Source: a virus
Direction: 5' to 3' (one strand)
IMG/VR virus record: IMGVR_UViG_3300022745_000018
Location: 1-64,000 of that record
Length of the DNA: 64,000 bases
Shown: piece by piece, positions 1-64,000 of the stretch
How the letters are laid out: the number at the start of each line of letters is the position of its first letter
How positions within the stretch are numbered: the first letter of the stretch is position 1
Notes under the pieces: generated by a model
What the model saw: only the letters and a program-made list of their open reading frames with translations
What the model was told of the DNA's origin: nothing
Databases searched by the model: none
Position numbers and translations under genes: made by a program

Positions 1-133
1 TTTCATTGAAGACGACACCGTGGTCATTGTAATCAATTTTCTTGATCGTTTCACCATTGATTCTAATGATCCCACGGATCTCTTTTGAATATAGTAGGTC
101 ACCTTCTTGACGGTATGCTTTACAGACTTTCAT
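1..133 (-). CDS. Partial small protein of unknown function
   Basis: The reading frame opens with ATG at 133 and runs off the left edge, so only about 44 N-terminal residues are visible (MKVCKAYRQEGDLLY...). Its ATG overlaps the TGA of the upstream zinc-ribbon gene as ATGA, the usual spacing in this phage, which supports translation. The visible part is rich in charged and beta-prone residues (KEIRGIIRINGE) and has no recognisable domain. Function unknown. Confidence 0.5.
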   Translation of the reverse strand, partial: MKVCKAYRQEGDLLYSKEIRGIIRINGETIKKIDYNDHGVVFNE

Positions 134-348
134 TTCTTTACTTTCTTTGATTTCTTTGGAACATCAACTTCAAGAAGATCACTACGAACACCTTCCCACT
201 CACAATCTACACAGTATGAGCGAGAGTCTGGATCATGCGTCTTCACTGAATGACAATAATGATCTCTAGTATTCACCATGAACATCTGGACATGAGCAGA
301 AGTAACTTGGTCACTTCCACAATCAGGGCATGTATATTTCGTAGTCAT
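130..348 (-). CDS. Small zinc-ribbon protein
   Basis: A 72-residue protein with a CPDC pair at residues 7-10 and a second CVDC pair at about residues 46-49, a spacing typical of a single structural zinc ribbon. The C-terminus is a lysine-rich tail (KKSKKVKK) that could contact nucleic acid. It starts by ATGA overlap with the upstream gene and ends by ATGA overlap with the next, so it sits inside a tightly coupled accessory operon. The fold is inferred from cysteine spacing only and no specific function can be named. Confidence 0.6.
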   Translation of the reverse strand: MTTKYTCPDCGSDQVTSAHVQMFMVNTRDHYCHSVKTHDPDSRSYCVDCEWEGVRSDLLEVDVPKKSKKVKK

Positions 349-756
349 TTTGATTCTTCCAAAATAGATTCGATGTACATGACGAATAGCGCTTTAGATG
401 TTTCCATTTTCGCTTTGGATATCGAATAATCTCCCAACAGTTCATCGTGTTTAGATTGGATATAAAGTAAATCGCTTAACGAAAGCCCGGTCACCATTTC
501 GATGTTCTTTTGTGACGCGGCTCGAGCGACATCTTCGATCAATTTGTGATCGAGACCTCTTTTGGTAATCCACTTCAATTGAGCATCAGAGAAAAGACAA
601 CCAACAGCGCAATTATTTCCAGAATCATAACGATAACTACACCACCCAACATCCTGACTTGTCTTCGCCCCCAACTTTACCAGCTTTTGTCTGTTTGATA
701 ATGTGTCGCAATGACTCGTTACGAGTACGACATTTGATTCCATTAACAATTTTCAT
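345..756 (-). pseudogene. Frameshifted paralogue of the neighbouring CAVGCLF-motif protein
   Basis: An ATG at 756, coupled by ATGA to the gene before it, opens a frame whose N-terminus (MKIVNGIKCRTRNESLRHII) is almost identical to that of the adjacent gene at 753-1172. This frame reaches a stop soon after KAGKVG. The rest of the homologous protein (CSYRYDSGNNCAVGCLF onward, ending EESK) continues in another frame. The switch falls at a run of five G on the coding strand (about 668-672), where removing one G restores a protein collinear with the paralogue. It is either a recent frameshift, a sequencing error or, less likely, programmed slippage. A shorter protein from a downstream start cannot be excluded. 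The family function is unknown. Confidence 0.6.
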
Positions 757-1172
757 TTCGATTCTTCCAAAAGAGATTCGATGTACTTGATGAATTTCTG
801 TTGAGCAATTTTTCTTTGTTCTGGGTCCATCTCACAAGCTAATATATCATCATGCTCACATTGAATATCGTATAATGTAGTCAGAGGAATACCGGTGACA
901 GCCTCAATGTTCTCCACAGAGACTCTCTGTGAGAGATCAAGAATGTCCGTATTATTCAACAAACGATCATCAATCCACTTCAGTTGTTCTTTTGTGAAAA
1001 GACAACCAACAGCACAGTTGTTACCAGACTCATATTGGTATGAGCATAAATCACCAAACATGACATGTTGATCGGAGGATTTTGGACCAACTTTACCAGC
1101 TTTGGTTTGCTCGATGATATGCTTCAGCGACTCGTTACGAGTACGACATTTGATTCCGTTAATGGTTTTCAT
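753..1172 (-). CDS. Conserved CAVGCLF-motif protein of unknown function
   Basis: About 139 residues from ATG 1172, which is preceded by a good AAGGAAC ribosome-binding site; a TTG at 1199 is less likely. The centre carries CSYQYESGNNCAVGCLF followed by a helical tail ending EESLLEESK-like. Paired cysteines could bind metal, but no catalytic motif is evident. The downstream gene is a frameshifted paralogue with the same opening and closing residues, so this is a local tandem duplication. It overlaps its upstream neighbour by 14 nt. Function unknown. Confidence 0.6.
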   Translation of the reverse strand: MKTINGIKCRTRNESLKHIIEQTKAGKVGPKSSDQHVMFGDLCSYQYESGNNCAVGCLFTKEQLKWIDDRLLNNTDILDLSQRVSVENIEAVTGIPLTTLYDIQCEHDDILACEMDPEQRKIAQQKFIKYIESLLEESK

Positions 1173-1617
1173 TTTGTTCCTTTTCAAGGGCTTTCTCAAG
1201 CCAATAGATCATGGGTTCTGGATTCGTGTCATATGTCCATACTCGCCAAGGATCACGAACACTGTTCGTGGGAAACGTTGGATTTTCATCAAGACTGCAT
1301 TTTTCGTCGCACGGATGTCCAGCGCGAACTTTGGAAAGTGGACATTCTCTACACTTAGCCATCCAACCAGACATATTACATAGAGAACAAGAGTTCCCAT
1401 TGACTTTGAATCGTTCGAATGGTGCAACTGCATCTTCAATGCTTGGTATCGTAGTAGGGCCGCACACAATCACCAAGTCATGTTTTTCTAAATTCTCTAC
1501 ACGCAAGCCACGCCATTTCTGAAGGCTGTGTTTGATCGCCGCTTCATTAGAAGCAGCGTTCGCTTCTTCGCTAGACTCAGTTGGATAGAACTCCTCTTTC
1601 CAAGATTTCATTGACAT
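1159..1617 (-). CDS. Cysteine-rich protein of unknown function
   Basis: About 152 residues from ATG 1617 (MSMKSWKEEF), chosen because AAGGA lies about 8 nt upstream. The central part contains CSLCNMSGWMAKCRECPLS and further cysteines (HPCDEKC), seven Cys within about 35 residues, which suggests one or two zinc sites. The N-terminal third is helical and acidic. It overlaps the gene on each side by 10-14 nt, so it is translationally coupled in the left-end operon. No homologue recognised from memory. Confidence 0.55.
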   Translation of the reverse strand: MSMKSWKEEFYPTESSEEANAASNEAAIKHSLQKWRGLRVENLEKHDLVIVCGPTTIPSIEDAVAPFERFKVNGNSCSLCNMSGWMAKCRECPLSKVRAGHPCDEKCSLDENPTFPTNSVRDPWRVWTYDTNPEPMIYWLEKALEKEQNENH

Positions 1618-1823
1618 GATGTAGATCCTTTGATTGATGACCAAACTTTACGGTCCCATGCTTCGTATCTGCTACGGATATTTTCGGCTTCCATCTTTGT
1701 CTGCCCGTAGTATGGATGCCCAGATTCATTCTCGGCGCACCAATCGTTGATACCGAACTCAATCTGCTTTTCGAGATTGATGTCTGAGAAAGACGGATTG
1801 AGAACTTCGTACGCAGGTTTCAT
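1608..1823 (-). CDS. Small protein of unknown function
   Basis: 71 residues from ATG 1823 (MKPAYEVLNPSFSD). A longer frame begins at ATG 1877, but that codon lies inside the promoter-like element at 1856-1882, so the shorter form is preferred. Polar, with an aromatic C-terminal half (RSRYEAWDRKVWSSIKG). First gene behind the local promoter. No recognised domain. Confidence 0.5.
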   Translation of the reverse strand: MKPAYEVLNPSFSDINLEKQIEFGINDWCAENESGHPYYGQTKMEAENIRSRYEAWDRKVWSSIKGSTSCQ

Positions 1824-1855
1824 GATAGCATTCCGATTTGTTTGTCGATGATTGA

Positions 1856-1882
1856 ATTGTATATCACCAACAAACATGTAGT
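1856..1882 (-). promoter_or_regulatory. Class B accessory-gene promoter (ACTACA-15-TACAAT)
   Basis: Reading the minus strand, ACTACA (1877-1882) is followed after exactly 15 nt by TACAAT (1856-1861), then TCAATCATCGACA. Three other elements in the first 10 kb have the same layout. It would drive the gene at 1608-1823 and those downstream. The assignment is by comparison of the four copies. Confidence 0.5.
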
Positions 1883-2142
1883 CATTTCTTCGTCAGACGC
1901 GGGTCGGGGTAATAACTGGGAAACGTGTCAGCCGACTTTTTGTTGTATGCTACTGCTTTCAAAGACGCAAATGCTTTATTGAGAGCTTTGCGAGCATTGT
2001 CATATTGAATATCTTCTCGCCAAACGCCGTCATAGTGTCCAGAGCATTCGCGCTTTGCTTCGATCAAAGCATCTCGAGCGATGAGGTATTCGTCCAGAAT
2101 ATCGGCGAAATCCAAAGGTGTAGAATCTTCAGTTGTCAACAT
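1882..2142 (-). CDS. Small helical protein, DExYLxAxxxL module
   Basis: 86 residues from ATG 2142. ATG 2148 is also in frame, but the GGAAAGG ribosome-binding site is better spaced from 2142. The body (ILDEYLIARDALIEAK, then ARKALNKAFASLKAV) resembles the C-terminal half of the gene at 3938-4336 (LLDAYLSAQEML, then AKNDLDEAFESL). The two look like copies of one small helical-hairpin module. Its stop lies within the ACTACA box of the next promoter. Function unknown. Confidence 0.55.
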   Translation of the reverse strand: MLTTEDSTPLDFADILDEYLIARDALIEAKRECSGHYDGVWREDIQYDNARKALNKAFASLKAVAYNKKSADTFPSYYPDPRLTKK

Positions 2143-2377
2143 AACCATTCACCTTTCCATTAGCATCAAATGTACCATAGTTAAGATTCAGATCAAAAGC
2201 AGCAGACTCAACTTCAGCGATGACAATTCGCGAAATTTCGTGACTAGTACCTTTCGGCCAATTCTGAACCGGCTTAAGCAAAGTTTCCTCAGCGGTTTTT
2301 TTCGTATCGTAGAGGTACTTGGCATACACTTTTGCTGGTGTATCAAAGCTCTTTTCGTGGATGAATTCGTATTCCAT
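2129..2377 (-). CDS. Small protein of unknown function
   Basis: 82 residues starting at ATG 2377 (MEYEFIHEKSFDTPAKVY). Mixed alpha/beta character with no cysteines and no membrane segment. It overlaps the following gene by about 14 nt. The ribosome-binding site (GGGT, 9 nt upstream) is weak. No family recognised. Confidence 0.5.
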   Translation of the reverse strand: MEYEFIHEKSFDTPAKVYAKYLYDTKKTAEETLLKPVQNWPKGTSHEISRIVIAEVESAAFDLNLNYGTFDANGKVNGYVDN

Positions 2378-2383
2378 GATGTA

Positions 2384-2599
2384 TTACCCGTTAAGTGCTT
2401 TTGATGTTGCATTCAAACAGGCATCAACGAGATCTCCCAATGTGGCACCGCTTGGGTCTACATATTCGCCTAAGCTTATACCGGAATGCGACAGCACTTC
2501 ACAAATAGCTTGGTTTAACACCAATGCATCTGAGATCACTTTGGACTGAGGATCTTCACCAACCATCGGTTCGTCACTGATGCGACTACCAACAGCCAT
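2384..2599 (-). CDS. Small protein of unknown function
   Basis: 71 residues from ATG 2599, preceded by ACAGGAAAA. It has an acidic N-terminus and a helical C-terminus (LGDLVDACLNATSKALNG). It overlaps the preceding gene by 64 nt in a different frame, which is unusually long for this phage; a later start at MVGEDPQ would shorten the overlap. Function unknown. Confidence 0.45.
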   Translation of the reverse strand: MAVGSRISDEPMVGEDPQSKVISDALVLNQAICEVLSHSGISLGEYVDPSGATLGDLVDACLNATSKALNG

Positions 2600-2688
2600 T
2601 TTTCCTGTTCACGGAGAGCATCTTCCATCGTATGAAAGACTCCTTGGATCGTTCCGTTTTCAAGAATGAGTACTTTTGCATATTTCAT
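2536..2688 (-). CDS. Small protein of unknown function
   Basis: 50 residues from ATG 2688 (MKYAKVLILENGTIQGVF), with a strong GAGGAAC site 4-5 nt upstream. The sequence looks like a short beta-beta-alpha fold (TMEDALREQEKW). The last third overlaps the next gene by 64 nt, so a frameshift near the end is possible. No recognised domain. Confidence 0.45.
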   Translation of the reverse strand: MKYAKVLILENGTIQGVFHTMEDALREQEKWLLVVASVTNRWLVKILSPK

Positions 2689-2698
2689 GTTCTGTTCC

Positions 2699-2980
2699 TC
2701 AAAACAAATTCTGTTGACTGCTGCGAGCAAGTATCTCGGCACTATATGGGCTGCGAGACAGACCAGCTTCGGCAGTTTTCTTTACGAAATTCTTCGCGGC
2801 TTTTGCTGTTTTTGTTCTAGCTATCGCCACAATCATCCGAGCATCATCATAAATGATCGTTTCGATTTGATCATAAGGCGCCCAATCGCGTTCCCGGCTT
2901 TGAGCAAGTTTGTGTTCTACATCAAAAGTGATGCCGTTCTGAATGATTCGTTCATTAGTAGGAGCAACAAGCTTTGACAT
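2699..2980 (-). CDS. Small protein of unknown function
   Basis: 93 residues from ATG 2980, with AAGGAAAC a few bases upstream. It is the first gene behind the promoter element at 3017-3043. Mostly alpha/beta with a basic helix (RTKTAKAAKNFVKKTAEAG) near the C-terminus. No cysteine motif or membrane segment. Unknown function. Confidence 0.55.
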   Translation of the reverse strand: MSKLVAPTNERIIQNGITFDVEHKLAQSRERDWAPYDQIETIIYDDARMIVAIARTKTAKAAKNFVKKTAEAGLSRSPYSAEILARSSQQNLF

Positions 2981-3016
2981 TTTGTTTCCTTCGGTTGTTC
3001 GTTTGTCGATGGATGA

Positions 3017-3043
3017 ATTTTATTTGGAGTAGCTTCATGTAGT
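3017..3043 (-). promoter_or_regulatory. Class B accessory-gene promoter (ACTACA-15-TAAAAT)
   Basis: On the minus strand, ACTACA (3038-3043), a 15-nt spacer and TAAAAT (3017-3022) are followed by TCATCCATCGACA. It lies in the only sizeable gap of this region (2981-3094) and points to the gene at 2699-2980. Same geometry as the elements at 1856, 5194 and 9786. Confidence 0.6.
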
Positions 3044-3094
3044 AGATAACACCAAAACGGCCATTGAAGACCGTTCTGAAAATTGCGAATTGTT

Positions 3095-3700
3095 TTAGTT
3101 TGACTTCAGATAGTCAATGAGATCCGGAATCTTCTCTTGAGATGCAGGACTAAATGTGTATGTTATACCGTGCTTAGATGACCCTACAATCATACTAGAT
3201 CCTAGGATCTTTTTCCCTGTGGAATACCAATCCGGTGGACTGCGCTTCGTCCAGACGGCGAATTCCTTTGCTACAATGTAATAGTAGCGATACTGACGGA
3301 TGACGTCATCCTCGTCATTGATGTTGAAAACTTTGTAGACATCTTTGCATGCAACGGCTGGACAGGTCCACGTGTCTTCTAAACCGTGCGACGTTTCCAG
3401 ATGCGGCAACAATCTAAGGGAAGCATGTGGCTTCTCCCGGCCTTTACGCCACTTCATTTCAGTCTCTAAAGCAAGAGCGTGGTCAAGGACCCATCTGTAA
3501 TTTTTAGTACCGGATCGAACCCAAACTGAAGATGGATGATTGATGTGCGTCGATTTGTAGAAAACGTCTGGTGTAGGATGACCAGATAGTCGCTGAGATG
3601 TAGATAGCATCTGAACAGATTCCAAGATCATCTTCTGATGCGCATCGCATAACATCGTCGCTGCTTTATAGGGTGACTTGTCTAAATAAAAGATATTCAT
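3095..3700 (-). CDS. Conserved phage protein, MNIFxLDxxPxxAAxxxCDxH family
   Basis: 201 residues. The N-terminus (MNIFYLDKSPYKAATMLCDAHQKM, read in two parts) matches a conserved opening that I recall from uncharacterised proteins of T4-like and marine phages, with LESVQMLST following. Conserved aromatic and basic clusters (KNYRWVLDHALALETE; RSPPDWYSTGKK) suggest a globular enzyme-like protein. No function can be assigned; a link to pyrimidine-dimer glycosylases was considered and not adopted. The upstream sequence contains a plausible TATGATACAAT box but a poor ribosome-binding site. Confidence 0.65.
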   Translation of the reverse strand: MNIFYLDKSPYKAATMLCDAHQKMILESVQMLSTSQRLSGHPTPDVFYKSTHINHPSSVWVRSGTKNYRWVLDHALALETEMKWRKGREKPHASLRLLPHLETSHGLEDTWTCPAVACKDVYKVFNINDEDDVIRQYRYYYIVAKEFAVWTKRSPPDWYSTGKKILGSSMIVGSSKHGITYTFSPASQEKIPDLIDYLKSN

Positions 3701-3728
3701 GGTGCTATTGTATCATAGTTTCTTGGCA

Positions 3729-3938
3729 TCAAAGTATGAAACCAGACACCAAGATGAACGCAGCAAGGTACAGATTGACTACTGGAACGAACCCAAGAAA
3801 TGCGACCACTGCAAGCGATATGATTGTTCCTTTGTCATTAGTATACCAGCGCCGACAATCAATAATCCCAGAAATAACTCTCCATTCCACCACAATCATC
3901 GAAATTAAGTACAAGAAATCGATTGATTCTAACATCAT
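3729..3938 (-). CDS. Small membrane protein
   Basis: 69 residues from ATG 3938, with AAAGGTG upstream and TAATG coupling to the preceding gene. Two hydrophobic stretches (about residues 8-25 and 41-67) predict two transmembrane helices joined by a short basic loop (CRRWYTNDKG). Probably an inner-membrane protein. No family recognised. Confidence 0.55.
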   Translation of the reverse strand: MMLESIDFLYLISMIVVEWRVISGIIDCRRWYTNDKGTIISLAVVAFLGFVPVVNLYLAAFILVSGFIL

Positions 3939-4336
3939 TACGCACCTTTCATTGAAAGAGATTCAAATGCTTCATCCAAGTCATTCTTTGCTCGAATGTA
4001 AGACCCTTGAAGAGTGAAGTATTGAGGACCGTAACGTGCGTCTGGACTACGCAGCATTTCCTGAGCTGATAGATATGCATCTAAGAGTTCTGTGAATTTG
4101 CGTTTAGGCGGTGTTAGAGGATCACTCATTTGAAAATCCCTATTGTATGTATCAAAGAATTCTTGTAGATTCTCGTAAGGCTCACGCTGCCGGCGTGCTT
4201 CAATAACTACACGTCCGTCATCCAAAATACTAAACGTGAATCTTGTGGTGGACATCACGAACTGATATTCACCAGTCTCTCGCCCATCCTTTAGTTTCTG
4301 GGCTATTGTCAAATACTCGTCTTTAGTCAGAATCAT
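3938..4336 (-). CDS. Protein with C-terminal DxYLxAxxxL module
   Basis: About 132 residues from ATG 4336 (MILTKDEYLTIAQKL); an upstream in-frame start would run far into the preceding gene. The N-terminal part is alpha/beta (FTFSILDDGRVVIEARR). The C-terminal part (LLDAYLSAQEML... AKNDLDEAFESL) resembles the protein at 1882-2142. The stop overlaps the next start as TAATG. Function unknown. Confidence 0.5.
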   Translation of the reverse strand: MILTKDEYLTIAQKLKDGRETGEYQFVMSTTRFTFSILDDGRVVIEARRQREPYENLQEFFDTYNRDFQMSDPLTPPKRKFTELLDAYLSAQEMLRSPDARYGPQYFTLQGSYIRAKNDLDEAFESLSMKGA

Positions 4337-4337
4337 G

Positions 4338-4772
4338 TCAACAGAACGCTTGGTTGAGGTTTGTGAATGTGATGAAAGTATCACCAGATGCAACTTTGCG
4401 GTGGACACTATATTCTATGTTATACCAATCACCGATTGTATTCTCTTGCCAATTGTCGCAACGCTTACTAACATAAACGTCTTTGTAAGTATATCCAGAC
4501 TCTGTTTGGAACGTCACATAGAAATGCTTCGGTGGATTCATTGATAGAAGTTTGACACGCAGAACTTGATTTATACTAACGACTACAGAATCAGGTTCTT
4601 TAGATTTCACACCACCGATCACAAGCACGATCAAAAGTACACAGAAAACAATCCCAGACAAATCTACATTCGCTGGGTTGTCTTTGGAAATGTTTTCGAA
4701 AAAGAAGTATGCAGTGATTGCAAAGAACGATGCAATCAATAGAGGTACAACAAATTCCACAAAGATTGTCAT
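4338..4772 (-). CDS. Membrane-anchored protein of unknown function
   Basis: 144 residues from ATG 4772, with GGAG at a good distance. Residues about 5-25 and 40-58 form two hydrophobic helices. The remaining 85 residues are soluble and beta-rich (HFYVTFQTESGYTYKDVYVS) and would face one side of the membrane. Coupled by overlap to the Cys-rich gene before it. No family recognised; a superinfection or envelope role would be speculation. Confidence 0.55.
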   Translation of the reverse strand: MTIFVEFVVPLLIASFFAITAYFFFENISKDNPANVDLSGIVFCVLLIVLVIGGVKSKEPDSVVVSINQVLRVKLLSMNPPKHFYVTFQTESGYTYKDVYVSKRCDNWQENTIGDWYNIEYSVHRKVASGDTFITFTNLNQAFC

Positions 4773-4978
4773 TTTAGATTCTCCAACTCAACAAAATGTT
4801 TACCATCAGGACCGCACGAACCGGACACTCTCTGAACGGAGCAATGCAGTAGATACTTCTTTCCAGTTACAAGATCGGTCTCAAGATGAGTACAAAGATA
4901 ATGCTCGCCCTGAAGTTTCACTAGAAGTGGGTATTCACTAGGATTGCAGCAATTGACGCAGTTGACACAGAGCTTCAC
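4769..4978 (-). CDS. Small cysteine-rich protein
   Basis: 69 residues beginning with GTG 4978, which overlaps the preceding TGA as GTGA. The N-terminus has CVNCVNCCNP and two further Cys (YLCTH, LHCSV), plus SCGPDGKHF near the end. The pattern suggests a zinc-binding mini-domain. Function unknown. Confidence 0.5.
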   Translation of the reverse strand: MKLCVNCVNCCNPSEYPLLVKLQGEHYLCTHLETDLVTGKKYLLHCSVQRVSGSCGPDGKHFVELENLK

Positions 4979-5187
4979 GTTTTGACCTTTGGTGCCGGTG
5001 CTGTCATTTGTTTAGAACCTGGTGTGCTCAACCAGATTTCGCCTGTAGGATCGACTTCGGCTTGCATCTTCCAAAGATCAGCCAGTTTGGCTTTGGCTCG
5101 ATTGCGAGTATGACTGTCGTCTGACATCTCAAATGTCCAATCGAAATTCGCAAGAGCGGTTTTGTATCGTTTAAGTATTTCGTTCAT
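4975..5187 (-). CDS. Small protein of unknown function
   Basis: 70 residues from ATG 5187 (MNEILKRYKTALANFDW). The ATG falls only 6 nt after the TACAAT box of the promoter element at 5194-5220, so the message would be leaderless unless an upstream transcript is used. Helical, with a proline- and lysine-rich tail (MTAPAPKVKT). No recognised domain. Confidence 0.5.
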   Translation of the reverse strand: MNEILKRYKTALANFDWTFEMSDDSHTRNRAKAKLADLWKMQAEVDPTGEIWLSTPGSKQMTAPAPKVKT

Positions 5188-5193
5188 GATTGA

Positions 5194-5220
5194 ATTGTAT
5201 TCACCCAACGATCATGTAGT
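5194..5220 (-). promoter_or_regulatory. Class B accessory-gene promoter (ACTACA-15-TACAAT)
   Basis: Minus-strand ACTACA (5215-5220), 15-nt spacer, TACAAT (5194-5199), then TCAATCATG where the ATG is the start of the next gene. It shares ACTACATGATC-type context with the copy at 9786. Position and geometry support a promoter, but the predicted start site coincides with the start codon. Confidence 0.5.
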
Positions 5221-5361
5221 CGAATACGGACCGTCTATATCACGCTTCAGTGTTTCGCGATAGAACTCAATCATCTTTAGATCGACTAAACCAAGTGTCT
5301 CTCGGACTATCTGATCTGTTGGTAAATCTCTAATGACACGATCGTAGAGTACATCATGCAA
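5212..5361 (-). CDS. Small reading frame, possible 3' part of a frameshifted gene
   Basis: An uninterrupted frame encodes KPGTSLHDVLYDRVIRDLPT and continues to an EFYRETLKRDIDG region, ending at TGA inside the ACTACATGA promoter motif. It has no good start; TTG 5361 is the only candidate. Codon use and helix character look coding. Adding one base at the AAAA run near 5388-5391 would fuse it to the gene at 5382-5552 as one protein of about 106 residues. The start coordinate is therefore provisional. Confidence 0.3.
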   Translation of the reverse strand: MHDVLYDRVIRDLPTDQIVRETLGLVDLKMIEFYRETLKRDIDGPYSTT

Positions 5362-5381
5362 TGAAGTTCCCGGTTTGCGAT

Positions 5382-5552
5382 TTAGGAAGATTTTGTTTCA
5401 AAGGTATGGGTTCTCTCTCTTGCTGGTTCTACCTTAGCACCGAAACCACAGATACCGATATTATCTTCACTGATGCGCTCGTCTGAAACACCTAGCCTAT
5501 ACGCATCGGCACATACTTGAGACAAGATTGCGCGAATCCCTAAATCAGACAT
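5382..5552 (-). CDS. Small protein of unknown function, possibly frameshifted
   Basis: 56 residues from ATG 5552 (MSDLGIRAILSQVCADAYRL), with GGGAAGAG upstream. It overlaps the preceding gene by 8 nt. The sequence ends TFETKSS just after an AAAA run, and a one-base change there would extend it through the frame at 5212-5361. The CADAYRLGVSDERISEDNI segment is helical. No family recognised. Confidence 0.45.
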   Translation of the reverse strand: MSDLGIRAILSQVCADAYRLGVSDERISEDNIGICGFGAKVEPARERTHTFETKSS

Positions 5553-5979
5553 CACTCTTCCCTCTCCCAATCTCTGCTGCGGCTCTAACGATTGCGCGGC
5601 GTTTGGCGGCAGCAATATCAGAACCAATGGGCTCATGCCACATCGTTCGAATTCCGTTCCGAATTCTAGCGCTCACATAACCTTTCTCCGGAACTTCCAT
5701 GGTATAGATATTCAACTCTTTCGCTAGATGATTTGCACACAAATCATTCTCTAAAGGATTCCAATAGAAATTACCAACAGATTTGTGTTGATATTCGCCG
5801 TTGCCTATTAGTAGATACCCAAGAGCCAACGCCGCGAGATCTGTTAGTTCTCCATCAGATGTCTGATCATCTAGTTTTGAATAGTCGCCGACGTTAGTAT
5901 CACCAAACCACACAACCAGTTCGCACTCCATATACCCTCCCGGGCAACTAACGAATCCACTTTCGTTTGGCTTAGTCAT
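5545..5979 (-). CDS. Protein of unknown function
   Basis: 144 residues from ATG 5979 (MTKPNESGFVS), selected because it forms an ATGA overlap with the upstream stop. Alpha/beta composition with three Cys spread through the first half and a basic C-terminal helix (AAAKRRAIVRAAAEIGRGK). LTDLAALALGYLLIGNGEYQHK is a hydrophobic but probably buried segment. No domain recognised. Confidence 0.5.
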   Translation of the reverse strand: MTKPNESGFVSCPGGYMECELVVWFGDTNVGDYSKLDDQTSDGELTDLAALALGYLLIGNGEYQHKSVGNFYWNPLENDLCANHLAKELNIYTMEVPEKGYVSARIRNGIRTMWHEPIGSDIAAAKRRAIVRAAAEIGRGKSDV

Positions 5980-6191
5980 TTTGTATTCCATGCATCAACG
6001 GCTTCTTTGTCCAACTTGATGCATTCACTCGCTGTTTGCCATTGCTTCCTAGAAGTCGGTGATGGATTCAAGAGTTCAAGATAGATGTTTCTGCATTTAG
6101 GGTTCTTTGGAAATCCCTTAATGACATAGATGTGATTGTAGTAAACCACATAGTCACCACAAACCAGATCTTGATCGATCTTATCTTTCAT
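5976..6191 (-). CDS. Small protein of unknown function
   Basis: About 71 residues from ATG 6191 (MKDKIDQDLVCGDYVVYYN), favoured by a strong GAGGTG site. An ATG at 6203, coupled by ATGA to the radical SAM gene, is the alternative. The opening DLVCGDYVVYYNHIYVI looks like a small beta-barrel (SH3-like). Function unknown. Confidence 0.5.
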   Translation of the reverse strand: MKDKIDQDLVCGDYVVYYNHIYVIKGFPKNPKCRNIYLELLNPSPTSRKQWQTASECIKLDKEAVDAWNTK

Positions 6192-6199
6192 CACGCACC

Positions 6200-7159
6200 T
6201 CATGCTGGGTTGATTGGAATGACTTTTGGTGTATGTACTGTTGGTTTTCCATTACCGATGGAAGGTTTAGCGACATCGGGGTGCTGACGCATCCATTCTT
6301 GTACGAACCACAATTGACCGCAACCACCGCCAATGTCATCTTGACCTGCTGGATTGAAGCAGCGAGTCGAATATCCACGTTCGACTAGCAGCGTCATGAA
6401 TCCCTCTGCCAGTTCTCGTTGACGCTGGTTCGCAGCAGCCACACTCTCATCACGTTCGCAAACAACAGAAACAGTCGCTTGCCAGATAGCAGGATCAAAG
6501 ATTGTATTCAAACGATCGGCATCACGAACCGAACTGTTGTCTTCATGGGCGCAATAGTTGAAGAATGGTTGGCGGCCAGTTGCTTTGAACCATTCAGCAC
6601 CTTCAATTCCAATTTCATGGAGAGTCATCTTGGCTTTGAATGGAATCAAGTCATTACGAGCTTCATCTGTGCTTTCGTGGACAGAAAATTGTAGACCAAC
6701 TGTTGGAACCTCGACACTCAATTCACGAAGAGGTTTGTAATCAACATCAGGACCAGACGTCGAGATCAATAGAGCAAATCGAGGATACAGTGCATGGAGC
6801 TTGCGAATTGCTTCGCCAAGGTTCTTGAAGTTAAGCATCGGTTCGCCCATACTCATGAACATAATCTGACATTTCTTGACCCTTTCAACATCAATCTGAC
6901 GGTCAGCAAACAGATATTGAACTTGAGCAACAATTTCATCTGCAGTCAAACTACGAACAAAGTTATCACCTGCCCCACAGAATCGACAACCAACTGGACA
7001 ACCGGATTGTGTTGAGCAACAGATGACGGTTCGATCTTCATATGTCGGATATTTGTAGAGGACTGCTTCGGCTACCGCAGGTGTAGAACCCTTGGTAAAT
7101 TCGAACACATATTTGCTGACATTTTCGTCAGAAGAATCAACACGTTTCACATTCATCAT
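6200..7159 (-). CDS. RlmN/Cfr-like radical SAM methyltransferase
   Basis: 319 residues from ATG 7159, with AAAGGAAC upstream. The radical SAM signature CPVGCRFC supplies the three iron-sulfur cysteines (C54, C58, C61), and GEPMLN matches the conserved RlmN GEP motif. Near the C-terminus DDIGGGCGQL (C280) corresponds to the RlmN methyl-carrier cysteine context DIxxACGQL. RlmN and Cfr methylate adenosine in 23S rRNA (RlmN also tRNA) using S-adenosylmethionine. This protein is shorter than bacterial RlmN (about 380 residues) and lacks most of the N-terminal accessory domain, so substrate choice may differ. Family assignment is strong; the substrate is inference. Confidence 0.8.
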   Translation of the reverse strand: MMNVKRVDSSDENVSKYVFEFTKGSTPAVAEAVLYKYPTYEDRTVICCSTQSGCPVGCRFCGAGDNFVRSLTADEIVAQVQYLFADRQIDVERVKKCQIMFMSMGEPMLNFKNLGEAIRKLHALYPRFALLISTSGPDVDYKPLRELSVEVPTVGLQFSVHESTDEARNDLIPFKAKMTLHEIGIEGAEWFKATGRQPFFNYCAHEDNSSVRDADRLNTIFDPAIWQATVSVVCERDESVAAANQRQRELAEGFMTLLVERGYSTRCFNPAGQDDIGGGCGQLWFVQEWMRQHPDVAKPSIGNGKPTVHTPKVIPINPA

Positions 7160-7176
7160 ATTCAAGTTCCTTTAGG

Positions 7177-7986
7177 TTACAGAAGCCCTTTAGCTTTCAA
7201 TTTTGCAATTTCTTTTTCAACATGAGGACGATAGACATCACCGATCTTCCTACCAAATTCATAATCGCGAATCTGACCGTCCATCAATGCATTACCATCG
7301 TTGAAGCGTTCTTCAAATGAGGCAGTTGCCTTTGGTGCGAAATGGTATTCGTCATGTTCCATTGTCATAGCGACTTTCCCGTCACGCACAACGAATGTAA
7401 TGATTGGTTTTGTGTCGTCTTCACATGATTCACCGCTATAAAGAGTCCCTGTCATTTTCAGATATGGGAATGCTTTTGCGATGCGATGAAGTTCTCCATA
7501 GACTTCGGAAACCGATGGCCATTTTCCAATGTTATCTTCATGGAAGATGCGTCCATCTAGCCAGCACCATCCATGTTCACCAAAAATGAACGATGACGAA
7601 ATTTGATTCGTGTAAAGGTATTCTAGCGGCAACTGTTTGGTAGCTTTTGAGATACGACCTTGGATATTCCAGATTTCTCCCAATGTAGCGAACCGATTAG
7701 TTTCTAATTCCTCAGTTTGGTCGCTACAGATCCCAATCGCGGCTCGATTTACCTTTTCGTAAAGGTCATTGATCGGCGTAGATCCCATGACATCTCGAAG
7801 ATACTTGTTCCAAATTCTGTCGTTTCCACCGGAATACGAAGAAAGGAACTCAGTCAAGTAATAATCGCATCGACAGATGATGTCAACAGCTTGCTCTTCG
7901 GTGACAGATTCACCAGTTACATAGAACTGTGGCCACTTAGGCAATCCTAGAGCAAATGCTTCTTTCTTGGATACTCGGTTTTTCAT
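7177..7986 (-). CDS. Conserved protein of unknown function
   Basis: 269 residues from ATG 7986 (MKNRVSKKEAFALGLPKWPQ). The opening LPKWPQFYVTGESVTEEQAV resembles a conserved N-terminus I recall in uncharacterised phage and bacterial proteins. There is an SSSFIFGEHGWCWLDGRIF segment and a lysine-rich C-terminus. No catalytic motif can be named. Lies directly downstream of thymidylate synthase without overlap. Confidence 0.6.
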   Translation of the reverse strand: MKNRVSKKEAFALGLPKWPQFYVTGESVTEEQAVDIICRCDYYLTEFLSSYSGGNDRIWNKYLRDVMGSTPINDLYEKVNRAAIGICSDQTEELETNRFATLGEIWNIQGRISKATKQLPLEYLYTNQISSSFIFGEHGWCWLDGRIFHEDNIGKWPSVSEVYGELHRIAKAFPYLKMTGTLYSGESCEDDTKPIITFVVRDGKVAMTMEHDEYHFAPKATASFEERFNDGNALMDGQIRDYEFGRKIGDVYRPHVEKEIAKLKAKGLL

Positions 7987-7998
7987 ATTCACTTTCAG

Positions 7999-8805
7999 TT
8001 AGACGGCAACAGGTGCTTTGATTGCTGGATGGTGTTGGTAATTGATAACCTCAAAGTCATCAAATGCATACTGGTTGATATTTTCTGGCTTCCGTTTGAT
8101 ATTCAATTGCGGAAACTTCAATGGCGTTCTAGCGAGCTGTTCCTTCGCTTGATTGACATGATTGCTGTAGAGGTGGACATCACCACCAGTCCAAATGAAT
8201 TCACCTACACTCAAATCGCATTGCTGAGCAATCATATGAGTCAACAATGAATAGCTTGCGATGTTGTAAGGAACACCCAGGAACACATCAGCACTACGCT
8301 GATACAACTGGCATGACAGTTTCCCGTCATTCACGTAAAACTGAAAAAACGCATGACAAGGCATGAGTGCCATCTTGTCCAGATCGGCCACGTTCCAAGC
8401 GCTCACAATGATGCGGCGGGAATCGGGGTTGGACTTGAGCGTTTGAATGACCTGTGAGATTTGGTCGATGTGGCCACCGTTCGGGGTGGGCCAACTGCGC
8501 CATTGAACACCATAGACAGGGCCGAGGTCACCATTCTCATCAGCCCATTCATCCCAGATGGTAACACCATTGTCTTTCAGGAACTTTGTGTTCGTTTCAC
8601 CACGCAGGAACCAAAGCAATTCGATGGCGATGGACTTGAAATGCAATTTCTTCGTGGTAATCAGCGGAAATCCTTCATTTAGATCAAAACGCATCTGATG
8701 GCCGAACTTTGAATATGTACCAGTACCAGTACGGTCAAGTTTGACCTTAGAAGTGGCTGCCAAGTCCACCAGACTCCGTAGCAGTTTTTCGTATTCAATG
8801 TTCAT
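7999..8805 (-). CDS. thyA: Thymidylate synthase
   Basis: 268 residues, full length for the ThyA family. It converts dUMP to dTMP with methylenetetrahydrofolate. The catalytic cysteine lies in [12 protein letters not shown] (C150), preceded by the phosphate-binding [23 protein letters not shown] (about 173-185) is the dUMP-binding segment. No intron interrupts it, unlike the T4 td gene. It overlaps the phosphoesterase stop by 4 nt. It is distinct from the dCMP hydroxymethylase at 53513-54193, which belongs to the same superfamily. Confidence 0.97.
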
Positions 8806-9341
8806 TCGGTTTCTTTCTTGAACTCAAAAGTCTTCTTGATGTCATCCCACGCTTTTGGGAAGAAGTTCATGTCAGTACAATCACAACTAACATTGAAGTA
8901 ACGGCGGTCACGATCACCATCTGCAAGCTTCACGTAATTTGAATGCAAATGACCGTGTACGCAACCTTTCCATCGTTCCAATTGGTTTTCATGAACTGGG
9001 ATGTGTGTCAGAACGAATCCGTCGTATTCACGAGAACCAAAGACTTTCGTGAAGTACTTTCCCATCAACTCAATCGAATAGAGATCGTGATTTCCAAGAA
9101 TCAGACTCTTGGTTCCGTTCAATCGAGCCACCTTATCAAGATGTTTCTTATTGATCACGACATCACCGAGAACAATGACTTTGTCGTTTGGACCAACAAC
9201 GGAATTCCAATTGGAAATGATGGTTTCATCCATCGTTTCAACATCTGGGAATGGTCGTAGCGGTTGACCGTCTTCTCTAACAAACTTCAGTGCATTTGTA
9301 TGACCGAAGTGTAGATCTGAAATCAGAAATGTAGTGCTCAT
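8802..9341 (-). CDS. Calcineurin-like metallophosphoesterase
   Basis: 179 residues from ATG 9341, which overlaps the upstream stop as TGATG. Metallophosphoesterase motifs are clear: SDLHFGH near the N-terminus (D-x-H), GDVV, LGNHD and the C-terminal HGHLHS. These bind two metal ions in the calcineurin fold. Phage enzymes of this type are variously phosphatases or nucleases; the substrate here is unknown. It sits between thymidylate synthase and a small membrane protein. Confidence 0.85.
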
Positions 9342-9547
9342 CAATTCACCATGAATGATTGGAACTGCGTACCCAGTAAGCCTGCGCAGATCAAAATAAG
9401 GATGACGAAGATGATGAGCGGCCAAGTGCGCATGAACTGCCCGTCGTGTGGACGGTAGTGTTCAATTGCATTTGCATAGTCGGGACGAAGCCAAGTCTCA
9501 CCAGCGCGGCGAGCAAAGCGGATGTTTTGGTAATCCATTGAATTCAT
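9341..9547 (-). CDS. Small single-pass membrane protein
   Basis: 68 residues from ATG 9547, with AAGGAAAC upstream. The first 40 residues are soluble and basic; residues about 43-60 (LIIFVILILICAGLLGT) form one transmembrane helix close to the C-terminus. No family recognised. Confidence 0.6.
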   Translation of the reverse strand: MNSMDYQNIRFARRAGETWLRPDYANAIEHYRPHDGQFMRTWPLIIFVILILICAGLLGTQFQSFMVN

Positions 9548-9558
9548 TTTGTGTTTCC

Positions 9559-9756
9559 TTAATGAGAACGTTTGACCGTGAGAGTTGTGTCTGTTTTGCT
9601 GATGATGTCAGATTCAGCAATCTCGTACTCGTCATCAACGAGGAGCCAAGTTTTGCCGTCTTCTTTGTATGCATAGACGACAGTACCATGAGGTTCAGAT
9701 GCATCATTATAGATGACTTTCTTACCATCATAGATATTCACATGTTCACAGATCAT
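9559..9756 (-). CDS. Small protein of unknown function
   Basis: 65 residues from ATG 9756, with AAAGGAAAC upstream, first gene behind the promoter at 9786-9812. Beta-rich throughout (GKKVIYNDASEPHGTVVYAY, KTWLLVDDEYEI). Probably a small beta-barrel. Function unknown. Confidence 0.55.
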   Translation of the reverse strand: MICEHVNIYDGKKVIYNDASEPHGTVVYAYKEDGKTWLLVDDEYEIAESDIISKTDTTLTVKRSH

Positions 9757-9785
9757 TTTAGTTTCCTTTATGTGTCGATGGTGTT

Positions 9786-9812
9786 ATCATAACACACCAT
9801 CGTTCATGTAGT
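9786..9812 (-). promoter_or_regulatory. Class B accessory-gene promoter (ACTACA-15-TATGAT)
   Basis: Minus-strand ACTACA (9807-9812), 15-nt spacer, TATGAT (9786-9791), then AACACCATCGACA and the ribosome-binding site of the next gene. It lies immediately downstream of a terminator hairpin, the classic place for a promoter. The best of the four class B copies. Confidence 0.65.
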
Positions 9813-9821
9813 TATTATGCA

Positions 9822-9852
9822 CTAGAAACAACAATGGGGCATGAAGCCCCAT
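9822..9852 (-). terminator. Rho-independent terminator
   Basis: The transcript forms ATGGGGC, a TTCAT loop and GCCCCAT (9834-9852), followed by the T-rich tail TTGTTGTTTCTAG. The same tail follows the major capsid terminator. It ends the message of the gene at 9873-10322. Confidence 0.8.
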
Positions 9853-9872
9853 CTAATAACAAAGATCGGTTA

Positions 9873-10322
9873 TTACCGCTGCTTGACGACCAATTGTCGA
9901 TTATCAAGAATGACTGGTTTCTCAACAATCGCTTTCTTCTTGATTACTGCAGTAGCTGGGATTGCTAGAAGCATAATTAGAATGAAAGCAACCAACCATC
10001 GTTTGAGATTCCTAACTTGGTCGTCAGTAAGATCATCAAAAACGCATGTATGATCTTCAGGAATCTTCTCACGTTCACGAGTCGCTTCAGATGGCCAATA
10101 GTTTGACCATTTGATGTTCTCGATTGGAATCAGATCTTTAGTGACGGCTGCAATACCAACTTCCTCAAGACTTGCTGTGGATTGTACGGGTGCAGACCAG
10201 TGTTCACCGTTCCAGAATCTCCAGATATCAAGATTCTCGTCAACAGATGCATTCCACCAATCAATGAAAGGTGGTGGACCTGTTCTCCATATAGGTGGCT
10301 GTGGACCCCATAGAGGTGACAT
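9873..10322 (-). CDS. Membrane-anchored protein of unknown function
   Basis: 149 residues from ATG 10322 with a good AAAGGAGAAAG site. The N-terminus is proline- and tryptophan-rich (MSPLWGPQPPIWRTGPPPF), and a single hydrophobic helix lies near the C-terminus (WLVAFILIMLLAIPATAVI) followed by basic residues. The layout suggests a C-terminally anchored protein. Last gene before the terminator; function unknown. Confidence 0.6.
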   Translation of the reverse strand: MSPLWGPQPPIWRTGPPPFIDWWNASVDENLDIWRFWNGEHWSAPVQSTASLEEVGIAAVTKDLIPIENIKWSNYWPSEATREREKIPEDHTCVFDDLTDDQVRNLKRWLVAFILIMLLAIPATAVIKKKAIVEKPVILDNRQLVVKQR

Positions 10323-10343
10323 AACTTTCTCCTTTATGTCTAT

Positions 10344-11342
10344 TTAAAGTTGTTTGGGTTTGTTGGAGGATGCCCAAACATCACCCCAAGTTCCAGTCAA
10401 TGAACCCTTGGCATAGTCAGTAACACGGTTCTCAAAGAAATTGGTAACAGACACACTCAACATACCATCAACCCAAGGCAAAGGATTCTTCTTGACTTTG
10501 AAGATACCTTTTAGACCCAATGCAATCAAGCGGCGGTCAGCGATGTAGCGAATGTACTGCTTCATTTCAGCTTTCGTCAGACGTTCTTGTTCATGAACAC
10601 CGTAAGCCAAGTCAATGAATGCGTCCTCGAGTTCAATCATCTTTTCAGCGATTGAATAAAGTTGAGACTTAAGATCATCGGTCCAAATATGACGGTTCTC
10701 TTTAATGAATTCGCGGAACAGACGAATCATAGAATCACAATGCAGACTCTCATCAGCGATCGAATATGCAATTTGTTGACCCATGCCTTTCATTTTGCCG
10801 TTTCTATTGAAGTTCAGCAACATCACAAACGAACTGAATAGTTGCATACCTTCGGTGAATGCTGAAAAGACGGCGACTTGTTGAGCAATCGAATTCTCAT
10901 CCTTTTGAATGAATGACTCAATGTATTCATGCTTTTCCTTCATTTCCTTGTATTGGAGGAATTCAGAATACGTCGTCTCTGGCATCCCTAAAGTCTCAAT
11001 GAGATGCGAATATGCAGCGATGTGAATAGCTTCACGAGCAGCAAAACTCGACAGCATCATTCTAACTTCAGGTTGAGGGAACAATGGCAGATAGTTATTG
11101 ACGTATGCACCAGCCACATCAATGTCACCTTGAGTGAAGAAACGGAAGATGTGTGTCAGGAATCTGCGTTCATTGTCGTCCAGTTTAGTTTCCCAGTCAA
11201 CAATATCTTCATGCATTGGAATCTCTGTATGGAGCCAATGCATTTGTTCCGAGGCCAAGAATGCTTGGTATGCCCATTCATAATTGAATGGCTTGAAGTA
11301 GTTACGGTTATCAGTCAGTTTGAGTTTAGTTTTCATGTTCAT
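10344..11342 (-). CDS. nrdB: Ribonucleotide reductase class I, beta subunit
   Basis: 332 residues from ATG 11342. It carries the diiron site and tyrosyl radical that start ribonucleotide reduction in the alpha subunit. The metal-ligand pattern is intact: D73, E104 and H107 (REAIHIAAY), E164 (FTEGMQLF), E198 and H201 (ADESLHCD), and the radical tyrosine is Y111. It follows nrdA by 1 nt. No intron or intein, unlike T4 nrdB. Supplies deoxynucleotides for phage DNA together with thymidylate synthase. Confidence 0.95.
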   Translation of the reverse strand: MNMKTKLKLTDNRNYFKPFNYEWAYQAFLASEQMHWLHTEIPMHEDIVDWETKLDDNERRFLTHIFRFFTQGDIDVAGAYVNNYLPLFPQPEVRMMLSSFAAREAIHIAAYSHLIETLGMPETTYSEFLQYKEMKEKHEYIESFIQKDENSIAQQVAVFSAFTEGMQLFSSFVMLLNFNRNGKMKGMGQQIAYSIADESLHCDSMIRLFREFIKENRHIWTDDLKSQLYSIAEKMIELEDAFIDLAYGVHEQERLTKAEMKQYIRYIADRRLIALGLKGIFKVKKNPLPWVDGMLSVSVTNFFENRVTDYAKGSLTGTWGDVWASSNKPKQL

Positions 11343-11343
11343 A

Positions 11344-13212
11344 TCATCCTTCACAAGCAACACAAGCAGTACCATCAGCAATTGCTTGAATGTCGATTTC
11401 GTCTTCAATTCGTTTGCGTTCAATCCTACGACCGACTTTATCGGCCTTCCGAGCCTTAGACGATCTGCAGTAATATAGAGACTTCAGACCTTTCTTCCAT
11501 GCTTGAAAGTGGACAGCATGCAAGTATTTGATGTTGGTATCTGGTCTGAACCACAGATTGACTGACTGAGCTTGGTCAATGAATTCCTGACGATCACCAG
11601 CCAATTCAACAATCCATAACTGGTTGATCTCCATGGCAGTAGCATAAACTGCTTTAGTGTATTCGTCCATCCAATCCAACGACTGAACTGAACCGTCGTC
11701 TGCGGTGATGACCGCCCAAGTATCGTCATACCACCCTGCTTTATGTTTCTCTGACTCTTTCTTGATGATTACATCCAAGAATTTGTTCTTAGTCACGAAT
11801 GCACCGGATGTAGTATCTTGACGATAGACATTGGCCGTGTACGGTTCAATTGATGGAGATGTGTTGCCCATAATGATTGAACTTGTTGCATTTGGAGCAA
11901 TAGCGGTCATATGGCTGAAGCGGACATTGACTCCATAGTCAGCGGCATCAGGACACGGCCCTCTAAGATTGGCCAAATGTACATTAGTTTCATCCAGTTT
12001 CTTCTTGATATTCTTGAAGATTTGGATATTCAGACCTTTAGTCATCGGGCTCTCGAAGGCGAGATTGTTCTTCTGCAAGTATGCATGGAACCCCAAAGCA
12101 CCGATACCAATTGACCGTTCTCTCATTGCGGAGAACTTTGCACGGTGAATTGAATCTGGTGCATTCTGAATGAAGAACTCCAATGCATTGTCCAGCATCT
12201 CAGCGATATCACTCAAGAATAGCGGCGAATCTTTCCAATCATCATAGTATTCTAAGTTGGTGGATGATAAGCAGCAGACGGCCGTACGTTCAGCCGATGT
12301 AGCCAGGGAGATTTCGGTACATAGATTGCTACCGTGATTGGACAGTCCTGCATCTTTTTGGAACTGCGGCATATGACGGTTAGCTGCATCAATGAACCAC
12401 ATGAATGGTTCGCCATTACCAACACGCAATTCCAACCACTTTTCCCACAAGTACTTCGCAGACACTGTCTCAACGACTTTACCAGTGTTCGGCTGAATCA
12501 ATTCAAACGAATCATCTGCATTTGGATCCATCATACATTTCTGAATGATCTCCATGAATTTGTCGGAGATATTGATGCCATGATTGAGATTCAATGTTTT
12601 CAGGTTCTGATCACCAGTGACTTTGCGCATCTCAGAGAAACGAATGATCTCTGGGTGAGAATCATTCAACCATGTTGCGTATGAACCACGACGTGTGGAA
12701 CCCTGCTTATATGCTAAACAAGATGCATCATATGTCTTCAAGTGAGGCATGATTCCAGTAGACTTCTCATCAGCGCCGCGGATAGCCACATGAATGCCTA
12801 CACCGCCGCCCAACATAGAGAGACGGTTAGTCTCCGATAGATTGTCAATCAAGCCATCTGATGTATCTGCCAAGTAGTTCAGATAACATGAAATCGGCAT
12901 CCCGTTCTTGTTACGACCAAATGATAGCAATGGAGTTGAATACGACAGCCAATGTTTACTAGCATAATCATACAGACGTTGGGCATGAGCCTCGCTTGTA
13001 GCGAATGCCGCAGACACATACTTAAATCGTTCCTGTGGTGACGTCTCACCTTGCTTGAAATACGATTCCTCTAAACGACGACGGCCGAGCTCGTCAAATA
13101 ACATATCACGAGATGGATCCGTCTTGATTGAAGCTAGCATTCTTTCGTGGTGCTCGGCGAATCCTTTTCCGAATTTGTGTGAAATTTCCATTTGTCCTGT
13201 ATGAACAGTCAC
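11344..13212 (-). CDS. nrdA: Ribonucleotide reductase class I, alpha subunit
   Basis: About 622 residues. The catalytic site is intact: NLCTEIS holds the N-x-C-x-E triad, ISCYLNYL and the TAVCCLS segment supply the redox cysteines, SLYYCR carries the radical-transfer tyrosines, and the C-terminus ends CVACEG with a CxxC. It is about 130 residues shorter than T4 or E. coli NrdA, and the N-terminal ATP-cone is missing, so dATP inhibition through that domain is not expected. The GTG at 13212 overlaps the primase stop as GTGA and has GGAG at ideal spacing; ATG 13224 or 13191 are alternatives. Confidence 0.95.
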   Translation of the reverse strand: MTVHTGQMEISHKFGKGFAEHHERMLASIKTDPSRDMLFDELGRRRLEESYFKQGETSPQERFKYVSAAFATSEAHAQRLYDYASKHWLSYSTPLLSFGRNKNGMPISCYLNYLADTSDGLIDNLSETNRLSMLGGGVGIHVAIRGADEKSTGIMPHLKTYDASCLAYKQGSTRRGSYATWLNDSHPEIIRFSEMRKVTGDQNLKTLNLNHGINISDKFMEIIQKCMMDPNADDSFELIQPNTGKVVETVSAKYLWEKWLELRVGNGEPFMWFIDAANRHMPQFQKDAGLSNHGSNLCTEISLATSAERTAVCCLSSTNLEYYDDWKDSPLFLSDIAEMLDNALEFFIQNAPDSIHRAKFSAMRERSIGIGALGFHAYLQKNNLAFESPMTKGLNIQIFKNIKKKLDETNVHLANLRGPCPDAADYGVNVRFSHMTAIAPNATSSIIMGNTSPSIEPYTANVYRQDTTSGAFVTKNKFLDVIIKKESEKHKAGWYDDTWAVITADDGSVQSLDWMDEYTKAVYATAMEINQLWIVELAGDRQEFIDQAQSVNLWFRPDTNIKYLHAVHFQAWKKGLKSLYYCRSSKARKADKVGRRIERKRIEDEIDIQAIADGTACVACEG

Positions 13213-14306
13213 GTTTTTCTCCATGCATTGAATTTGAGTTGGGCCATGAGCCCGCTGAATGTGTTTTTCTTGATTATGTTTAGAGGATCTTTACCTGACA
13301 GCACCATGTCATTGATATCTTCCTTTTCGTTCACTATATTTGGCCAAATGACTATTCTGTATCCTTCATCAATTGCCTTCTGATATTGTTTATGAATGTC
13401 TTTGTTTCTTGGTTCGTTATCAAGAACAAGAATCATTCTGTTTTGATTTAAACCGCAAAACTTCGTCAGTTTCTTCGCAGTGGAGACCAACGAAGCATTG
13501 ACTGATGCTATGCAATTTGGTAGGAATAGGCTATCCAAAGGACCCTCAACAACAATGACTTCCTCAGACAGATTCAATCTGTCAACACCGAAGATCTTGG
13601 GTGTCTTTGGGTCAACCGTGATTGTGATGTACTTTAGTTTGGATTTACCAGATAAGTCTCTACCTTGGAATGCATAGACATTGCCCTTTCTATCGAAGAA
13701 TGGAATAACTAGACGTCGCTCATCCTTCTTCGGTATCTCCATCTCACCATTGAAAGTCTGCGCAAACTCGTAAAACTTATCCGCAACTTGATACGGGTAT
13801 ATAGGAAGCTTCCTGTTGGCGATGTAGATGTTAGCAGGGTGATCCGACGGAAGGTCTTTCGTGTATGGTAATTCGAGAACGAATTTCCTATTCGTATCGT
13901 CTTCACTGACTTCAGGTTTCGTTTCTTCAACCGATACCGAGTTGTCTTCGACAGAAGATGTGCCGATCTGTATGATTTTGGGTGGTACAAAGCCATCTAC
14001 ATCATCCTTTTTCTTGATAGACTTTGTTCTGTATGTTTCAAAGATCCATTCGTCAAAAAGTTGTTTGAAATTCTCTTTGAGAAAAATAAACAGAGATGAC
14101 GAATGACCGCAGTTATGACAGATCGTATTGATGGATTTGTCGATCTCATACATGTAGAACCGAGTCTTGGTTTTTGATTTCGCGCTATCTCCACAGAGTG
14201 GGCATCTAGCGACGGCCAAGAACGGTGATGGTTTTCTGATCTTGAATCTAGATAGAGATGCACCAACAAGTTTGGCATACTTCAGTTGCAAATAATAATC
14301 TGACAT
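13209..14306 (-). CDS. 61: DNA primase, T4 gp61 type
   Basis: 365 residues. The N-terminal zinc ribbon is visible (C35-x2-C38 and C63-x2-C66), followed by a linker and a Toprim core with VEGPLDSL and LVLDNEPRNKD as metal-binding motifs. Synthesises RNA primers for lagging-strand replication together with the gp41 helicase. Length agrees with T4 gp61 (342). It lies between nrdA (16-nt overlap) and the uvsW group rather than next to gene 41. Confidence 0.88.
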   Translation of the reverse strand: MSDYYLQLKYAKLVGASLSRFKIRKPSPFLAVARCPLCGDSAKSKTKTRFYMYEIDKSINTICHNCGHSSSLFIFLKENFKQLFDEWIFETYRTKSIKKKDDVDGFVPPKIIQIGTSSVEDNSVSVEETKPEVSEDDTNRKFVLELPYTKDLPSDHPANIYIANRKLPIYPYQVADKFYEFAQTFNGEMEIPKKDERRLVIPFFDRKGNVYAFQGRDLSGKSKLKYITITVDPKTPKIFGVDRLNLSEEVIVVEGPLDSLFLPNCIASVNASLVSTAKKLTKFCGLNQNRMILVLDNEPRNKDIHKQYQKAIDEGYRIVIWPNIVNEKEDINDMVLSGKDPLNIIKKNTFSGLMAQLKFNAWRKT

Positions 14307-14347
14307 ATATTGATTCTATATCAGCAATCACGAAATTGAAAATTTTC

Positions 14348-14776
14348 TTAATGGATGACGATTGGGTAGTTGGCTCCACCTGATTGAATGATCTGTTCAC
14401 CAAATTCAAGCTTGTCCATTTCAATAGACTCTCGAAGGCGCCATTTGCTGTCCTCAATCACTATCTTGCTGATGCTATGGTAGTACTTACGTGTATCGTG
14501 CTCCGAACACTCAACAATAGACACAGCATTAGACAACTTGATGACGACTTCTTGATCAAAATCAACAAACGGCATGTAGAGTGTCGGAATCATTGCCGTC
14601 TGCATTTCACCATTACCCATTTCGATATCGGCCTGCATAAATCTCAATGGAGCATATAGACCGATTTTCGTCTGAGTGTTTGTTTCACCCAGTTGACCGA
14701 CCACATACGAGCCATCAACAAGAACGATAGCAACTACAGGTGCTAGAGTTTCCTCTTCAATCAATTCTTCAACCAT
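14348..14776 (-). CDS. Conserved phage protein, possible small beta-barrel
   Basis: 142 residues. VVAIVLVDGSYVVGQLGE followed by KIGLYAPLRF looks like a five-stranded Sm-like or SH3-like barrel, and I recall similar uncharacterised proteins next to replication genes in T4-like phages. The C-terminus predicts alternating strands and helices without catalytic motifs. It overlaps uvsW by 8 nt and may be co-translated with it. Function unknown. Confidence 0.6.
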   Translation of the reverse strand: MVEELIEEETLAPVVAIVLVDGSYVVGQLGETNTQTKIGLYAPLRFMQADIEMGNGEMQTAMIPTLYMPFVDFDQEVVIKLSNAVSIVECSEHDTRKYYHSISKIVIEDSKWRLRESIEMDKLEFGEQIIQSGGANYPIVIH

Positions 14777-16259
14777 CTTTTAGTTCCAATGTAATCACTT
14801 TGAATGTATATCCTTCTCTAACATATTCTTTGATACGCTCTGTTAGATGAGTGTACGAAGTGTTTACGCTAGACTTATAGGATATATTATCACTGATATC
14901 GTACAATGTACAAAATTCTTTGCCTTTGAATTTTCGCAAACCACGACCGATAGATTGCAGCAGTGTTATATGAGACTTGATCGGATGAGCGAGGATGATG
15001 TTCTCGATGGCAGGTACATTGATGCCTGTTGAGAATGTTCCATAGGAAGCGATAACGATGTCATTAGTACCACCCAACTGGATACGGATTTCTTCTCTAT
15101 CATCACCAGCAACATCACCATCAACATAGTGGATGTTTCTATCAGAGTCTTTGAGAAGATTGTGGAGATCTTTCCCTTGTTCTTTGTATCTAAACAGAAC
15201 AAGAGTCACGCCTTTGCAAGTCAGCGCAAGTTTCTTAATGAACTTCTGACGCTTAGGTCTACTGATGATGTAAGAAATTTCTTCGTCGTATTCCACTTTC
15301 TGAATTGCTTTTCCGATCTCCGGTGGATACTTCAGAGTGATACAGCGAATCTTAAGTGGTGTCAAGATACCACGAGCAATCAGTTCCTTCGCAGTAGCAA
15401 CTACAAACACTTGCCCGGTCAGACCTCGCATGACCATCATGTTACACAAGGTATTATGTAACGTCCCAGTACATGTTAGTTTGTATGGGGTCTCCAATGC
15501 CTTCTCGTAAATTGCACTGATTGAAGCGGCTTTGATCTTGTGACCTTCATCACCAAAGATGCACATGAACTGGCTGAGCCATTCAGAATCAATCTTCAGC
15601 AGACTCTGGAATGTTGAGACGGTGATTTTCTTTTTCGTGTTCTTCGTGACACCCGCAGTGATTGCATGACAGTTCTCCTCAGCATCCCAATCTGTACCAG
15701 CTGCATATGTAGCGAAATCCGCGATCAATTGTTTCGTTAGACCGATCGTAGGTACAACTATCAATGATTTGCCGTTTAGAACATCACTGATGTATCGACA
15801 TACACAATAGATGATAGCCGATTTCCCGGCAGATGTCACTGCATGAAGAATGCATCGGCGATTCTTGATTGAATCGTAGATCGCTCTCAACTGGTAGTCG
15901 TGCAACTGTAAAGGTTGACCTTCAGAGTTCTTTAGACCAAGAGAGTCAACGAAAGCTTCAATTTCCTCTACAGAAACATCCAGAACATCAGTAGGTTTAC
16001 CGAAATCCGATTCACCGTATTCAATCGGCTCACCAGATTCCTCTAGCATTTCCATCAGTTCTGGCCATAGACCTAAAGGCAGCCTACGTTTGACGATGTC
16101 GAATAGACGAATCATTCCATCCCATTGCCCGGATCTACCTTTTGGTGTGAATCTCCACCCAGGAACCTCAAATGAAAACTTCTCTCTCAAACTGAGAGCC
16201 AAGTCCATTTCGCATTTGATGTGTAAGAATGATTCGTTTAGTTTCGTGACGACTGCCAT
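14769..16259 (-). CDS. uvsW: UvsW-type recombination helicase
   Basis: 496 residues, close to T4 UvsW (502). A superfamily 2 helicase with Walker A HAVTSAGKSAI, Walker B GDEGH, motif III TCTGTL and motif VI QSIGRGLRKF. T4 UvsW unwinds branched DNA and R-loops and helps switch origin use late in infection. It follows uvsY head to tail (stop and start share one base at 16259), as in T4. Confidence 0.93.
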   Translation of the reverse strand: MAVVTKLNESFLHIKCEMDLALSLREKFSFEVPGWRFTPKGRSGQWDGMIRLFDIVKRRLPLGLWPELMEMLEESGEPIEYGESDFGKPTDVLDVSVEEIEAFVDSLGLKNSEGQPLQLHDYQLRAIYDSIKNRRCILHAVTSAGKSAIIYCVCRYISDVLNGKSLIVVPTIGLTKQLIADFATYAAGTDWDAEENCHAITAGVTKNTKKKITVSTFQSLLKIDSEWLSQFMCIFGDEGHKIKAASISAIYEKALETPYKLTCTGTLHNTLCNMMVMRGLTGQVFVVATAKELIARGILTPLKIRCITLKYPPEIGKAIQKVEYDEEISYIISRPKRQKFIKKLALTCKGVTLVLFRYKEQGKDLHNLLKDSDRNIHYVDGDVAGDDREEIRIQLGGTNDIVIASYGTFSTGINVPAIENIILAHPIKSHITLLQSIGRGLRKFKGKEFCTLYDISDNISYKSSVNTSYTHLTERIKEYVREGYTFKVITLELKDG

Positions 16260-16699
16260 TAACCACCAGCCAAATATTTTGTATGCTCTACCAAATTCCT
16301 GAAAAGATAGTACCGGTTACCAATATCACGCATGATTGATTCTGCAGATGATATCAGAGTATCCATGTAATTGATCTGCTCTTGAATTCTCTGAATCGAC
16401 TCATCTGCTTCGATCAATGTTTCCATTTCAGATTTCAATGGTCGTTTGAATAGATACTGCTTTAATCCAGCAGCATCCAGTTCCTCTTTTGTAAGTTCGC
16501 CGTTATAATACCTGGTCATGAATTGGCGTTCTTTCTGGAGCTTTAGAACGAGCCGTCTTTGATTCAGTTTGTAATCTTGGAGGATCTCTAAATACTTGGA
16601 ATGCAGAATCGGATGTCTATACATGACATCTAGCAGATTCGCTGGATCCAATTTAGAATCTTCTTTCCAAGATTCAATCAATTCATTATGAGTTAGCAT
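16259..16699 (-). CDS. uvsY: UvsY-type recombination mediator
   Basis: 146 residues (T4 UvsY has 137). Helical, with the conserved KSEMETLIEADESIQRIQ region and the C-terminal RNRYYLFRNLVEH-like segment seen in UvsY homologues. UvsY loads UvsX recombinase onto single-stranded DNA coated with gp32. The gene directly precedes uvsW, which supports the assignment. The similarity is by pattern and context, not by a catalytic motif. Confidence 0.82.
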   Translation of the reverse strand: MLTHNELIESWKEDSKLDPANLLDVMYRHPILHSKYLEILQDYKLNQRRLVLKLQKERQFMTRYYNGELTKEELDAAGLKQYLFKRPLKSEMETLIEADESIQRIQEQINYMDTLISSAESIMRDIGNRYYLFRNLVEHTKYLAGG

Positions 16700-17185
16700 T
16701 TAAGGATTTGCTGAATTGTTGAGAACGAAGTGTGTATACTTCAATGTCACTGTAGCATGAACTGGGCGCGGTTCGTTGTCGGTTTCAAATTGCAGTTCCG
16801 ATAGACTAACAGGAAATGCATCAACGAATTTGAACTTTAGCAATGGATTGCTTGTGTTATCCAATACGATCAAGAATGCATCAGATAGATGATCTTTGAG
16901 TGTATCTTTCTGCGGTTGTCTATTATCAAAACGATGCGATGTCATCCAATTGAAGACTTCTATGTAATTTTCGCAAGCATCGTCCACAGTGAATTGAATC
17001 TGTAGATTACCAAACTCTGCTTGTGATCCTGGCACGAAGCCAGAATCGTCTATGTAACCTGCTTGCGCTGGCATCACCAATACTTCTGGTAGATTCACAT
17101 CAGTGACGAAAAAACTTGTTTCTGGAATTCGGTCAATCTTGAACACGAATTTGTTTGATTGGAGTACATTGTATGCACAATTCAT
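16700..17185 (-). CDS. Tail-tube-fold virion protein (gp19-like)
   Basis: 161 residues. The composition and pattern (FKIDRIPETSFFVTDVNLPE, then FGNLQIQFTVDDACENYIEV and the final LSELQFETDNEPRPVHATVT) resemble the tube fold of contractile tails, ending in a strand pair like that of gp19. A separate, clearer gp19 is present at 25801-26358, so this may be a baseplate tube-like protein (gp48 or gp54 role) or a second tube protein. It starts with a strong GAGGA site and has a long leader. Confidence 0.55.
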   Translation of the reverse strand: MNCAYNVLQSNKFVFKIDRIPETSFFVTDVNLPEVLVMPAQAGYIDDSGFVPGSQAEFGNLQIQFTVDDACENYIEVFNWMTSHRFDNRQPQKDTLKDHLSDAFLIVLDNTSNPLLKFKFVDAFPVSLSELQFETDNEPRPVHATVTLKYTHFVLNNSANP

Positions 17186-17336
17186 TAGAAATCCTCAATT
17201 ACAATTTCAATAGAGATTTGTCTATATGTAGAAGTGTGTGGATGCCGCTAGATTCATTTTAGATTGAATGGACATGGTATCCATTAAGCAATGAACAAAA
17301 TGCATCTGGATGCTTCTAACATCAAGACCACAGATT

Positions 17337-17365
17337 ATTTTAATTCACTGATTTGTGAATGTAAA
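17337..17365 (-). promoter_or_regulatory. Early-type promoter (TTTACA-17-TAAAAT)
   Basis: On the minus strand AAAATTTTACA (-35 TTTACA at 17360-17365) is followed after 17 nt by TAAAAT (17337-17342). The spacer contains the inverted repeat ATTCAC / GTGAAT. It lies between the capsid terminator and the tube-like gene, giving a leader of about 150 nt in which I see no further gene. Confidence 0.7.
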
Positions 17366-17371
17366 ATTTTA

Positions 17372-17413
17372 CTCTCTAGAAACAACAAAGGAACCAATGA
17401 AGGTTCCTTTGTT
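17372..17413 (-). terminator. Rho-independent terminator after the major capsid gene
   Basis: A 12-bp stem AACAAAGGAACC / GGTTCCTTTGTT with a six-base loop (17384-17413), followed by the tail TTGTTGTTTCTAG. A strong terminator placed 35 nt after the capsid stop codon. Confidence 0.85.
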
Positions 17414-17448
17414 TGAATTTACATGATAGTTAAGTCATGTTGAAATCA

Positions 17449-18744
17449 TCACAGGATAGATTTCACAGCGGCAATGCGGTAGTAAGCATTGGTACGACCA
17501 GCAGCAGAGTAGAATGGATGGCGAGCGAACGCATATCTCATTCTGTAAGCCATGACAGGAGTCATGGTGTTGTGGTTAGTACCACGAACCATCTGCAGTG
17601 GAACGTATGGGCAGTAGAACATACCGGCATCCCATGCGGATTCACCTTTGTAACCAACCATGAAGAATTGACTGTTTCCAGTGTAAGGGTCAACGTACAC
17701 TTTCATTCCACCGTTCTTCAGAACACCAGCGAATGTGGCGCCGGCTGGATTCACATTCAGGTTACTTTGCAGAGCAGGAGCATAATCCAACACGCCAGCC
17801 ATCGACAGGGCAGATGCCACGTCAGCGGAACAGACTAGGATGTTACCTTTACCTTGCAGAGTTTCTTGAGCGATCTTGTTGGCTTCACGTTCGATTTGGA
17901 ACAACAGACCTTTATGACGTTCTGCCAACCAACGGCCATCAGAATCAGTCAAACAGTTGAACACACCAGGAACGGTAGCTTCTTGAGCACCAACCTTAGC
18001 AGCTGAGTAGCAAGTACGCAGAGCTTCACGGTTCACATCAGCCAGCAACGCAGTAGACAGAATGCTAGACAACTCAACGTCAGCATCCAGACCATGCATC
18101 TTCTGCAGATCTTGAGCGAACTCATGAGTGTAACCAGTCTTCAGAGCACGGGCTTTCGCGGAAACCATCATCTGTTCAACAGTGAATGACATTTCACCGA
18201 AGTCAGTACCACCAACACCTGAACCTAGTTGTTCAGCAGCGGCTGTGGTCATACCAGTACCAGTTGTGTAGGTACCGAATTGGTTGCCAGCTGTACCAGC
18301 ATCTTGGTCCACGAAGTCGGCAGTAGGATCGCTACCTGCATGAGTACCGGTGCCAGAGAAACCAGTATTCACTTCGTTAAACAGAGCTTCGGAACCAGCT
18401 TGTGAACCGTAACGTGAACGCAGAGCGAACACGAGGCCAGTAGGAGCACGCAGAGGTTGCACACCCATGATGTCGTAACCGATCAGCTTAGGAGCAGATC
18501 TACGAACCATAGAGATCAGCACAGGATCGAATTTGCTCAGACCAGTACCGTCGGTTGGATAACCTTGGGTTTGTGTAGTAGGAGCAGCTTCGTTCAACTG
18601 ACCACGTTGTTCGCGAATATCGTTGTCGGTATTCTCAAGCAACACAGCAGTAGTGCGCAAACGATTTGCATCGGTAATTTTGTCTAGACCAGGTGCATTC
18701 AGCACTGAGTCCCATTTTTCAATCAGTTGTTCAACTGTCTTCAT
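17449..18744 (-). CDS. 23: Major capsid protein, T4 gp23 type
   Basis: 431 residues (T4 gp23 has 521). It has the T4-type amphipathic N-terminus (MKTVEQLIEKWDSVL) and a predicted prohead-protease site at LNE|A (after E52), which would release a mature protein of about 379 residues. The central and C-terminal parts (GMFYCPYVPLQMVRG, MRYAFARHPF) match gp23-like capsids with the HK97 fold. It is flanked by scaffold and protease genes, has a late-type box upstream and a strong terminator downstream. No gp24 paralogue is seen in the window. Confidence 0.95.
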   Translation of the reverse strand: MKTVEQLIEKWDSVLNAPGLDKITDANRLRTTAVLLENTDNDIREQRGQLNEAAPTTQTQGYPTDGTGLSKFDPVLISMVRRSAPKLIGYDIMGVQPLRAPTGLVFALRSRYGSQAGSEALFNEVNTGFSGTGTHAGSDPTADFVDQDAGTAGNQFGTYTTGTGMTTAAAEQLGSGVGGTDFGEMSFTVEQMMVSAKARALKTGYTHEFAQDLQKMHGLDADVELSSILSTALLADVNREALRTCYSAAKVGAQEATVPGVFNCLTDSDGRWLAERHKGLLFQIEREANKIAQETLQGKGNILVCSADVASALSMAGVLDYAPALQSNLNVNPAGATFAGVLKNGGMKVYVDPYTGNSQFFMVGYKGESAWDAGMFYCPYVPLQMVRGTNHNTMTPVMAYRMRYAFARHPFYSAAGRTNAYYRIAAVKSIL

Positions 18745-18782
18745 TTCTCATCTCTTTCTTAATTGATGGGTTTGATGTAAAT

Positions 18783-18829
18783 CACAAACCTGTGAAATAA
18801 TTTATCTTATTTCAATTTCACGGTTTGTG
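18783..18829 (-). promoter_or_regulatory. Inverted repeat with the capsid late promoter in its loop
   Basis: CACAAACC-GTGAAAT and ATTTCAC-A-GGTTTGTG pair in a 15-bp stem with a single bulge. The 16-nt loop holds AGATAAATTA (18798-18807), a T4-like late promoter box for gene 23. The stem would terminate readthrough from the scaffold gene while the loop starts a new message. Both functions are inferred. Confidence 0.6.
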
Positions 18830-18837
18830 CATCGGGA

Positions 18838-20412
18838 TTAACGAGGCTTATTAGAACCAAAGTGAGCGGCGTAAGCAGCAATTCTTGAATCCACGGCATC
18901 AACACGTTCTTCAGTCACAATGGCTGCAGAAGGTTCTTGTTGCTTTGGCTTCTGTGATTCGGTCAGAGTACTGAAGTTCTTCTGAACGATATCCAATTGC
19001 TTCTTGTATTGTTCTTCCGTCACATATTCGATGTTCTTGGTCAGTTGAGCAAAACGATCGAATGCAGTATCAGCCATTTCAGAGCGATATGATTCAAGTA
19101 TAGCGTCAGCCTTCAATGAATTGATTTCTCTGATTAGATCGGCTTGAGCACCGGCACTCTCGTTGATCTTCTGTTCAAGTTCAGCGACTTGTTCTAGCGC
19201 AATTTCCAATGCATCTTCAGCATCTTCGGCGATATCAATATTGTGTTCCTTCAATAGGGAAACAACACCATCCATAAAACTTTCCGCCAATTTAGCTTTG
19301 AATCCAGTTTCAATAGCGACTTTATTATCAATTGCCCATTGCTGAGCAGTTTCAGTCAAAATCCCATCAATTTTATTGGACATTTCAGCTTTCGCTTCGT
19401 CCAATTGGTTTTCATATTCTTCTTGCAGCTCTTCTTTGATCTGCATTACGCGATCGTTCACGGCTGCTTCGAAGATTGTGATAGCTTGAATCTTGAAGTC
19501 GTCAGATAGACCCTCGGCTTCCAATAGAGCAGCAACTTGAGCAGAAACTGTAGGTTTCTGCTCAGTGGCATCTTCTTTCACGGAAGCTTTCTTTTCTTCC
19601 TCTTCGTCGTCGTCGGCTGGTTGATTAGAACCACCGTACTTAGTACCCTTCTTCACGCCTGCACCACCTTTGGCATCTGTCTTCTTACCAAACTTGGCTT
19701 CATATTCTGGTGTACCGGGCCACAGACCCTCAGTAACTTCGTCCACAGATTCATTAGTATGCTCTGGTGTGTACTGTTTACCGTTCTTCCAGTACTGATG
19801 AGAACCATCCGCTTTTATTACTGCGGGTTTATCGCCATCGCGATGACGTTCATTGTTCTTCCAATATTGTTTAGAACCATCACGTCTCTCAATAGCAGGT
19901 TTGTCACCATCGCGATGCAGTTTACCATTCTTGTACCAAAGTTGTTCACCATGAACAGGGTTATCTACAGCGGGCTTGTCGCCATCACGATGGGGCACTC
20001 CGTGATTATACCAATGTCTAGTGCCGTTGGACTCTCTGTAGGCATGATTGTCGTTTACACTATGCTTTTCTCCATTTTCGTCGCGATGAACTTCAATTTT
20101 ATTGAGTACGACACCCTTGAGGTGTTCAGGGGTGTACTGTTTACCGTTCTTCCAATATTCATTGTCTTCAGGGAAATCTTTGTCATGAACGATGGCTGGT
20201 TTGTCGCCGTCACGATGCAGCTTTCCGTGTTTATACCAATGCTTTGAGCCATTCGTGTAAACCATCGCGGGTTTATCACCATCGCGGTGTATCTCGCCGT
20301 CTTTGGTCCAAACTCTAGCATTATAGTGCTCATTTAGTTGACCACCTTCTTCGTCTTCAGTAACTTCGTTAGCCTCCGCCAACATAGCGGCGATCTTTTC
20401 TTCAAGTGTCAT
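18838..20412 (-). CDS. 22: Prohead scaffold protein (gp22-like) with HRDGDKPA repeats
   Basis: 524 residues, about twice the length of T4 gp22 (269). The C-terminal half is a long acidic coiled-coil (LQEEYENQLDEAKAEM, ALEQVAELEQKINESAG), as expected for a scaffold, and it lies between the protease and capsid genes. Residues about 30-225 hold five copies of a roughly 26-residue unit centred on HRDGDKPA with WYKNGK or YWKNGK, closing with GKQYTPEHTNES. The same units fill the genes at 21561 and 22943. A candidate protease site is QLNE|H (weak). The repeat function is unknown. Confidence 0.85.
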   Translation of the reverse strand: MTLEEKIAAMLAEANEVTEDEEGGQLNEHYNARVWTKDGEIHRDGDKPAMVYTNGSKHWYKHGKLHRDGDKPAIVHDKDFPEDNEYWKNGKQYTPEHLKGVVLNKIEVHRDENGEKHSVNDNHAYRESNGTRHWYNHGVPHRDGDKPAVDNPVHGEQLWYKNGKLHRDGDKPAIERRDGSKQYWKNNERHRDGDKPAVIKADGSHQYWKNGKQYTPEHTNESVDEVTEGLWPGTPEYEAKFGKKTDAKGGAGVKKGTKYGGSNQPADDDEEEEKKASVKEDATEQKPTVSAQVAALLEAEGLSDDFKIQAITIFEAAVNDRVMQIKEELQEEYENQLDEAKAEMSNKIDGILTETAQQWAIDNKVAIETGFKAKLAESFMDGVVSLLKEHNIDIAEDAEDALEIALEQVAELEQKINESAGAQADLIREINSLKADAILESYRSEMADTAFDRFAQLTKNIEYVTEEQYKKQLDIVQKNFSTLTESQKPKQQEPSAAIVTEERVDAVDSRIAAYAAHFGSNKPR

Positions 20413-20439
20413 TCTTTACTCCAATGATTCAATTAAGTT

Positions 20440-20447
20440 TATTTATT
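20440..20447 (-). promoter_or_regulatory. Late-type promoter box AATAAATA
   Basis: Minus-strand GAATAAATAAAC lies 28 nt upstream of the scaffold start. It resembles the T4 late box TATAAATA and recurs upstream of several virion genes in this window. Confidence 0.55.
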
Positions 20448-20514
20448 CTGACAAGTATTCACGGTAATCATCAATGATGTTTTCAATTGTCTGTTAGCTT
20501 TCCGTTTTCTAGTT

Positions 20515-21171
20515 TTAAAGTTTGCGGACGATAGACATGAAATTGTTGAATAGTTCTAGTTTCTTGGCCTCATCCAACCTCTTCTTATCATATTCATGTT
20601 TCGCGATCTCAGAGATGGTTTGTTCAACGATACGGCCGTCAGCCGTCTTCAGGAACTCAACACCTTCCATGATGCCATTAACAAAACAACCTGGACCCGA
20701 TGGATCCGATACACCATCGATAGCAGTCAAGAAGAAATCATCTCCAACGATCTTCTCACCGTTCATTTCTTTCACTGTGGCCGCACCGCGTGTAGACATA
20801 CCCACTGCACAACCAGACTCAAGAAGACCACGCATGACTTGGCCGATTGGTGTAGTTAAAACGACAGCTTCACCAATCCAGACATTACCGTCGCGAACCA
20901 ACGAAGTCAAACGATGAGATGCGCGTTCCCAATCAACATTCAGACGCGGTGGGTGATTCAGTTCACCTAGTGCTCTATTTGTTGCGATGTACTCATCTCT
21001 ATATTTGTTGACCGCTGCTTCCATGACAGACGCTGGGTATTTTCTACCATTCTTGTTCTTGGTTTCAGCGACGGCCATAGGACCTTTGATTTTCAACAAC
21101 TTCTGTCCGCTAGCATCAGATTCTGTTAGAATCGCTAACGGCTCAAACGTCATTTCAGTAATTAGTTTCAT
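20515..21171 (-). CDS. 21: Prohead protease, T4 gp21 type
   Basis: 218 residues, matching T4 gp21 (212). A herpesvirus-type serine protease fold: the catalytic histidine lies in GELNHPPR and the serine in VGMSTRGAA, with IDGVSDPSGPGC following. It cleaves scaffold and capsid proteins after L/I-x-E during prohead maturation. Order portal to protease to scaffold to capsid follows T4. The start (MKLITEMTFEPLAIL) is supported by the T4-like N-terminus. Confidence 0.93.
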   Translation of the reverse strand: MKLITEMTFEPLAILTESDASGQKLLKIKGPMAVAETKNKNGRKYPASVMEAAVNKYRDEYIATNRALGELNHPPRLNVDWERASHRLTSLVRDGNVWIGEAVVLTTPIGQVMRGLLESGCAVGMSTRGAATVKEMNGEKIVGDDFFLTAIDGVSDPSGPGCFVNGIMEGVEFLKTADGRIVEQTISEIAKHEYDKKRLDEAKKLELFNNFMSIVRKL

Positions 21172-21183
21172 GTTATCTTTCTA

Positions 21184-21549
21184 TTAGGAAACTACAGAAT
21201 ACCCAGAAATCTTTCTTAGACGTAAAAACGCGGTACCATCGCCACCAGTGATATTCACGACGATGTTATATTTACCTTGCTCATCAACGACTGCCGTAAT
21301 GATTCCATCTGTCTGGAATTCATAAGATTCATGAACGCGAAAAACTTCAACAGAATTTCTTGTTAGAACCATGCTAGCGGCATTCGGCAATGATGTAGTG
21401 ATACCGATGATCGCGACAAACGGAGTACCATCCACCGTTTGATTTATTGATGTCAATGTTGTTAGGTCGATGGTATCTGTACCAGACCCAACGTACTTGA
21501 TGATCACTTCACGCGGAGTGACTTGAACGACGTTCTTAGAGAGTGCCAT
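21184..21549 (-). CDS. Virion-cluster protein of unknown function
   Basis: 121 residues, entirely beta-rich (VVQVTPREVIIKYVGSG, AFLRLRKISGYSVVS). It sits 12 nt upstream of the prohead protease within the head operon, so a head role is likely. It could be a decoration or core protein, but no homologue can be named. No cysteine, no membrane segment. Confidence 0.6.
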   Translation of the reverse strand: MALSKNVVQVTPREVIIKYVGSGTDTIDLTTLTSINQTVDGTPFVAIIGITTSLPNAASMVLTRNSVEVFRVHESYEFQTDGIITAVVDEQGKYNIVVNITGGDGTAFLRLRKISGYSVVS

Positions 21550-21560
21550 TTAGAATTACC

Positions 21561-22790
21561 TTACTCAACGTTGACGGTAATACGTTTGCCAGAATGGTGA
21601 CGCAGTTCTACTTGTCTACCACGTTCAACATCATGCATTGCTTCGTAGTCACCGCTATTGATGTGTCTAAGAACTTCACTGTATGAATAAGTACCGTTGT
21701 GTTTCAGATTCATTGCTTCGTCCACTCTTTCAAATTCTTCAACTGATTCATTCGCTTGCCCTGGTGTATATCTTCTACCATTCTTGTACCATTCTTTCGT
21801 GCCATCACGAAGCTCAAGGGCGGGCTTATCACCATCACGATGTACCTTCCCGTTCTTATACCAATATTTTGAGCCATTTGAATCTTCAATAGCTGGTTTG
21901 TCTCCATCACGATGGAGCTTACCTTTTTTGTACCATTCTTTATCGCCTTGAGCCGTTTCGAGTGCAGGTTTATCACCATCACGATGCAGTTCACCATCTG
22001 AATTTCTCCAGTATTTAGTACCACGACGGTCAACCGTAGAAGGTTTATCTTCGTCTTTAGACAACTTATCAATTGCTTTAGAAACACCAGACAAACGTTT
22101 GTGAGCTTTATCGTCAGTCTTGATACCAGCACCACGGTCGTCACGCTCAGCATACCCAGCATTAAAACCATGATATTTGGCGTCAGCGGCTGCTTTCTTT
22201 GCGTATGAAGCCAGTGTCGTTTTAGACAGTTCGTCAATCTGTTCTTGGTTAGACTCTAAAATGGAAATTGCGATTCTATCAAGAGCTTCCGTGATGAATG
22301 AAGCATCAAATGATTCTTCAACCGATTCATTTGCTTGCCCTGGTGTATATCTTCTACCATTCTTGTACCAGTACTTGGTACCGTCTGAATGTTCAACTGC
22401 TGGTTTGTCATCGTCACGATGCAACTCACCGTGCTTATACCAACTCTTCTGACCACCCGCCAACACCGCCGCAGGTTTGTCATCGTCACGATGCAACTCA
22501 CCATTCTTGTACCAGTACTTGGTACCGCTAGCATATTCGATAGCTGGCTCGTCACCCTCGCGATGCCGTTCACCATTCTTGTTATACCAGAACTTGTCAC
22601 CATGTTTATTAGTTTCAGAAGGTTTATCTTCGTCTTTAGACAACTTATCAACTGCTTTTGAAGCACCAGCCGCGCGTTTCTCGATCTTCGATAGACCAGA
22701 GATCGATGGTCTATGAATAGCACCTATTGCTTTCTGTGCGTATGAAGCCAATGTCGTTTTAGATAGTTCGTCGATTTGTTCTTTATCCAT
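21561..22790 (-). CDS. Head-operon repeat protein (HRDGDKPA and DELSKTTL modules)
   Basis: About 409 residues from ATG 22790 (MDKEQIDELSKTTLASYAQK); an in-frame TTG at 22814 lies almost on the late box. Two modules alternate. One is EQIDELSKTTLASYAxKA with a downstream LSKDEDKPS, present twice; it is common in virion-associated proteins of T4-like phages as I recall. The other is the HRDGDKPA / WYKNG repeat, present six times and closing twice with RRYTPGQANESVEE. It occupies the place of T4 genes 67 and 68 (prohead core). It may be an internal core protein, but this rests on position. Confidence 0.7.
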   Translation of the reverse strand: MDKEQIDELSKTTLASYAQKAIGAIHRPSISGLSKIEKRAAGASKAVDKLSKDEDKPSETNKHGDKFWYNKNGERHREGDEPAIEYASGTKYWYKNGELHRDDDKPAAVLAGGQKSWYKHGELHRDDDKPAVEHSDGTKYWYKNGRRYTPGQANESVEESFDASFITEALDRIAISILESNQEQIDELSKTTLASYAKKAAADAKYHGFNAGYAERDDRGAGIKTDDKAHKRLSGVSKAIDKLSKDEDKPSTVDRRGTKYWRNSDGELHRDGDKPALETAQGDKEWYKKGKLHRDGDKPAIEDSNGSKYWYKNGKVHRDGDKPALELRDGTKEWYKNGRRYTPGQANESVEEFERVDEAMNLKHNGTYSYSEVLRHINSGDYEAMHDVERGRQVELRHHSGKRITVNVE

Positions 22791-22819
22791 TCCGTGATCC
22801 GTTTCTTCAATCAATTTTG

Positions 22820-22960
22820 TTATTTATTCGGCGCCCGCACTCTTTTACCGTTCTTCCAATGCTGCTGCGAACCATCCGCATTGATTATCGCTGGTTTGGC
22901 ATCGTGACGATGAACGATGTATCGAAAGATTCTTCAACCGATTCATTTGCTCGTTTTTGG
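22820..22960 (-). pseudogene. Remnant of an HRDGDKPA repeat unit
   Basis: Between the two repeat-protein genes an unstarted frame encodes HDAKPAIINADGSQQHWKNG and ends at TAA 22820-22822. Just before it, in another frame, ANESVEESFDTSFI can be read. Both are recognisable pieces of the neighbouring repeat proteins, now frameshifted relative to each other and to the upstream gene, whose own stop interrupts its last closing unit at TPKTSK. A recombination or deletion scar. Confidence 0.6.
22821..22828 (-). promoter_or_regulatory. Late-type promoter box AATAAATA
   Basis: Minus-strand CCGAATAAATAAC, about 30 nt upstream of ATG 22790. It also contains the stop codon of the repeat remnant. Confidence 0.5.
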
Positions 22961-24154
22961 TGTATACTGTTTGCCGTTCTTCCAGTATTCTTTATAACCA
23001 CTTGCCCCCACAACTGCGGGGTGAGCGTCATCGCGATGACGCTCACCATTCTTATACCAATGTTTAGAACCGTTAGCGTATTCGACTGCGGGTTTGTCGT
23101 CATCCCGATGGATTTTGCCATGTTTATACCAAAATTTATCTCCATTAACATGTTCGATGGCTGGCTTATCACTACTACCGTGAAAGCGTCCCAATTCATC
23201 AAATCGAACCACACCCAATTCGGTAATTTTATTTTCGCTCATGATCTGTCTGGTACACGAAGCCAATGTCGTTTTAGACAGTTCATCAATCTGTTCTTGG
23301 CTGGACTCTAAAATAGAAATCGCGATTCTATCAAGAGCTTCAGTGATGAATGAAGCATCAAAAGATTCATTAGTATGCCCTGGTGTATACTGTTTACCAT
23401 TCTTCCAATATTCATATGTACCATCTTCTCGTTCAACAGCCGGCTTATCGCCGTCACGATGACGTTTATCGTTCTTGTACCAAAATTTGGTACCGGATGT
23501 ATACACCATAGCTGGTTTGTCGCCATCGCGATGAAGCTTGCCATTTTTGTACCAGCGTTTGGTGCCAGCCACTTCATCCATGGCTGGTTCATCACCATCG
23601 CGGTGAAGCTTGCCATTTTTGTACCAGTGCTTAGAACCATCAGCGAATTCTGTGGCGGGTTTGTCGTCATCCCGATGGAGTACACCGTTTTTAAACCACT
23701 GTTTGTTACCACCAACAGAAACAAAAGCCGGTTTGTCATCGACACTATGCAACTGTCCGTTTTCATTATACCAGCGCTTATTACCGTATTTGTCTATCTT
23801 ACTAATGGTTTTACGTGGTTCAGATGATTCTTCGGTCATCGTCTGGCTGTGTTTGACGATTCTATGACCGCCCTTAATACTACCCGGCAACTCACCAACT
23901 GCATTTCCGCCCTTACCATTCACACCTTGATGGAACTTCATTGGTTTTGATAGAAGAGGGTCTGTACTTCCTAAACCAGCCGGGTGAGTAGCATAAACAT
24001 ACGCACTCGTTGCTTTATCTACGTTTGTAGTACCGTGCCTCGTTTTACCGGCGGCATCTACATACTCAAGATAAACGACATCACCAACTTTGAATGTATG
24101 ATGCTGCTCAACCGCGCCCTCTTTTAGAGCACAAATCTTATTGAATTTGTCCAT
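22943..24154 (-). CDS. Head-operon repeat protein (eight HRDGDKPA-type units)
   Basis: 403 residues. The first 100 (HTFKVGDVVYLEYVDAAGK...) are a unique beta-rich domain. Then follow about five repeat units, a closing GKQYTPGHTNESFDASFI block with EALDRIAISILES, one DELSKTTL module cut short (LASCTRQIMSE), and three more repeat units ending GKQYTPKTSK. Codons in the closing block are nearly identical over about 85 nt to the matching block in the next gene, which shows recent duplication. It follows the portal gene directly. Function unknown. Confidence 0.7.
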   Translation of the reverse strand: MDKFNKICALKEGAVEQHHTFKVGDVVYLEYVDAAGKTRHGTTNVDKATSAYVYATHPAGLGSTDPLLSKPMKFHQGVNGKGGNAVGELPGSIKGGHRIVKHSQTMTEESSEPRKTISKIDKYGNKRWYNENGQLHSVDDKPAFVSVGGNKQWFKNGVLHRDDDKPATEFADGSKHWYKNGKLHRDGDEPAMDEVAGTKRWYKNGKLHRDGDKPAMVYTSGTKFWYKNDKRHRDGDKPAVEREDGTYEYWKNGKQYTPGHTNESFDASFITEALDRIAISILESSQEQIDELSKTTLASCTRQIMSENKITELGVVRFDELGRFHGSSDKPAIEHVNGDKFWYKHGKIHRDDDKPAVEYANGSKHWYKNGERHRDDAHPAVVGASGYKEYWKNGKQYTPKTSK

Positions 24155-24180
24155 ATACTAGTAACCTTAAGTCGTTGTTT

Positions 24181-24188
24181 TATTTATT
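24181..24188 (-). promoter_or_regulatory. Late-type promoter box AATAAATA
   Basis: Minus-strand CAATAAATAAAAC in the 29-nt gap between the portal gene and the repeat protein at 22943-24154. The box overlaps the last codons of the portal gene. Confidence 0.5.
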
Positions 24189-25731
24189 GAATGGGAGGTT
24201 GATTTGTGTCAATCTCTTCAGGTGGTGGAGCTTCTGCATCAATTTGCTTATTGATTTCTTCAAGTTCGTCATCCGTTAAACGCAGGACTTTTCGTTGAAT
24301 GTATTCTCTTGAAAGATATTTACCAACGAACGCATCGGCCTGGGCGACGGTTTGTAGACGGTCCTTCAGCAAATCGCTGTTCTTTAATTCTGCCCAGAAG
24401 TTGTCGGATGCATAAATGAACTTGATACCTGGCTTGAGGTTATCCCAATCTTCAGGTGAAGTAATTCCCTTGAGAATTAACTGCGTCTTCAAGATGTCTA
24501 ACAGAAGAACATTGAATCTACGACGAATGCCTTCAACGAACTTCGCGAACTTGATTTCGTCTCTAGTGATCTCGGATTGTCTACCCAAAGCAAATGCACC
24601 TTGTTGGGGCTGCAGTCTGCCAATAGGAATATTCAGAGACATGTAAAGTTTGTTCTGGAAATATTCAGTGTTCTCGATCGAACCTAGACCTTGGCCACCC
24701 TGTAGGACGTCGATTGTGGTACCTTTTCCGTTAGCACCACGTGGGAACCAATAGTCTTCAACAATCGCAGTGAACTTCTTGTCTGTTTTCACCACACCAG
24801 AAGCAGCATCATAGACAACTTTATTCTTGTAGCGGTCCATTGTCTGCTGAATATGCTGCTCAGCTTTCGATCTAGTCAATCCAGACGTATCGATGTTGAA
24901 AACTCTACGCTCAGGGGCACGAGTCATTCTGTAGATGACATCAGAATCCTCCATCATCCTCAATTGATTGAGTGGACGTATGGCCTTATAGAGATAACCA
25001 ATTGTGCGATTCAGGTTCCTATCTACATACCCGCATGTAGAATATGCAATTGAATCTGGACTAATCTTCAGACCAGTCGTTTCATTAACTTGAGAATATC
25101 CAGCAGATGCTTTGATCTGCTCGGCATAGACGAAATATTCCTGTTGGCCAGTGATAAGCGTAGCACCAGTTTGATTATCTACAGATTTAGATACCTCAAC
25201 TACCTTCTTGAGTTTAGCGACATCGATCGGTCGAAGCTGGATGATGCCGTCCTTCGGCTTCTTCTCATCAACAATCTTATGATATGCTTTTGCGCCATCA
25301 ACATAGAAGTCGCGAACGATCTCTAGACCGTTTACATCAAATCCCATCAACTTGACAACATTCCTAAACTCAGCGGTAATCAAGTTCTTCGTCTTATCAG
25401 ATAAGCTCTTTGCCAAATCTGGGTGAAAATCAATCTTCAATAGATCGTCTTCAGAATCCGCTGAGACAATTTCATTCACAACCTCGGAGACGGCGATGTC
25501 GATTTCAGACACCAAACTGATCTCTCGATATTTAGAGATGAGGTCTGCGTTTTCGGTGATCGCTGATGGATCTAAATTAACGGAATAGGAATAGAAGCCG
25601 TTAGTTGTTACTTCAGCTGGTGCTGAATCAGATTTTTCTGGTACAAACGACTTTACTTGTGGTTGCTCGGCTCTAGCAATTGTAAAGCCAAATAGCTTGA
25701 AGCCGCTGCTTGTTTGATCTGGAGTTTGCAT
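24184..25731 (-). CDS. 20: Portal protein, T4 gp20 type
   Basis: 515 residues (T4 gp20 has 524). It forms the dodecameric DNA gate of the head. Recognisable segments are the acidic N-terminal half with SEVVNEIVSADSEDDLLKID, the core VVYDAASGVVKTDK then EDYWFPRGANGKGTTID, and SLNIPIGRLQPQ, all typical of T4-like portals. The C-terminus is acidic and proline-rich. It sits between the tube gene and the prohead genes as in T4. Confidence 0.93.
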   Translation of the reverse strand: MQTPDQTSSGFKLFGFTIARAEQPQVKSFVPEKSDSAPAEVTTNGFYSYSVNLDPSAITENADLISKYREISLVSEIDIAVSEVVNEIVSADSEDDLLKIDFHPDLAKSLSDKTKNLITAEFRNVVKLMGFDVNGLEIVRDFYVDGAKAYHKIVDEKKPKDGIIQLRPIDVAKLKKVVEVSKSVDNQTGATLITGQQEYFVYAEQIKASAGYSQVNETTGLKISPDSIAYSTCGYVDRNLNRTIGYLYKAIRPLNQLRMMEDSDVIYRMTRAPERRVFNIDTSGLTRSKAEQHIQQTMDRYKNKVVYDAASGVVKTDKKFTAIVEDYWFPRGANGKGTTIDVLQGGQGLGSIENTEYFQNKLYMSLNIPIGRLQPQQGAFALGRQSEITRDEIKFAKFVEGIRRRFNVLLLDILKTQLILKGITSPEDWDNLKPGIKFIYASDNFWAELKNSDLLKDRLQTVAQADAFVGKYLSREYIQRKVLRLTDDELEEINKQIDAEAPPPEEIDTNQPPIQ

Positions 25732-25746
25732 TATTAACGATTCAGA

Positions 25747-25786
25747 AAATAGGCTATAGAAGCATAGCCGCTATAGCCTATTTATT
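25747..25786 (-). promoter_or_regulatory. Terminator-like hairpin overlapping a late promoter box
   Basis: AAATAGGCTATAG and CTATAGCCTATTT form a perfect 13-bp stem (25747-25783) with an 11-nt loop and a TC-rich tail. The late box CAATAAATA (25779-25787) overlaps the upstream arm, so messages started here would lack the complete arm while readthrough from gene 19 would form the full stem. It drives the portal gene. Confidence 0.65.
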
Positions 25787-25800
25787 GAGTCAGAGACGAA

Positions 25801-26358
25801 TCAAGAATCTGTTGTCTGGAAGTTCGTGACTGTAGATTCGGTAGTCCAATAATCCAACGACAGTTCAACAGAGAATTCTTCAACTGCCCCTGCATTACCG
25901 AAGTCCAGTCCAATAGAAGACACTGCTTGAGGCCAAACGTCATTGAACTTATAGACCTTCACGATGTTATCGTTTCTGTCCAGTTGGAACACTCTTGCGC
26001 TTGCCACCAAATTACCTGGTGTTAGAATACCGTTAGTACTAGCATGACCAACGATAGCGTTACTCCAAGTTTCGAAAGCATTACGCAAAGTCATCTGATT
26101 GTCATTGATGACTTGGATGTTCCAATTCTCAAAAACACGGTCACCAGGCAACTTTGCATTGCGGCCTCTGAATGGTACTTCCAAAGGTTGAATGATGCTG
26201 CTTGGTAGAGAAGCTGCTTTGATCAAGAATGGGGCTTTGAATGCAGCTAGTACACCCTCAGCACCAGCGATCGTTGGGAAGTTAATTTCAACTCTGAACT
26301 GGGATGGTCTTGCTCCACCTCCAGTTAGATTTGCACGAAAATCATCGATGCGAGCCAT
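25801..26358 (-). CDS. 19: Tail tube protein, T4 gp19 type
   Basis: 185 residues (T4 gp19 has 163). The pattern ARPSQFRVEINFP, LPGDRVFENWNIQVINDN, FNDVWPQAVSSIGLDFGN and EEFSVELSLDYW follows T4 gp19 almost step by step. It polymerises as hexameric rings to form the inner tube of the contractile tail. It lies between the sheath and portal genes as in T4, with SD TAAAGGAAA upstream. Confidence 0.93.
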   Translation of the reverse strand: MARIDDFRANLTGGGARPSQFRVEINFPTIAGAEGVLAAFKAPFLIKAASLPSSIIQPLEVPFRGRNAKLPGDRVFENWNIQVINDNQMTLRNAFETWSNAIVGHASTNGILTPGNLVASARVFQLDRNDNIVKVYKFNDVWPQAVSSIGLDFGNAGAVEEFSVELSLDYWTTESTVTNFQTTDS

Positions 26359-26383
26359 TGTTTATTTCCTTTAGATTGATTGA

Positions 26384-28039
26384 TTAAACACCAGCCGCGA
26401 CTTCGAACGTAACGTCCGGTCCAACCGCAGTAAATGTCAGTGAAATGTAGTTGATGGAATAGACAGGCTTCACCAAGATGTTACCTCTAAACTCGTGAGC
26501 AGCAACCACCGACGGTGTATTGTTGGTCTCATCACAGATCACTCTGAAATCTTCGATTCCACGACGACCTTTGATGTCACGCAGGAACGGTTCAACTCGA
26601 GATACAAACAGAGCACGTGTGATTGAATCATTTTGGTCGAACAGATTGCGTTTAGCCGCAGTGGAGATCGATTTCTCCAAAACGATAAACAGTCTACGAA
26701 CATTGATGTGATCGAATGCATCTGGGTTTGTAGTACCAGTCTTATCACCGAACAGCATGGTACCTTCACCCAACACAGACATGACTGGGTTGATACCAAC
26801 TGGATACAAGGTATTGCGTTCTGCGCCGTTCGGATTCCAAGACAATTTGATGACGTCTTTGATGATGCCCTTAGTGTAACCAGCTGGGCTGAACCATGTA
26901 TCGTGAGTGTTATCCACTTTGGCACACAAACCAGCGATATCTGGATTCAGAGCAATCCATCTGTACTTGTCATTGTACTTATCATAGAAGTACTTATAAC
27001 CTGTATCAATGAACTGGTATGTAGAATTACCAACGGCGGTCTTGTATGACAGAGCATCAGTTAGACGCGTTGAAGAAGTACCCATGATGCGTTCATTAGA
27101 AGAATCGCAGATACTAACGAAGGCAACACAATCGCGACGAACTTCGGCGACATTTGAAACCACATATGTAGCCAATGTACGAGAAGCAGAACCAGTAACC
27201 AACAAACTGATGTCGTATTCGTCTGGATTTGTTAGAAGATCCCAACCTAGTTGCAATTGAGCATCAGCAACGGCAGTACCATCTGTACCAGAAGCTAGAG
27301 TATATGTATGATCGTAACCAGCACCAACACCGTCCGTCAGAGTAGCGAACACGGTACCAACTGGACCACCCCAATTAGTTCCTTCAGCTGGATGTTCACC
27401 GATGTAAACATACTCAGATTGAGCCGCGATCACTGTTTTGTAGTAATTACTTGTTCCCTGATATGACACTGCGTTCGACGCTTTATCGACGAACGCATAT
27501 TTCTCCAAAACAGTACCAACAGAACCAGAGAATTGACCAGAACCGTCGATCACAACAACATGCAATTGGTTAGCAGTCGTCGGTGCAGTAAATAGATTCT
27601 TGTAAGGCCATCCAGAGAAAGTACCAGTGTCGGCCATCGAAACAATCAATCCATTACCGGCAGCACCTGGATATCTAGCAATCACGACAGAATCAGGTGT
27701 TGTTGTATTCTGATAGTCATATAGATTATCCAATTGCACAACATCAGTACCGTCACCACCAGCTTTGGCATTCAAAGATGCATTAACCACACGAACGACG
27801 TACATCGCTGAACTGTAAGCCAGAAAGTTTCTTGCTGCATAAAAGTGCTTAAATGTGGAATCCGTTGGCGCACCAAATGTACTAACCAGCTGTTTCTCAT
27901 TACTGATTAGAATAGGTTGCTTCACTGGACCCCAAACAAAATCACCAACATAAGCACCGGTTGTTGATGAGGCGCCTGGAATTGTACCAGACGCGCTTTT
28001 TTCGATTACCTGAACTCCAGGTGATTGCAGAAATGACAT
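26384..28039 (-). CDS. 18: Tail sheath protein, T4 gp18 type
   Basis: 551 residues (T4 gp18 has 659). N-terminal SPGVQVIEKSASGTIPGAS and YVGDFVWGPV are the hallmark of contractile sheath proteins, and the C-terminus (VKPVYSINYISLTFTAVG) is the conserved beta-sandwich that joins neighbouring subunits. The middle is shorter than in T4, consistent with loss of part of the outer protease-resistant domain. Late box GATAAATT lies 38 nt upstream. Confidence 0.95.
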   Translation of the reverse strand: MSFLQSPGVQVIEKSASGTIPGASSTTGAYVGDFVWGPVKQPILISNEKQLVSTFGAPTDSTFKHFYAARNFLAYSSAMYVVRVVNASLNAKAGGDGTDVVQLDNLYDYQNTTTPDSVVIARYPGAAGNGLIVSMADTGTFSGWPYKNLFTAPTTANQLHVVVIDGSGQFSGSVGTVLEKYAFVDKASNAVSYQGTSNYYKTVIAAQSEYVYIGEHPAEGTNWGGPVGTVFATLTDGVGAGYDHTYTLASGTDGTAVADAQLQLGWDLLTNPDEYDISLLVTGSASRTLATYVVSNVAEVRRDCVAFVSICDSSNERIMGTSSTRLTDALSYKTAVGNSTYQFIDTGYKYFYDKYNDKYRWIALNPDIAGLCAKVDNTHDTWFSPAGYTKGIIKDVIKLSWNPNGAERNTLYPVGINPVMSVLGEGTMLFGDKTGTTNPDAFDHINVRRLFIVLEKSISTAAKRNLFDQNDSITRALFVSRVEPFLRDIKGRRGIEDFRVICDETNNTPSVVAAHEFRGNILVKPVYSINYISLTFTAVGPDVTFEVAAGV

Positions 28040-28076
28040 GAGTAAGCCTCTTTAAAGAATGTTCTAACTATGTTTG

Positions 28077-28085
28077 AATTTATCA
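28077..28085 (-). promoter_or_regulatory. Late-type promoter box TGATAAATT
   Basis: Minus-strand TTTGATGATAAATTCAAAC upstream of the tail sheath gene, in the 46-nt gap after the preceding small gene. Similar to the capsid late box. Confidence 0.5.
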
Positions 28086-28307
28086 TCAAACGGAATCAAG
28101 GAAATACATTTCACCCGAACCTTCGTCTACAAGGATGTCGGCGACGATTGAATGCTCAGACATCGCTTCGACTTTACCAAGTTTTCGTTTTTTGACATCG
28201 CGAAACACTGGTCTTTTAACCATCAGTGTCTTCAAAGGTAAAATCGGAGTACCTGGCAAACCACCTGTCGTTGATACCGGTTCACCGTCTTCAAATAAAA
28301 TATTCAT
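28086..28307 (-). CDS. Small virion-cluster protein of unknown function
   Basis: 73 residues from ATG 28307 (ATGA overlap with the preceding stop). GGLPGTPILPLKTLMVKRP followed by a beta-rich C-terminus. It lies immediately upstream of the tail sheath gene. No known domain. Confidence 0.55.
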   Translation of the reverse strand: MNILFEDGEPVSTTGGLPGTPILPLKTLMVKRPVFRDVKKRKLGKVEAMSEHSIVADILVDEGSGEMYFLDSV

Positions 28308-28639
28308 AGCTGTTCCAATTTATTCGTAAAATCTACATCATAGTGGCTGAAGTTTGACCAGCCCAAGAAGTTGAAACACGAATTGATGATAGGTAACGAA
28401 TCGTCATCGCATTTGTGAGATATCAATTCAATAGCAGATACACCGAAACAATTTGATGCAATCACGATGCTATTCAAAATTGCTCTGATTTTTGTACCAT
28501 CAGAATCTTCACGATATTTCTTGATTGTCGCGTTTATAGCGCCAAGGCGGCGTAGATCTGCTTCAAATTCATGAACAGTGAATACACTCGGATTATTATA
28601 AGTCTTGAGTGCCAATTGAGTGAATTCAAAATCAGTCAT
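28304..28639 (-). CDS. Conserved virion-cluster protein of unknown function
   Basis: 111 residues. It contains VHEFEADLRRLGAINATIKK then AILNSIVIASNCFG and a C-terminal FNFLGW segment, a pattern I recall from small uncharacterised proteins next to structural genes in marine T4-like phages. Entirely helical. Function unknown. Confidence 0.6.
   Translation of the reverse strand: MTDFEFTQLALKTYNNPSVFTVHEFEADLRRLGAINATIKKYREDSDGTKIRAILNSIVIASNCFGVSAIELISHKCDDDSLPIINSCFNFLGWSNFSHYDVDFTNKLEQL
28317..28324 (-). promoter_or_regulatory. Possible late-type box AATAAATT
   Basis: Minus-strand CGAATAAATTGG about 10 nt upstream of ATG 28307, inside the end of the preceding gene. The short distance to the start makes it less certain than the others. 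Confidence 0.3.
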
Positions 28640-28642
28640 CTA

Positions 28643-28933
28643 TCAAGCAGTCTGTTTCTTTTTGTTCTTTGTCTTCGTGACTGCTTTTGGAACAGATGGA
28701 GAAGAAGTCACTTCGACCGCCTCTGATTGTTCCGGTTCTTTCTCAAAAACAACTGGAGATTCCTCTTGGGCATCAGAAATACCAAATTGAGTCAGATCTA
28801 CACCTTCTGCACGTAGAAGTTCCAGTAGGTTACCAATTGCAATCAGAACTTCACCGGTCTGTGGGTTAGTCCAACCACGGGCAGTAGGTACTGCCGCTGG
28901 GAACCAGCGCGGTTTTGTATTTAGATGTGACAT
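28643..28933 (-). CDS. Virion-cluster protein of unknown function
   Basis: 96 residues. The N-terminus (KPRWFPAAVPTARGWTNP) is a distinctive motif I associate with virion-associated proteins of T4-like phages; the rest is acidic and disordered, with a lysine-rich tail (KTKNKKKQ). It is coupled by TAATG to the gene before it. Function unknown. Confidence 0.55.
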   Translation of the reverse strand: MSHLNTKPRWFPAAVPTARGWTNPQTGEVLIAIGNLLELLRAEGVDLTQFGISDAQEESPVVFEKEPEQSEAVEVTSSPSVPKAVTKTKNKKKQTA

Positions 28934-29466
28934 TATTGAGATCCTTGTTTAGTAATTGCCTTAATCGTTGCTAAATTTATTAGCACGGAAGGCTTCTTAG
29001 CTTTCTTCTCTTCTTTCGTGGACTTAGTGATTGGATGAGTTGCCTCGGAATCAGCTGCGACGTGAGCAGATTCTTTATTAGCCGCCGTCTCATTCACTTT
29101 GGCCAGTTTCTTGCTTTTCTGTTTCGCCAGTTTTGTCGCAATACCATACATCACAGATTCACCATCTTCGCCATATCGATCTTTGAACTTCTTCAAAGCT
29201 GGCTTCATTGACTTGACATAGTCTTCTCTATAATCAAGTTCGGCTTGTGATAGTTTGCGCTCGTCGACTTGTTCAACAGATTCATTTAGACCACCAACGA
29301 CACTGTGTTTGTATCCCAAATGTTTCACGATCTCTTTGGCTTTATCTAGATTATCTGAATGGACGGTGACCGTGGAATCATCAACTTTGGCATTGATGTC
29401 CTTATCAGCAAGTTCCCTAGCTAGAAAGTCGCTAGTGATAGATTTGTACTTCTTCTTTGGTAGCAT
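28933..29466 (-). CDS. Lysine-rich virion-cluster protein
   Basis: 177 residues. An N-terminal alpha/beta domain (DFLARELADKDINAKV... VTVHSDNLDKAKEIV) is followed by a basic, low-complexity half (KLAKQKSKKLAKVN, KEEKKAKKPS). The middle contains KFKDRYGEDGESVMYGIATK, a helical segment found in several internal head proteins as I recall. An injected or internal head protein is plausible from composition and context only. Confidence 0.55.
   Translation of the reverse strand: MLPKKKYKSITSDFLARELADKDINAKVDDSTVTVHSDNLDKAKEIVKHLGYKHSVVGGLNESVEQVDERKLSQAELDYREDYVKSMKPALKKFKDRYGEDGESVMYGIATKLAKQKSKKLAKVNETAANKESAHVAADSEATHPITKSTKEEKKAKKPSVLINLATIKAITKQGSQ
28976..28984 (-). promoter_or_regulatory. Late-type promoter box TAATAAATT
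   Basis: Minus-strand GCTAATAAATTTAGC, 43 nt upstream of the start at 28933 and inside the preceding gene. The box lies in a short inverted repeat (GCTAA / TTAGC). Confidence 0.4.
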
Positions 29467-29480
29467 TTGAGCCTCTTTAA

Positions 29481-30491
29481 TTATTTGGACAGTTTGAATG
29501 ACGCATCAACTATACCACGCATGCGTTTACTGATCTTTTTCTGTTCTTCGTCTGGTGTCATGTCTTTGCGTTTGAATACTGGATTCGCAATTCCCATGCC
29601 CTGTATTCTGGTACGGCCAGAAACATCAAGGGCAGCTGCACTGATGTAATTGCGCAAAGTTGTTTTATTGACTTCGTCTACTTGCTCAGATTCCTCAACA
29701 AAATCACCACGGGTTCTACGATCGGCGCGTTGACCGAGACCACCCCAGACTCCTAGTGATTGCCGTTCAGCTTGTTTGGCTTTTTCCTTCTCGGCTCTAG
29801 CAGTAACAGTAGTTCCTTTTGGACGACCGATAGCTACTTTGGTCTTTCCAATTTCCAACAGATCTTTGTTATGAGCAACATGCGGGTGGTCAACACCAGA
29901 ATTCGCCTTCGCAACTGCTCTAATCAGCATCGCGGCTTGAGACCTAGGCATCTCGTGATATGGTTTATGACCGTTGGAGATATTTTCCTTAGCTTGCGCA
30001 ATCGTATCACCCATGTCATGAATTGACACTCTACCACGACCTTCCATGATGATCTGTTCAATCATTTCGTTCACGAGTTCGTGTTTTTCCATGATATGAT
30101 CGCCTGCTCCAACAGCATTGATGTAATCTACACATTCATTTGTAGCAGCAAAGACGGTCGTGGAATACGAATCTTCAGGAAAATCAATTTCCGTATTCAT
30201 GACTCCCAAATCATATAGACGAGCAACACCAGAAGCAATTGCTTCTTCTAATGAGTCATATTGTTTGTAATCATATGGAGTCATTGACAGATCAATACCA
30301 GCTGCGAACTTGCAGAAGATAGCATCAAACGCAATTCCATATCGTGGGCCATCCGTCGTGTTATCGATGGGAATGCCAATGTCCCGACTCTCTGTGATGT
30401 GGAGCGCTGGCCAACCAGAAATCGTCACGACGATTTCGTTATTTGGCTGCTTTTGAATACCAACGTACTTAGCAACATCTTCTAAATTCAT
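29481..30491 (-). CDS. Virion-cluster protein with DEVNKTTL module
   Basis: 336 residues from ATG 30491 (MNLEDVAKYVGIQK), supported by GGAGAAAG and ATGA coupling. The first 160 residues form an alpha/beta domain; the C-terminus carries EQVDEVNKTTLRNYISAAAL and KRMRGIVDASFKLSK, the same module type as in the repeat proteins of the head operon (DELSKTTL). A structural or internal head role is inferred from this shared module and position. Confidence 0.6.
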   Translation of the reverse strand: MNLEDVAKYVGIQKQPNNEIVVTISGWPALHITESRDIGIPIDNTTDGPRYGIAFDAIFCKFAAGIDLSMTPYDYKQYDSLEEAIASGVARLYDLGVMNTEIDFPEDSYSTTVFAATNECVDYINAVGAGDHIMEKHELVNEMIEQIIMEGRGRVSIHDMGDTIAQAKENISNGHKPYHEMPRSQAAMLIRAVAKANSGVDHPHVAHNKDLLEIGKTKVAIGRPKGTTVTARAEKEKAKQAERQSLGVWGGLGQRADRRTRGDFVEESEQVDEVNKTTLRNYISAAALDVSGRTRIQGMGIANPVFKRKDMTPDEEQKKISKRMRGIVDASFKLSK

Positions 30492-31081
30492 ACTTTCTCC
30501 GATCGTTTCTTTATAAATTCTACGAAACACTCAAGCATCATTCCTGAACGAGTTGCTTGAAACATTTTGCGATGAGTTTTCATGTCACCTTCAGGTGCAC
30601 CAATTGCAAATTTATTGAAATCATTTTCTTTTGCATACTGCCGCATTTTAGTTGCAGATACACCAGACAATCCGTCTCCATCATCACGTTCACCAGAAGA
30701 AACTACATCAATCTTCTTGAAACTGTGATTGGAGCCATCATTGTACTTATCGAGTAAGTCTTTATATTCACCCACTCTGTCTTTACCGGCCACCATGATT
30801 AGATGTTCTACACCAGAATCGCTAAGATCCTTCACATGATGTATGAATGTTGGCTTTTCTTTCGATGCCAATTTGATGTTGGTATTAGGGAAATATGATT
30901 TCGCGAAAGACAGTTTGTCTTCGGGTTTTAGAGGATTGTTTTTCTTATCGCTCGTATGAGAAAGAACAACCAGATGATCTGCTTGATTAGAATTCGCCAA
31001 ATCAGTCACTTTCTTGATGACAGCTTGATGACCTTTTGTGATTGGCGACATCCGTCCAAAGGCAAATACAGCAGTCTTCAT
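30488..31081 (-). CDS. Nucleotidyltransferase-fold protein
   Basis: 197 residues. The N-terminus FAFGRMSPITKGHQAVI contains a degenerate (H/T)xGH nucleotide-binding signature, and GLSGVSATKMRQYAKE corresponds to the conserved S/T-x-x-K-R motif of the cytidylyltransferase / NMN adenylyltransferase superfamily. The first His of HxGH is Thr here (TKGH). Homologues are common in marine T4-like phages between structural genes, as I recall. The substrate is unknown. Start is coupled by ATGA to a 31-residue reading frame. Confidence 0.7.
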   Translation of the reverse strand: MKTAVFAFGRMSPITKGHQAVIKKVTDLANSNQADHLVVLSHTSDKKNNPLKPEDKLSFAKSYFPNTNIKLASKEKPTFIHHVKDLSDSGVEHLIMVAGKDRVGEYKDLLDKYNDGSNHSFKKIDVVSSGERDDGDGLSGVSATKMRQYAKENDFNKFAIGAPEGDMKTHRKMFQATRSGMMLECFVEFIKKRSEKV

Positions 31082-31173
31082 TTCAATTCAAGCAATTTAG
31101 CATATTTTGGTTCATTGGTACATCTAGAACACCCACCAGAAGCATCCAGATTCAAATTTGATGTACCATGCAT
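31078..31173 (-). CDS. Microprotein with CxxC motif
   Basis: A 31-residue frame, MHGTSNLNLDASG followed by GCSRCTNEPKYAKLLELK, starts at ATG 31173 and ends with TGA overlapping the next start as ATGA. It fills an otherwise empty 123-nt gap in a dense operon. The CSRC pair could bind metal. The ribosome-binding site is poor. I regard it as probably real because of the coupling and codon use. Confidence 0.45.
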   Translation of the reverse strand: MHGTSNLNLDASGGCSRCTNEPKYAKLLELK

Positions 31174-31204
31174 TACATCAAATTATTTCATCTAAAGTGT
31201 TCTA

Positions 31205-32428
31205 TCAGTCAGCACCGGAAGCAACCGGTTGTTGCGGCTGATGAACTTGGCTGGTCGATTGATGTTGTTGATGTAACCTAGCATTCTGAATTGCACGCAC
31301 TTGAGAAACTAAACGTTGCGCCAATCTAGCAACAAGTGCCTTGCGTCTTGAAGCACCAGCTTCAAATCTTTCTTTCTCTTGACGTGTCATTTCAGAAGGT
31401 TTCTTTCTAAAGATGCGCTTCTTAATCATCGCTAGGGCTAATTTTCTAGCACGATTCTGAATGACGGTAGTAGACGCGGCTGTACGTTCAGCCCTTTCTC
31501 TACGAGCAGTCAATTGAGTTGAATGCGTTCTGACATTTCTTGCTAATGCTCGGCGACCTTGTAGCGTCAGTGTCTCCATCACCAAAGATGCTTGAATACC
31601 TTCGTCATTGTATTCGTCGTCATACCCTTCAACGACATCATCCAAGTCAATTGATTCAAAAATCTCATTGACGTTATTCTCTAACAGATCCACTAGTTTC
31701 TGATCGATGATTTCTTCGTTGGTTTGTTTGGTGACGTTCGATAGACCGAACGGTAGGCCAACCATTGCATTGGCTACACCCATACTCTTAGCGACTCTCA
31801 GAAATGGTACAAGAACAAGCCATTGCTTTTTCTCTTTATACTTTTCTTTGAATGCGTTGATGGAATCTTCCATCGTTTCGTATAGAGAATCTTTCAACTC
31901 TACACCAGCGACGGATGCAATGACTGACACAATACGTTTACGTTCGATGCCGTCCTTCAGTCCTTCAACGATTAGAGGTGTCTCAGTTGACTGTTTTGTG
32001 TAGAAACCTTCGATAGATTCCAACACGGAATATCTGCGATCCAAATCCTCAGATTCGTTCAGAGCAATGTCCAGACACTTGACAATCTGATGTTTGGAAT
32101 ACATATCATCAAACTCATCAAATTGTTCAACGATAGACTCAGCTAACTCAAGATCGAAATGTTTCGTCTCGTAGCCAAATAGCGCAATTTGACCGGATTC
32201 GGTGATTGTGAAATCTGGAGCATCCGATTTTGTTTCTGCTTCCTTCACTTCATTCAACCACTTCTTTTCTTGACCATCTTTACCAACGACAGTAACGTAA
32301 TTACTACCGCGGTCAATGATCTTCAATTGTTCGCCGGTTTGGACATCCTCTACCACCTCACCAACCTTGAGGATTTCGCCAGCCAAATACCGTTCTCTTA
32401 ATGTTGTCATATCAGCTTTATCTTGCAT
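31205..32428 (-). CDS. Large virion-associated protein with basic helical C-terminus
   Basis: 407 residues. The first 60 (VGEVVEDVQTGEQLKIIDRG) form a small barrel. The middle is acidic and helical. The last 120 residues are strongly basic and arginine-rich (LQGRRALARNVRTHSTQL, KLALAMIKKRIFRKKPSEM), ending in a Gln-rich tail. This closing pattern is shared by many head or injected proteins of T4-like marine phages, as I recall. A DNA-binding internal head protein is likely but unproven. Confidence 0.65.
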   Translation of the reverse strand: MQDKADMTTLRERYLAGEILKVGEVVEDVQTGEQLKIIDRGSNYVTVVGKDGQEKKWLNEVKEAETKSDAPDFTITESGQIALFGYETKHFDLELAESIVEQFDEFDDMYSKHQIVKCLDIALNESEDLDRRYSVLESIEGFYTKQSTETPLIVEGLKDGIERKRIVSVIASVAGVELKDSLYETMEDSINAFKEKYKEKKQWLVLVPFLRVAKSMGVANAMVGLPFGLSNVTKQTNEEIIDQKLVDLLENNVNEIFESIDLDDVVEGYDDEYNDEGIQASLVMETLTLQGRRALARNVRTHSTQLTARRERAERTAASTTVIQNRARKLALAMIKKRIFRKKPSEMTRQEKERFEAGASRRKALVARLAQRLVSQVRAIQNARLHQQHQSTSQVHQPQQPVASGAD

Positions 32429-32442
32429 AAAAGATTCTGTTC

Positions 32443-32450
32443 AATTTATT
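32443..32450 (-). promoter_or_regulatory. Late-type promoter box AATAAATT
   Basis: Minus-strand CTAAATAAATTG, about 15 nt upstream of ATG 32428 and overlapping the end of the small terminase gene. Confidence 0.4.
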
Positions 32451-32916
32451 TAGGTTCAACATCAATGACGCTGTCTGGGTCATCGGTGGTTGGTAGTGTC
32501 TTCAACCAATCACCAAGTTCTTTAGTTGAACCGACAAAGACCGTCGTGTTATTCTGAACCATTTGCGTCGGTGTACCATCTGGTTGTTTCTGTTGGTTTG
32601 GTTTATGAGCAACTTCAAGATCCAACAATTGGACATTCGTATCAGCCAATGTTCTAATCAATCCACCAAGAACTTCAAAGTCTCGAGATTTCTCAGTTGC
32701 GTTCGCAATTGTCTGAAGATCAGACAAAGCAGTCATACCAACCTCAAGCAGTTTGACGATGTTACCTTTAACATATTCACGTTGAGATTCCAAACTATCG
32801 ATTGAATCTGCGATAGCACTGGTGCGGACATCGGCTAACGACCGTTCTTCATCCAAGACAGTAGATGGTTCTGTGCCGAAAATCTCGGACAGTTTGTTAT
32901 TCATTTTTGGGGTCAT
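32446..32916 (-). CDS. 16: Small terminase subunit, T4 gp16 type
   Basis: 156 residues from ATG 32916 (ATGA overlap with gene 15); T4 gp16 has 164. The central coiled-coil (REYVKGNIVKLLEVGMTALS ... FEVLGGLIRTLADTNVQLL) and the closing NNTTVFVGSTKELGDWL match T4 gp16 closely. It recognises phage DNA and stimulates the packaging ATPase. In T4 it sits next to gene 17, but here the large subunit is about 26 kb away and on the other strand. Confidence 0.88.
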   Translation of the reverse strand: MTPKMNNKLSEIFGTEPSTVLDEERSLADVRTSAIADSIDSLESQREYVKGNIVKLLEVGMTALSDLQTIANATEKSRDFEVLGGLIRTLADTNVQLLDLEVAHKPNQQKQPDGTPTQMVQNNTTVFVGSTKELGDWLKTLPTTDDPDSVIDVEPK

Positions 32917-33689
32917 GGTGTCCAACTTTCATGAACTGTATGCGGATCATTAGAATCGGCAACAAACGGATCAATCTCAGCAATGAATTGAGAAGTTCCA
33001 TTGACGTCAACGATGACTCGTTTAATGACTCCCTGGACTGGACCTTCGTCGGGGAAATGATTCCCCGTGTCCATAACATCTTCTTCACCAAATAGCGGAC
33101 CGTAAATCAGAGCACGCATAGTGAATGAATATGTAGAAATGATGTATCTACGTTCCTCGTATGATCCATCATATTGATCATCAGAAGTAACTGAATTGAG
33201 GATTAGAGGAATGTCCAAGACCACTTCAGGATCTTTGATCATCTTGATCCGCAAATTCATATCTGGTCCAAAGAACGGAAGAATCTGTTCCATGATCTTG
33301 AGATTATCCTCAAGAGTCTTTGTGTAAGAATACAAATTGAATGTGATATTGTATGGCACCGGAGCAAATGTCTTGATCTGCGTGCCATCTGTTCTGAAAC
33401 AGAGTTTCTTATTCAGTTTATTAAGTTGACGTGAACTGTCATAATCGTAGCTGACGATTTCGTAACTCAATCTGGGTAACGAAATCTCTACGTCTTCTTG
33501 CAGAGAAGGGTCTTGTTGGAGTCTGGTTATGAACTTTTCTTTCTGAGCGAAAGCAATTGGTACTTTGACGATCTTCCTAGTCGCACCAGTGTCATCCTTC
33601 GTTCTAATCATAAGATTGTTGAACAAACCACCGAAAGCAACAATCAGTTTCCTAATTGTGCCATGGTAGAAAGGATTTGTAGTGATCAT
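32913..33689 (-). CDS. 15: Tail completion and sheath stabiliser, T4 gp15 type
   Basis: 258 residues (T4 gp15 has 272). FYHGTIRKLIVAFGGLFNN, VPIAFAQKEKFITRL, SLPRLSYEIVSYDYDSSRQL and MEQILPFFGPDMNL follow the T4 gp15 pattern. It caps the tail tube and sheath and joins the neck. It lies between gene 14 and gene 16 as in T4. Confidence 0.9.
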   Translation of the reverse strand: MITTNPFYHGTIRKLIVAFGGLFNNLMIRTKDDTGATRKIVKVPIAFAQKEKFITRLQQDPSLQEDVEISLPRLSYEIVSYDYDSSRQLNKLNKKLCFRTDGTQIKTFAPVPYNITFNLYSYTKTLEDNLKIMEQILPFFGPDMNLRIKMIKDPEVVLDIPLILNSVTSDDQYDGSYEERRYIISTYSFTMRALIYGPLFGEEDVMDTGNHFPDEGPVQGVIKRVIVDVNGTSQFIAEIDPFVADSNDPHTVHESWTP

Positions 33690-33692
33690 CTA

Positions 33693-34427
33693 TTATTTAC
33701 CAGCCAAAGGATTCTTCTTAGAGAAATCCATGATATCCAAGAACTCTTGTTTCAGTTCGTCATCGTCACCAAAACCAAGAACGTCGTCGTATGGGATAGC
33801 AGATGTATATGCTGGATCTGTAACGAATTCTGGTGGAGGAGTACCAACATCAAGCTTGGTATTCAAACGATCCATATTCTTTCCAAACACACTATCCACA
33901 GGAGCATACCCAGTGTTGAACGTTTCGTTGTTCAACTGTGTCAATTCACAACGCAGTTCCCATACATACTTCTTATTTAATTGGTAGAAACTAGGTTCTT
34001 CGTCTTCAACGAATTTGATTTCAAACAGAGATTGCGAATTTGGGATGTAAATAAGATCACCCTCATTTGGTCTCCATTTAACCGTAGCATTCCGTGAAGA
34101 TGGTACGATCGGTACAACGACATCAGTAAATCGTTTGCGAGCGATGATCATCGTACAGGTATCTCGAACTTCAAGACCGAACTTAGCGATCATTTCACCT
34201 TCACCACCATACCCAGTGTAGTCACCAATCCAACATTCAACAATCGCATGAGAATCGAACGATGAAAGATTGTCCTCTCCCAGGACTTGATCTAGTTTAC
34301 CCAGAGTCCTCGGTAAATAGACGCAATCAACACCAGCGATCTGAATTGACTCAATCGCCATCTGTTCTACGATGTTCTGCTCAGACGGTACACCAATCTG
34401 AGCTTGAAAGTACGGGTTTAGTGCCAT
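33693..34427 (-). CDS. 14: Neck protein, T4 gp14 type
   Basis: 244 residues (T4 gp14 has 256). The N-terminus NPYFQAQIGVPSEQNIVEQM, the FGLEVRDTCTMIIARKRF segment and EGDLIYIPNSQSLFEIKFVE are characteristic of gp14 homologues. It completes the head-tail connector with gp13. The stop and start of the next gene overlap by one base. Confidence 0.9.
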   Translation of the reverse strand: MALNPYFQAQIGVPSEQNIVEQMAIESIQIAGVDCVYLPRTLGKLDQVLGEDNLSSFDSHAIVECWIGDYTGYGGEGEMIAKFGLEVRDTCTMIIARKRFTDVVVPIVPSSRNATVKWRPNEGDLIYIPNSQSLFEIKFVEDEEPSFYQLNKKYVWELRCELTQLNNETFNTGYAPVDSVFGKNMDRLNTKLDVGTPPPEFVTDPAYTSAIPYDDVLGFGDDDELKQEFLDIMDFSKKNPLAGK

Positions 34428-35023
34428 TATTGCTTCTTAGGAGGGCGTGAACCGAACCACCATGTAGAACATGTAGTGAAGACGTATGTAATGGTACTAA
34501 TGATCTGCAGTTGAATCTGCATTGCTTGATCAGCTGTCATGTAGACACCATACTTTGAACTCAGATCCTTTACCCAAAGGAACATCATTGTAACCAAGAT
34601 GCATAGATAGATCGTCATTCCCGGGCGAAGGATGCCGCGAACAAAATCAACAATACCCATCATTAGAACAACGGCTGCACCAGCGAAACCTGGTCGCTTC
34701 TGCGATTCGGGTGCTAAGTATTTTGCAGTATCATTCTCGAAACTGGCGGAGAACATCTTTGCATCGGCATCTGCTTCAGCCACACCAATCGCTGCATCTT
34801 TATTACTTGACGCGATCGCTTCGTCTGCCTCTGCTCGTCTTTTCGCCGATTCAGATTCGATAGTCGCCAATTGGATGGAATTTGCATGATTCAACTTCAA
34901 TGTTTCGATGTCTTGATTTCGATGCTGATAATCGAAATACCGCTGAATCAACACACCGATCAAGCCAGTGGCTCCACCGGAAAAAATACCACCAACTATA
35001 GTACCAACAATTTCACCAACCAT
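34427..35023 (-). CDS. Candidate holin (multi-pass membrane protein with coiled coil)
   Basis: 198 residues. A glycine-rich hydrophobic N-terminus (GTIVGGIFSGGATGLIGVLI) is followed by a charged alanine-rich coiled coil (residues about 35-95) and three hydrophobic helices, ending in a basic tail (SRPPKKQ). This resembles three-helix phage holin families such as the GTA-type. It follows the endolysin gene by 4 nt. A holin role is inferred from topology and neighbours. Confidence 0.55.
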   Translation of the reverse strand: MVGEIVGTIVGGIFSGGATGLIGVLIQRYFDYQHRNQDIETLKLNHANSIQLATIESESAKRRAEADEAIASSNKDAAIGVAEADADAKMFSASFENDTAKYLAPESQKRPGFAGAAVVLMMGIVDFVRGILRPGMTIYLCILVTMMFLWVKDLSSKYGVYMTADQAMQIQLQIISTITYVFTTCSTWWFGSRPPKKQ

Positions 35024-35027
35024 TTTA

Positions 35028-35597
35028 TCACCCCAACAAAATCAATGCTCTAGTGTACAGCGATTGACGATCAGCCAAACCATTGTACCCACCGTTAATT
35101 CTTCTAGTGAGTTCACCGAAGTTATCAATGAACTTATTCAAATTCTTTCTACGCCAATACAAACCAGCAGAGACAGCCGCCCAAAACGGTTTCTCCAGTT
35201 CCTCAGGATGTTCTTCGAAATCAGGAACTTGAACTTTCATTACCTGAACGGCATAAGCACCAAGATCTCTGTAATTGCTTCTACCAGTGATCTGAATGAA
35301 TCCTCTACCATAGTACCGTTTACCATCACCGCTCGTGGTATTACCAAGTCTCTTCGACAAACTCGTCACTGGTTCATATCTGATTTGAGCAGAAGTTGGA
35401 CCCCAAATCTCTTTCATGAAAAGCAATCTACCAGATTCATGACCAATTTGCGCTAGAAAAGCAGCACACTGCTCAACAGTTTCGATCTGCGCAACGGTCA
35501 TTGCAATTCTCAATGGATTGACGAACACAGAACTAACCCTTCGGCCATACAATGACTGAAGGATTTCTGGTGTAATCCGATTGACGATATCTGACAT
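35028..35597 (-). CDS. Endolysin, GH19 (chitinase-like lysozyme) family
   Basis: 189 residues, one domain. The catalytic glutamate lies in IGHESGRL (E54), with a second acid at E63, and YYGRGFIQITGRSNY (about 95-109) is the GH19 substrate-binding signature; the end contains INGGYNGLADR. It cleaves peptidoglycan at lysis. No signal peptide, so export depends on a holin. It is unrelated to the T4 gene e lysozyme (GH24). Confidence 0.92.
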   Translation of the reverse strand: MSDIVNRITPEILQSLYGRRVSSVFVNPLRIAMTVAQIETVEQCAAFLAQIGHESGRLLFMKEIWGPTSAQIRYEPVTSLSKRLGNTTSGDGKRYYGRGFIQITGRSNYRDLGAYAVQVMKVQVPDFEEHPEELEKPFWAAVSAGLYWRRKNLNKFIDNFGELTRRINGGYNGLADRQSLYTRALILLG

Positions 35598-36046
35598 TAG
35601 TACTTACTTACAGATTCTGAAATTTGTTTCGAGGACGTAAATCCTTTTGTGTACATCTCGGCTGCTTTTTCTAGGAACTTTGCACCAGAGAAACTGGCCA
35701 TGATGACTGTAGCCAATTCCCACCAAACACTGAACTCATTGTGTCTGGAAATAGCAAACATCAGTACACCAGCCAAGAAACTTCCTAGCATATGGCTTGT
35801 CGCAAACAACCCAATTCTACTGATTCCGGTAGCTTTGCGCTTCATTTCTGAATCCAGACGGATAACAAGAGCAGTCGCACCAGATAGAATAGCAACACCG
35901 GCCATCACCAAGACTTGCGTCATGCTGATATTAGCGAAAGGATCTGGTGGAGTAGTCGCTACTGCGGCACTAACGGCCATAGGCCATAGGAAAAACAGTA
36001 AGATTTTAGCAATGGCGATTTTTCTAATGAAGTTGTTCTTCTGCAT
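35597..36046 (-). CDS. Small membrane protein of the lysis cassette
   Basis: 149 residues from ATG 36046. A signal-like N-terminal helix (IAIAKILLFFLWPMAVSA) is followed by two or three further hydrophobic segments (VLVMAGVAILSGATALVI, LGSFLAGVLMFAI, ELATVIMASFSGAKFL) and a polar C-terminus. Its stop and the endolysin start share a base. Likely a second holin, antiholin or other lysis factor; the exact role cannot be read from sequence. Confidence 0.5.
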   Translation of the reverse strand: MQKNNFIRKIAIAKILLFFLWPMAVSAAVATTPPDPFANISMTQVLVMAGVAILSGATALVIRLDSEMKRKATGISRIGLFATSHMLGSFLAGVLMFAISRHNEFSVWWELATVIMASFSGAKFLEKAAEMYTKGFTSSKQISESVSKY

Positions 36047-36485
36047 GTTTGTCTTCAAAGCAATTCGTCATCTTTACAAAGATGTCATACCCAGCAATGA
36101 TGGTGGCAATTACCCCATCGAGAAAATATCGAGCTATTGACAACGAGTTAAGGTCTTTGATCGTCAAAACAATCGCCGAGGTAACCAAACATATGAATAG
36201 CGCTAAAACCATGTAGATGACATGTCTATTATGCGATATGCTATCTACTACATATTTATTTAGAGATCTGAAGTCCGATGTAAGGGTATCGTATAACCCA
36301 ATCGCGATAACGATAAAGAACGATGATAGAATCGTTGTTGTACTAGACGATATCGCCTCATTAAAGAAATGGTGACCAAATGTGCTGTCGTAGAACAAAC
36401 TAACAACGGTAAATAACATGCTCATCAGAAGGTATAATCTGACACATGTGTATGCATGCCAATGATTCTGTTTACCCATATTCAT
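36024..36485 (-). CDS. Four-helix membrane protein of the lysis cassette
   Basis: 153 residues from ATG 36485 (MNMGKQNHWHAYTCVR). Four hydrophobic segments are evident (LYLLMSMLFTVVSLFY, TILSSFFIVIAIGLYDTL, VIYMVLALFICLVTSAIVL, YFLDGVIATIIAGYDIF), with a charged C-terminal tail. It overlaps the next membrane protein by 23 nt. Lysis control is suggested by context only. Confidence 0.5.
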   Translation of the reverse strand: MNMGKQNHWHAYTCVRLYLLMSMLFTVVSLFYDSTFGHHFFNEAISSSTTTILSSFFIVIAIGLYDTLTSDFRSLNKYVVDSISHNRHVIYMVLALFICLVTSAIVLTIKDLNSLSIARYFLDGVIATIIAGYDIFVKMTNCFEDKHAEEQLH

Positions 36486-36489
36486 TTCA

Positions 36490-37440
36490 TTACCCCAAGA
36501 AGCCGATAGGTGGAAGTTCATAAGTGTCTCTAATTTCATTTTCTGCTGACTGAATCTCAGCCTCCGCTTGTGCCATCAAAGTACTAGCATCAATCGTCAC
36601 TCCACCCAACAACTGAATGTTTTGGTACTTAGATGTATTGGATGCCCATTGTTTCTTTATCACAGCCGTCACTAATTTCTTCAATAGACGGTCATTGTAA
36701 ATCTTCACATATGTATCTGGATCAAGAATGCGATATGTTTCAAACACGATCGTCGTCCCAATCGTGAAACCCGACATATCAGTATCCAAATAGATACGAT
36801 TCATTTTCTGGTTGAAATTGATCTGTGGAAGAGGTCTAATTGTTTTATCGACCAATTCCATGTATTCACGGACTTGTTCATAGTAGATCAACGATGACGA
36901 ACCCAATGTCGATAATTGGCTTGTTAGATTGAACATCGGATCGAACAAGAAGTTCTGTGACGAGTAGTTTGGAGTCCACGGAACTGCTCTAATGACACCA
37001 GTTACTAATGGCGACACCGAAACATACCCGTTTTCCGTATCACCCTGTACTTTCAATAGAAACGTTGTGGTGAATCCTGTCTGATTTGTCAGTGTTTCGT
37101 TAAGAACTAACGATTGACCAGAAGCACCAATTGGAGAAAATACTCCATTGGTAATGGCGATAGTCGGTGTTTTCATGTCATCGACTATGAAGTAATTACC
37201 GTTAGCCGCCGTCACTTTATCACCCTTCTGCAATCCAGAAGTACTCATGGTGATCTCCGTACCAGTGATTACGTGTTTCAACCAAACGCGCTCAGTTGCA
37301 TCGTAATGGAAGTCTTGGAAAAACTGTAGAGCATCATCAACTCTATCTTGAACTTGAGTCATGTCAACTTCAATGTTGATGACTGGTGCACCTAACTTCC
37401 GTAGTGCATATTCAATCAACTTCTGTCGTGTATCAATCAT
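36490..37440 (-). CDS. 13: Neck protein, T4 gp13 type
   Basis: 316 residues (T4 gp13 has 309). The opening EYALRKLGAPVINIEVDMTQ and DALQFFQDFHYDATE are the conserved start of gp13 homologues, and the closing AEAEIQSAENEIRDTYELPP matches as well. A head-completion protein that docks on the portal. In T4, gene 14 follows directly; here four genes of a probable lysis cassette intervene. Confidence 0.9.
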   Translation of the reverse strand: MIDTRQKLIEYALRKLGAPVINIEVDMTQVQDRVDDALQFFQDFHYDATERVWLKHVITGTEITMSTSGLQKGDKVTAANGNYFIVDDMKTPTIAITNGVFSPIGASGQSLVLNETLTNQTGFTTTFLLKVQGDTENGYVSVSPLVTGVIRAVPWTPNYSSQNFLFDPMFNLTSQLSTLGSSSLIYYEQVREYMELVDKTIRPLPQINFNQKMNRIYLDTDMSGFTIGTTIVFETYRILDPDTYVKIYNDRLLKKLVTAVIKKQWASNTSKYQNIQLLGGVTIDASTLMAQAEAEIQSAENEIRDTYELPPIGFLG

Positions 37441-37979
37441 CTATTTACCTGTATGCCTGTCTGTAGAACAAAATACGAATCGACGATATCGGTTAGTGGT
37501 GCCGGGATCTTTTCCAGATCTTGGTGGATGTTGAACCAAGAGAAGATGTCTTCACCAGTTTTTTCAATGAAAGCTTTTGCCATATCACCCTTCTTGGCAT
37601 TACCTTTGCCGGTGGAGGCTTTCTTGATTTCTGTTGGAGCCAACGTGACGATTGGGATATTTAACTCGTAAAGAGACTGTTTCATGACCGAAGTTGCTTC
37701 TGCGATATTGAGCAGCATCCCAGAACCACCAAATGCATATGCTTCAATGTACGCTTTCTCCACGGTACCCAATTTCAGAACGGCATCAAGTAAGGTATTA
37801 CATAGCTTCGAATATCGTTCTTCTGGAGTTTTCCATTCCGGTAATTCCAATAGAGTCACCTTTTTCGACCAACAATCTTGCTTCTTCTTTTGCTTAAATG
37901 CAAAATGTAAAATCTCGTTAACATCCGTTTTCACCGTAATTGCTGGTGAAGAGATGGAATAATCAATACCGATGATCAT
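37437..37979 (-). CDS. RuvC-like Holliday junction resolvase
   Basis: 180 residues, RNase H fold. The acidic residues are in IIGIDYSISSPAI (D6), KAYIEAYAFGGSG (E of motif II) and TDIVDSYFVL (motif IV), with TLAPTEIKKASTGKGNAKK preceding the last helix. RuvC-type enzymes in T4-like marine phages resolve recombination junctions before packaging, replacing T4 endonuclease VII. Starts coupled to the next small gene by ATGA and ends 4 nt into gene 13. Confidence 0.8.
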   Translation of the reverse strand: MIIGIDYSISSPAITVKTDVNEILHFAFKQKKKQDCWSKKVTLLELPEWKTPEERYSKLCNTLLDAVLKLGTVEKAYIEAYAFGGSGMLLNIAEATSVMKQSLYELNIPIVTLAPTEIKKASTGKGNAKKGDMAKAFIEKTGEDIFSWFNIHQDLEKIPAPLTDIVDSYFVLQTGIQVNR

Positions 37980-38185
37980 TTGTATGATATCTCAATGGTA
38001 TGAATCGCGGAAATCGGTGTAGTGAAAGTTAATGTGTTACCAACGAATGTATATGAATTCTTGAATTGGTATACCCCATCAATGAAGACATCGTCCGAAC
38101 CAGTTGCCCTTGAAACTGTCGTGTAAACTGTCCCACCATTTGCAGCGATTCGTTCAGCCGAACTATGATTGCCTAAATATTTCAT
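37976..38185 (-). CDS. Small virion-cluster protein
   Basis: 69 residues. VFIDGVYQFKNSYTFVGNTL followed by TFTTPISAIHTIEISYK is a beta-rich motif common in tail-fibre-associated and small structural proteins of marine T4-like phages, as I recall. It lies behind the late box at 38219-38227 and may be the first gene of the long virion operon. Function unknown. Confidence 0.55.
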   Translation of the reverse strand: MKYLGNHSSAERIAANGGTVYTTVSRATGSDDVFIDGVYQFKNSYTFVGNTLTFTTPISAIHTIEISYK

Positions 38186-38218
38186 GATTTGTTACTAACC
38201 GGTATGTGTTTGCTGTTG

Positions 38219-38227
38219 TATTTATCA
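38219..38227 (-). promoter_or_regulatory. Late-type promoter box TGATAAATA
   Basis: Minus-strand CTATGATAAATACAACAG, 34 nt upstream of the small virion gene and just downstream of a terminator. Among the best matches to the T4 late box in the window. Confidence 0.65.
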
Positions 38228-38250
38228 TAGAACGGTTTAGTAAGGAGATG

Positions 38251-38291
38251 CTAAAATGGTCCGGAAGCACGAAAATGCACTTCCAGACCAT
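38251..38291 (-). terminator. Rho-independent terminator
   Basis: ATGGTCTGGAAG and CTTCCGGACCAT pair over 12 bp (one G-U pair) with a 12-nt loop, followed by TTTTAG. It ends the message of the gene at 38318-38707 and separates the replication genes from the late virion operon. Confidence 0.75.
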
Positions 38292-38317
38292 CTAGATTAG
38301 AATCTTATATGGTTCTA

Positions 38318-38707
38318 TTAGCTTGCGGTGATAATGACACCATCTCCCTCAGATTCATGGATATCTGCGGCATACATCAACATCCCGCTCAAAATCTCCG
38401 ACAAAGCCAAGTTTGCACTATTGCATAAAGTCGAACCTGGTTGATTTGCTTTGATGATGTCAATGAAGCCGATGCAGTCTAAAAACAAGTCTTTACTGAA
38501 AACCAAATCAAACACAATCACATAATCGCAATCAACATTGGGGTTTTCGATAACGAACTCTCTACCAGCAGCAAGAATTCCCTTCAGAGTCTCTGTTGTT
38601 AGATCATCGCATACTTCTCGGAATGTACCGACTTCGGACAAACCGGCATCAGTTTTCTTAAAGAACGTTCCATTGACATACTGTTGGCCGTTGCTATTCA
38701 AAATCAT
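38318..38707 (-). CDS. Protein of unknown function
   Basis: 129 residues. Begins NSNGQQYVNGTFFKKTDAG, with a helical and acidic C-terminus containing CNSANLALSEILSGMLMYA. Several Cys but no metal-binding spacing. It lies 9 nt downstream of gene 41 and ends before a terminator, so it is probably co-expressed with the helicase. No family recognised. Confidence 0.55.
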   Translation of the reverse strand: MILNSNGQQYVNGTFFKKTDAGLSEVGTFREVCDDLTTETLKGILAAGREFVIENPNVDCDYVIVFDLVFSKDLFLDCIGFIDIIKANQPGSTLCNSANLALSEILSGMLMYAADIHESEGDGVIITAS

Positions 38708-38716
38708 ATATCACTT

Positions 38717-40108
38717 TCAATCGTAACTAAAATCGTCAAATGTGGTATTCGATTCAGAGATTTTGGATTTCTCCCAGATCTCATCAGAGAACATTTTTCC
38801 GCTACCTTTTTGTGGTTGAGCCTTCTCCACAGATGGGTTGTCCAAATCATACATCCGCATCTTCGAGTAATCGACACCCATCATGAATTTATTAGGGTCA
38901 TCCAATGATTTGTAGCGATTCTTCAACTGTCTGAACATCAATTGTTTCATTTGCTTCAAATCATCCGTGTTAATGATGGCACAGAACCAGTCAGCGATCA
39001 TCGGTGTACCTAGAGATTCGGATGTAGATGTCATGTCGACATCTGTGTTACCTACACCAGAACGGTTTGTCTGAACCGCAGTAATCACGGCGCAATTTGT
39101 TTCAATCGCCAATGCTCGGAGTTCTTCACCAACTGATTTCTGGATCGTGTATGAGTTTGCACCAGACGAAGGTTTGAATTTCTCTGATGCAACAATGCCC
39201 ATGTAGTCCACAATGATCAAATCGGGGACGAAGTTCTGTTTGGTCTTCAAGTCCTGGAGTAATGATCTGAAATGCCCACAATGAGAAGCACCCGTGGGAA
39301 ATTCCTTGATCTTCAGAACACCTCTGCTTTTCTCGATGACTGATTTGAACTTGTTATTGAAAACTGGTTTCGATAACATCTTGAGTGTTTCTGTGTCCAC
39401 ACCCATCATGTTCAAGTCATGACGTAGACCGATTTCAAACTCAGACATCTCAGCGGAGATGTACAAGACGTTGTAACCAGCCAATAGAGCACCAACACTG
39501 AAGTTAGACATCACAAACGATTTGCCGCCGTGAGGTGGTGCCAACAGAATATTGAGAGTCTTCCTCGGGAATCCACCACCAGTGATTTTGTCAAACATCA
39601 CAGACCCGGTAGGGATCCTAGCTTCAACCGAATGATAGTATTCCCAACGGAGTTCGGCTTCAGTCAAGTAATCGTGGCCTACTTGTGTATCGAAACAAAT
39701 AGATAGAGCTTGTGTGAGGATTGATGGGATAGCATCAGGGGTCATCTTGGACTGACCATCCGCAATCAAAACAGATTCTCTTAGAGCATTGTAGATTGCT
39801 TGATCTTTACAGAATTTCTCCGTAGCATCCATGAGATACTTCAGAGATTCAGTAAACTCCACGGTGGAAGAAATGACGTTCTTCAGTCCAGCATACAGTT
39901 CAGCGGAACCTTTGAGATTCTCAATCTCAACCAACAGTGCTTGTTTTGATGGTAAACCATTGTGCTTGGTGAAATACCGCGAATAGATCTTGAAAAGTGC
40001 TTTATCTTCTTTCTGCTGGAAGTACTCATCACGTAGATGAGGCATCACTCGCCTAGCATATTCCTCATTGGTTATAAGCTGTGAAAAAATTAGATCTTCT
40101 GTACGCAT
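38717..40108 (-). CDS. 41: Replicative DNA helicase, T4 gp41 type
   Basis: 463 residues from ATG 40108, with AAGGCG upstream (T4 gp41 has 475). DnaB-family helicase: Walker A APPHGGKSF, then VLYISAEMSEFEIG, Walker B DLIIVDYMGI and the LGTPMIADWF region. It unwinds DNA ahead of the polymerase and interacts with the primase. It follows uvsX behind the promoter at 40133-40161. Confidence 0.93.
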   Translation of the reverse strand: MRTEDLIFSQLITNEEYARRVMPHLRDEYFQQKEDKALFKIYSRYFTKHNGLPSKQALLVEIENLKGSAELYAGLKNVISSTVEFTESLKYLMDATEKFCKDQAIYNALRESVLIADGQSKMTPDAIPSILTQALSICFDTQVGHDYLTEAELRWEYYHSVEARIPTGSVMFDKITGGGFPRKTLNILLAPPHGGKSFVMSNFSVGALLAGYNVLYISAEMSEFEIGLRHDLNMMGVDTETLKMLSKPVFNNKFKSVIEKSRGVLKIKEFPTGASHCGHFRSLLQDLKTKQNFVPDLIIVDYMGIVASEKFKPSSGANSYTIQKSVGEELRALAIETNCAVITAVQTNRSGVGNTDVDMTSTSESLGTPMIADWFCAIINTDDLKQMKQLMFRQLKNRYKSLDDPNKFMMGVDYSKMRMYDLDNPSVEKAQPQKGSGKMFSDEIWEKSKISESNTTFDDFSYD

Positions 40109-40132
40109 CAAGCGCCTTCATAACAAAATTAA

Positions 40133-40161
40133 ATTGTAATACCGCCGAGCGGACATGTAAA
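40133..40161 (-). promoter_or_regulatory. Early-type promoter (TTTACA-17-TACAAT)
   Basis: Minus-strand TTTACA (40156-40161), 17 nt, TACAAT (40133-40138), upstream of gene 41. The -35 box lies in the loop of the uvsX terminator-like hairpin. Confidence 0.7.
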
Positions 40162-40175
40162 ATAATCCGCTCGGC
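40144..40175 (-). terminator. Terminator-like hairpin after uvsX enclosing a promoter box
   Basis: GCCGAGCGGA and TCCGCTCGGC form a perfect 10-bp GC-rich stem with a 12-nt loop. The loop contains TTTACA, the -35 of the gene 41 promoter. There is no classic T-run directly after the stem, so termination is likely but not certain. Confidence 0.55.
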
Positions 40176-40184
40176 TTCTACCCA

Positions 40185-41246
40185 TCAATTAGACGACGGG
40201 TCGTCCTCAGCTACAAGAGTACCGTGGCTCAGTTGGAATTGTTTCCGTACCCATTCTTTGAATGACGGATTGGAAACAACTTTACCAAGGAACTCTTCGT
40301 TTGCAGTGTCCTTTTCGCGGACTTTACCACCAATGATTTCACCAGTCTCTTTATCAACGAGTTGATACCAACCGTTAGACGGTTTGATGACATGACCAGA
40401 TTCAATAGCCCATTCGAGGATACCAGAATATCGTTGAATGCCGCCCTCAAATGTAACCACAATCGGAATCACTGACTTCTCTTTAACATATCGTGATTTC
40501 TCAACCTTCAACTTGAAGTTCCAACCAACCAGATCTGTACCATCCTTCTCTTGCGACTTACCAATGAAGAAGACCACATCGGAGGATAGCATTCCGCTCG
40601 TCCCACCTGACATGATGGTTTTAGCGAACATACCCTGTTCTTCATAGACGTGTTGAATCGCTAGCAAAGACAAGTCTTTGATTGTTAAGTGCGGTGTAAC
40701 TAAACGCCACAGAGATTTGATCGACTTGGCTCGTGTACCCATGTCAGTTGCAGCAGATTCTTTTTCGGCATCAGAAGTTTCTTTCGTTGATGCAAGATTG
40801 CCGATACTGTCAACCATGAAGATGACTTTCTCACCGCGTTTGATTGCGTCGGCACCAGTCAATTTCTTCATTAGATCGAACTTCAGTTCTTCAACAGAAG
40901 TGATAGGGATATGCAAAACTCTATCTGGAGAGATGCCAGCAGCGACTAAAGTAGCTTCACTGATACCGAATTCGCAATCATACAAGACAAGAATTGCGTC
41001 TTGATGACGTTTTAGATAAGCAGATGCAAGAACGAGAGCATACGTACTCTTAAAATGTCTAGATGGACCAGCCAAGCTAATTAGACCAGAACGGAATCCA
41101 CCATCAATATCGCCAGACAAAGCAACATTGAGTGCATAGATTGGTGTTGGTGTAGTAGACTTATCCACAAACAACGTAGACTGAGACAAGACCTCCGCCT
41201 CTTTGATGGACGAAGCTTTTTTGAGTTTACTCATTAGAGTTGACAT
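40185..41246 (-). CDS. uvsX: UvsX recombinase (RecA family)
   Basis: 353 residues (T4 UvsX has 393). Walker A is SLAGPSRHFKST, like the T4 variant, with VLYDCEFGISE and Walker B EKVIFMVDSIGNL. It forms the presynaptic filament for strand exchange and recombination-dependent replication with UvsY and UvsW. The start has AAAGGAAAC upstream. The C-terminal acidic tail (VAEDDPSSN) is short. Confidence 0.95.
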   Translation of the reverse strand: MSTLMSKLKKASSIKEAEVLSQSTLFVDKSTTPTPIYALNVALSGDIDGGFRSGLISLAGPSRHFKSTYALVLASAYLKRHQDAILVLYDCEFGISEATLVAAGISPDRVLHIPITSVEELKFDLMKKLTGADAIKRGEKVIFMVDSIGNLASTKETSDAEKESAATDMGTRAKSIKSLWRLVTPHLTIKDLSLLAIQHVYEEQGMFAKTIMSGGTSGMLSSDVVFFIGKSQEKDGTDLVGWNFKLKVEKSRYVKEKSVIPIVVTFEGGIQRYSGILEWAIESGHVIKPSNGWYQLVDKETGEIIGGKVREKDTANEEFLGKVVSNPSFKEWVRKQFQLSHGTLVAEDDPSSN

Positions 41247-41287
41247 ATATGTTTCCTTTTGTGAAAAATTGTAATGTAAATGTTACT

Positions 41288-43837
41288 TTATGCGAAAATG
41301 CTGATATCGTTTTCCTCTTCAACGGACCACTTTACAGCCTCCATGATTTTAGTTAGCGGATCTAGGAATACTTTCCTGAACTGCAGCTTGTAATCCACGT
41401 ATTCGTCCAATTTGAACTCAGGTGGTAACTTGTCCATAAAAGCAATCACATTCTCTCCCATTCTCATCGTGTTTGGGACAGTCAAATAAAGGAATCTGAT
41501 CTTATCACCTTCATTGATTTTCTGATACTTGCTAACCAGTTGAAATTTATCAATCAGATGGTTATGTAATAGGCTTGCTCTAACCGCGATAGGGCATGCA
41601 ACATCTTTCCTGTAGATCGTTGACTTGCTTGAATATTCTCTAAGGTTGTTCGCGGATCTTGGGAATGCAATTTCATGTGGTTCAAGAGCCATGAATGTAA
41701 CTTCATATTTCTGAATCATTTCACGAACATGTTCAACAGGTTTACCGTCAAGAATAGCGACGATGCATTCCATCAACCATCCGCGGACGACGTCTGGTGT
41801 TGAACTGCGATTCGTCTCAATACCAGTGACTTTGTATTCAGGTTCGGCATAACGAACACCTTCATTATCAATCACCTTAAGAGAATACTTCTTCGGAGCC
41901 ATCCAGAAACCAGAACTTGAGATCGCCTCACGTTTGAACTGCAAGTCATTTGAATAGAAACTCAATTGTTTAGAAATCTTATCCGTGGTCTCTTGTAGAA
42001 CAGGATCGAGCTTGATCTTCACATACTTATCAATTGCGTCGGCAATTTTCTGCGGAGAAGATGCTGGTAATTTCTTCACAAGATCGTCAACCAACAAATA
42101 AGTTGAATCTGTATCGGCATAGATAGAATACAACTTGTTCGGATTGAAGTTCTCTTTCATATACTCATCCAAACGGCGGTTCACGCTACGCACAGCGAAT
42201 CGACCAGTCATCGTGATACCTTCAGCGATACGGTTATCAAAGAACATGAAGAACTTATTACCCGCTGCACCGAACAAGCTGTTTAGAGTAACCTTCAGGG
42301 CCAATTGAAGAACCCCTTGGAACGATGCTTCTTTGTCGCATGCATCAATTTCTTTGCGGAGCTGATCCAATGAAAGTGCTGCGTAGTCCTTAGATGGTTC
42401 CGATCCGCTTTGACGTTTCGTCAATTCTTCCTTTAGAACTTCTTTCCTAGTCTTTGCGGAGAGCATCTTCTTCTTGGCCGCTGATCGTTGCTTGAAAGTC
42501 TGATCGGTTAGCTTCGCCATGATGCCGATCTTCTCTTTGGAAAAGATAGCACCGTTAGCAGCCATCGCATACTTTCCATTGGCATACTTTTCTGGAATCC
42601 GCACGCCTTTTAGACAAACTTCGTCATCAATTCCTTCAATGTAATCAATAAGAGTTTCGGGACTCATATTGAGTGAAGTGATGATCTTAGGATATAGGGA
42701 CGTTGCATCAAAAGCAACGCTGTATCCGTAGATGTTTGGTATCGGATCTGCTACATATCCACCGACGATGTTACGGTCAACCTGTGGTTCTTTTGTAATC
42801 GGACAGAAGATATTCTCGTTTAGCAAAGAATGCTTGATGTAATTCTCCCATAACTTAATCGGAGAATAGACGTCATCGTAATTAACCTTGGTCTTATATG
42901 CAAGAGTGATTGCTAAGTAAATCAGACCTAGCTTATCTTCCAATCGTTCAACAAGAACTGCATCATGCTGGTTGTATTCAACAAACGATTCCCAGTCATT
43001 TGTGTAATGCTCTCTGAATGTACCATCGTATTCCTTCTTGGTATCATCAATCTCAACTTGAGCGATGTATCCAAGTTTGTACCTAGGACGATTCATGAAA
43101 CGATACTTCTTATAGAGATCCAGCATATCAAGCTGGATGCGGCCGACGATGTCATACCGTACCTGTTCTCTACCCATCAAGTTGTCTACTTTGCGGTAAA
43201 CACGACCAAACGGGCTCAGTCTTGATAAAGCACTACTGCTTAGAATCTTTTCAATTCTACCAAAGAGATATGCACCGTCGAAGTAAACAGAATTCCATCC
43301 ACTGATGATGTCTACATCGTTATCGATGATATAAGCAATGACCGACTGCAGAAGAGCCGCTTCACTTGCGCAATGAACATAGTTCGGTCGTTTGCTTGGG
43401 TGGATGCCATACGTGACTTTTTCTTTGGTATTGAAATCAATGAATGTCACTAATTGAACGACTTCATTCGGATCCTCAATGTTTGGGAATCCTGATTCCG
43501 TTTCGGTTTCGATATCGATGATGGCGATGCGCAGCTTCGAGATGTCAACCTCGAGCTCTTCAGGGTGCATCCTGTGAATGCAATCATATTCATATGCAGT
43601 ATTGCCATGAATGTTGAATGCTTTACCGTAATCAGAAGCAAAAGTCTTTGCCTCAGTGATTGAATTGAATCTCTTTTCTGCTACGGGATATCCGAACAAC
43701 GAATTTGATTTACCAGAATCGTCTTTGACGTAAAGGTAAGGTTTGTGTTGGATTGTTTGAGTGATGCGACGACCATCTTTATCATAGCCGCGGTATAGAA
43801 CATTGTTACCTGCTCTACTGAAGTAGGTATAGAACAT
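41288..43837 (-). CDS. 43: DNA polymerase, T4 gp43 type (family B)
   Basis: About 849 residues from ATG 43837 (MFYTYFSRAGNNVLYRGYD); a TTG at 43843 has a better-spaced AAAGGA and may be used. Proofreading motifs are IAIIDIETETE (Exo I), GWNSVYFDGAYL (Exo II) and YNQHDAVLVERL (Exo III). Polymerase motifs are DATSLYPKII (A), KVTLNSLFGAAGN (B) and YADTDSTY (C). The last residues (VEEENDISIFA) are the clamp-binding tail expected for contact with gp45. No intein or intron interrupts it. Confidence 0.97.
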   Translation of the reverse strand: MFYTYFSRAGNNVLYRGYDKDGRRITQTIQHKPYLYVKDDSGKSNSLFGYPVAEKRFNSITEAKTFASDYGKAFNIHGNTAYEYDCIHRMHPEELEVDISKLRIAIIDIETETESGFPNIEDPNEVVQLVTFIDFNTKEKVTYGIHPSKRPNYVHCASEAALLQSVIAYIIDNDVDIISGWNSVYFDGAYLFGRIEKILSSSALSRLSPFGRVYRKVDNLMGREQVRYDIVGRIQLDMLDLYKKYRFMNRPRYKLGYIAQVEIDDTKKEYDGTFREHYTNDWESFVEYNQHDAVLVERLEDKLGLIYLAITLAYKTKVNYDDVYSPIKLWENYIKHSLLNENIFCPITKEPQVDRNIVGGYVADPIPNIYGYSVAFDATSLYPKIITSLNMSPETLIDYIEGIDDEVCLKGVRIPEKYANGKYAMAANGAIFSKEKIGIMAKLTDQTFKQRSAAKKKMLSAKTRKEVLKEELTKRQSGSEPSKDYAALSLDQLRKEIDACDKEASFQGVLQLALKVTLNSLFGAAGNKFFMFFDNRIAEGITMTGRFAVRSVNRRLDEYMKENFNPNKLYSIYADTDSTYLLVDDLVKKLPASSPQKIADAIDKYVKIKLDPVLQETTDKISKQLSFYSNDLQFKREAISSSGFWMAPKKYSLKVIDNEGVRYAEPEYKVTGIETNRSSTPDVVRGWLMECIVAILDGKPVEHVREMIQKYEVTFMALEPHEIAFPRSANNLREYSSKSTIYRKDVACPIAVRASLLHNHLIDKFQLVSKYQKINEGDKIRFLYLTVPNTMRMGENVIAFMDKLPPEFKLDEYVDYKLQFRKVFLDPLTKIMEAVKWSVEEENDISIFA

Positions 43838-43849
43838 AGACAAGTCGGT

Positions 43850-43892
43850 CCTTTCATGGGTTTGTCATTAGATAATTCTAACCCATGAAAGG
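43850..43892 (-). repeat. Inverted repeat at the DNA polymerase promoter
   Basis: A perfect 13-bp arm pair, CCTTTCATGGGTT and AACCCATGAAAGG, separated by 17 nt that hold the TAGAAT box of the gene 43 promoter. Readthrough RNA would form the hairpin, whereas RNA started at this promoter would contain only one arm. The downstream arm ends right at the ribosome-binding site (AAAGGA), so the hairpin could also hide it. Confidence 0.65.
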
Positions 43893-43903
43893 TGAACTGT
43901 AAA
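43875..43903 (-). promoter_or_regulatory. Early-type promoter for DNA polymerase (TTTACA-17-TAGAAT)
   Basis: Minus-strand AAATTTTACA (43898-43903), 17 nt, TAGAAT (43875-43880). Placed 38 nt upstream of gene 43. Confidence 0.7.
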
Positions 43904-43906
43904 ATT

Positions 43907-44140
43907 TTAGTTCTTCACGAAAACCGGAAATACACCGCAACTCAATGATTCTGTGTACCTGATGCGGCGATCGGACAGAATCTCATCGACATACTCATCA
44001 TCGCCGAAATACAGAACGCTACAGAGCTGGAATGCCTCTACACGATCATCTGCAATTTCGGCCAACATGTAATACAGTCTAGACCGTGGCTTCGTTAGGG
44101 AGGCGATCTGCTTCTGGAACAAATTGACGAATTTAGTCAT
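43907..44140 (-). CDS. Small protein of unknown function
   Basis: 77 residues from ATG 44140 (MTKFVNLFQKQIASLTKPRS); the in-frame sequence further upstream overlaps the previous gene. Helical (RLYYMLAEIADDRVEAFQL), then FGDDEYVDEILSDRRIRY. It lies between the possible DsbA-like gene and DNA polymerase. No domain recognised. Confidence 0.5.
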   Translation of the reverse strand: MTKFVNLFQKQIASLTKPRSRLYYMLAEIADDRVEAFQLCSVLYFGDDEYVDEILSDRRIRYTESLSCGVFPVFVKN

Positions 44141-44438
44141 TGGAATCACCGCGGTTCTGACTCTCTTGGAACAGACGTTCGTAGAGTTCAAACACATTCT
44201 CTTTATCAGCAACTGCTTTTGAGAAATTCTGCTTGTGATAGAACTTCGCGATCTGTGTCAAGTAACCTTTAGGGATCTCAGTGTTCTTTGATAGATCTGA
44301 GAACAATTCCTTTAGGAAATCACGTTCACCTTCAATCCTCGTGTACGAAGCAGACGCTTCACGTAGTGCGTCTTTGATTTTCTTTTGGATTTCTGGAGAA
44401 GAAGGGATGACCACACCAGCTTCTTGATTCTTACTCAT
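44133..44438 (-). CDS. Small helical protein, possibly DsbA-like DNA-binding protein
   Basis: 101 residues. VVIPSSPEIQKKIKDALREA, then YTRIEGERDFLKELFSDLSK and PKGYLTQIAKFYHKQNF. The three-helix layout with an IPKxYLxxIxKxYHKQ segment resembles small proteins of marine T4-like phages related to the late double-stranded DNA-binding factor DsbA. The relation is by memory of pattern only and the function remains tentative. Confidence 0.5.
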   Translation of the reverse strand: MSKNQEAGVVIPSSPEIQKKIKDALREASASYTRIEGERDFLKELFSDLSKNTEIPKGYLTQIAKFYHKQNFSKAVADKENVFELYERLFQESQNRGDSND

Positions 44439-44458
44439 AATGACCTTTCAAATTGAAG

Positions 44459-44680
44459 TCAAGCCGACTTCAACAAATTGATAAAAGATGCCGCCTTTTC
44501 AGGTTCGACAAAGTACTTCATTCTAAATGCACCCTCAACAACATCTTGCACAGCAACCAGGATTGACGTGTCTTGACCGACTTTGATAGCCGAGCACTTC
44601 ACGAGAAACCTGTTTGCAACAATTTCAGTTGGTCTGGACACAATTTCGTTGGGGTGATTCATGTTTGAATTTATCTTCAC
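44459..44680 (-). CDS. Small protein of unknown function
   Basis: 73 residues from GTG 44680, which has AAGGGGTG just upstream; an ATG at 44662 has no ribosome-binding site. The sequence is beta-rich (RFLVKCSAIKVGQDTSILVA), then a helix (PEKAASFINLLKSA). It could be a small ssDNA- or RNA-binding barrel, but nothing specific is visible. Lies 18 nt downstream of the Hsp20 gene. Confidence 0.5.
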   Translation of the reverse strand: MKINSNMNHPNEIVSRPTEIVANRFLVKCSAIKVGQDTSILVAVQDVVEGAFRMKYFVEPEKAASFINLLKSA

Positions 44681-44698
44681 GGATCACCCCTTCTATCA

Positions 44699-45094
44699 TC
44701 ACTCGATACTGAATGTCACTGGTTTAGCCGCATCTGGCAAAACACGTGTCATTACAATCTTCAGGATACCGTCTTCAAGAGAGACCTTATCCACAACGAT
44801 ATCATCGTTCAGAAGATACGAAAGAGTGAAGTCGCGACTTGCAAGTCCGCGATGGAAGAACTCGAACGGTTTATCGTCTGTACTCAATTTCTTACCAGAT
44901 ACTTTCAGTTTCCCGTCTTCACGTTTAACTTCAATTTCCGATTTCTTGAAACCCGCAACAGCGATTTCCGCCACATACTTCAAACTCGATTCTCTATACA
45001 GATTGTTGGGAGGGTAAGATACAAATTTCTTGAAATTACCGATCTCATCAAATAGAGAATCGAAGCCGATTAAAGATAGTGCGTTCCTGTTCAT
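44699..45094 (-). CDS. Small heat-shock protein (Hsp20 / IbpA family)
   Basis: 131 residues. The alpha-crystallin domain covers about residues 35-125, with YVAEIAVAGFKKSEIEVK, GKLKVSGKK, EFFHRGLASRDFTLSY and the conserved L-x-DGILKI motif. The N-terminus (ALSLIGFDSLFDEI) matches IbpA-type proteins. Small heat-shock proteins next to replication genes are common in marine T4-like phages as I recall; it may protect phage proteins during infection. Confidence 0.92.
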   Translation of the reverse strand: MNRNALSLIGFDSLFDEIGNFKKFVSYPPNNLYRESSLKYVAEIAVAGFKKSEIEVKREDGKLKVSGKKLSTDDKPFEFFHRGLASRDFTLSYLLNDDIVVDKVSLEDGILKIVMTRVLPDAAKPVTFSIE

Positions 45095-45125
45095 TTTAAC
45101 TCCTTATAGCAAGTTGAATTTACAT

Positions 45126-45170
45126 GGAGACCCGAATGGCATCTCCACGATTTGAGGAACTCCCTCAAAT
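45126..45170 (-). terminator. Tandem hairpins between regA and hsp20
   Basis: ATTTGAGG and CCTCAAAT (45150-45170) form an 8-bp stem with a five-base loop, followed by a weaker GGAGA / TCTCC stem (45126-45146). There is no clear T-run, so partial termination or RNA stabilisation is as likely as full termination. Confidence 0.45.
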
Positions 45171-45173
45171 TAC

Positions 45174-45608
45174 TTAAGCCTTGTTCCGTTTACCGATCTG
45201 ATACTTCGGAACAAAAAGCCAATCTCGTTTTTCCTTGAACGGAACAACTTTGATGTCCTGAGCATTGGCAGACATATTGATGTTCTGTCCAACGATCTTA
45301 CATAGTTTCCACTGGTGAAGCAGTTTGACGATGGTATCACGTCTCAAGTAGTCCTCATCAGAAATCGTACTGATCTTCCCGTCCAACATAAACAACTCAA
45401 GAAAATGTACGATTCTGTACGTACCCTTCTTGTGTAGAATGTGGCATGACTGGAATAAAGTGTTCGTCTTCTTGGACTTGATACCAATTCGTGTCAACGT
45501 CTCAACAATAACCAGAAAATCATCTGGTTTCGCCAATTCAATTAACACACCTACATCATCATACTTTTGTTTTTCTAATTCGTCCGTCACGACCGCCTCG
45601 CGATTCAT
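45174..45608 (-). CDS. regA: RegA translational repressor
   Basis: 144 residues (T4 RegA has 122). VLIELAKPDDFLVIVETLTR, LFQSCHILHKKGTYRIVHF, LRRDTIVKLLHQWKL and WLFVPKYQIG track T4 RegA along its whole length. It binds early mRNAs near their start codons. The N-terminus is longer than in T4; a GTG at 45590 with a GAGGCGG site is an alternative start. Overlaps gene 62 by 50 nt from the ATG. The order 45-44-62-regA-43 is that of T4 with hsp20 and small genes inserted. Confidence 0.93.
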   Translation of the reverse strand: MNREAVVTDELEKQKYDDVGVLIELAKPDDFLVIVETLTRIGIKSKKTNTLFQSCHILHKKGTYRIVHFLELFMLDGKISTISDEDYLRRDTIVKLLHQWKLCKIVGQNINMSANAQDIKVVPFKEKRDWLFVPKYQIGKRNKA

Positions 45609-45972
45609 AAAGTTCTTTTACTTTGTCGTGACCAAGAAGATTCATAACAGACATAGCCCTAGACATTGAACAATTCATTTCCGTAGCAACAAATTCAATC
45701 AACTCTTCATCCACATCAGTTTCGGATTTTTTTGTCCACAACTGCTCATATCGGTTGGATTTAGGAATGCCGTATAGATAGAAATCATACTGCAGTTTCT
45801 TATCCAATCCGGGATATTTATTGATCGCTTCTGCGAAGATACAAAAGTTTGCACTATTGGACAACGAACGGTTCACAATGAACGGTACATATTCCTTCTG
45901 AAACATCTCCTCCGTGGAATACAAATTCTCTTTAGTACGAGTGACGGACTTCACATAGTCAAACGGACTCAT
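45559..45972 (-). CDS. 62: Clamp-loader small subunit, T4 gp62 type
   Basis: 137 residues, shorter than T4 gp62 (187). FDYVKSVTRTKENLYSTEEM, FIVNRSLSNSANFCIFA and FYLYGIPKSNRYEQLW follow the pattern of gp62 homologues in marine T4-like phages. It lies between gene 44 (ATGA overlap) and regA. With gp44 it loads the sliding clamp. Confidence 0.82.
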   Translation of the reverse strand: MSPFDYVKSVTRTKENLYSTEEMFQKEYVPFIVNRSLSNSANFCIFAEAINKYPGLDKKLQYDFYLYGIPKSNRYEQLWTKKSETDVDEELIEFVATEMNCSMSRAMSVMNLLGHDKVKELYESRGGRDGRIRKTKV

Positions 45973-46922
45973 GCATCACCTGCAAATTGGCATGACTTCA
46001 TCACCTCAACAATGAAAGCAACTTGATTGATTTCTTGATCGATGTCCATCGCTGCTCTAAATTGATATTCAGCAATCAACAGAATCAATTGAGGTACATG
46101 TTGGGTCAGCAGTTTCTTAGAAACTTTGTCATAGAACATCCGATAGAAAGCAGACGAATCCATCTGATTGTTAGCCACCCAAGTACGAGCTTTGCTGAAT
46201 TCTTTGTTCTTAATGAAGTCAGACAATTCGTTGATACCACCCTCATCGATTGTAGCAAGGATGCCAGAATCAATCGTGCCTGAGGAAGAGTAGCGTTGGA
46301 GTTCAACGACTGTGCGGCGGAAGTCAGGAAAATTCTTTGCAACAAGACCAGCAACAGCTTTACGGTCATACTTGACATTCTCAGAATCAAGAATGTAGCA
46401 ACAACGAGCCAACATCTGCTTGGCTGCATCTGCAGCCTCAGCTTTAGTGAACTTGAAATTGACTTCCGTCAATCTGGACAAAAGCGGATCAACCAAACGG
46501 TTCTTGTAATTGCAAGTCAGAATGAAGATCGCTGAACCAGAAAATCCATCCAAGAATCCACGCAGAGCAGGTTGAGCCTTATCTGACAAGTAATCACATT
46601 CATCCAATAGAACAACTTTTGGGCTATCGGTCAGACTCGCTGATGTAACGAACTGTGTGATCTTGGTTCGAATCGTGTCAATGTTGCCTTCAAGTGAAGC
46701 ATTGACGAACAAAATGTCAGCATCAAGTTCTTTAGAGATTGCATATGCCAATGTGGTCTTACCGATACCAGCAGTACCAGAAAATAGCATAGGCTGAATG
46801 TCGCCCGCAGCGACGATCTCTTTGATCATCTTCTTTGTTTCTGGTGGCAAAATTGTATCATCAATTTTTCTCGGACGATACTTATGTTCCCAGACAGCAC
46901 TATCAAATACACTACTCATCAT
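45969..46922 (-). CDS. 44: Clamp-loader large subunit, T4 gp44 type
   Basis: 317 residues from ATG 46922, with GAGGAT upstream (T4 gp44 has 319). AAA+ ATPase with EHKYRPRKIDDTILP, Walker A FSGTAGIGKTTLAYA, Walker B VVLLDECDYLS and sensor 1 IFILTCNYKNR; LSRLTEVNF supplies the arginine-finger region. It works as a tetramer with gp62 to load gp45. Confidence 0.95.
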   Translation of the reverse strand: MMSSVFDSAVWEHKYRPRKIDDTILPPETKKMIKEIVAAGDIQPMLFSGTAGIGKTTLAYAISKELDADILFVNASLEGNIDTIRTKITQFVTSASLTDSPKVVLLDECDYLSDKAQPALRGFLDGFSGSAIFILTCNYKNRLVDPLLSRLTEVNFKFTKAEAADAAKQMLARCCYILDSENVKYDRKAVAGLVAKNFPDFRRTVVELQRYSSSGTIDSGILATIDEGGINELSDFIKNKEFSKARTWVANNQMDSSAFYRMFYDKVSKKLLTQHVPQLILLIAEYQFRAAMDIDQEINQVAFIVEVMKSCQFAGDA

Positions 46923-46935
46923 CAATCCTCATAAT

Positions 46936-46966
46936 CAAAAAGAAAGGTGGAGCATTTGCTCCACCT
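46936..46966 (-). terminator. Rho-independent terminator after the sliding clamp gene
   Basis: AGGTGGAGC and GCTCCACCT pair over 9 bp with a four-base loop, followed by TTCTTTTTG. It lies just after gene 45 and before gene 44, so it would reduce clamp-loader expression relative to the clamp. Confidence 0.85.
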
Positions 46967-46972
46967 GCATCA

Positions 46973-47644
46973 TCATTCTTCCCAGACAGTTGGCTTCTTC
47001 TCGCAACCAATGTAGATATCATAATCTACGGTCTTTGATTTGAAGTGTGCCAATTTGCGCTCAGACAGAGACACGTCGTAGATACCAGCTGGCATTTTCA
47101 AGTTTTCGAGTTTGATGTAAACAGCGAACTTGCGTGGAGACGAACCGACCTCAACGGAATACGTATTGCTTGAAGGATTCTGAGGATCAACGACAGAAGC
47201 GGTGATTGTATTACCATCAGAAGAAAGCAGCAGATCGGTGGATCCCAGAACTGCACCAGCCTTCAGGAGAGCTTTAAGAACCTCTTCAGACAATTCAAAC
47301 GAAGCATCTTTTGAAGGCATCTTGACATTCGATTCGGGATAGTCCAGAATCTCTTTATTTGCACAGACATAACGCAGGACATTCTTACCTTCACTGATAG
47401 TGATCACGTTGTGCGAGATGGAGATATCTGGGTCAGTGAATAGGGACACCACACCCAAGAATTCTGACAGATTGTAGATACCAAATTCAGTATCAAATTC
47501 GTCAGAAGAAGGTACCTCAGCGGTCGCGAAAATATTTTTTGCGACCGTGCGAGTACTCAATTTCGTACCAGGTTGAATCAGAATGTTTTGGTTGATGGTG
47601 GCAAAGTTGCGTAACACATCGAGAGTTTGTTTAGACAGTTTCAT
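46973..47644 (-). CDS. 45: Sliding clamp, T4 gp45 type
   Basis: 223 residues from ATG 47644 (MKLSKQTLDVLRNFATINQN), with AAAGGAAAC upstream; T4 gp45 has 228. The opening, LSKTTLDVLRNF-like, and the QPGTKLSTRTVAKNIFA segment are diagnostic. It forms the trimeric ring for polymerase processivity and, in T4, activates late transcription, which fits the late boxes seen here. Confidence 0.95.
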   Translation of the reverse strand: MKLSKQTLDVLRNFATINQNILIQPGTKLSTRTVAKNIFATAEVPSSDEFDTEFGIYNLSEFLGVVSLFTDPDISISHNVITISEGKNVLRYVCANKEILDYPESNVKMPSKDASFELSEEVLKALLKAGAVLGSTDLLLSSDGNTITASVVDPQNPSSNTYSVEVGSSPRKFAVYIKLENLKMPAGIYDVSLSERKLAHFKSKTVDYDIYIGCEKKPTVWEE

Positions 47645-47681
47645 TACGAAGTTTCCTTTCAATTTAGCTAAACCAATTTAG

Positions 47682-47709
47682 ATTGTAAACGGTTTAACCG
47701 GAATGTAAA
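47682..47709 (-). promoter_or_regulatory. Early-type promoter for the clamp gene (TTTACA-16-TACAAT)
   Basis: Minus-strand AATTTTACA (47704-47709), 16 nt, TACAAT (47682-47687). The spacer holds the near-palindrome CCGGTTAAACCG. Confidence 0.65.
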
Positions 47710-47710
47710 A

Positions 47711-48121
47711 TTATTTTAGCTTAGCGAACAAGCCGATGTTATCTGCATGCGATGGAGCAGTCCATCCTTCTGGTTTGATCATATCAGGTAGACCCAAAGG
47801 ATTTGGCCTCGATGGTTTGATGCCAGGTTCTTTCTGCATGTTAGCAGTATGCACACGATCCCAAGCCAAATTAGGATTGACGTCAAATGCATTCATCGTA
47901 CCCAGAGACACCACATTGAGATCGGTTAGACCATCAACAACGCCATCAAAGTCACCCTCATTCCATGCATCCTCAATTTCTTGCATTTCTTCCTTCAGGA
48001 ATTTGAGACGAAATTCGAAGAATGTTCGTAGGGTTTCTTTATCGAAATCTTTGACTCGTTTGTTCACACCAAATTTGGTATGAAGATTCTCGATGTCATT
48101 GACCATATCACTATTACTCAT
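47711..48121 (-). CDS. MazG-like nucleotide pyrophosphohydrolase
   Basis: 136 residues. The all-alpha NTP pyrophosphatase motif is visible: FLKEEMQEIEDAW (EExxE) followed by DGVVDGLTDLNVV (ExxD-type second helix, D for E). The ending NPLGLPDMIKPEGWTAPSH is typical of the phosphoribosyl-ATP pyrophosphohydrolase-like phage group. Such enzymes cleave NTPs or dNTPs to monophosphates. In a phage making hydroxymethylcytosine, removal of dCTP would be useful, but that substrate is inferred. Confidence 0.78.
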   Translation of the reverse strand: MSNSDMVNDIENLHTKFGVNKRVKDFDKETLRTFFEFRLKFLKEEMQEIEDAWNEGDFDGVVDGLTDLNVVSLGTMNAFDVNPNLAWDRVHTANMQKEPGIKPSRPNPLGLPDMIKPEGWTAPSHADNIGLFAKLK

Positions 48122-48307
48122 TCACTTTCCTTCTTTAAAATAATCACTCATCAACTCAAACACATCACCAAACCTACAATCAAAACAACGCTGTGGTTTT
48201 GATTGTTCGGTCCATGATTTGTATAACCAAGCCGGGACATCAATGGTGACCGAATAGACACTACCATCATCGTTGGCCCTAACATTCTTTACACCAATGC
48301 CATTCAT
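48122..48307 (-). CDS. Small protein of unknown function
   Basis: 61 residues from ATG 48307, with GAAGGAATT upstream. Starts with beta strands (VYSVTIDVPAWLYKSW), then RCFDCRFGDVF with a CxxC, then an acidic helix. It is the first gene behind the promoter at 48331-48359 and ends directly before the MazG-like gene. Function unknown. Confidence 0.55.
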   Translation of the reverse strand: MNGIGVKNVRANDDGSVYSVTIDVPAWLYKSWTEQSKPQRCFDCRFGDVFELMSDYFKEGK

Positions 48308-48330
48308 AACAATTCCTTCACTTATAGTAA

Positions 48331-48359
48331 ATCATATCATCACGGAGGAGATATGTAAA
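48331..48359 (-). promoter_or_regulatory. Early-type promoter (TTTACA-17-TATGAT)
   Basis: Minus-strand AAATTTTACA (48354-48359), 17 nt, TATGAT (48331-48336). An inverted repeat CATATC / GATATG spans the spacer. Confidence 0.7.
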
Positions 48360-48363
48360 ATTT

Positions 48364-49596
48364 TCAAGCGATCTCGAAAATGTCATGTGCTTCGATTTTA
48401 GGCGAAGCTTTAACGAACTTCTGCGATTCGTTGTTCTGCCAGAAATCGCCGTGGCTAGAATCAACTAATTCACCATCAATGAACTTGATTGCTGCGTCGA
48501 TCATGTCTGCTGCGGTACAAACAGGTACGTTCTGACAGATCATATTGAAGTTCTTTACACCACCCAAGAGTTCGAAGTTCTTGGGCATAGCCATGATGTG
48601 CATAGCTTCTCGGATAGATAGACCGCGATCTTCGAATGGGTGAATTGTATCGCAGACATTTCTACCGACGAGAGCATTCATATGACCATCGAAAACGTGA
48701 ATGCTACCGTCCCAGATTCCTTTGTTCATGCCAAATTTCTTGATAGCGTGTGTCATGAATTTGACACCTTTCTCGTCGCTAACTTCTTCAAACCACTTTA
48801 GTGCAGTTGGCATCAATTCATGCATATGAATGTATTGAAATGCAGTACGCACATTTGCCTCAATGATCGCTTGGCGCCAGTCTGCAATACCCAAAGATTC
48901 GTTAATGAATCTTTTGCATGGTTCATTGATGATTGTTTGATTAACAATCAGATCCTGTTGAAGATCTGTAGGGGAGATCTCTTTCAAGTAATCTGTGAAA
49001 TGTAAATGGTCACGATTGTACCAAGGCAAGATTGGTGCGGTCGGATTCTTCCATGCAAAATAGAATGTACGATGCCGTGCCTGTGGGACACCATGATGAT
49101 TTGTTGATGTCTTGTAGAACGAAGAAGAGTACCCATACTCTTTAGCCGCTGCAATCAATCTAGCAGCGACACCTGCGCCTTTGTTCGTTGCAAGAGCTGG
49201 GGCATTCTCCATGATGAACACTTGACATTTGATTTTACCCAGGGCCTCTCTCAATGAATAGTCCATCCATCTAGTAGATGCAGCCATGGCACCGACAGAA
49301 GCAGATTCTTTCCCAGCTGTATTCAAACCACACAGCGCCGAACATGGCGGTGTTGCTACAACAATATCGGCATATTCGATTGGAGGACCTGAAACGACTT
49401 CACCAGATTCGTCCAGTTTCGTGTACTCAATACCATATGAATTTGTTACATTGGCCCAATTGAGATACTGTTCGTCATTCTTAAAACCATAACCAATGAT
49501 CTGCTTCGGAGGAGTCCCAATTCTACGCTCCGCACCCAAAGGGAATCCGCCGATCAAAGGGATAAGGGCCGTCCATGTTTTTGTTTTACTCATCAT
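48364..49596 (-). CDS. DNA cytosine-C5 methyltransferase-like protein
   Basis: 410 residues from ATG 49596. Motif IV is VVATPPCSALCGLN with the catalytic cysteine C85; motif VI reads MENAPAL (E130); motif VIII is PQARHRTFYF; motif X resembles QNVPVCTAADMI. Motif I is altered: IPLIGGFPLGAE in place of the usual DxFxGxGG. A central 150-residue insertion carries no recognised target domain. It would transfer methyl groups to C5 of cytosine, which is odd in a phage that also encodes dCMP hydroxymethylase. It may act on host DNA or on another substrate. Confidence 0.8.
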   Translation of the reverse strand: MMSKTKTWTALIPLIGGFPLGAERRIGTPPKQIIGYGFKNDEQYLNWANVTNSYGIEYTKLDESGEVVSGPPIEYADIVVATPPCSALCGLNTAGKESASVGAMAASTRWMDYSLREALGKIKCQVFIMENAPALATNKGAGVAARLIAAAKEYGYSSSFYKTSTNHHGVPQARHRTFYFAWKNPTAPILPWYNRDHLHFTDYLKEISPTDLQQDLIVNQTIINEPCKRFINESLGIADWRQAIIEANVRTAFQYIHMHELMPTALKWFEEVSDEKGVKFMTHAIKKFGMNKGIWDGSIHVFDGHMNALVGRNVCDTIHPFEDRGLSIREAMHIMAMPKNFELLGGVKNFNMICQNVPVCTAADMIDAAIKFIDGELVDSSHGDFWQNNESQKFVKASPKIEAHDIFEIA

Positions 49597-49614
49597 TAAC
49601 CTATTCAAAGGAAT

Positions 49615-49622
49615 TATTTATG
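49615..49622 (-). promoter_or_regulatory. Late-type promoter box CATAAATA
   Basis: Minus-strand GCCCATAAATAATTCC in the gap between the glycosyltransferase and methyltransferase-like genes. It lies about 20 nt upstream of ATG 49596. Confidence 0.45.
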
Positions 49623-49627
49623 GGCTA

Positions 49628-50863
49628 TTACTGAAAGAATTCGTCAATGGAATTAGACGATTCCTCGATAGAGTATTCTGATAGATCCGGTCTGATGTAA
49701 TTTTCGTCAAGAGCCTTCATGACAGTGTCATTGAGCGTTTCACCGGAATAGTCAGACGGTTTGCAGAAGATTTTCTGTAGGTGATCAATCATCCTAGAAT
49801 ATGAACCAGTTTCTTCAAGTTTTGTGATACCCTTGAAAAGATCTTCAGGCGTCTTTGGTAACAGGATGTCTGGGACAAGAGATCTGATCTCAGGGATATT
49901 TGTTGCATAGTTGGGATGGAAGAATGGAACAACACCTGCATGTATCATCTCAATGTACTTTGATGTAGCCCAGCCATTTGCGATTGAGATAATGAACGTG
50001 TACTTTACATTCAGCATCTTCTTCTGCACTTGTTCTAACTTCAATGCACCTTTGAATCTGGTATCAGCTTCGGCTTTAGGATGTTCCCATCTGCCATAGA
50101 TTTCAACATCATCGACCTTCTTCAGAATCCAATCATTCAGCATATCATATCTGCTAGGATCGCCTTCATTTAGAACGATAGCCATTTGCACACTTCTATC
50201 ACGAGATTTCTCTGGACCACCGCGACCATACAGGAAAACACGTTCAACACCAGAATAGGTCATGTTGATAGTATGACTATCACGAGTCTGATCTTCGTAT
50301 GATCGGATTGTCCGCTTCACATATGATCCATTGAACTGAGAGAGTGAACGAATTGGGTTAGGGATGATATCTCTTGACTGAGCCAATGTATAGCGAGGGT
50401 CATTGATGATTTCAATCGCTGGACATTTACTGTCGTTCCACCATTCAGAAATTGGTGTAGTATAACCCAATGTCATATCGATGATAGTCGTCATCTGACT
50501 CGGATCTTTGATCTGTTGGATTCTGTTGGGGATAGAGACGTTACCGACTTGGCCAACCATCCAGACACAATGGTCAATCTCTACGCTCAATTCAACCAAA
50601 CGATTCTTCACATAGTCGCGTTCAGATTTGATCTTTGACTTGGAATGGAGGTCAATGACATTATTGTAGGGAAATCTTGATAGACGTTCGTGTTCCGTCA
50701 TTTTGGAGAAATCAGAACGGCCAATCAGATAGAACTTCTTATCTGGGTTATGATTCGCCAAAAGTTGAATCATCGCTGGCCCTTCATTGTCACCACCGAT
50801 CGGACTGAACGGCGTAACAAACTTCAATGACTTACCAATCTTAGCAAAACCAATGTGCTTCAT
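49628..50863 (-). CDS. GT-B type glycosyltransferase
   Basis: 411 residues from ATG 50863, with AAAGG upstream. The N-terminus FAKIGKSLKFVTPFSPIGGD is a GT-B-like nucleotide-fold start. The C-terminal domain has YTFIISIANGWATSKYIEMI and HAGVVPFFHPNY, the E-x7-GxxP-type donor-binding region of GT-B enzymes. Position in a cluster with a second glycosyltransferase and dCMP hydroxymethylase suggests that it decorates hydroxymethylcytosine in phage DNA, as T4 glucosyltransferases do. Donor and linkage are unknown. Confidence 0.65.
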   Translation of the reverse strand: MKHIGFAKIGKSLKFVTPFSPIGGDNEGPAMIQLLANHNPDKKFYLIGRSDFSKMTEHERLSRFPYNNVIDLHSKSKIKSERDYVKNRLVELSVEIDHCVWMVGQVGNVSIPNRIQQIKDPSQMTTIIDMTLGYTTPISEWWNDSKCPAIEIINDPRYTLAQSRDIIPNPIRSLSQFNGSYVKRTIRSYEDQTRDSHTINMTYSGVERVFLYGRGGPEKSRDRSVQMAIVLNEGDPSRYDMLNDWILKKVDDVEIYGRWEHPKAEADTRFKGALKLEQVQKKMLNVKYTFIISIANGWATSKYIEMIHAGVVPFFHPNYATNIPEIRSLVPDILLPKTPEDLFKGITKLEETGSYSRMIDHLQKIFCKPSDYSGETLNDTVMKALDENYIRPDLSEYSIEESSNSIDEFFQ

Positions 50864-50865
50864 TA

Positions 50866-51936
50866 TCAAAAACCTTTTCTATATTCACAAACCTTGGACC
50901 TTAGATCATCAACGATTTCCAATCGTCTTGATTCTGTCGTACCAAAGTCAAAATTCTTCAGATACAGTGAAGAAAGATTTATCCCGAAAGATTTCTCTAC
51001 ATTTTCGCAGATCACATCGTCATGCAATAGAGGCAAACAACCCGCATGGAGTGATTCGATTAGCCGGTAAATAGAGAATTGTGTTGCATCGTACGCTGGC
51101 ACAACCAGGGTGTATCTAGACCTCCCTATTAACTGTAGATACTGTTCTCTACCAATGAATGACGACGGTTCATCTGAAAACTTATCATGGAGAAACAGTT
51201 TCGCGTTCTTGAAATGTCTGGCGGCCTCTTTAGCCTTCTCAATCTGTTTAGAACGGACTTGAGTCAGAGCAGTCATCCCGAATGTAAAGTCAATGTCTTT
51301 CTTTGGAGCACCGAAGATGTTCTGATCTTGATACATCTCCAAGAAGTATTGCATCGAATCTAAACGCTCAAATGATCTACTCTCATCCGTATAACCATGA
51401 AACAGTTTGTAGTTGTCAATTGGGCGGTACTTCAGATTGATAGCGTTCAACGAAACTTCCTGAGGGTCGTAGATGACTTCGTACAATGGAATACCAAGTT
51501 CACGATTGGCTTTCAACATCGCTAAGACATGAAATATCGTGGAACCAACACTCAAGAAATTGATTTGGCCACGATCTTCAGGAAATTTCATTAGCCTCTT
51601 TGAACCATACTGCAAATATGATTTCTCGGATAGAATGCCACCGAAGATCACCAGTTTCTTGTATTTAGCCAATGGAGTCAAGTCAATTGAATTATATGCC
51701 TCAACCCAATCAGACATCTTGAACACTTTTGTGTGATAGAACTCATGATAGGGCATCACTACTTCATTGATCTGCAAACCAGAAACATCCATGATGTACT
51801 TTGAAACCTTTGTGGTTTTCTGATTAAGCATGATATCGCAAACGCCCAGTGTCTCTGACACCAAGAACTGCTGGATCAGACTCGTGACGAACTTACTAGT
51901 CAAGCCACGAGTTGAATACAAAAGGACATTACCCAT
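50866..51936 (-). CDS. Second GT-B type glycosyltransferase
   Basis: 356 residues. The N-terminal half (NVLLYSTRGLTSKFVTSLIQ, KLVIFGGILSEKSYLQYG) is an alpha/beta domain. The C-terminal half has FTFGMTALTQVRSKQIEKA, then YTLVVPAYDATQFSIYRLIE with SLHAGCLPLLHDD, the donor-binding E and G residues of GT-B enzymes. It overlaps the next glycosyltransferase start by a few bases. Paired transferases would allow two different or sequential sugars on modified cytosine. Specificity is not visible. Confidence 0.65.
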   Translation of the reverse strand: MGNVLLYSTRGLTSKFVTSLIQQFLVSETLGVCDIMLNQKTTKVSKYIMDVSGLQINEVVMPYHEFYHTKVFKMSDWVEAYNSIDLTPLAKYKKLVIFGGILSEKSYLQYGSKRLMKFPEDRGQINFLSVGSTIFHVLAMLKANRELGIPLYEVIYDPQEVSLNAINLKYRPIDNYKLFHGYTDESRSFERLDSMQYFLEMYQDQNIFGAPKKDIDFTFGMTALTQVRSKQIEKAKEAARHFKNAKLFLHDKFSDEPSSFIGREQYLQLIGRSRYTLVVPAYDATQFSIYRLIESLHAGCLPLLHDDVICENVEKSFGINLSSLYLKNFDFGTTESRRLEIVDDLRSKVCEYRKGF

Positions 51937-52021
51937 TGTATGAGTAACCTCTCATGTAGCGATGATATTCGCCGCCATAGACTACTGAATTGAATTCAAT
52001 GCTGAATGTATAAGAGATCAT
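51929..52021 (-). CDS. Microprotein in the DNA-modification cluster
   Basis: A 30-residue frame (MISYTFSIEFNSVVYGG then EYHRYMRGYSYNG) starts at ATG 52021, overlapping the stop of the nucleotidyltransferase gene as ATGA, and ends 8 nt inside the glycosyltransferase start. Coupling on both sides fits translation. Tyrosine-rich, with no known domain. It may be real or serve only to couple translation. Confidence 0.4.
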   Translation of the reverse strand: MISYTFSIEFNSVVYGGEYHRYMRGYSYNG

Positions 52022-52500
52022 GCTGTACCTTTCGTTTGTACTCGATTTGATTCTGCTGCGGCGACTCGTGATCTCAAATCTGTTGTTGAGAATGAGTGTC
52101 GCCGTTTATTGTAATGGATAGGGCATAGACCAATTCCTGTATGATCTGTGCCTTTGTATTCTTCACCAACGATTCTGATATCGGGTTGGAGTGTCAGAAT
52201 GATATCAACGATTTCTTGTTCCGTGGTGAATGGGATGACTTCGTCGACATACTTACAAGCGGCAATTTGAACATATCGTTCAAACGCAGACTGCACTGGT
52301 CTGTTCTTTGTCTCTTGTCTATCCAATGTGGGATCTATCAGAAGACCGACTACCAAGTAATCGCACAGCGTCTTTGCTTCTTGTAACATCACGACATGAC
52401 CTGCGTGAAACAGATCAAAGGTCGAGCATGTAAAACCTACACGAATGTCGTTGATATCTTTCCCAAGTTTCTTCGCTAGTTCAACCTTGTTGAAAAACAT
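52018..52500 (-). CDS. Cytidylyltransferase-like nucleotidyltransferase
   Basis: 160 residues from ATG 52500. The nucleotidyltransferase signature GFTCSTFDLFHAGHVVML (HxGH at H32-H35), then CDYLVVGLLIDPT, IVGEEYKGTDHTG and STTDLRSR, matches the glycerol-3-phosphate / phosphoethanolamine cytidylyltransferase and RfaE C-domain group. It would activate a phosphorylated small molecule as a CDP- or ADP-derivative. It overlaps the HAD-kinase gene by 20 nt, which links the two steps. Substrate unknown. Confidence 0.8.
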   Translation of the reverse strand: MFFNKVELAKKLGKDINDIRVGFTCSTFDLFHAGHVVMLQEAKTLCDYLVVGLLIDPTLDRQETKNRPVQSAFERYVQIAACKYVDEVIPFTTEQEIVDIILTLQPDIRIVGEEYKGTDHTGIGLCPIHYNKRRHSFSTTDLRSRVAAAESNRVQTKGTA

Positions 52501-53512
52501 TCTCAATGCACTTTCTAATATGTTCTTTATTTGGGTGATATTTGTAGACACGAGTGATCTCGGCACAAACCAAAACTATCATCGTTGAATGATATAGGTT
52601 ATTGAATGCAACCAATGACCGAAGAGATGTATCTATCATTTTCTGTGGGTATTCATTGATGTACAGAGAAGCAATGAACTTCGCTATATCCAATTCAGTG
52701 GAACCATAGACACTAGTGATAGGATCAATGAGATGCAGCTTCCCATCACCGAACAGCATATTAGTGATACCGAAATCACCATGAGCAAATGTTCTGACTG
52801 GTGGCTTGATCAATTCAAGCTTACTTGCATTATCAATTGCCGCTTGAACACCAGAATTCTTAGCATGGTCTTTGATTCTATCGATGTACGATGAGAAGGT
52901 CAGTCCACCGTCCATGAATGGAATCGCGGACATCTTTGCTAAAGCATCCTGAATCAACCCAAGAGCAATGAATGTATTGTTTCTGAAGAAGTCCACATCA
53001 TGATCAATGTATCTCATTGTGATTGTATCACCAACGATTCTATCTACACAAGGCACATTGAGCGAATAGCAGGCAGTCTTATACCATTCCTTGGTTTGAT
53101 GTGCATTCTTGTCTTGCTTATGGACCATAGCACCATCGGTATAGATATCCGAGCCAGATAGACCACCATGCAACTGACGAATGTCTTGCATAATGAATTC
53201 TTCTGGACTCATTCCTTTATCATCGATGTAGTATGCCGCTAAAGGTTTCTCGAATGAGATTGAATGATACTTGACACCGTGCTTCTCAAGCCAAGTCTTC
53301 ATGCCGCGTTCATACTTCAATCGAGCCTGAGCACGAGTCTGGCATGAAATCGAACCTCTAGCAGTAAAAATGTCGATTTGCCAACCATTATCAAACAGCC
53401 CATTTGTTTTCGTGATCAGTGATCTGTTTGGTACAGCATCATCCCAATTTCTACCTTCAGCGAACGCTAAGGTATCATCAAAGTCTAAAATGATTCGTTT
53501 GTGATAGTTCAT
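52481..53512 (-). CDS. HAD phosphatase fused to an APH/choline-kinase-like kinase
   Basis: 343 residues in two domains. Residues 1-110: HAD-type motif I ILDFDDTLAF (D10, D12), FTARG and YIDDKGMSPEEF. Residues 140-343: kinase of the aminoglycoside phosphotransferase / choline-kinase fold with the catalytic loop FAHGDFGITNMLF (HGDxxxxN) and metal-binding HLIDPI. With the following cytidylyltransferase it resembles the kinase plus cytidylyltransferase pair of CDP-alcohol pathways, or sugar-phosphate activation modules of capsule clusters. Fusion of a HAD with such a kinase in a DNA-modification cluster is unusual. Confidence 0.75.
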   Translation of the reverse strand: MNYHKRIILDFDDTLAFAEGRNWDDAVPNRSLITKTNGLFDNGWQIDIFTARGSISCQTRAQARLKYERGMKTWLEKHGVKYHSISFEKPLAAYYIDDKGMSPEEFIMQDIRQLHGGLSGSDIYTDGAMVHKQDKNAHQTKEWYKTACYSLNVPCVDRIVGDTITMRYIDHDVDFFRNNTFIALGLIQDALAKMSAIPFMDGGLTFSSYIDRIKDHAKNSGVQAAIDNASKLELIKPPVRTFAHGDFGITNMLFGDGKLHLIDPITSVYGSTELDIAKFIASLYINEYPQKMIDTSLRSLVAFNNLYHSTMIVLVCAEITRVYKYHPNKEHIRKCIENVFQQG

Positions 53513-54193
53513 TTACTTCGCCAAGTTAAAGTCACAGACTAAACCAAAATGACGCTCATATACATGTAAGCTCGCTGCATTCCAGATGATCTCACCGGGT
53601 TCGATACTCAAACTTTCGGCTAGCATCCTATGAATTTTGTTTTGCCATGCAAAATCACCTTTGTATCCGAAGACGGCGTCGTTCGATCGCATGTAGACCA
53701 AACTAACCAATTTCCCATCACGAATCATGTGTTGTGTTGAATACGTACACATGAAATCTGACATACCATCTTTGTCGAAGTCGAATTGCATCGACGGGCG
53801 ATTGTAAATCATACAAGCACGGCGAGAAGTCGGATCTCTCCGAAGAGTTTCTAAGCAACTCAAATACTGAAAACTGTTCTGGGCTGACCAAATACACCAC
53901 CCATAGTTTGAATTGATTCCACCATCCTCGGATGCAACCGATTTCCAGATCTGGGGAATGGGTGGTGGGATGTCATTAACATTTAGAGATAGAGATTTGT
54001 ACCATTCAAACTCACGACGGTTCCAATCCTCGTTCACTGCACCGAAAATAGTTGGCTCGTCTGCAACAAACGAAGCGCCAACAATCTCAATCGTTTTGAC
54101 ACCAGTCTTGTCTTCAACGAATTCCTTTTTCTCTAAGAGTTCGATTAACTGATTCCTGATTTCGAATGTGTGAGGTAAAGTTTTACTGATCAT
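53513..54193 (-). CDS. 42: dCMP hydroxymethylase, T4 gp42 type
   Basis: 226 residues (T4 gp42 has 246). It is closest to T4 gp42 rather than to thymidylate synthase: VDKTGVKTIEIVGASFVADE-like opening, NSNYGWCIWS, NRPSMQFDFDKDGMSDFMC with the catalytic cysteine C149, and MRSNDAVFGYKGDFAWQ. It converts dCMP to hydroxymethyl-dCMP, so phage DNA should contain 5-hydroxymethylcytosine. The C-terminus is shorter than in T4. It is coupled by ATGA to the kinase gene. Confidence 0.95.
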   Translation of the reverse strand: MISKTLPHTFEIRNQLIELLEKKEFVEDKTGVKTIEIVGASFVADEPTIFGAVNEDWNRREFEWYKSLSLNVNDIPPPIPQIWKSVASEDGGINSNYGWCIWSAQNSFQYLSCLETLRRDPTSRRACMIYNRPSMQFDFDKDGMSDFMCTYSTQHMIRDGKLVSLVYMRSNDAVFGYKGDFAWQNKIHRMLAESLSIEPGEIIWNAASLHVYERHFGLVCDFNLAK

Positions 54194-54756
54194 AGTCCAA
54201 TGAATCCTTTGACTTGTGGTAGCAGATTCGCGAAACCAATCTGCGATACATTGTATTTAGCCTTTTTCTCAATTGTACTGAGATCGAACTGCTTTGTAAA
54301 ATTTTCAAGAGTCTCTGTCATCTGCTTCGGATCTGTTTCCAAACTCATACCATCATCACGAGCCATGATTGACTCAACCGAATCTGTTACGAGAATTAGA
54401 TAGACATCAGCGAGTCTGAAAATGTCTTTGTTGTAACCGCTGAAGATCTTTTCTTCAATCGAGGCTGATGTAACCGTGTTCGAATAGTTTCTATATCGCT
54501 GACCGTAAACAGGAACACCGATGTGGAATCTATCTGAAATGAAATTGAATGCAGCATCTTCATGAGCTAACGTTGTGTACGCGGTCACGATCGCTCCATA
54601 ATGGGAAATCTCCCATGCTAACGGATCATCGCATTTGGGTGGAGAACTGGAATGATTACAGAAAACATATGGCCCCAACTCATGGGCTAGATTTGCCGTC
54701 AGTGTGGATTTACCGCAGCGGTCTGGGCCCTCGATGATAACAAACTTCGGTTTCAT
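54190..54756 (-). CDS. Deoxynucleoside monophosphate kinase (thymidylate-kinase-like)
   Basis: 188 residues. P-loop FVIIEGPDRCGKSTLTANL (Walker A, residues 10-17), then ISDRFHIGVPVYGQRY with the DRxH-type substrate motif of thymidylate kinases, and a lid region. It would phosphorylate dTMP and probably hydroxymethyl-dCMP made by the neighbouring gp42, taking the role of T4 gp1, which has a different sequence. Starts by ATGA overlap with the exonuclease gene. Confidence 0.8.
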   Translation of the reverse strand: MKPKFVIIEGPDRCGKSTLTANLAHELGPYVFCNHSSSPPKCDDPLAWEISHYGAIVTAYTTLAHEDAAFNFISDRFHIGVPVYGQRYRNYSNTVTSASIEEKIFSGYNKDIFRLADVYLILVTDSVESIMARDDGMSLETDPKQMTETLENFTKQFDLSTIEKKAKYNVSQIGFANLLPQVKGFIGL

Positions 54757-55337
54757 TTTTTAAGTACTTTCTGCATATACTGTGCTTGGTAAATTGCATC
54801 GTCTAAAGCATTGTGATGGACGCCATCACGAGGATGTTCAATCTTAAACAATTCCTTGAATGTCCTAAAGCAGCGGGAATGACTCCATTTCCATGGAGGG
54901 GAGTTTCCTTCAACGGCATCAAAAACATTCTCCAAGATCACGGTATCAGAATGACTACGCTTTGTTGAAGTAGAGTTTCCTTCAACAGTATCGAAAACGT
55001 TCTCTAGGATCACGATGTCGAAATCAACACCGCATGACCATGTTGGATATGATTTAGGGCCGTACCATTCTCTGAATTTAGTCAAGCCATCTTCGATCTG
55101 AACTCTATTGTTCTTGGTGGCCTCCCAAGCAGCTTGCTTCTGTTCTTTCCACCAATCAACCGTAGACTTTGAAATGTGGAGGCCATATTCCGTCGACTGT
55201 GAACGATAATCCAAATTGATGTAGAACTTATCTACAATCTCTGTATCGTTGAACTTGACGGCCCCAATCGAAATGATGGCTGCGGTCTTTTTGGAAGACA
55301 GTGTCTCCAAGTCAATCATTACATTTACATCACTCAC
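54753..55337 (-). CDS. DEDDh 3'-5' exonuclease (DexA-like) with internal duplication
   Basis: 194 residues from GTG 55337 (GTGA overlap). NVMIDLETLSSKK supplies the DxE motif, CGVDFDIVILENVF the second acid, and VHHNALDDAIYQAQYMQ the HxxxxD motif of DEDDh exonucleases, as in T4 DexA. A segment of 24 residues is repeated in tandem (VILENVFDTVEGNS and VILENVFDAVEGNS, both followed by a SHS), so the region after motif II is doubled. Whether it remains active is unclear. The family is clear. Confidence 0.82.
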   Translation of the reverse strand: MSDVNVMIDLETLSSKKTAAIISIGAVKFNDTEIVDKFYINLDYRSQSTEYGLHISKSTVDWWKEQKQAAWEATKNNRVQIEDGLTKFREWYGPKSYPTWSCGVDFDIVILENVFDTVEGNSTSTKRSHSDTVILENVFDAVEGNSPPWKWSHSRCFRTFKELFKIEHPRDGVHHNALDDAIYQAQYMQKVLKK

Positions 55338-55618
55338 GATTCATCCCTTGATTGTTCGCTACGAAGCGCACCGCGTTTTGCAGTGTGATTTTTACGGTCC
55401 TCTTTTACCATCTCTAAATACCGCAAGCAAGAATCTGCCGCTTCTTTAACATCTTTTTCTGTATCTTTTGCTCCACGGCCGCCAGCAACAAGCAATTTCT
55501 TAATTGCGTGAGCGATGCATGGATCTGTCACGTCATATAAACGTAAGATCCTATAGATATCCACATGGTCATAATGAGTGACATCCTTGAAATAATGACT
55601 ATGTTGTTTCTCAGTCAT
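55334..55618 (-). CDS. Conserved phage protein of unknown function
   Basis: 94 residues from ATG 55618, with AAAGGATTAG upstream. HYFKDVTHYDHVDIYRILRL followed by DPCIAHAIKKLLVAGGRGAK and DVKEAADSCLRYLEM is a widespread phage family that I recognise by pattern but whose function is unknown. It is the first gene of the leftward early operon from the divergent promoter region. Confidence 0.65.
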   Translation of the reverse strand: MTEKQHSHYFKDVTHYDHVDIYRILRLYDVTDPCIAHAIKKLLVAGGRGAKDTEKDVKEAADSCLRYLEMVKEDRKNHTAKRGALRSEQSRDES

Positions 55619-55641
55619 ACTAATCCTTTCACAATCAGATT

Positions 55642-55670
55642 ATCATATCAAACACCATCACTGATGTAAA
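55642..55670 (-). promoter_or_regulatory. Early-type promoter (TTTACA-17-TATGAT)
   Basis: Minus-strand AAATTTTACA (55665-55670), 17 nt, TATGAT (55642-55647), driving the leftward operon that begins with the gene at 55334-55618. Confidence 0.75.
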
Positions 55671-55785
55671 ATTTTCTTGATTATCCTCAGTTTTGATATG
55701 TAAAGTTTTGTAAACACTGTGTGCAAAACTCACAAAGCAAATCTGGATATGGCATCCAGAGAGATTTTTCGCTCGCTAAAAAAAT

Positions 55786-55814
55786 TTTACATTTCCTGAA
55801 GCACTCGTTATAAT
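55786..55814 (+). promoter_or_regulatory. Rightward early-type promoter (TTTACA-17-TATAAT)
   Basis: TTTACA (55786-55791), 17 nt, TATAAT (55809-55814): a full consensus pair in the same AAAATTTTACATTT context as the leftward copies. Confidence 0.8.
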
Positions 55815-55938
55815 ATTCATATAGAAGCCCTAAAAGTGATCTACTTTTTCGCTGCGCTCAAAGAGATCGTGTTCTAAATCTATGAGACTTGAATGATATC
55901 TAGAACTGTATAGATGAAATATTGCATGTGTAACATGC

Positions 55939-55954
55939 CGGTGGCTAGCCACCG
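55939..55954. repeat. 16-bp perfect palindrome
   Basis: CGGTGGCTAGCCACCG equals its own reverse complement. It would form a strong hairpin in the leader RNA from the rightward promoter. Confidence 0.8.
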
Positions 55955-56062
55955 TCTCATCCATTACGATAATCTGGATCTGTAATAGAGAATTCTACTA
56001 GATATCTCTAGATCGGAGAATCCAGAACGTAAGTTCAAGAATCCTCAATGAACCGCTTCGCG

Positions 56063-56084
56063 GTGCAGTGTTTAAACACTGCAC
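56063..56084. repeat. 22-bp perfect palindrome
   Basis: GTGCAGTG-TTTAAA-CACTGCAC equals its own reverse complement and is followed by a T-rich stretch (CTTCATTTC). A terminator, attenuator or protein-binding site are all possible. Confidence 0.8.
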
Positions 56085-56179
56085 TCTTCATTTCTATCTG
56101 TCGATTAGGAATCTATCGTTCCATCTATACAGACATCAATCCAGGGCTTTAGATGCATCCTGGACAATCTTTAGAAAAT

Positions 56180-56208
56180 TTTACAGAAACATATAGTCAG
56201 ATTACTAT
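56180..56208 (+). promoter_or_regulatory. Rightward early-type promoter directly before the helicase gene
   Basis: TTTACA (56180-56185), 17 nt, TACTAT (56203-56208). The predicted start site coincides with the ATG at 56215, which also lacks a ribosome-binding site. Confidence 0.65.
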
Positions 56209-56214
56209 AACTGA

Positions 56215-57879
56215 ATGAACAGAACTAACCAAATCAACGAAGCCTTCAAGAAACTTCGTTTCGAACCAAGAAACAACCAAGTCGATATCGTCAACAGAAT
56301 CATCCATGAATTTGTAGATCAGAATAAACGAAACGTGATTCTATGTGCAGATACTGGAATCGGTAAGTCAATTATTGCAGCAGTTACTGCAGAAGTTCTA
56401 TCAACAGAGATTCCTTCTGATGCCAAGAAGGGTATTTATGTCAGTTCGACGAACTCGTTGGTTGATCAGTATGCGAATACGTTCAAGGATGAGCCGATAA
56501 GTGATTGGCATCGTATCAAAGGTGCTTCCAATTATCCATGTGTCTACTTCAGAGAAAAAGGAAATCTGCAGTCAACTGGTGAAGACTGCGTCATTAAAGA
56601 CATTACAGAACAAGAACGTCAGAAGTTCTGCAGTAACTGTACTTATAAGTCAGCGAAAGCAGCGATCTATACGACACAGAACCTCATCACCAATTATTCA
56701 TACTTCATGGTGGGAAACGTCACAACGCATCATTTGCGCAACACAGCTCGTAGATTACACGTCTTCGACGAAGCTCATTTGCTAAACGATCAGTTCTGCG
56801 AACAGTTCTCCATTCACATTTCAGTCGAAACTCTGAACCGTTACATCGCCGAACTGAAAAATCAGAACGGTAAAATGAATTCTTATGCAGATACTCTAAC
56901 AGAAATGAGAGATCGTATTGCTGCGAAGCAGATCAAAGAAACTAACTATGTGAAGTTTATTTCGGAACTTCGAGATCAGTTCATCGGAATACATTCGAAA
57001 ATGATGTGGTTATCTTCCATGATTCCGGATTTGATGGTACGAAAGAAGATGCAGAAAGCAGCATCCAAGTACGATAAGATGGGGTGTAGGATGAAAGCGT
57101 TCTTCAATCCAGGATATGAACATGTGTTTGAAGATAAGAATCCTAACGAAATCACCATCAAACCAATCTTCGTATCTGATTCCATCTCAGATCTTTTGGG
57201 AGAAAAGAATCTCTTCATGACCGCGACGATGTCGATGGCCTATGCCAAGGATACGATGTCTCTACCAGCGAAGGACACGGCTTACATCGATGCAGGTACT
57301 GTATTTTCTCCACAGAATAGACCATTGTTCTTTTTGGGTAAGCGGAATCTGAATTACACGACGATGCAGAATGAAGATACTTTCACGCGATTGAGCGAAC
57401 TGACGAATGCGATCATCTCTCATCATAAAAATGAGAAAGGCATCATGCTGACTCCGTCGTTCTCAGCGACCGAGAAGCTGTGTAGGAATCTGAAAGGGAC
57501 GAAGGTGTTCGAACACAAGTCAGGCACGAAAGTATCCGAGATCATTGATCAGTTCAAATCATATAAGGGTTCAGCGATTCTCATTAGCCCTAGCATCTTT
57601 GAAGGCCTTGATTTCAAAGATGACCATTCGAGGTATCAGATTATCATGAAGACGCCATACCCAAGTCTTGGTGATAAACGGATGAAATACATCTGTGATG
57701 TCTACGGTCATGTCTATAGAGAAATCGGTTTGTATAAGATCATCCAAGGTGTAGGAAGATCAATTCGTTCAGAAACAGACACAGCAACTACATACTTTTT
57801 AGACAAATCGTCCCAGACACTGTTCGAATCAGATCAGAATCTGTGGGCCGATAGATTCGATGTCAAGGTGACCGCATGA
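56215..57879 (+). CDS. DinG/XPD-type DNA helicase with Fe-S cluster motif
   Basis: 554 residues. Walker A is CADTGIGKSII (45-52), the DEAH box is HVFDEAHLL (185-188) and motif VI is QGVGRSIRS. Between motifs I and II four cysteines (C109, C125, C139, C142) have the spacing of the XPD/DinG iron-sulfur domain. Such enzymes unwind DNA 5' to 3'. It is the first gene of the rightward early operon and is followed by a RecB/Cas4-like nuclease with ATGA overlap, suggesting a helicase-nuclease pair for replication or recombination. A defence-related role is possible but not shown. Confidence 0.88.
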   Translation: MNRTNQINEAFKKLRFEPRNNQVDIVNRIIHEFVDQNKRNVILCADTGIGKSIIAAVTAEVLSTEIPSDAKKGIYVSSTNSLVDQYANTFKDEPISDWHRIKGASNYPCVYFREKGNLQSTGEDCVIKDITEQERQKFCSNCTYKSAKAAIYTTQNLITNYSYFMVGNVTTHHLRNTARRLHVFDEAHLLNDQFCEQFSIHISVETLNRYIAELKNQNGKMNSYADTLTEMRDRIAAKQIKETNYVKFISELRDQFIGIHSKMMWLSSMIPDLMVRKKMQKAASKYDKMGCRMKAFFNPGYEHVFEDKNPNEITIKPIFVSDSISDLLGEKNLFMTATMSMAYAKDTMSLPAKDTAYIDAGTVFSPQNRPLFFLGKRNLNYTTMQNEDTFTRLSELTNAIISHHKNEKGIMLTPSFSATEKLCRNLKGTKVFEHKSGTKVSEIIDQFKSYKGSAILISPSIFEGLDFKDDHSRYQIIMKTPYPSLGDKRMKYICDVYGHVYREIGLYKIIQGVGRSIRSETDTATTYFLDKSSQTLFESDQNLWADRFDVKVTA

Positions 57880-58562
57880 ACTTTCTAGATGGGCCATTCA
57901 CTAAAGGTGATGTAGAGATTCAAGAAGTGAATCTTGATAGGGATGATTCTGGTCCCTATCGCATTTACATTGACGAAGAAGGAAACAAATATGAGTCAGT
58001 GACATCGTTCATTGGTCGCTCAGATCCTTCTAAAGAAGCCAGTCTCCAAGCTTGGAAGAATGCAGTTGGGTTGGAAGAGGCTAATGCGATATCAGAAGCA
58101 GCAGCAACAAAGGGTACTGCAGTCCACCTTGCATGCGAACAGTACATCGCTGGGTTGCGATGGCAGGACATCTCGATGTTCTGCAAAGCAGACTTTCTAT
58201 CAATCAAGAAACTCTTGGATGCAAAACTGTCTAAAGTAATTGGATCTGAGTTGCGGATGTACTCGAAACGTCTTAAGCTGGCTGGTACGACGGACTTGCT
58301 GGCTTCCTGGGACAATGAGATCTCAATCATTGACTTCAAAACATCTGGTAGAATCAAGTACAAAGATGAGATTGATGGGTACTTTCTTCAGATGGCTGCG
58401 TATGCTGCAATGGCATACGAGATGTATGGGATTCGAGTCAAGCATTTAGTCGTTATCATGGCGGTAGATGGTGACCCCAATGCATATGAATACGCCGAGA
58501 CAGTCGGTTATTGGCTGAACAAATTGATAGAGCTTAGAAGGACATATCCAGCTCTCCAGTAA
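57876..58562 (+). CDS. PD-(D/E)XK nuclease of the RecB/Cas4 type
   Basis: 228 residues. GTAVHLACEQYI gives the conserved upstream His, KLAGTTDLLASW the D of GxxD, EISIIDFKTSGR the D-x-K core, and YFLQMAAYAAMAYE the Q-x3-Y motif: the full RecB-family exonuclease signature. No four-cysteine cluster of Cas4 is seen. Coupled by ATGA to the DinG-type helicase. Probably processes DNA ends. Confidence 0.85.
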   Translation: MNFLDGPFTKGDVEIQEVNLDRDDSGPYRIYIDEEGNKYESVTSFIGRSDPSKEASLQAWKNAVGLEEANAISEAAATKGTAVHLACEQYIAGLRWQDISMFCKADFLSIKKLLDAKLSKVIGSELRMYSKRLKLAGTTDLLASWDNEISIIDFKTSGRIKYKDEIDGYFLQMAAYAAMAYEMYGIRVKHLVVIMAVDGDPNAYEYAETVGYWLNKLIELRRTYPALQ

Positions 58563-58580
58563 CTATCGCGATGCTGTCGG

Positions 58581-58588
58581 TTAAATAT
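58581..58588 (+). promoter_or_regulatory. Possible late-type box TTAAATAT
   Basis: GGTTAAATATATGC just upstream of the PAAR gene. It fits the need for late expression of a tail-tip and terminase message, but is only 5 nt from the start codon. Confidence 0.35.
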
Positions 58589-58592
58589 ATGC

Positions 58593-58865
58593 ATGACAGC
58601 AGTAACAAGATTGGGTGATTTATGCTCTGGTCACGGAGTTTGTTCACCTAGACCATCAACGTCTGGTTCTCCAGACGTCTTTGCGAATTCAAAACCAGTA
58701 CACAGACAACATGATCTGTGGGGACAGCACTGTCTACATACATCTGAACTTTCTGGTGGTTCGTCTACTGTTTTCGTTAATAGCCGTCCACTTGGACGTG
58801 TGGGTGATACTATAGCATGCGGGTCAACCGTCGCGAACGGTTCGCCAAATGTGTTCTCAGGGTAG
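58593..58865 (+). CDS. PAAR-repeat tail spike tip protein (T4 gp5.4 type)
   Basis: 90 residues. Two PAAR-like halves are visible (TRLGDLCSGHG, then RPLGRVGDTIACGS), with FANSKPVHRQHDLWGQHCLH and VFVNSRPLGR motifs and the His/Cys residues that bind a metal at the tip. It caps the central spike of the contractile tail. Directly upstream of the terminase fragments on the plus strand; a poor ribosome-binding site. Confidence 0.85.
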   Translation: MTAVTRLGDLCSGHGVCSPRPSTSGSPDVFANSKPVHRQHDLWGQHCLHTSELSGGSSTVFVNSRPLGRVGDTIACGSTVANGSPNVFSG

Positions 58866-58868
58866 TAG

Positions 58869-59543
58869 ATGAAAAGAAACGAACTGGCTGAAGGTATCCA
58901 ACATTACCTAGGCAATCCTTTATTAAAAGCCGCTAGACAGCCGCTCCAATTTACCATGGAGCAAGCTAAGGAATATGCTAAGTGCGCCCGTGATCCGGTC
59001 TACTTCATTGAGAACTATGTAAGGATCGTTTCGCTGGACGAAGGTCTTGTTCTATTCAAGATGTATCCGTATCAGAAACGAATGATTCGTGCGATGCACC
59101 ATGGTCGAAAGGTCGTGGGTAAGATCTTTAGACAGGCTGGTAAATCCGCGATCTGCGCTGCATACATTTCTTGGTATATCACGTTCAATGGACACAAGAC
59201 AGCGGCCATCTTAGCAAACAAAGCATCGATTGCTAGGGAGATCTTCAGTAGGATTCAAGTCATTCTCGAGAACCTTCCTTTTTGGTTGCAGCAAGGTGTC
59301 TTGGAATGGAACAAGACATCGTTGGAATTAGAGAACGGTTCCAAGTGCTTTTGTGCAGCAAGTTCGCCTTCTTCTGTTAGGGGTAAGTCGATCAATCTAC
59401 TTTTTTGCGTCGCTGGTGAGACAAAAGTTCATCTTCGAAATAAACTAACTGGCGAAATTGTTGAAGTACCTATATCTGACTTGAAGGGTTTGCTTAGAAG
59501 AGAGGAGGAAGATGATGAAGGATTTTCAATTTCCCTCAATTAA
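58869..59543 (+). CDS. 17: Large terminase fragment 1 (N-extein) with N-half of split intein 1
   Basis: 224 residues. Residues 1-179 are the N-terminal part of a T4 gp17-like packaging ATPase: YPYQKRMIRAMHHGRK, Walker A IFRQAGKSA (88-94), LANKASIAREIFSRIQ, then EWNKTSLELENGSKC and the conserved SSVRGKSINLLF. At residue 180 the protein changes into an intein N-half (CVAGETKVHLRNKLTGEIVE, block A), which ends after 45 residues by overlap with the endonuclease gene. The break is inside Walker B (LLF|CDEFA), so this piece alone cannot hydrolyse ATP. The rest of TerL is in the genes at 60719 and 62426. Confidence 0.92.
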   Translation: MKRNELAEGIQHYLGNPLLKAARQPLQFTMEQAKEYAKCARDPVYFIENYVRIVSLDEGLVLFKMYPYQKRMIRAMHHGRKVVGKIFRQAGKSAICAAYISWYITFNGHKTAAILANKASIAREIFSRIQVILENLPFWLQQGVLEWNKTSLELENGSKCFCAASSPSSVRGKSINLLFCVAGETKVHLRNKLTGEIVEVPISDLKGLLRREEEDDEGFSISLN

Positions 59544-61039
59544 AGAAACTGACGATTATCTAAGATTCATAGAAGAATGTATAGAACCAAACGAACATTG
59601 TGAAAAACATCACATATATCCAAAATCGATATTTGGTGACAATTCCTTCATAAAGAAGCTGTCATATAAAGATCACTTCTTTGCTCATTATTTGTTGGTT
59701 AAGCTATATGAAGCCGCTGGGATGAAATCTGAATACTTGAAGATGTCAAAAGCATTCTTTTCTTTCATTCGCTGCAATGAATATCGGTTATCTGAAATAT
59801 CATCGTATTCGGATGATGACATCACTGTGTTAGGGTGTCTATTTGAGGAAGCGAAAATTGAAAACTCTAAATCTTCAAACGGCGAAAACAATCCTTTTTA
59901 TGGTAAATCCCATTCGCCGGAAACTATTGAGAAAATACTGAATACAAAGAAGACACGTAATTCAATGAAATTTTGGACAAATGAGAAGAAAAAACGTCTA
60001 AGCGAAGTCCTCAAATCTCTACAAAATAAAAAGGTCATTTGGGTCACGAATGTTGAGACTAGAGAGAATCGTAGAGTATCTGAAAACGATCTTAACAACA
60101 TTTCAGATGAATGGGTTCTTGGTAGATATACATCAGATGAAGAGCGTCTGCACAGATCATACTCAGCCAAGGAATCCTCACATAATCTAACTTACGAATG
60201 GGTTCGCCGTGGAGATGAGCATGAATGGAGTGGCACCAAACACATAAAGTCGCTAGAGACTGGTGAAAATAGACGTCTAAAGATCAGTGATGAAATACCC
60301 AGTGGGTTTGTGTTAGGGCTCAATTTTTCGCAGTCTCATTTGGATAATCTTAGAATGGCGGCAAGTAAACGTAGAGGTAGACCACAACCTCACGTAATTG
60401 AGATCAATAAAAATCCATCCAAGATAAAGAAGACAGCTGATAAAAATCGCGGCACTACTCGCACAGAAAGTCAGAAATTAAAAATGAGTCTTGGGAGAAG
60501 AAAGTTTATCGCGAACGGGGGCAAAGCTTCGACTGCTGGTACGAAAAGATTGTTCAACAAATTATCTAAGAAGTTCGTATATGTACCTGCGAATGAAGTC
60601 TCCAATTCAATGAAAGAGAATTTGAATCTAACTGATGAAGCAGTAAGATTGGCGACGAACATGAATGGTGATAGATTGTATGTCTGTCAAACGGAAACAT
60701 TACCCAATGGATTTGAATATGTTCTTAGAAAATAATGAATGGGAAGTTTTGACGGATGAAGGGTGGTCCGATTTTTCGGCTCTGAAGATAGGTCGGGGTG
60801 CATTCGTATCAATATCTTTCTCCAATCAAGAAAGCATAAGAGTCACCGCCGATCATTTGTTGATGACGGCTGATGGGTGGGTTGCTGCAAAAAACATCAA
60901 TGTTGGTGATAATGTAAAGTCCATAGATGGCTTCATCGATGTCATTTCAATAAATGATGGTGGCGAAGGTGAGACTTTCGATTTAGTCGGTGTAAAGAAG
61001 AATTCTAGGTATTTTACGAATGATGTTCTGTCACATAAT
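59406..61039 (+). other. Split intein 1 in the terminase Walker B motif, with inserted endonuclease gene
   Basis: The N-half begins at Cys codon 59406-59408 and covers block A. The C-half (about 60719-61039) carries block B with the TxxH motif (VTADHLLMTADGW), then ETFDLVGVKKN and the terminal NDVLSHN followed by extein Cys (CDEFAHL). Only about 45 residues lie on the N side and about 107 on the C side, the reverse of commonly studied split inteins. An HNH gene occupies the interruption. All residues needed for splicing (C1, block B His, penultimate His, terminal Asn, +1 Cys) are present. Confidence 0.88.
59512..60735 (+). CDS. Free-standing HNH homing endonuclease inside split intein 1
   Basis: 407 residues from ATG 59512 with a strong AGGAGGAAG site; it overlaps both intein halves. 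The HNH core is CEKHHIYPKSIFG ... LSYKDHFFAHYLLVKLY (about residues 30-65). A NUMOD3-type DNA-binding motif follows (NPFYGKSHSPETIEKI), then two related segments with WVRR/WVTN plus ETxENRRxS and a basic C-terminal region (KMSLGRRKFIANGG). The enzyme would cut terminase genes lacking the insertion and spread the whole fractured intein. Intact. Confidence 0.88.
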   Translation: MMKDFQFPSIKETDDYLRFIEECIEPNEHCEKHHIYPKSIFGDNSFIKKLSYKDHFFAHYLLVKLYEAAGMKSEYLKMSKAFFSFIRCNEYRLSEISSYSDDDITVLGCLFEEAKIENSKSSNGENNPFYGKSHSPETIEKILNTKKTRNSMKFWTNEKKKRLSEVLKSLQNKKVIWVTNVETRENRRVSENDLNNISDEWVLGRYTSDEERLHRSYSAKESSHNLTYEWVRRGDEHEWSGTKHIKSLETGENRRLKISDEIPSGFVLGLNFSQSHLDNLRMAASKRRGRPQPHVIEINKNPSKIKKTADKNRGTTRTESQKLKMSLGRRKFIANGGKASTAGTKRLFNKLSKKFVYVPANEVSNSMKENLNLTDEAVRLATNMNGDRLYVCQTETLPNGFEYVLRK

Positions 61040-61411
61040 TGCGACGAATTTGCCCACTTGGCTCCAAAATTAGCAGAAGAGTTTATTGCATCGGTTTTCC
61101 CGACGATCTCGTCGTCAATGGAATCGAAGCTGATTATCGTATCCACGCCAAAGGGTATGAATCAGTTTTACAAACTGTGGGTAGATGCTGAGAATGGGAA
61201 GAATGGCTTCATAACGGTTGAGGGTAAGTGGAGAGAACATCCCAAGAGAAACCAGAAATGGGCGGATGAGCAATTAGCAATTCTCGGGCCCGTCAAGTAC
61301 AAGCAAGAAGTGGAATGTCTTTGGGGAAAATCCAAAATAACATTAAGAGATGTTGTGACAGGGGAAATCTTGAATGTGTCTTTAGAAGAAGCATATGATC
61401 TAATTTGTTAA
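60719..61411 (+). CDS. 17: Large terminase fragment 2: C-half of intein 1, middle extein, N-half of intein 2
   Basis: About 230 residues from ATG 60719 (MFLENNEWEVLTDEGW), with ATGs further upstream in frame. Residues 1-107 are the intein 1 C-half ending LSHN. Residues 108-199 are the 92-residue middle extein, beginning CDEFAHLAPK (Walker B acids), then LIIVSTPKGMNQFYKLW (coupling motif) and closing KYKQEVE. Residues 200-230 are the intein 2 N-half (CLWGKSKITLRDVVTGEIL...). This piece must be spliced at both ends to yield TerL. It overlaps the first endonuclease gene by 17 nt. Confidence 0.9.
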   Translation: MFLENNEWEVLTDEGWSDFSALKIGRGAFVSISFSNQESIRVTADHLLMTADGWVAAKNINVGDNVKSIDGFIDVISINDGGEGETFDLVGVKKNSRYFTNDVLSHNCDEFAHLAPKLAEEFIASVFPTISSSMESKLIIVSTPKGMNQFYKLWVDAENGKNGFITVEGKWREHPKRNQKWADEQLAILGPVKYKQEVECLWGKSKITLRDVVTGEILNVSLEEAYDLIC

Positions 61412-61415
61412 ATAC
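61408..61415 (+). promoter_or_regulatory. Possible late-type box TTAAATAC
   Basis: TTGTTAAATACAAAC overlaps the stop codon of terminase fragment 2 and precedes the second endonuclease gene. It may give that gene or fragment 3 its own late message. Confidence 0.35.
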
Positions 61416-61430
61416 AAACAAAAAGATCAT

Positions 61431-62448
61431 ATGAGAGAACATACTTACATTGGAAATTTGCTTCGTAGTAGATATATTATAGTCGATGAATCGTATCTAA
61501 ATGAATATGTTGATTTGTGTTTATCAAAGGCTCTACCAACAAAGATTAGATTTGAAACGGAATGCCACCACATTCTACCTAAATGCAATAGGGCATTTCC
61601 TGAATTTAGAAAAGCAAAGTGGAATTTAGTTCACTTACGATTCGCTGATCACGTTCACGCTCACTATTTGTTGTATAAAGCAACACGTGCTGCAGAATTT
61701 GCCGCGGCGATGGTGTTTACTCTTGGCAATAGTTGCGCGTTTCCAAGAACTGATGCTGAATTGCTGGATATATTACCGATCATTGAGAAAATATGAATAC
61801 TCGCTATTCATGAATAGCGAGAGAAACCCTAACATTGGCTCAAAACGTTCGCTAGAGACCAAATTGAAAATGTCCATTGCACAAAAGGGTGTCAAGAGAG
61901 AATATGTAAAACGTATTTGGGTTCATAACTACATCGAAGATAAGATGGTGCAGGATGTTGAATTAAACGATTACATAAATGCTGGTTGGCAATTTGGCCG
62001 CACCGAAGCAACAAGAATGAAACTAGCAGACAGTAAATTAGGGACAAAGGACTCGGATGAGACTAGAATTAGAAAAAGTTTGGCGCAAAGCAAATATGCA
62101 AATTCCAGCGGTTCACACTTAAAGACATCTGAGTTTAGAGAATACCGCCGTAACATGTTCATTAAAAATAACCCATCATCATCTATGGAGGCGAGAGATA
62201 AAATTTCTGCTCGGATGAGAAAGCGCTGGGGTAATGATGATTATAGATCAAAAATGAGTGAAATGTTCTCTAACATAAACACGGGAAGTAAATTTTTCTA
62301 TAACATAGAAACAAAGGAATTTCGTAGATTTAAGCTAACAGACGAAATTCCACCAGGATTTCAAGATGCAACAGGTAAAACGCATTGGGTTAAAGATCAA
62401 AACGGAAAACGATTGAAAGTCATCGATGAAACGAAATTCACGGTTTGA
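61431..62448 (+). pseudogene. Frameshifted HNH homing endonuclease inside split intein 2
   Basis: The frame from ATG 61431 encodes the HNH core (CHHILPKCNRAFPEF, then NLVHLRFADHVHAHYLLYKA) and stops at 61796 after LPIIEKI. One base on, another frame continues the homology to the first endonuclease: NSERNPNIGSKRSLETKLKM (NUMOD3-like), VKRIWVHNYIEDK and KFFYNIETKEFRRFKLTDEI, ending 62448. Together they make a full-length relative of the enzyme at 59512. The shift lies directly before a perfect 22-bp palindrome. Either the gene has decayed or it needs a +1 ribosomal shift; decay is more likely. Confidence 0.75.
61800..61821. repeat. 22-bp perfect palindrome at the endonuclease frameshift
   Basis: CTCGCTATTCA-TGAATAGCGAG equals its own reverse complement and begins 4 nt after the premature TGA (61794-61796). 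It could be a recombination scar, a hairpin that favours indels, or a stimulator of frameshifting. Confidence 0.85.
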
Positions 62449-63562
62449 AATTCATGGCCCGCGTGGTTGGTGCAAGTTCGATGGGATTCGAAGAAAGAAG
62501 TCTTCGTCTTTATTAAAAATAGTTTTTGAAGATGGGGCACCATTAGTGTGCACTCGTGATCACCGATTCTTTATTGATGGCAAATTCATACAAGCCGCTA
62601 AAGTGCAAACCGGTAAGGAGATGAACGGGCGTGTTGTTCATGAAGTCGTGCCCATTGATGAATCGATGAGCGTCTACGACCCGGTTAACGTCGCTGATGG
62701 CAATGCGTATATTGCGGATTGTGTTGTTAACCACAATTGCAGTTTCGTCGGTTCGTCGAAGACACTGATTGATGGTGACAAGATTGCTCAGATCCCATTC
62801 ATTGAACCTTTACATGAAACGACCGACAACTTGAAGATGTATGAGGCGTCAATCCAAGGTCATTCGTATGTCTGTGCGGTTGACGTCTCTAGAGGTCAAC
62901 ACTTAGATAGTTCAGCGTTCATTATCTATGATGTGACGGTGATGCCATATAAGATCGTTGCTACGTTCAAGAATAATACGATATCCACACTGACTTACCC
63001 GTTCATGATCATCAATACATGTAAAGCATACAACGATGCCTACTGTCTGGTTGAGATCAATGATGCTGGTGGTGAAGTCGCCAATTCCATCTTCTACGAT
63101 AGTGAATATGCCAATGTCTATTGGACTCATAAGGACGACTTGGTAGAAGGTCTTGGATACCCTGGAGTTCGTTCCACGAAACGTGTAAAGGGCGTCGGTT
63201 GTTCAGTCTTGAAAGAATTGGTGGAACAGAACCAATTGATCGTGAATTCATATGACATCATCAATGAAATGAACAACTTCATTGCCAAGGGTGCATCGTA
63301 TGCAGCCGACGATACTCAGATCAATGATGACTTGATGACGTGTCTTTGGTTATTTGCGTGGCTGACAAAGCAACCGATGTTTGCTGACATCACCAATACG
63401 AACATCAGAGCAGTTCTGAATAGAAAGTATGAGGATTCTATTCTGGAAAGTCTGATTCCGTTTGGATACATTACTGATGGGACGGAAGAAAGTGCAGATC
63501 CAGTGACACACTTGGATCAGATGCGAACACCTGACCCAATGAAAGATTGGTTGTTAGGGTAA
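62426..63562 (+). CDS. 17: Large terminase fragment 3: C-half of intein 2 and C-extein with nuclease domain
   Basis: 378 residues. Residues 1-104 are the intein 2 C-half. Residues 105-378 continue TerL from CSFVGSSKTLIDGDKI into the RNase H-like nuclease: VCAVDVSRGQHLDSSAFI (first acid), AYCLVEINDAGGEVANSIFY (second acid) and DTQINDDLMTCLWLFAWL (third acid), matching T4 gp17 D401, E458 and D542. Joined to fragments 1 and 2 (179 and 92 residues of extein) it gives a 545-residue terminase; T4 gp17 has 610. It overlaps the second endonuclease reading frame by 23 nt. Confidence 0.93.
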   Translation: MKRNSRFEIHGPRGWCKFDGIRRKKSSSLLKIVFEDGAPLVCTRDHRFFIDGKFIQAAKVQTGKEMNGRVVHEVVPIDESMSVYDPVNVADGNAYIADCVVNHNCSFVGSSKTLIDGDKIAQIPFIEPLHETTDNLKMYEASIQGHSYVCAVDVSRGQHLDSSAFIIYDVTVMPYKIVATFKNNTISTLTYPFMIINTCKAYNDAYCLVEINDAGGEVANSIFYDSEYANVYWTHKDDLVEGLGYPGVRSTKRVKGVGCSVLKELVEQNQLIVNSYDIINEMNNFIAKGASYAADDTQINDDLMTCLWLFAWLTKQPMFADITNTNIRAVLNRKYEDSILESLIPFGYITDGTEESADPVTHLDQMRTPDPMKDWLLG

Positions 63563-63575
63563 CGAGTACCCTAAC
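63553..63575. terminator. Bidirectional terminator between convergent genes
   Basis: GTTAGGGTA and TACCCTAAC pair over 9 bp with a five-base loop, overlapping the terminase stop codon. On the plus strand TTGGTTT follows. It would end both the terminase message and that of the convergent gene. Confidence 0.6.
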
Positions 63576-63580
63576 TTGGT

Positions 63581-64000
63581 TTAGGCTGTAGTTTCTTCAG
63601 CCATCAATGCAGCCAGTTCGGCCTGCAACTCATCGATGGTTTTGGTACCCAGCGATTCATTGCGTTTGGTTTCGATCAATTCCATGATCTTCTGTGCAGA
63701 AGCATTGCGATGGGCACGACGTTCAGCAGTGACTTTCTCGGCTTTCTTGATCTCGATGATCTCTTTCAAGACATCAAGAGCGATAGCCGATTCACGGTCA
63801 ACTTTCGTCGGTTCACCAGTGACGAACGAAGGAACCTCAGCGTCTTTGCGCTTCTTGAAGATTTCCATTGCAATGGAATCCAAACTGACACGACCACCTG
63901 AAGCAGTCAACGGCAGATCAAACAGATCTTCAACGGTCAAGATGCCTTTGGTTGTCGCAAAGCGAAGTTTCAAACGGGCTGCTTGCAAAAATACATTCAT
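63581..64000 (-). CDS. Conserved phage protein of unknown function
   Basis: 139 residues, complete: ATG occupies the last three bases of the window. The opening FLQAARLKLRFATTKGILTV, EDLFDLPLTA segment and the closing TIDELQAELAALMAEE belong to a family I recognise from many phages (start FxEAxRxKLRFxTxKGxLxxEDLWDLPL), with no known function. The centre is a charged helix (EIIEIKKAEKVTAERRAHRN). It is convergent with the terminase and probably belongs to a leftward operon that begins outside the window. Confidence 0.75.
   Translation of the reverse strand: MNVFLQAARLKLRFATTKGILTVEDLFDLPLTASGGRVSLDSIAMEIFKKRKDAEVPSFVTGEPTKVDRESAIALDVLKEIIEIKKAEKVTAERRAHRNASAQKIMELIETKRNESLGTKTIDELQAELAALMAEETTA

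What the first reader, a model, noticed from the sequence alone, without database searches (positions are those of the whole stretch)
58869..63562. Large terminase fractured into three genes by two split inteins
TerL is encoded as three separate polypeptides. Extein segments of 179, 92 and 274 residues are bounded by intein halves whose splice residues are all present (N-terminal Cys, block B TxxH, penultimate His, terminal Asn, +1 Cys). Joined, they give a collinear T4 gp17-like protein of 545 residues with Walker A, Walker B and all three nuclease acids. Fractured genes with one split intein are known from metagenomes, and an AceL-TerL split intein is known in a terminase. Two in one gene, needing ordered double trans-splicing with the middle piece spliced at both ends, is to my knowledge exceptional. 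The packaging motor would be made only after correct pairing of four intein halves.
Basis: partly seen in the sequence, partly recalled or inferred. Interest (0 to 1): 0.95.

Follow-up and report, generated by a model that had tools for sequence, protein, structure and literature searches.

The report
Phage packaging motor in three pieces
A T4-like virus encodes its DNA-packaging motor as three separate proteins that two different split inteins should join into one, and a survey shows that this unpublished arrangement recurs in other phages, once with four pieces.

Summary
At 58869-63562, TerL is encoded as three polypeptides (exteins of 179, 92 and 274 aa). Joined, they give 545 aa that align with T4 gp17 (E 2e-88) and, 58% identical and without a gap at either junction, with the intact TerL of Synechococcus phage BUCT-ZZ01. 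Both junctions carry the residues of class 1, atypically split inteins (short IntN, long IntC), and both IntC halves match solved inteins by sequence and predicted fold. A homing-endonuclease gene lies in each gap. The second is frameshifted at a 22-bp palindrome.

The best reading is a doubly fractured gene whose product is made by tandem protein trans-splicing. Splicing was not tested.

Single TerL splits are already known, for example in isolated phage PX29. Double splits were not found described in the held literature, but they are not unique to this virus. I found six more distinct loci: three recovered in more than one contig record, one without endonucleases, and one with three split inteins and four TerL pieces. 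The extein tree needs at least three gains or losses of the double state, and the inteins of two such relatives show purifying selection. This is a new variant of fractured genes.

The parts
58869..59405 (+). TerL extein 1 (179 aa; ATPase N part with Walker A RQAGKS)
   Evidence: Terminase_6N 2.2e-6; phrog_5989 7e-57; 60.6% to BUCT-ZZ01 TerL
59406..59540 (+). IntN1: N half of split intein 1 (45 aa, CVAGETKVHLRNKLTGEI...), inserted in Walker B
   Evidence: nearest N half is the site-1 intein of L126 (50%); boundary fixed by empty-site TerLs
59512..60735 (+). HEG1, HNH/NUMOD3 homing endonuclease gene (407 aa), strong Shine-Dalgarno GAGGAGG
   Evidence: NUMOD3 3.8e-8; phrog_655 7.8e-16; aSD -12.0 kcal/mol
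60707..61039 (+). IntC1: C half of split intein 1 (block B TADH, ends SHN); start could also be 60719
   Evidence: Intein_splicing 6e-7; VidaL intein 6vgv 9e-5 and Cat 6dsl 2e-4; Foldseek to inteins 1.8e-6
61040..61315 (+). TerL extein 2 (92 aa, CDEFAHL...QEVE; rest of Walker B and coupling motif STP)
   Evidence: T4 gp17 7e-8; 67% to L013
61316..61408 (+). IntN2: N half of split intein 2 (31 aa, CLWGKSKITLRDVVTGEI...), at the ATPase/nuclease border
   Evidence: nearest N half is the site-2 intein of L126 (50%); same site as the split TerL of PX29, VP-1, K469
61431..61796 (+). HEG2a, HNH part of second homing endonuclease
   Evidence: phrog_12434 1.4e-17; order-conserved similarity to HEG1
61800..61821 (+). 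perfect 22-bp palindrome CTCGCTATTCATGAATAGCGAG at the frame break of HEG2
   Evidence: RNA hairpin, z -2.6
61810..62448 (+). HEG2b, NUMOD3/DNA-binding part of second homing endonuclease in another frame
   Evidence: NUMOD3 0.004 on ORF 61687-62445; similarity to HEG1 C part 3e-6
62426..62737 (+). IntC2: C half of split intein 2 (block B TRDH, ends NHN)
   Evidence: Cat intein 6dsl 4.8e-10; Foldseek to 6dsl 9e-7; C half of sister L013 37%
62738..63559 (+). TerL extein 3 (274 aa; RNase H-like nuclease domain, CSFVGSS...)
   Evidence: Terminase_6C 2.6e-9; RB49 gp17 nuclease 3c6a 5e-33, Foldseek 1.7e-17, TM 0.91

Best explanation
A T4-type terminase large-subunit gene has been invaded at two sites (in Walker B, and between the ATPase and nuclease domains) by two different, atypically split inteins. 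A homing-endonuclease gene sits inside each, so the gene is now three cistrons. Inferred mechanism: E1-IntN1, IntC1-E2-IntN2 and IntC2-E3 are translated separately, IntN1 pairs with IntC1 and IntN2 with IntC2, and two trans-splicing reactions (in either order) yield one 545-aa TerL. The sequence architecture, motifs, collinearity, recurrence in relatives and purifying selection in relatives are shown. Expression, pairing and splicing are inferred. The middle piece carries an IntC in front and an IntN behind, so the two inteins must be largely orthogonal: IntC1+IntN2 would circularise E2, and IntN1+IntC2 would skip it.
For: All class 1 splice residues are present at both sites. Both IntC halves resemble solved inteins by sequence and by predicted fold, including VidaL and the Cat intein 'with atypical split site'. 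The joined exteins match gp17 and BUCT-ZZ01 TerL with no gap at either junction. Both sites are empty in most TerLs fetched and singly occupied in others, which fixes the boundaries. The same five-ORF layout occurs in L121/L123 and L146/L181. In L146 versus L181, dN/dS is 0.14 for IntC1, 0.16 for IntC2 and 0.06 for E1. No other intact TerL lies in the record. Single-split TerL occurs in isolated phages such as PX29, whose record notes 'N-intein' and 'C-intein'. The two window inteins are not recent copies of each other (C halves 23% identical).
Against: There is no expression, splicing or proteomic evidence. IntC2 has a weak ribosome-binding site (-0.4 kcal/mol) and would depend on coupling to the broken HEG2. 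IntN1 and IntN2 are 37% identical, so cross-pairing is possible. The predicted model of the middle piece has low confidence (mean pLDDT 57). dN/dS could be measured only in relatives, with near-saturated synonymous sites.
Confidence: 0.86

Rival explanations
1. Gene in pieces without splicing: the inteins are dead, and the TerL fragments assemble non-covalently.
For: From memory, a split NrdA of Aeromonas phage Aeh1 works this way; that paper is cited in PMC3322345. Splicing is not shown here.
Against: All catalytic intein residues are intact at both sites. The inteins of two double-split relatives are under purifying selection. Site 1 cuts through Walker B itself, and unspliced pieces would leave bulky intein domains there.
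Confidence: 0.06
2. RNA splicing: the gaps are introns with homing endonucleases.
For: Phage TerL introns exist (ICP1; Jug phages).
Against: There is no Rfam intron match in 58500-64000. Intein motifs abut the exteins in frame on both sides.
Confidence: 0.02
3. Decayed gene or assembly artefact: frame breaks come from sequencing error, or TerL is a pseudogene.
For: HEG2 really is frameshifted. The window comes from a single assembly.
Against: The same layout was found in contigs of different metagenome records, identical or 99.6% identical. HEG1 starts inside IntN1 with a strong Shine-Dalgarno. All TerL catalytic residues are kept. No other TerL that could replace it is in the record.
Confidence: 0.03
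4. The pieces are joined during translation by programmed frameshifts, giving one precursor with contiguous inteins.
For: Neighbouring ORFs overlap by 17-32 nt at the HEG1 borders and before IntC2.
Against: It would need four or more frameshifts. A TAA-bounded gap separates IntN2 from HEG2. Relative L326 has a stop followed by Shine-Dalgarno and start at both sites with no endonuclease.
Confidence: 0.02

Closest known systems
Fractured genes with split inteins and a free-standing homing endonuclease (Dassa et al. 2009, NAR; from memory, paper not held)
   Same: Essential phage gene broken by a split intein, with an endonuclease gene between the halves.
   Different: There, as I recall, each locus is broken in two. 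Here one gene is broken in three by two unrelated inteins, and relatives show three or four pieces.
Single-split T4-type TerL: Aeromonas phage PX29 17A/17B, Serratia 92A1, Providencia PSTRCR_127, Vibrio EniLVp02 and K469
   Same: Same site 2, same kind of short IntN and long IntC, often a GIY-YIG gene between.
   Different: Only one site occupied.
AceL-TerL and GOS-TerL atypically split inteins (GOS TerL noted in PMC10189870; AceL from memory)
   Same: Short IntN, long IntC, in a terminase.
   Different: Characterised as single inteins. GOS TerL has Ser1, whereas both inteins here have Cys1.
VidaL and the consensus Cat intein (PDB 6vgv, 6dsl)
   Same: Closest solved relatives by sequence, and among the close ones by predicted fold.
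   Different: Only 21-27% identical in the structural alignments.
TerL with two contiguous inteins: cyanophage Mic1 (PMC7156551); crAss-like OBYQ01000140 (PMC7886860)
   Same: Two inteins in one TerL.
   Different: Both inteins in frame within one ORF, so splicing is in cis.
Engineered three-segment tandem protein trans-splicing (PMC12707363)
   Same: Middle segment spliced at both ends by two orthogonal split inteins.
   Different: Laboratory design; here the arrangement is natural.

Membership tests
Fractured gene (split intein + free-standing homing endonuclease) | Conserved enzyme gene broken by an intein into separate ORFs | tested here: met
   exteins collinear with intact TerL
Fractured gene (split intein + free-standing homing endonuclease) | Endonuclease gene between the intein halves | tested here: met
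   HNH/NUMOD3 genes in both gaps; the second is frameshifted
Class 1 intein | Cys1, block B TxxH, penultimate His, terminal Asn, Cys+1 | tested here: met
Class 1 intein | Hint fold | tested here: met
   Foldseek of AF2 models: 1.8e-6 (IntC1, low-confidence model) and 9e-7 to 6dsl (IntC2)
Class 1 intein | Protein splicing activity | not testable with these tools
   needs expression
Atypically split intein (VidaL/Cat/AceL type) | Split between block A and block B: short IntN, long IntC | tested here: met
   IntN 45 and 31 aa; IntC 111 (107 from the later start) and 104 aa with block B
T4 gp17-type large terminase | Walker A, Walker B, coupling motif and RNase H-like nuclease acids in one product | tested here: met
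Group I intron | Ribozyme core in the gap | tested here: not met
   no intron family at E <= 1
Genes-in-pieces without splicing | No splicing element at the break | tested here: not met
   complete intein motifs on both sides

The most novel reading that the evidence does not exclude
Multi-fractured packaging motors are a recurrent, stably kept way to encode an essential viral enzyme. TerL is split by two, and once by three, mutually orthogonal split inteins that arose independently, and the split can persist after the endonucleases are lost (L326). This would be natural tandem protein trans-splicing, with up to four polypeptides assembled into one enzyme.
Probability: 0.7. Interest if true: 0.8.

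Novelty: new variant of a known kind. Interest (0 to 1): 0.7.

Why it matters
If the pieces splice, nature already runs the three-segment trans-splicing that protein engineers build, in an enzyme the phage cannot do without. It gives ready pairs of split inteins that must ignore each other in one cell. It also gives a graded series (empty, contiguous, split with endonuclease, split without, one to three sites) for testing how genes become fractured and whether they can return. Many such terminases will be missed or annotated as fragments.

Tried and rejected
Serratia 92A1 and Providencia PSTRCR_127 first looked like double splits but are single splits with a GIY-YIG gene between. Direct IMG/VR and GTDB scans with the window's C2+E3 found nothing close. 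The literature search for 'two split inteins' with phage gave no paper, but that library is only open-licence PMC and does not hold Dassa 2009. The C-intein tree clusters by site more than chance, yet is too weak to give a history. The T4 late promoter TATAAATA is absent from the window, and CTAAATA has no match in the TerL region. RNA introns, pseudogene and frameshift readings are treated as rivals.

Full report
CHECK. The window is the first 64,000 bases of a 171,909-base IMG/VR virus record with T4-type structural and replication genes, including major head protein, portal, sheath, scaffold and DNA polymerase. Three ORFs at 58869-59543, 60665-61411 and 62426-63562 hold parts of one large terminase. 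Cutting at the predicted splice points gives exteins of 179, 92 and 274 residues. The joined 545-aa protein aligns with the intact TerL of Synechococcus phage BUCT-ZZ01 (58%) with no gap at either junction, and with T4 gp17 over residues 12-491 at E 2.4e-88. Walker A, Walker B and the three nuclease acids are present. No other intact TerL was found in the record; the only other similarities are a 219-aa ATPase-like gene without the Walker A lysine and a 23-residue stretch in a macro-domain-like gene.

ANATOMY. Each junction has a short IntN (45 and 31 aa) and a long IntC (111 and 104 aa; 107 if IntC1 starts at 60719) with Cys1, block B TADH or TRDH, His-Asn and Cys+1. IntC1 matches Pfam Intein_splicing (6e-7) and the VidaL and Cat inteins. 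IntC2 matches Cat at 4.8e-10. AlphaFold models agree: the middle piece (low confidence) finds inteins at 1.8e-6, and IntC2+E3 finds gp17 at 8.5e-20 or better and the Cat intein at 9e-7. Between the halves of intein 1 lies HEG1, an HNH/NUMOD3 endonuclease gene whose strong ribosome-binding site lies inside IntN1. Between the halves of intein 2 lie HEG2a and HEG2b, which match HEG1 in order but in different frames. The break coincides with a perfect 22-bp palindrome, so the second endonuclease is probably dead. The endonuclease regions are mostly more AT-rich than the exteins.

RELATIVES. I fetched TerL loci from IMG/VR and phage records and asked, for each, what sits at the two sites. Most are empty at both. 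This sample was drawn with intein-containing queries, so it gives no frequencies. Single splits at site 2 occur in isolated phages, including PX29, whose record labels 17A 'N-intein' and 17B 'C-intein'. Splits three residues from site 1 occur in kaaroe and Thanatos-2. VP-1 combines a contiguous intein at Walker A with a split at site 2. L126 and L119 have a contiguous intein at site 1 and a split at site 2.

Six loci besides the window have two or more splits: L121/L123 (L125 partly), L146/L298, L181/L304, L315, L326 and L328. They are unlike each other at the DNA level, except L146 and L328 (74% over 750 bases). The pairs named together are 99.6-100% identical contigs from different metagenome records, which argues against assembly error. 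L326 has no endonuclease in either gap: a stop, a Shine-Dalgarno and a new start follow each IntN. L315 has a third split intein at Walker A, with a stop, a strong hairpin and a new start between the halves, so its TerL is in four pieces. L315 is one 8-kb contig, and a further scan found no second triple split.

HISTORY. In the extein tree the window's sister is L013 (site 2 split only) and then BUCT-ZZ01 (both empty). The L121/L146 group is far away, and starred branches force at least three gains or losses of the double state. L013 has a GIY-YIG-like endonuclease at site 2 where the window has HNH, read from its translated sequence (Pfam gave no match). The window's IntN1 and IntN2 are each closest to the same-site halves of L126, while its two C halves are only 23% identical to each other. 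In L146 versus L181, dN/dS is 0.06 for E1, 0.14 for IntC1 and 0.16 for IntC2, with synonymous sites near saturation. The inteins of these relatives are therefore being kept, not decaying.

MECHANISM. Three polypeptides are made, two intein pairs assemble, and two splicing reactions give TerL. Order need not be fixed. Pairing must be specific: the middle piece is built like a circularisation construct, so pairing of IntC1 with IntN2 would close E2 into a ring, and IntN1 with IntC2 would delete E2. IntN1 and IntN2 are 37% identical, so specificity must rest largely on the C halves or on extein contacts. This part is inference and is directly testable. One weak point is the poor ribosome-binding site of IntC2, which suggests coupling to translation of HEG2b.

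COMPARISON. Fractured genes with one split intein are known (Dassa 2009, from memory; MIJ3 PolB). Two contiguous inteins in one TerL are known (Mic1; crAss-like phage). TerL in two or three fragments through group I introns is known, and so is an intein plus an intron in one TerL. Three-segment trans-splicing is known as engineering. I found no report of a natural gene broken by two or three split inteins, within the limits of that library. The finding is a new variant of a known kind, and it is real.

Noticed in passing
L315:358-5435 (IMGVR_UViG_3300047552_001157): TerL in four pieces: split inteins at Walker A (no endonuclease, hairpin of -20 kcal/mol between stop and new start), Walker B (HNH gene) and the ATPase/nuclease border (GIY-YIG-like gene).
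   Followed up: partly
L326:3475-6086: Doubly split TerL with no endonucleases: each IntN is followed by a stop, Shine-Dalgarno and new start, so the split outlives the endonuclease.
   Followed up: partly
61431-62448: Second homing endonuclease is broken into two frames at a perfect 22-bp palindrome (61800-61821).
   Followed up: partly
G000:C1:101238-101897 (-), L137:1739-2398: 219-aa terminase-ATPase-like gene (28% to TerL residues 9-208) lacking the Walker A lysine and the nuclease domain; L066 and L107 carry a similar TerL-like stretch just upstream of TerL.
   Followed up: partly
about 63020-63080 and G000:C1:88275-88335 (-), L136:1516-1983: A 61-base stretch of the TerL nuclease domain (CKAYNDAYCLVE...) recurs at 79% identity inside a macro-domain-like gene (E 1e-7).
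   Followed up: no
L117:4004-5332 (Campylobacter phage Los1): TerL gene starts directly with an IntC half at Walker B; the matching E1-IntN half is not adjacent, so it may lie elsewhere in the genome.
   Followed up: no
L050 and L038: Almost identical TerL exteins, one with a split intein at site 2 and one empty: a very recent gain or loss.
   Followed up: no
L146, L181, L175, L180, L315, L328 (site 1): Site-1 inteins of this clade end in His-Gln instead of His-Asn before Cys+1.
   Followed up: no
L328:27-1661: TerL with a LAGLIDADG-like contiguous intein at Walker A plus splits at both other sites: three inteins in one gene.
   Followed up: no
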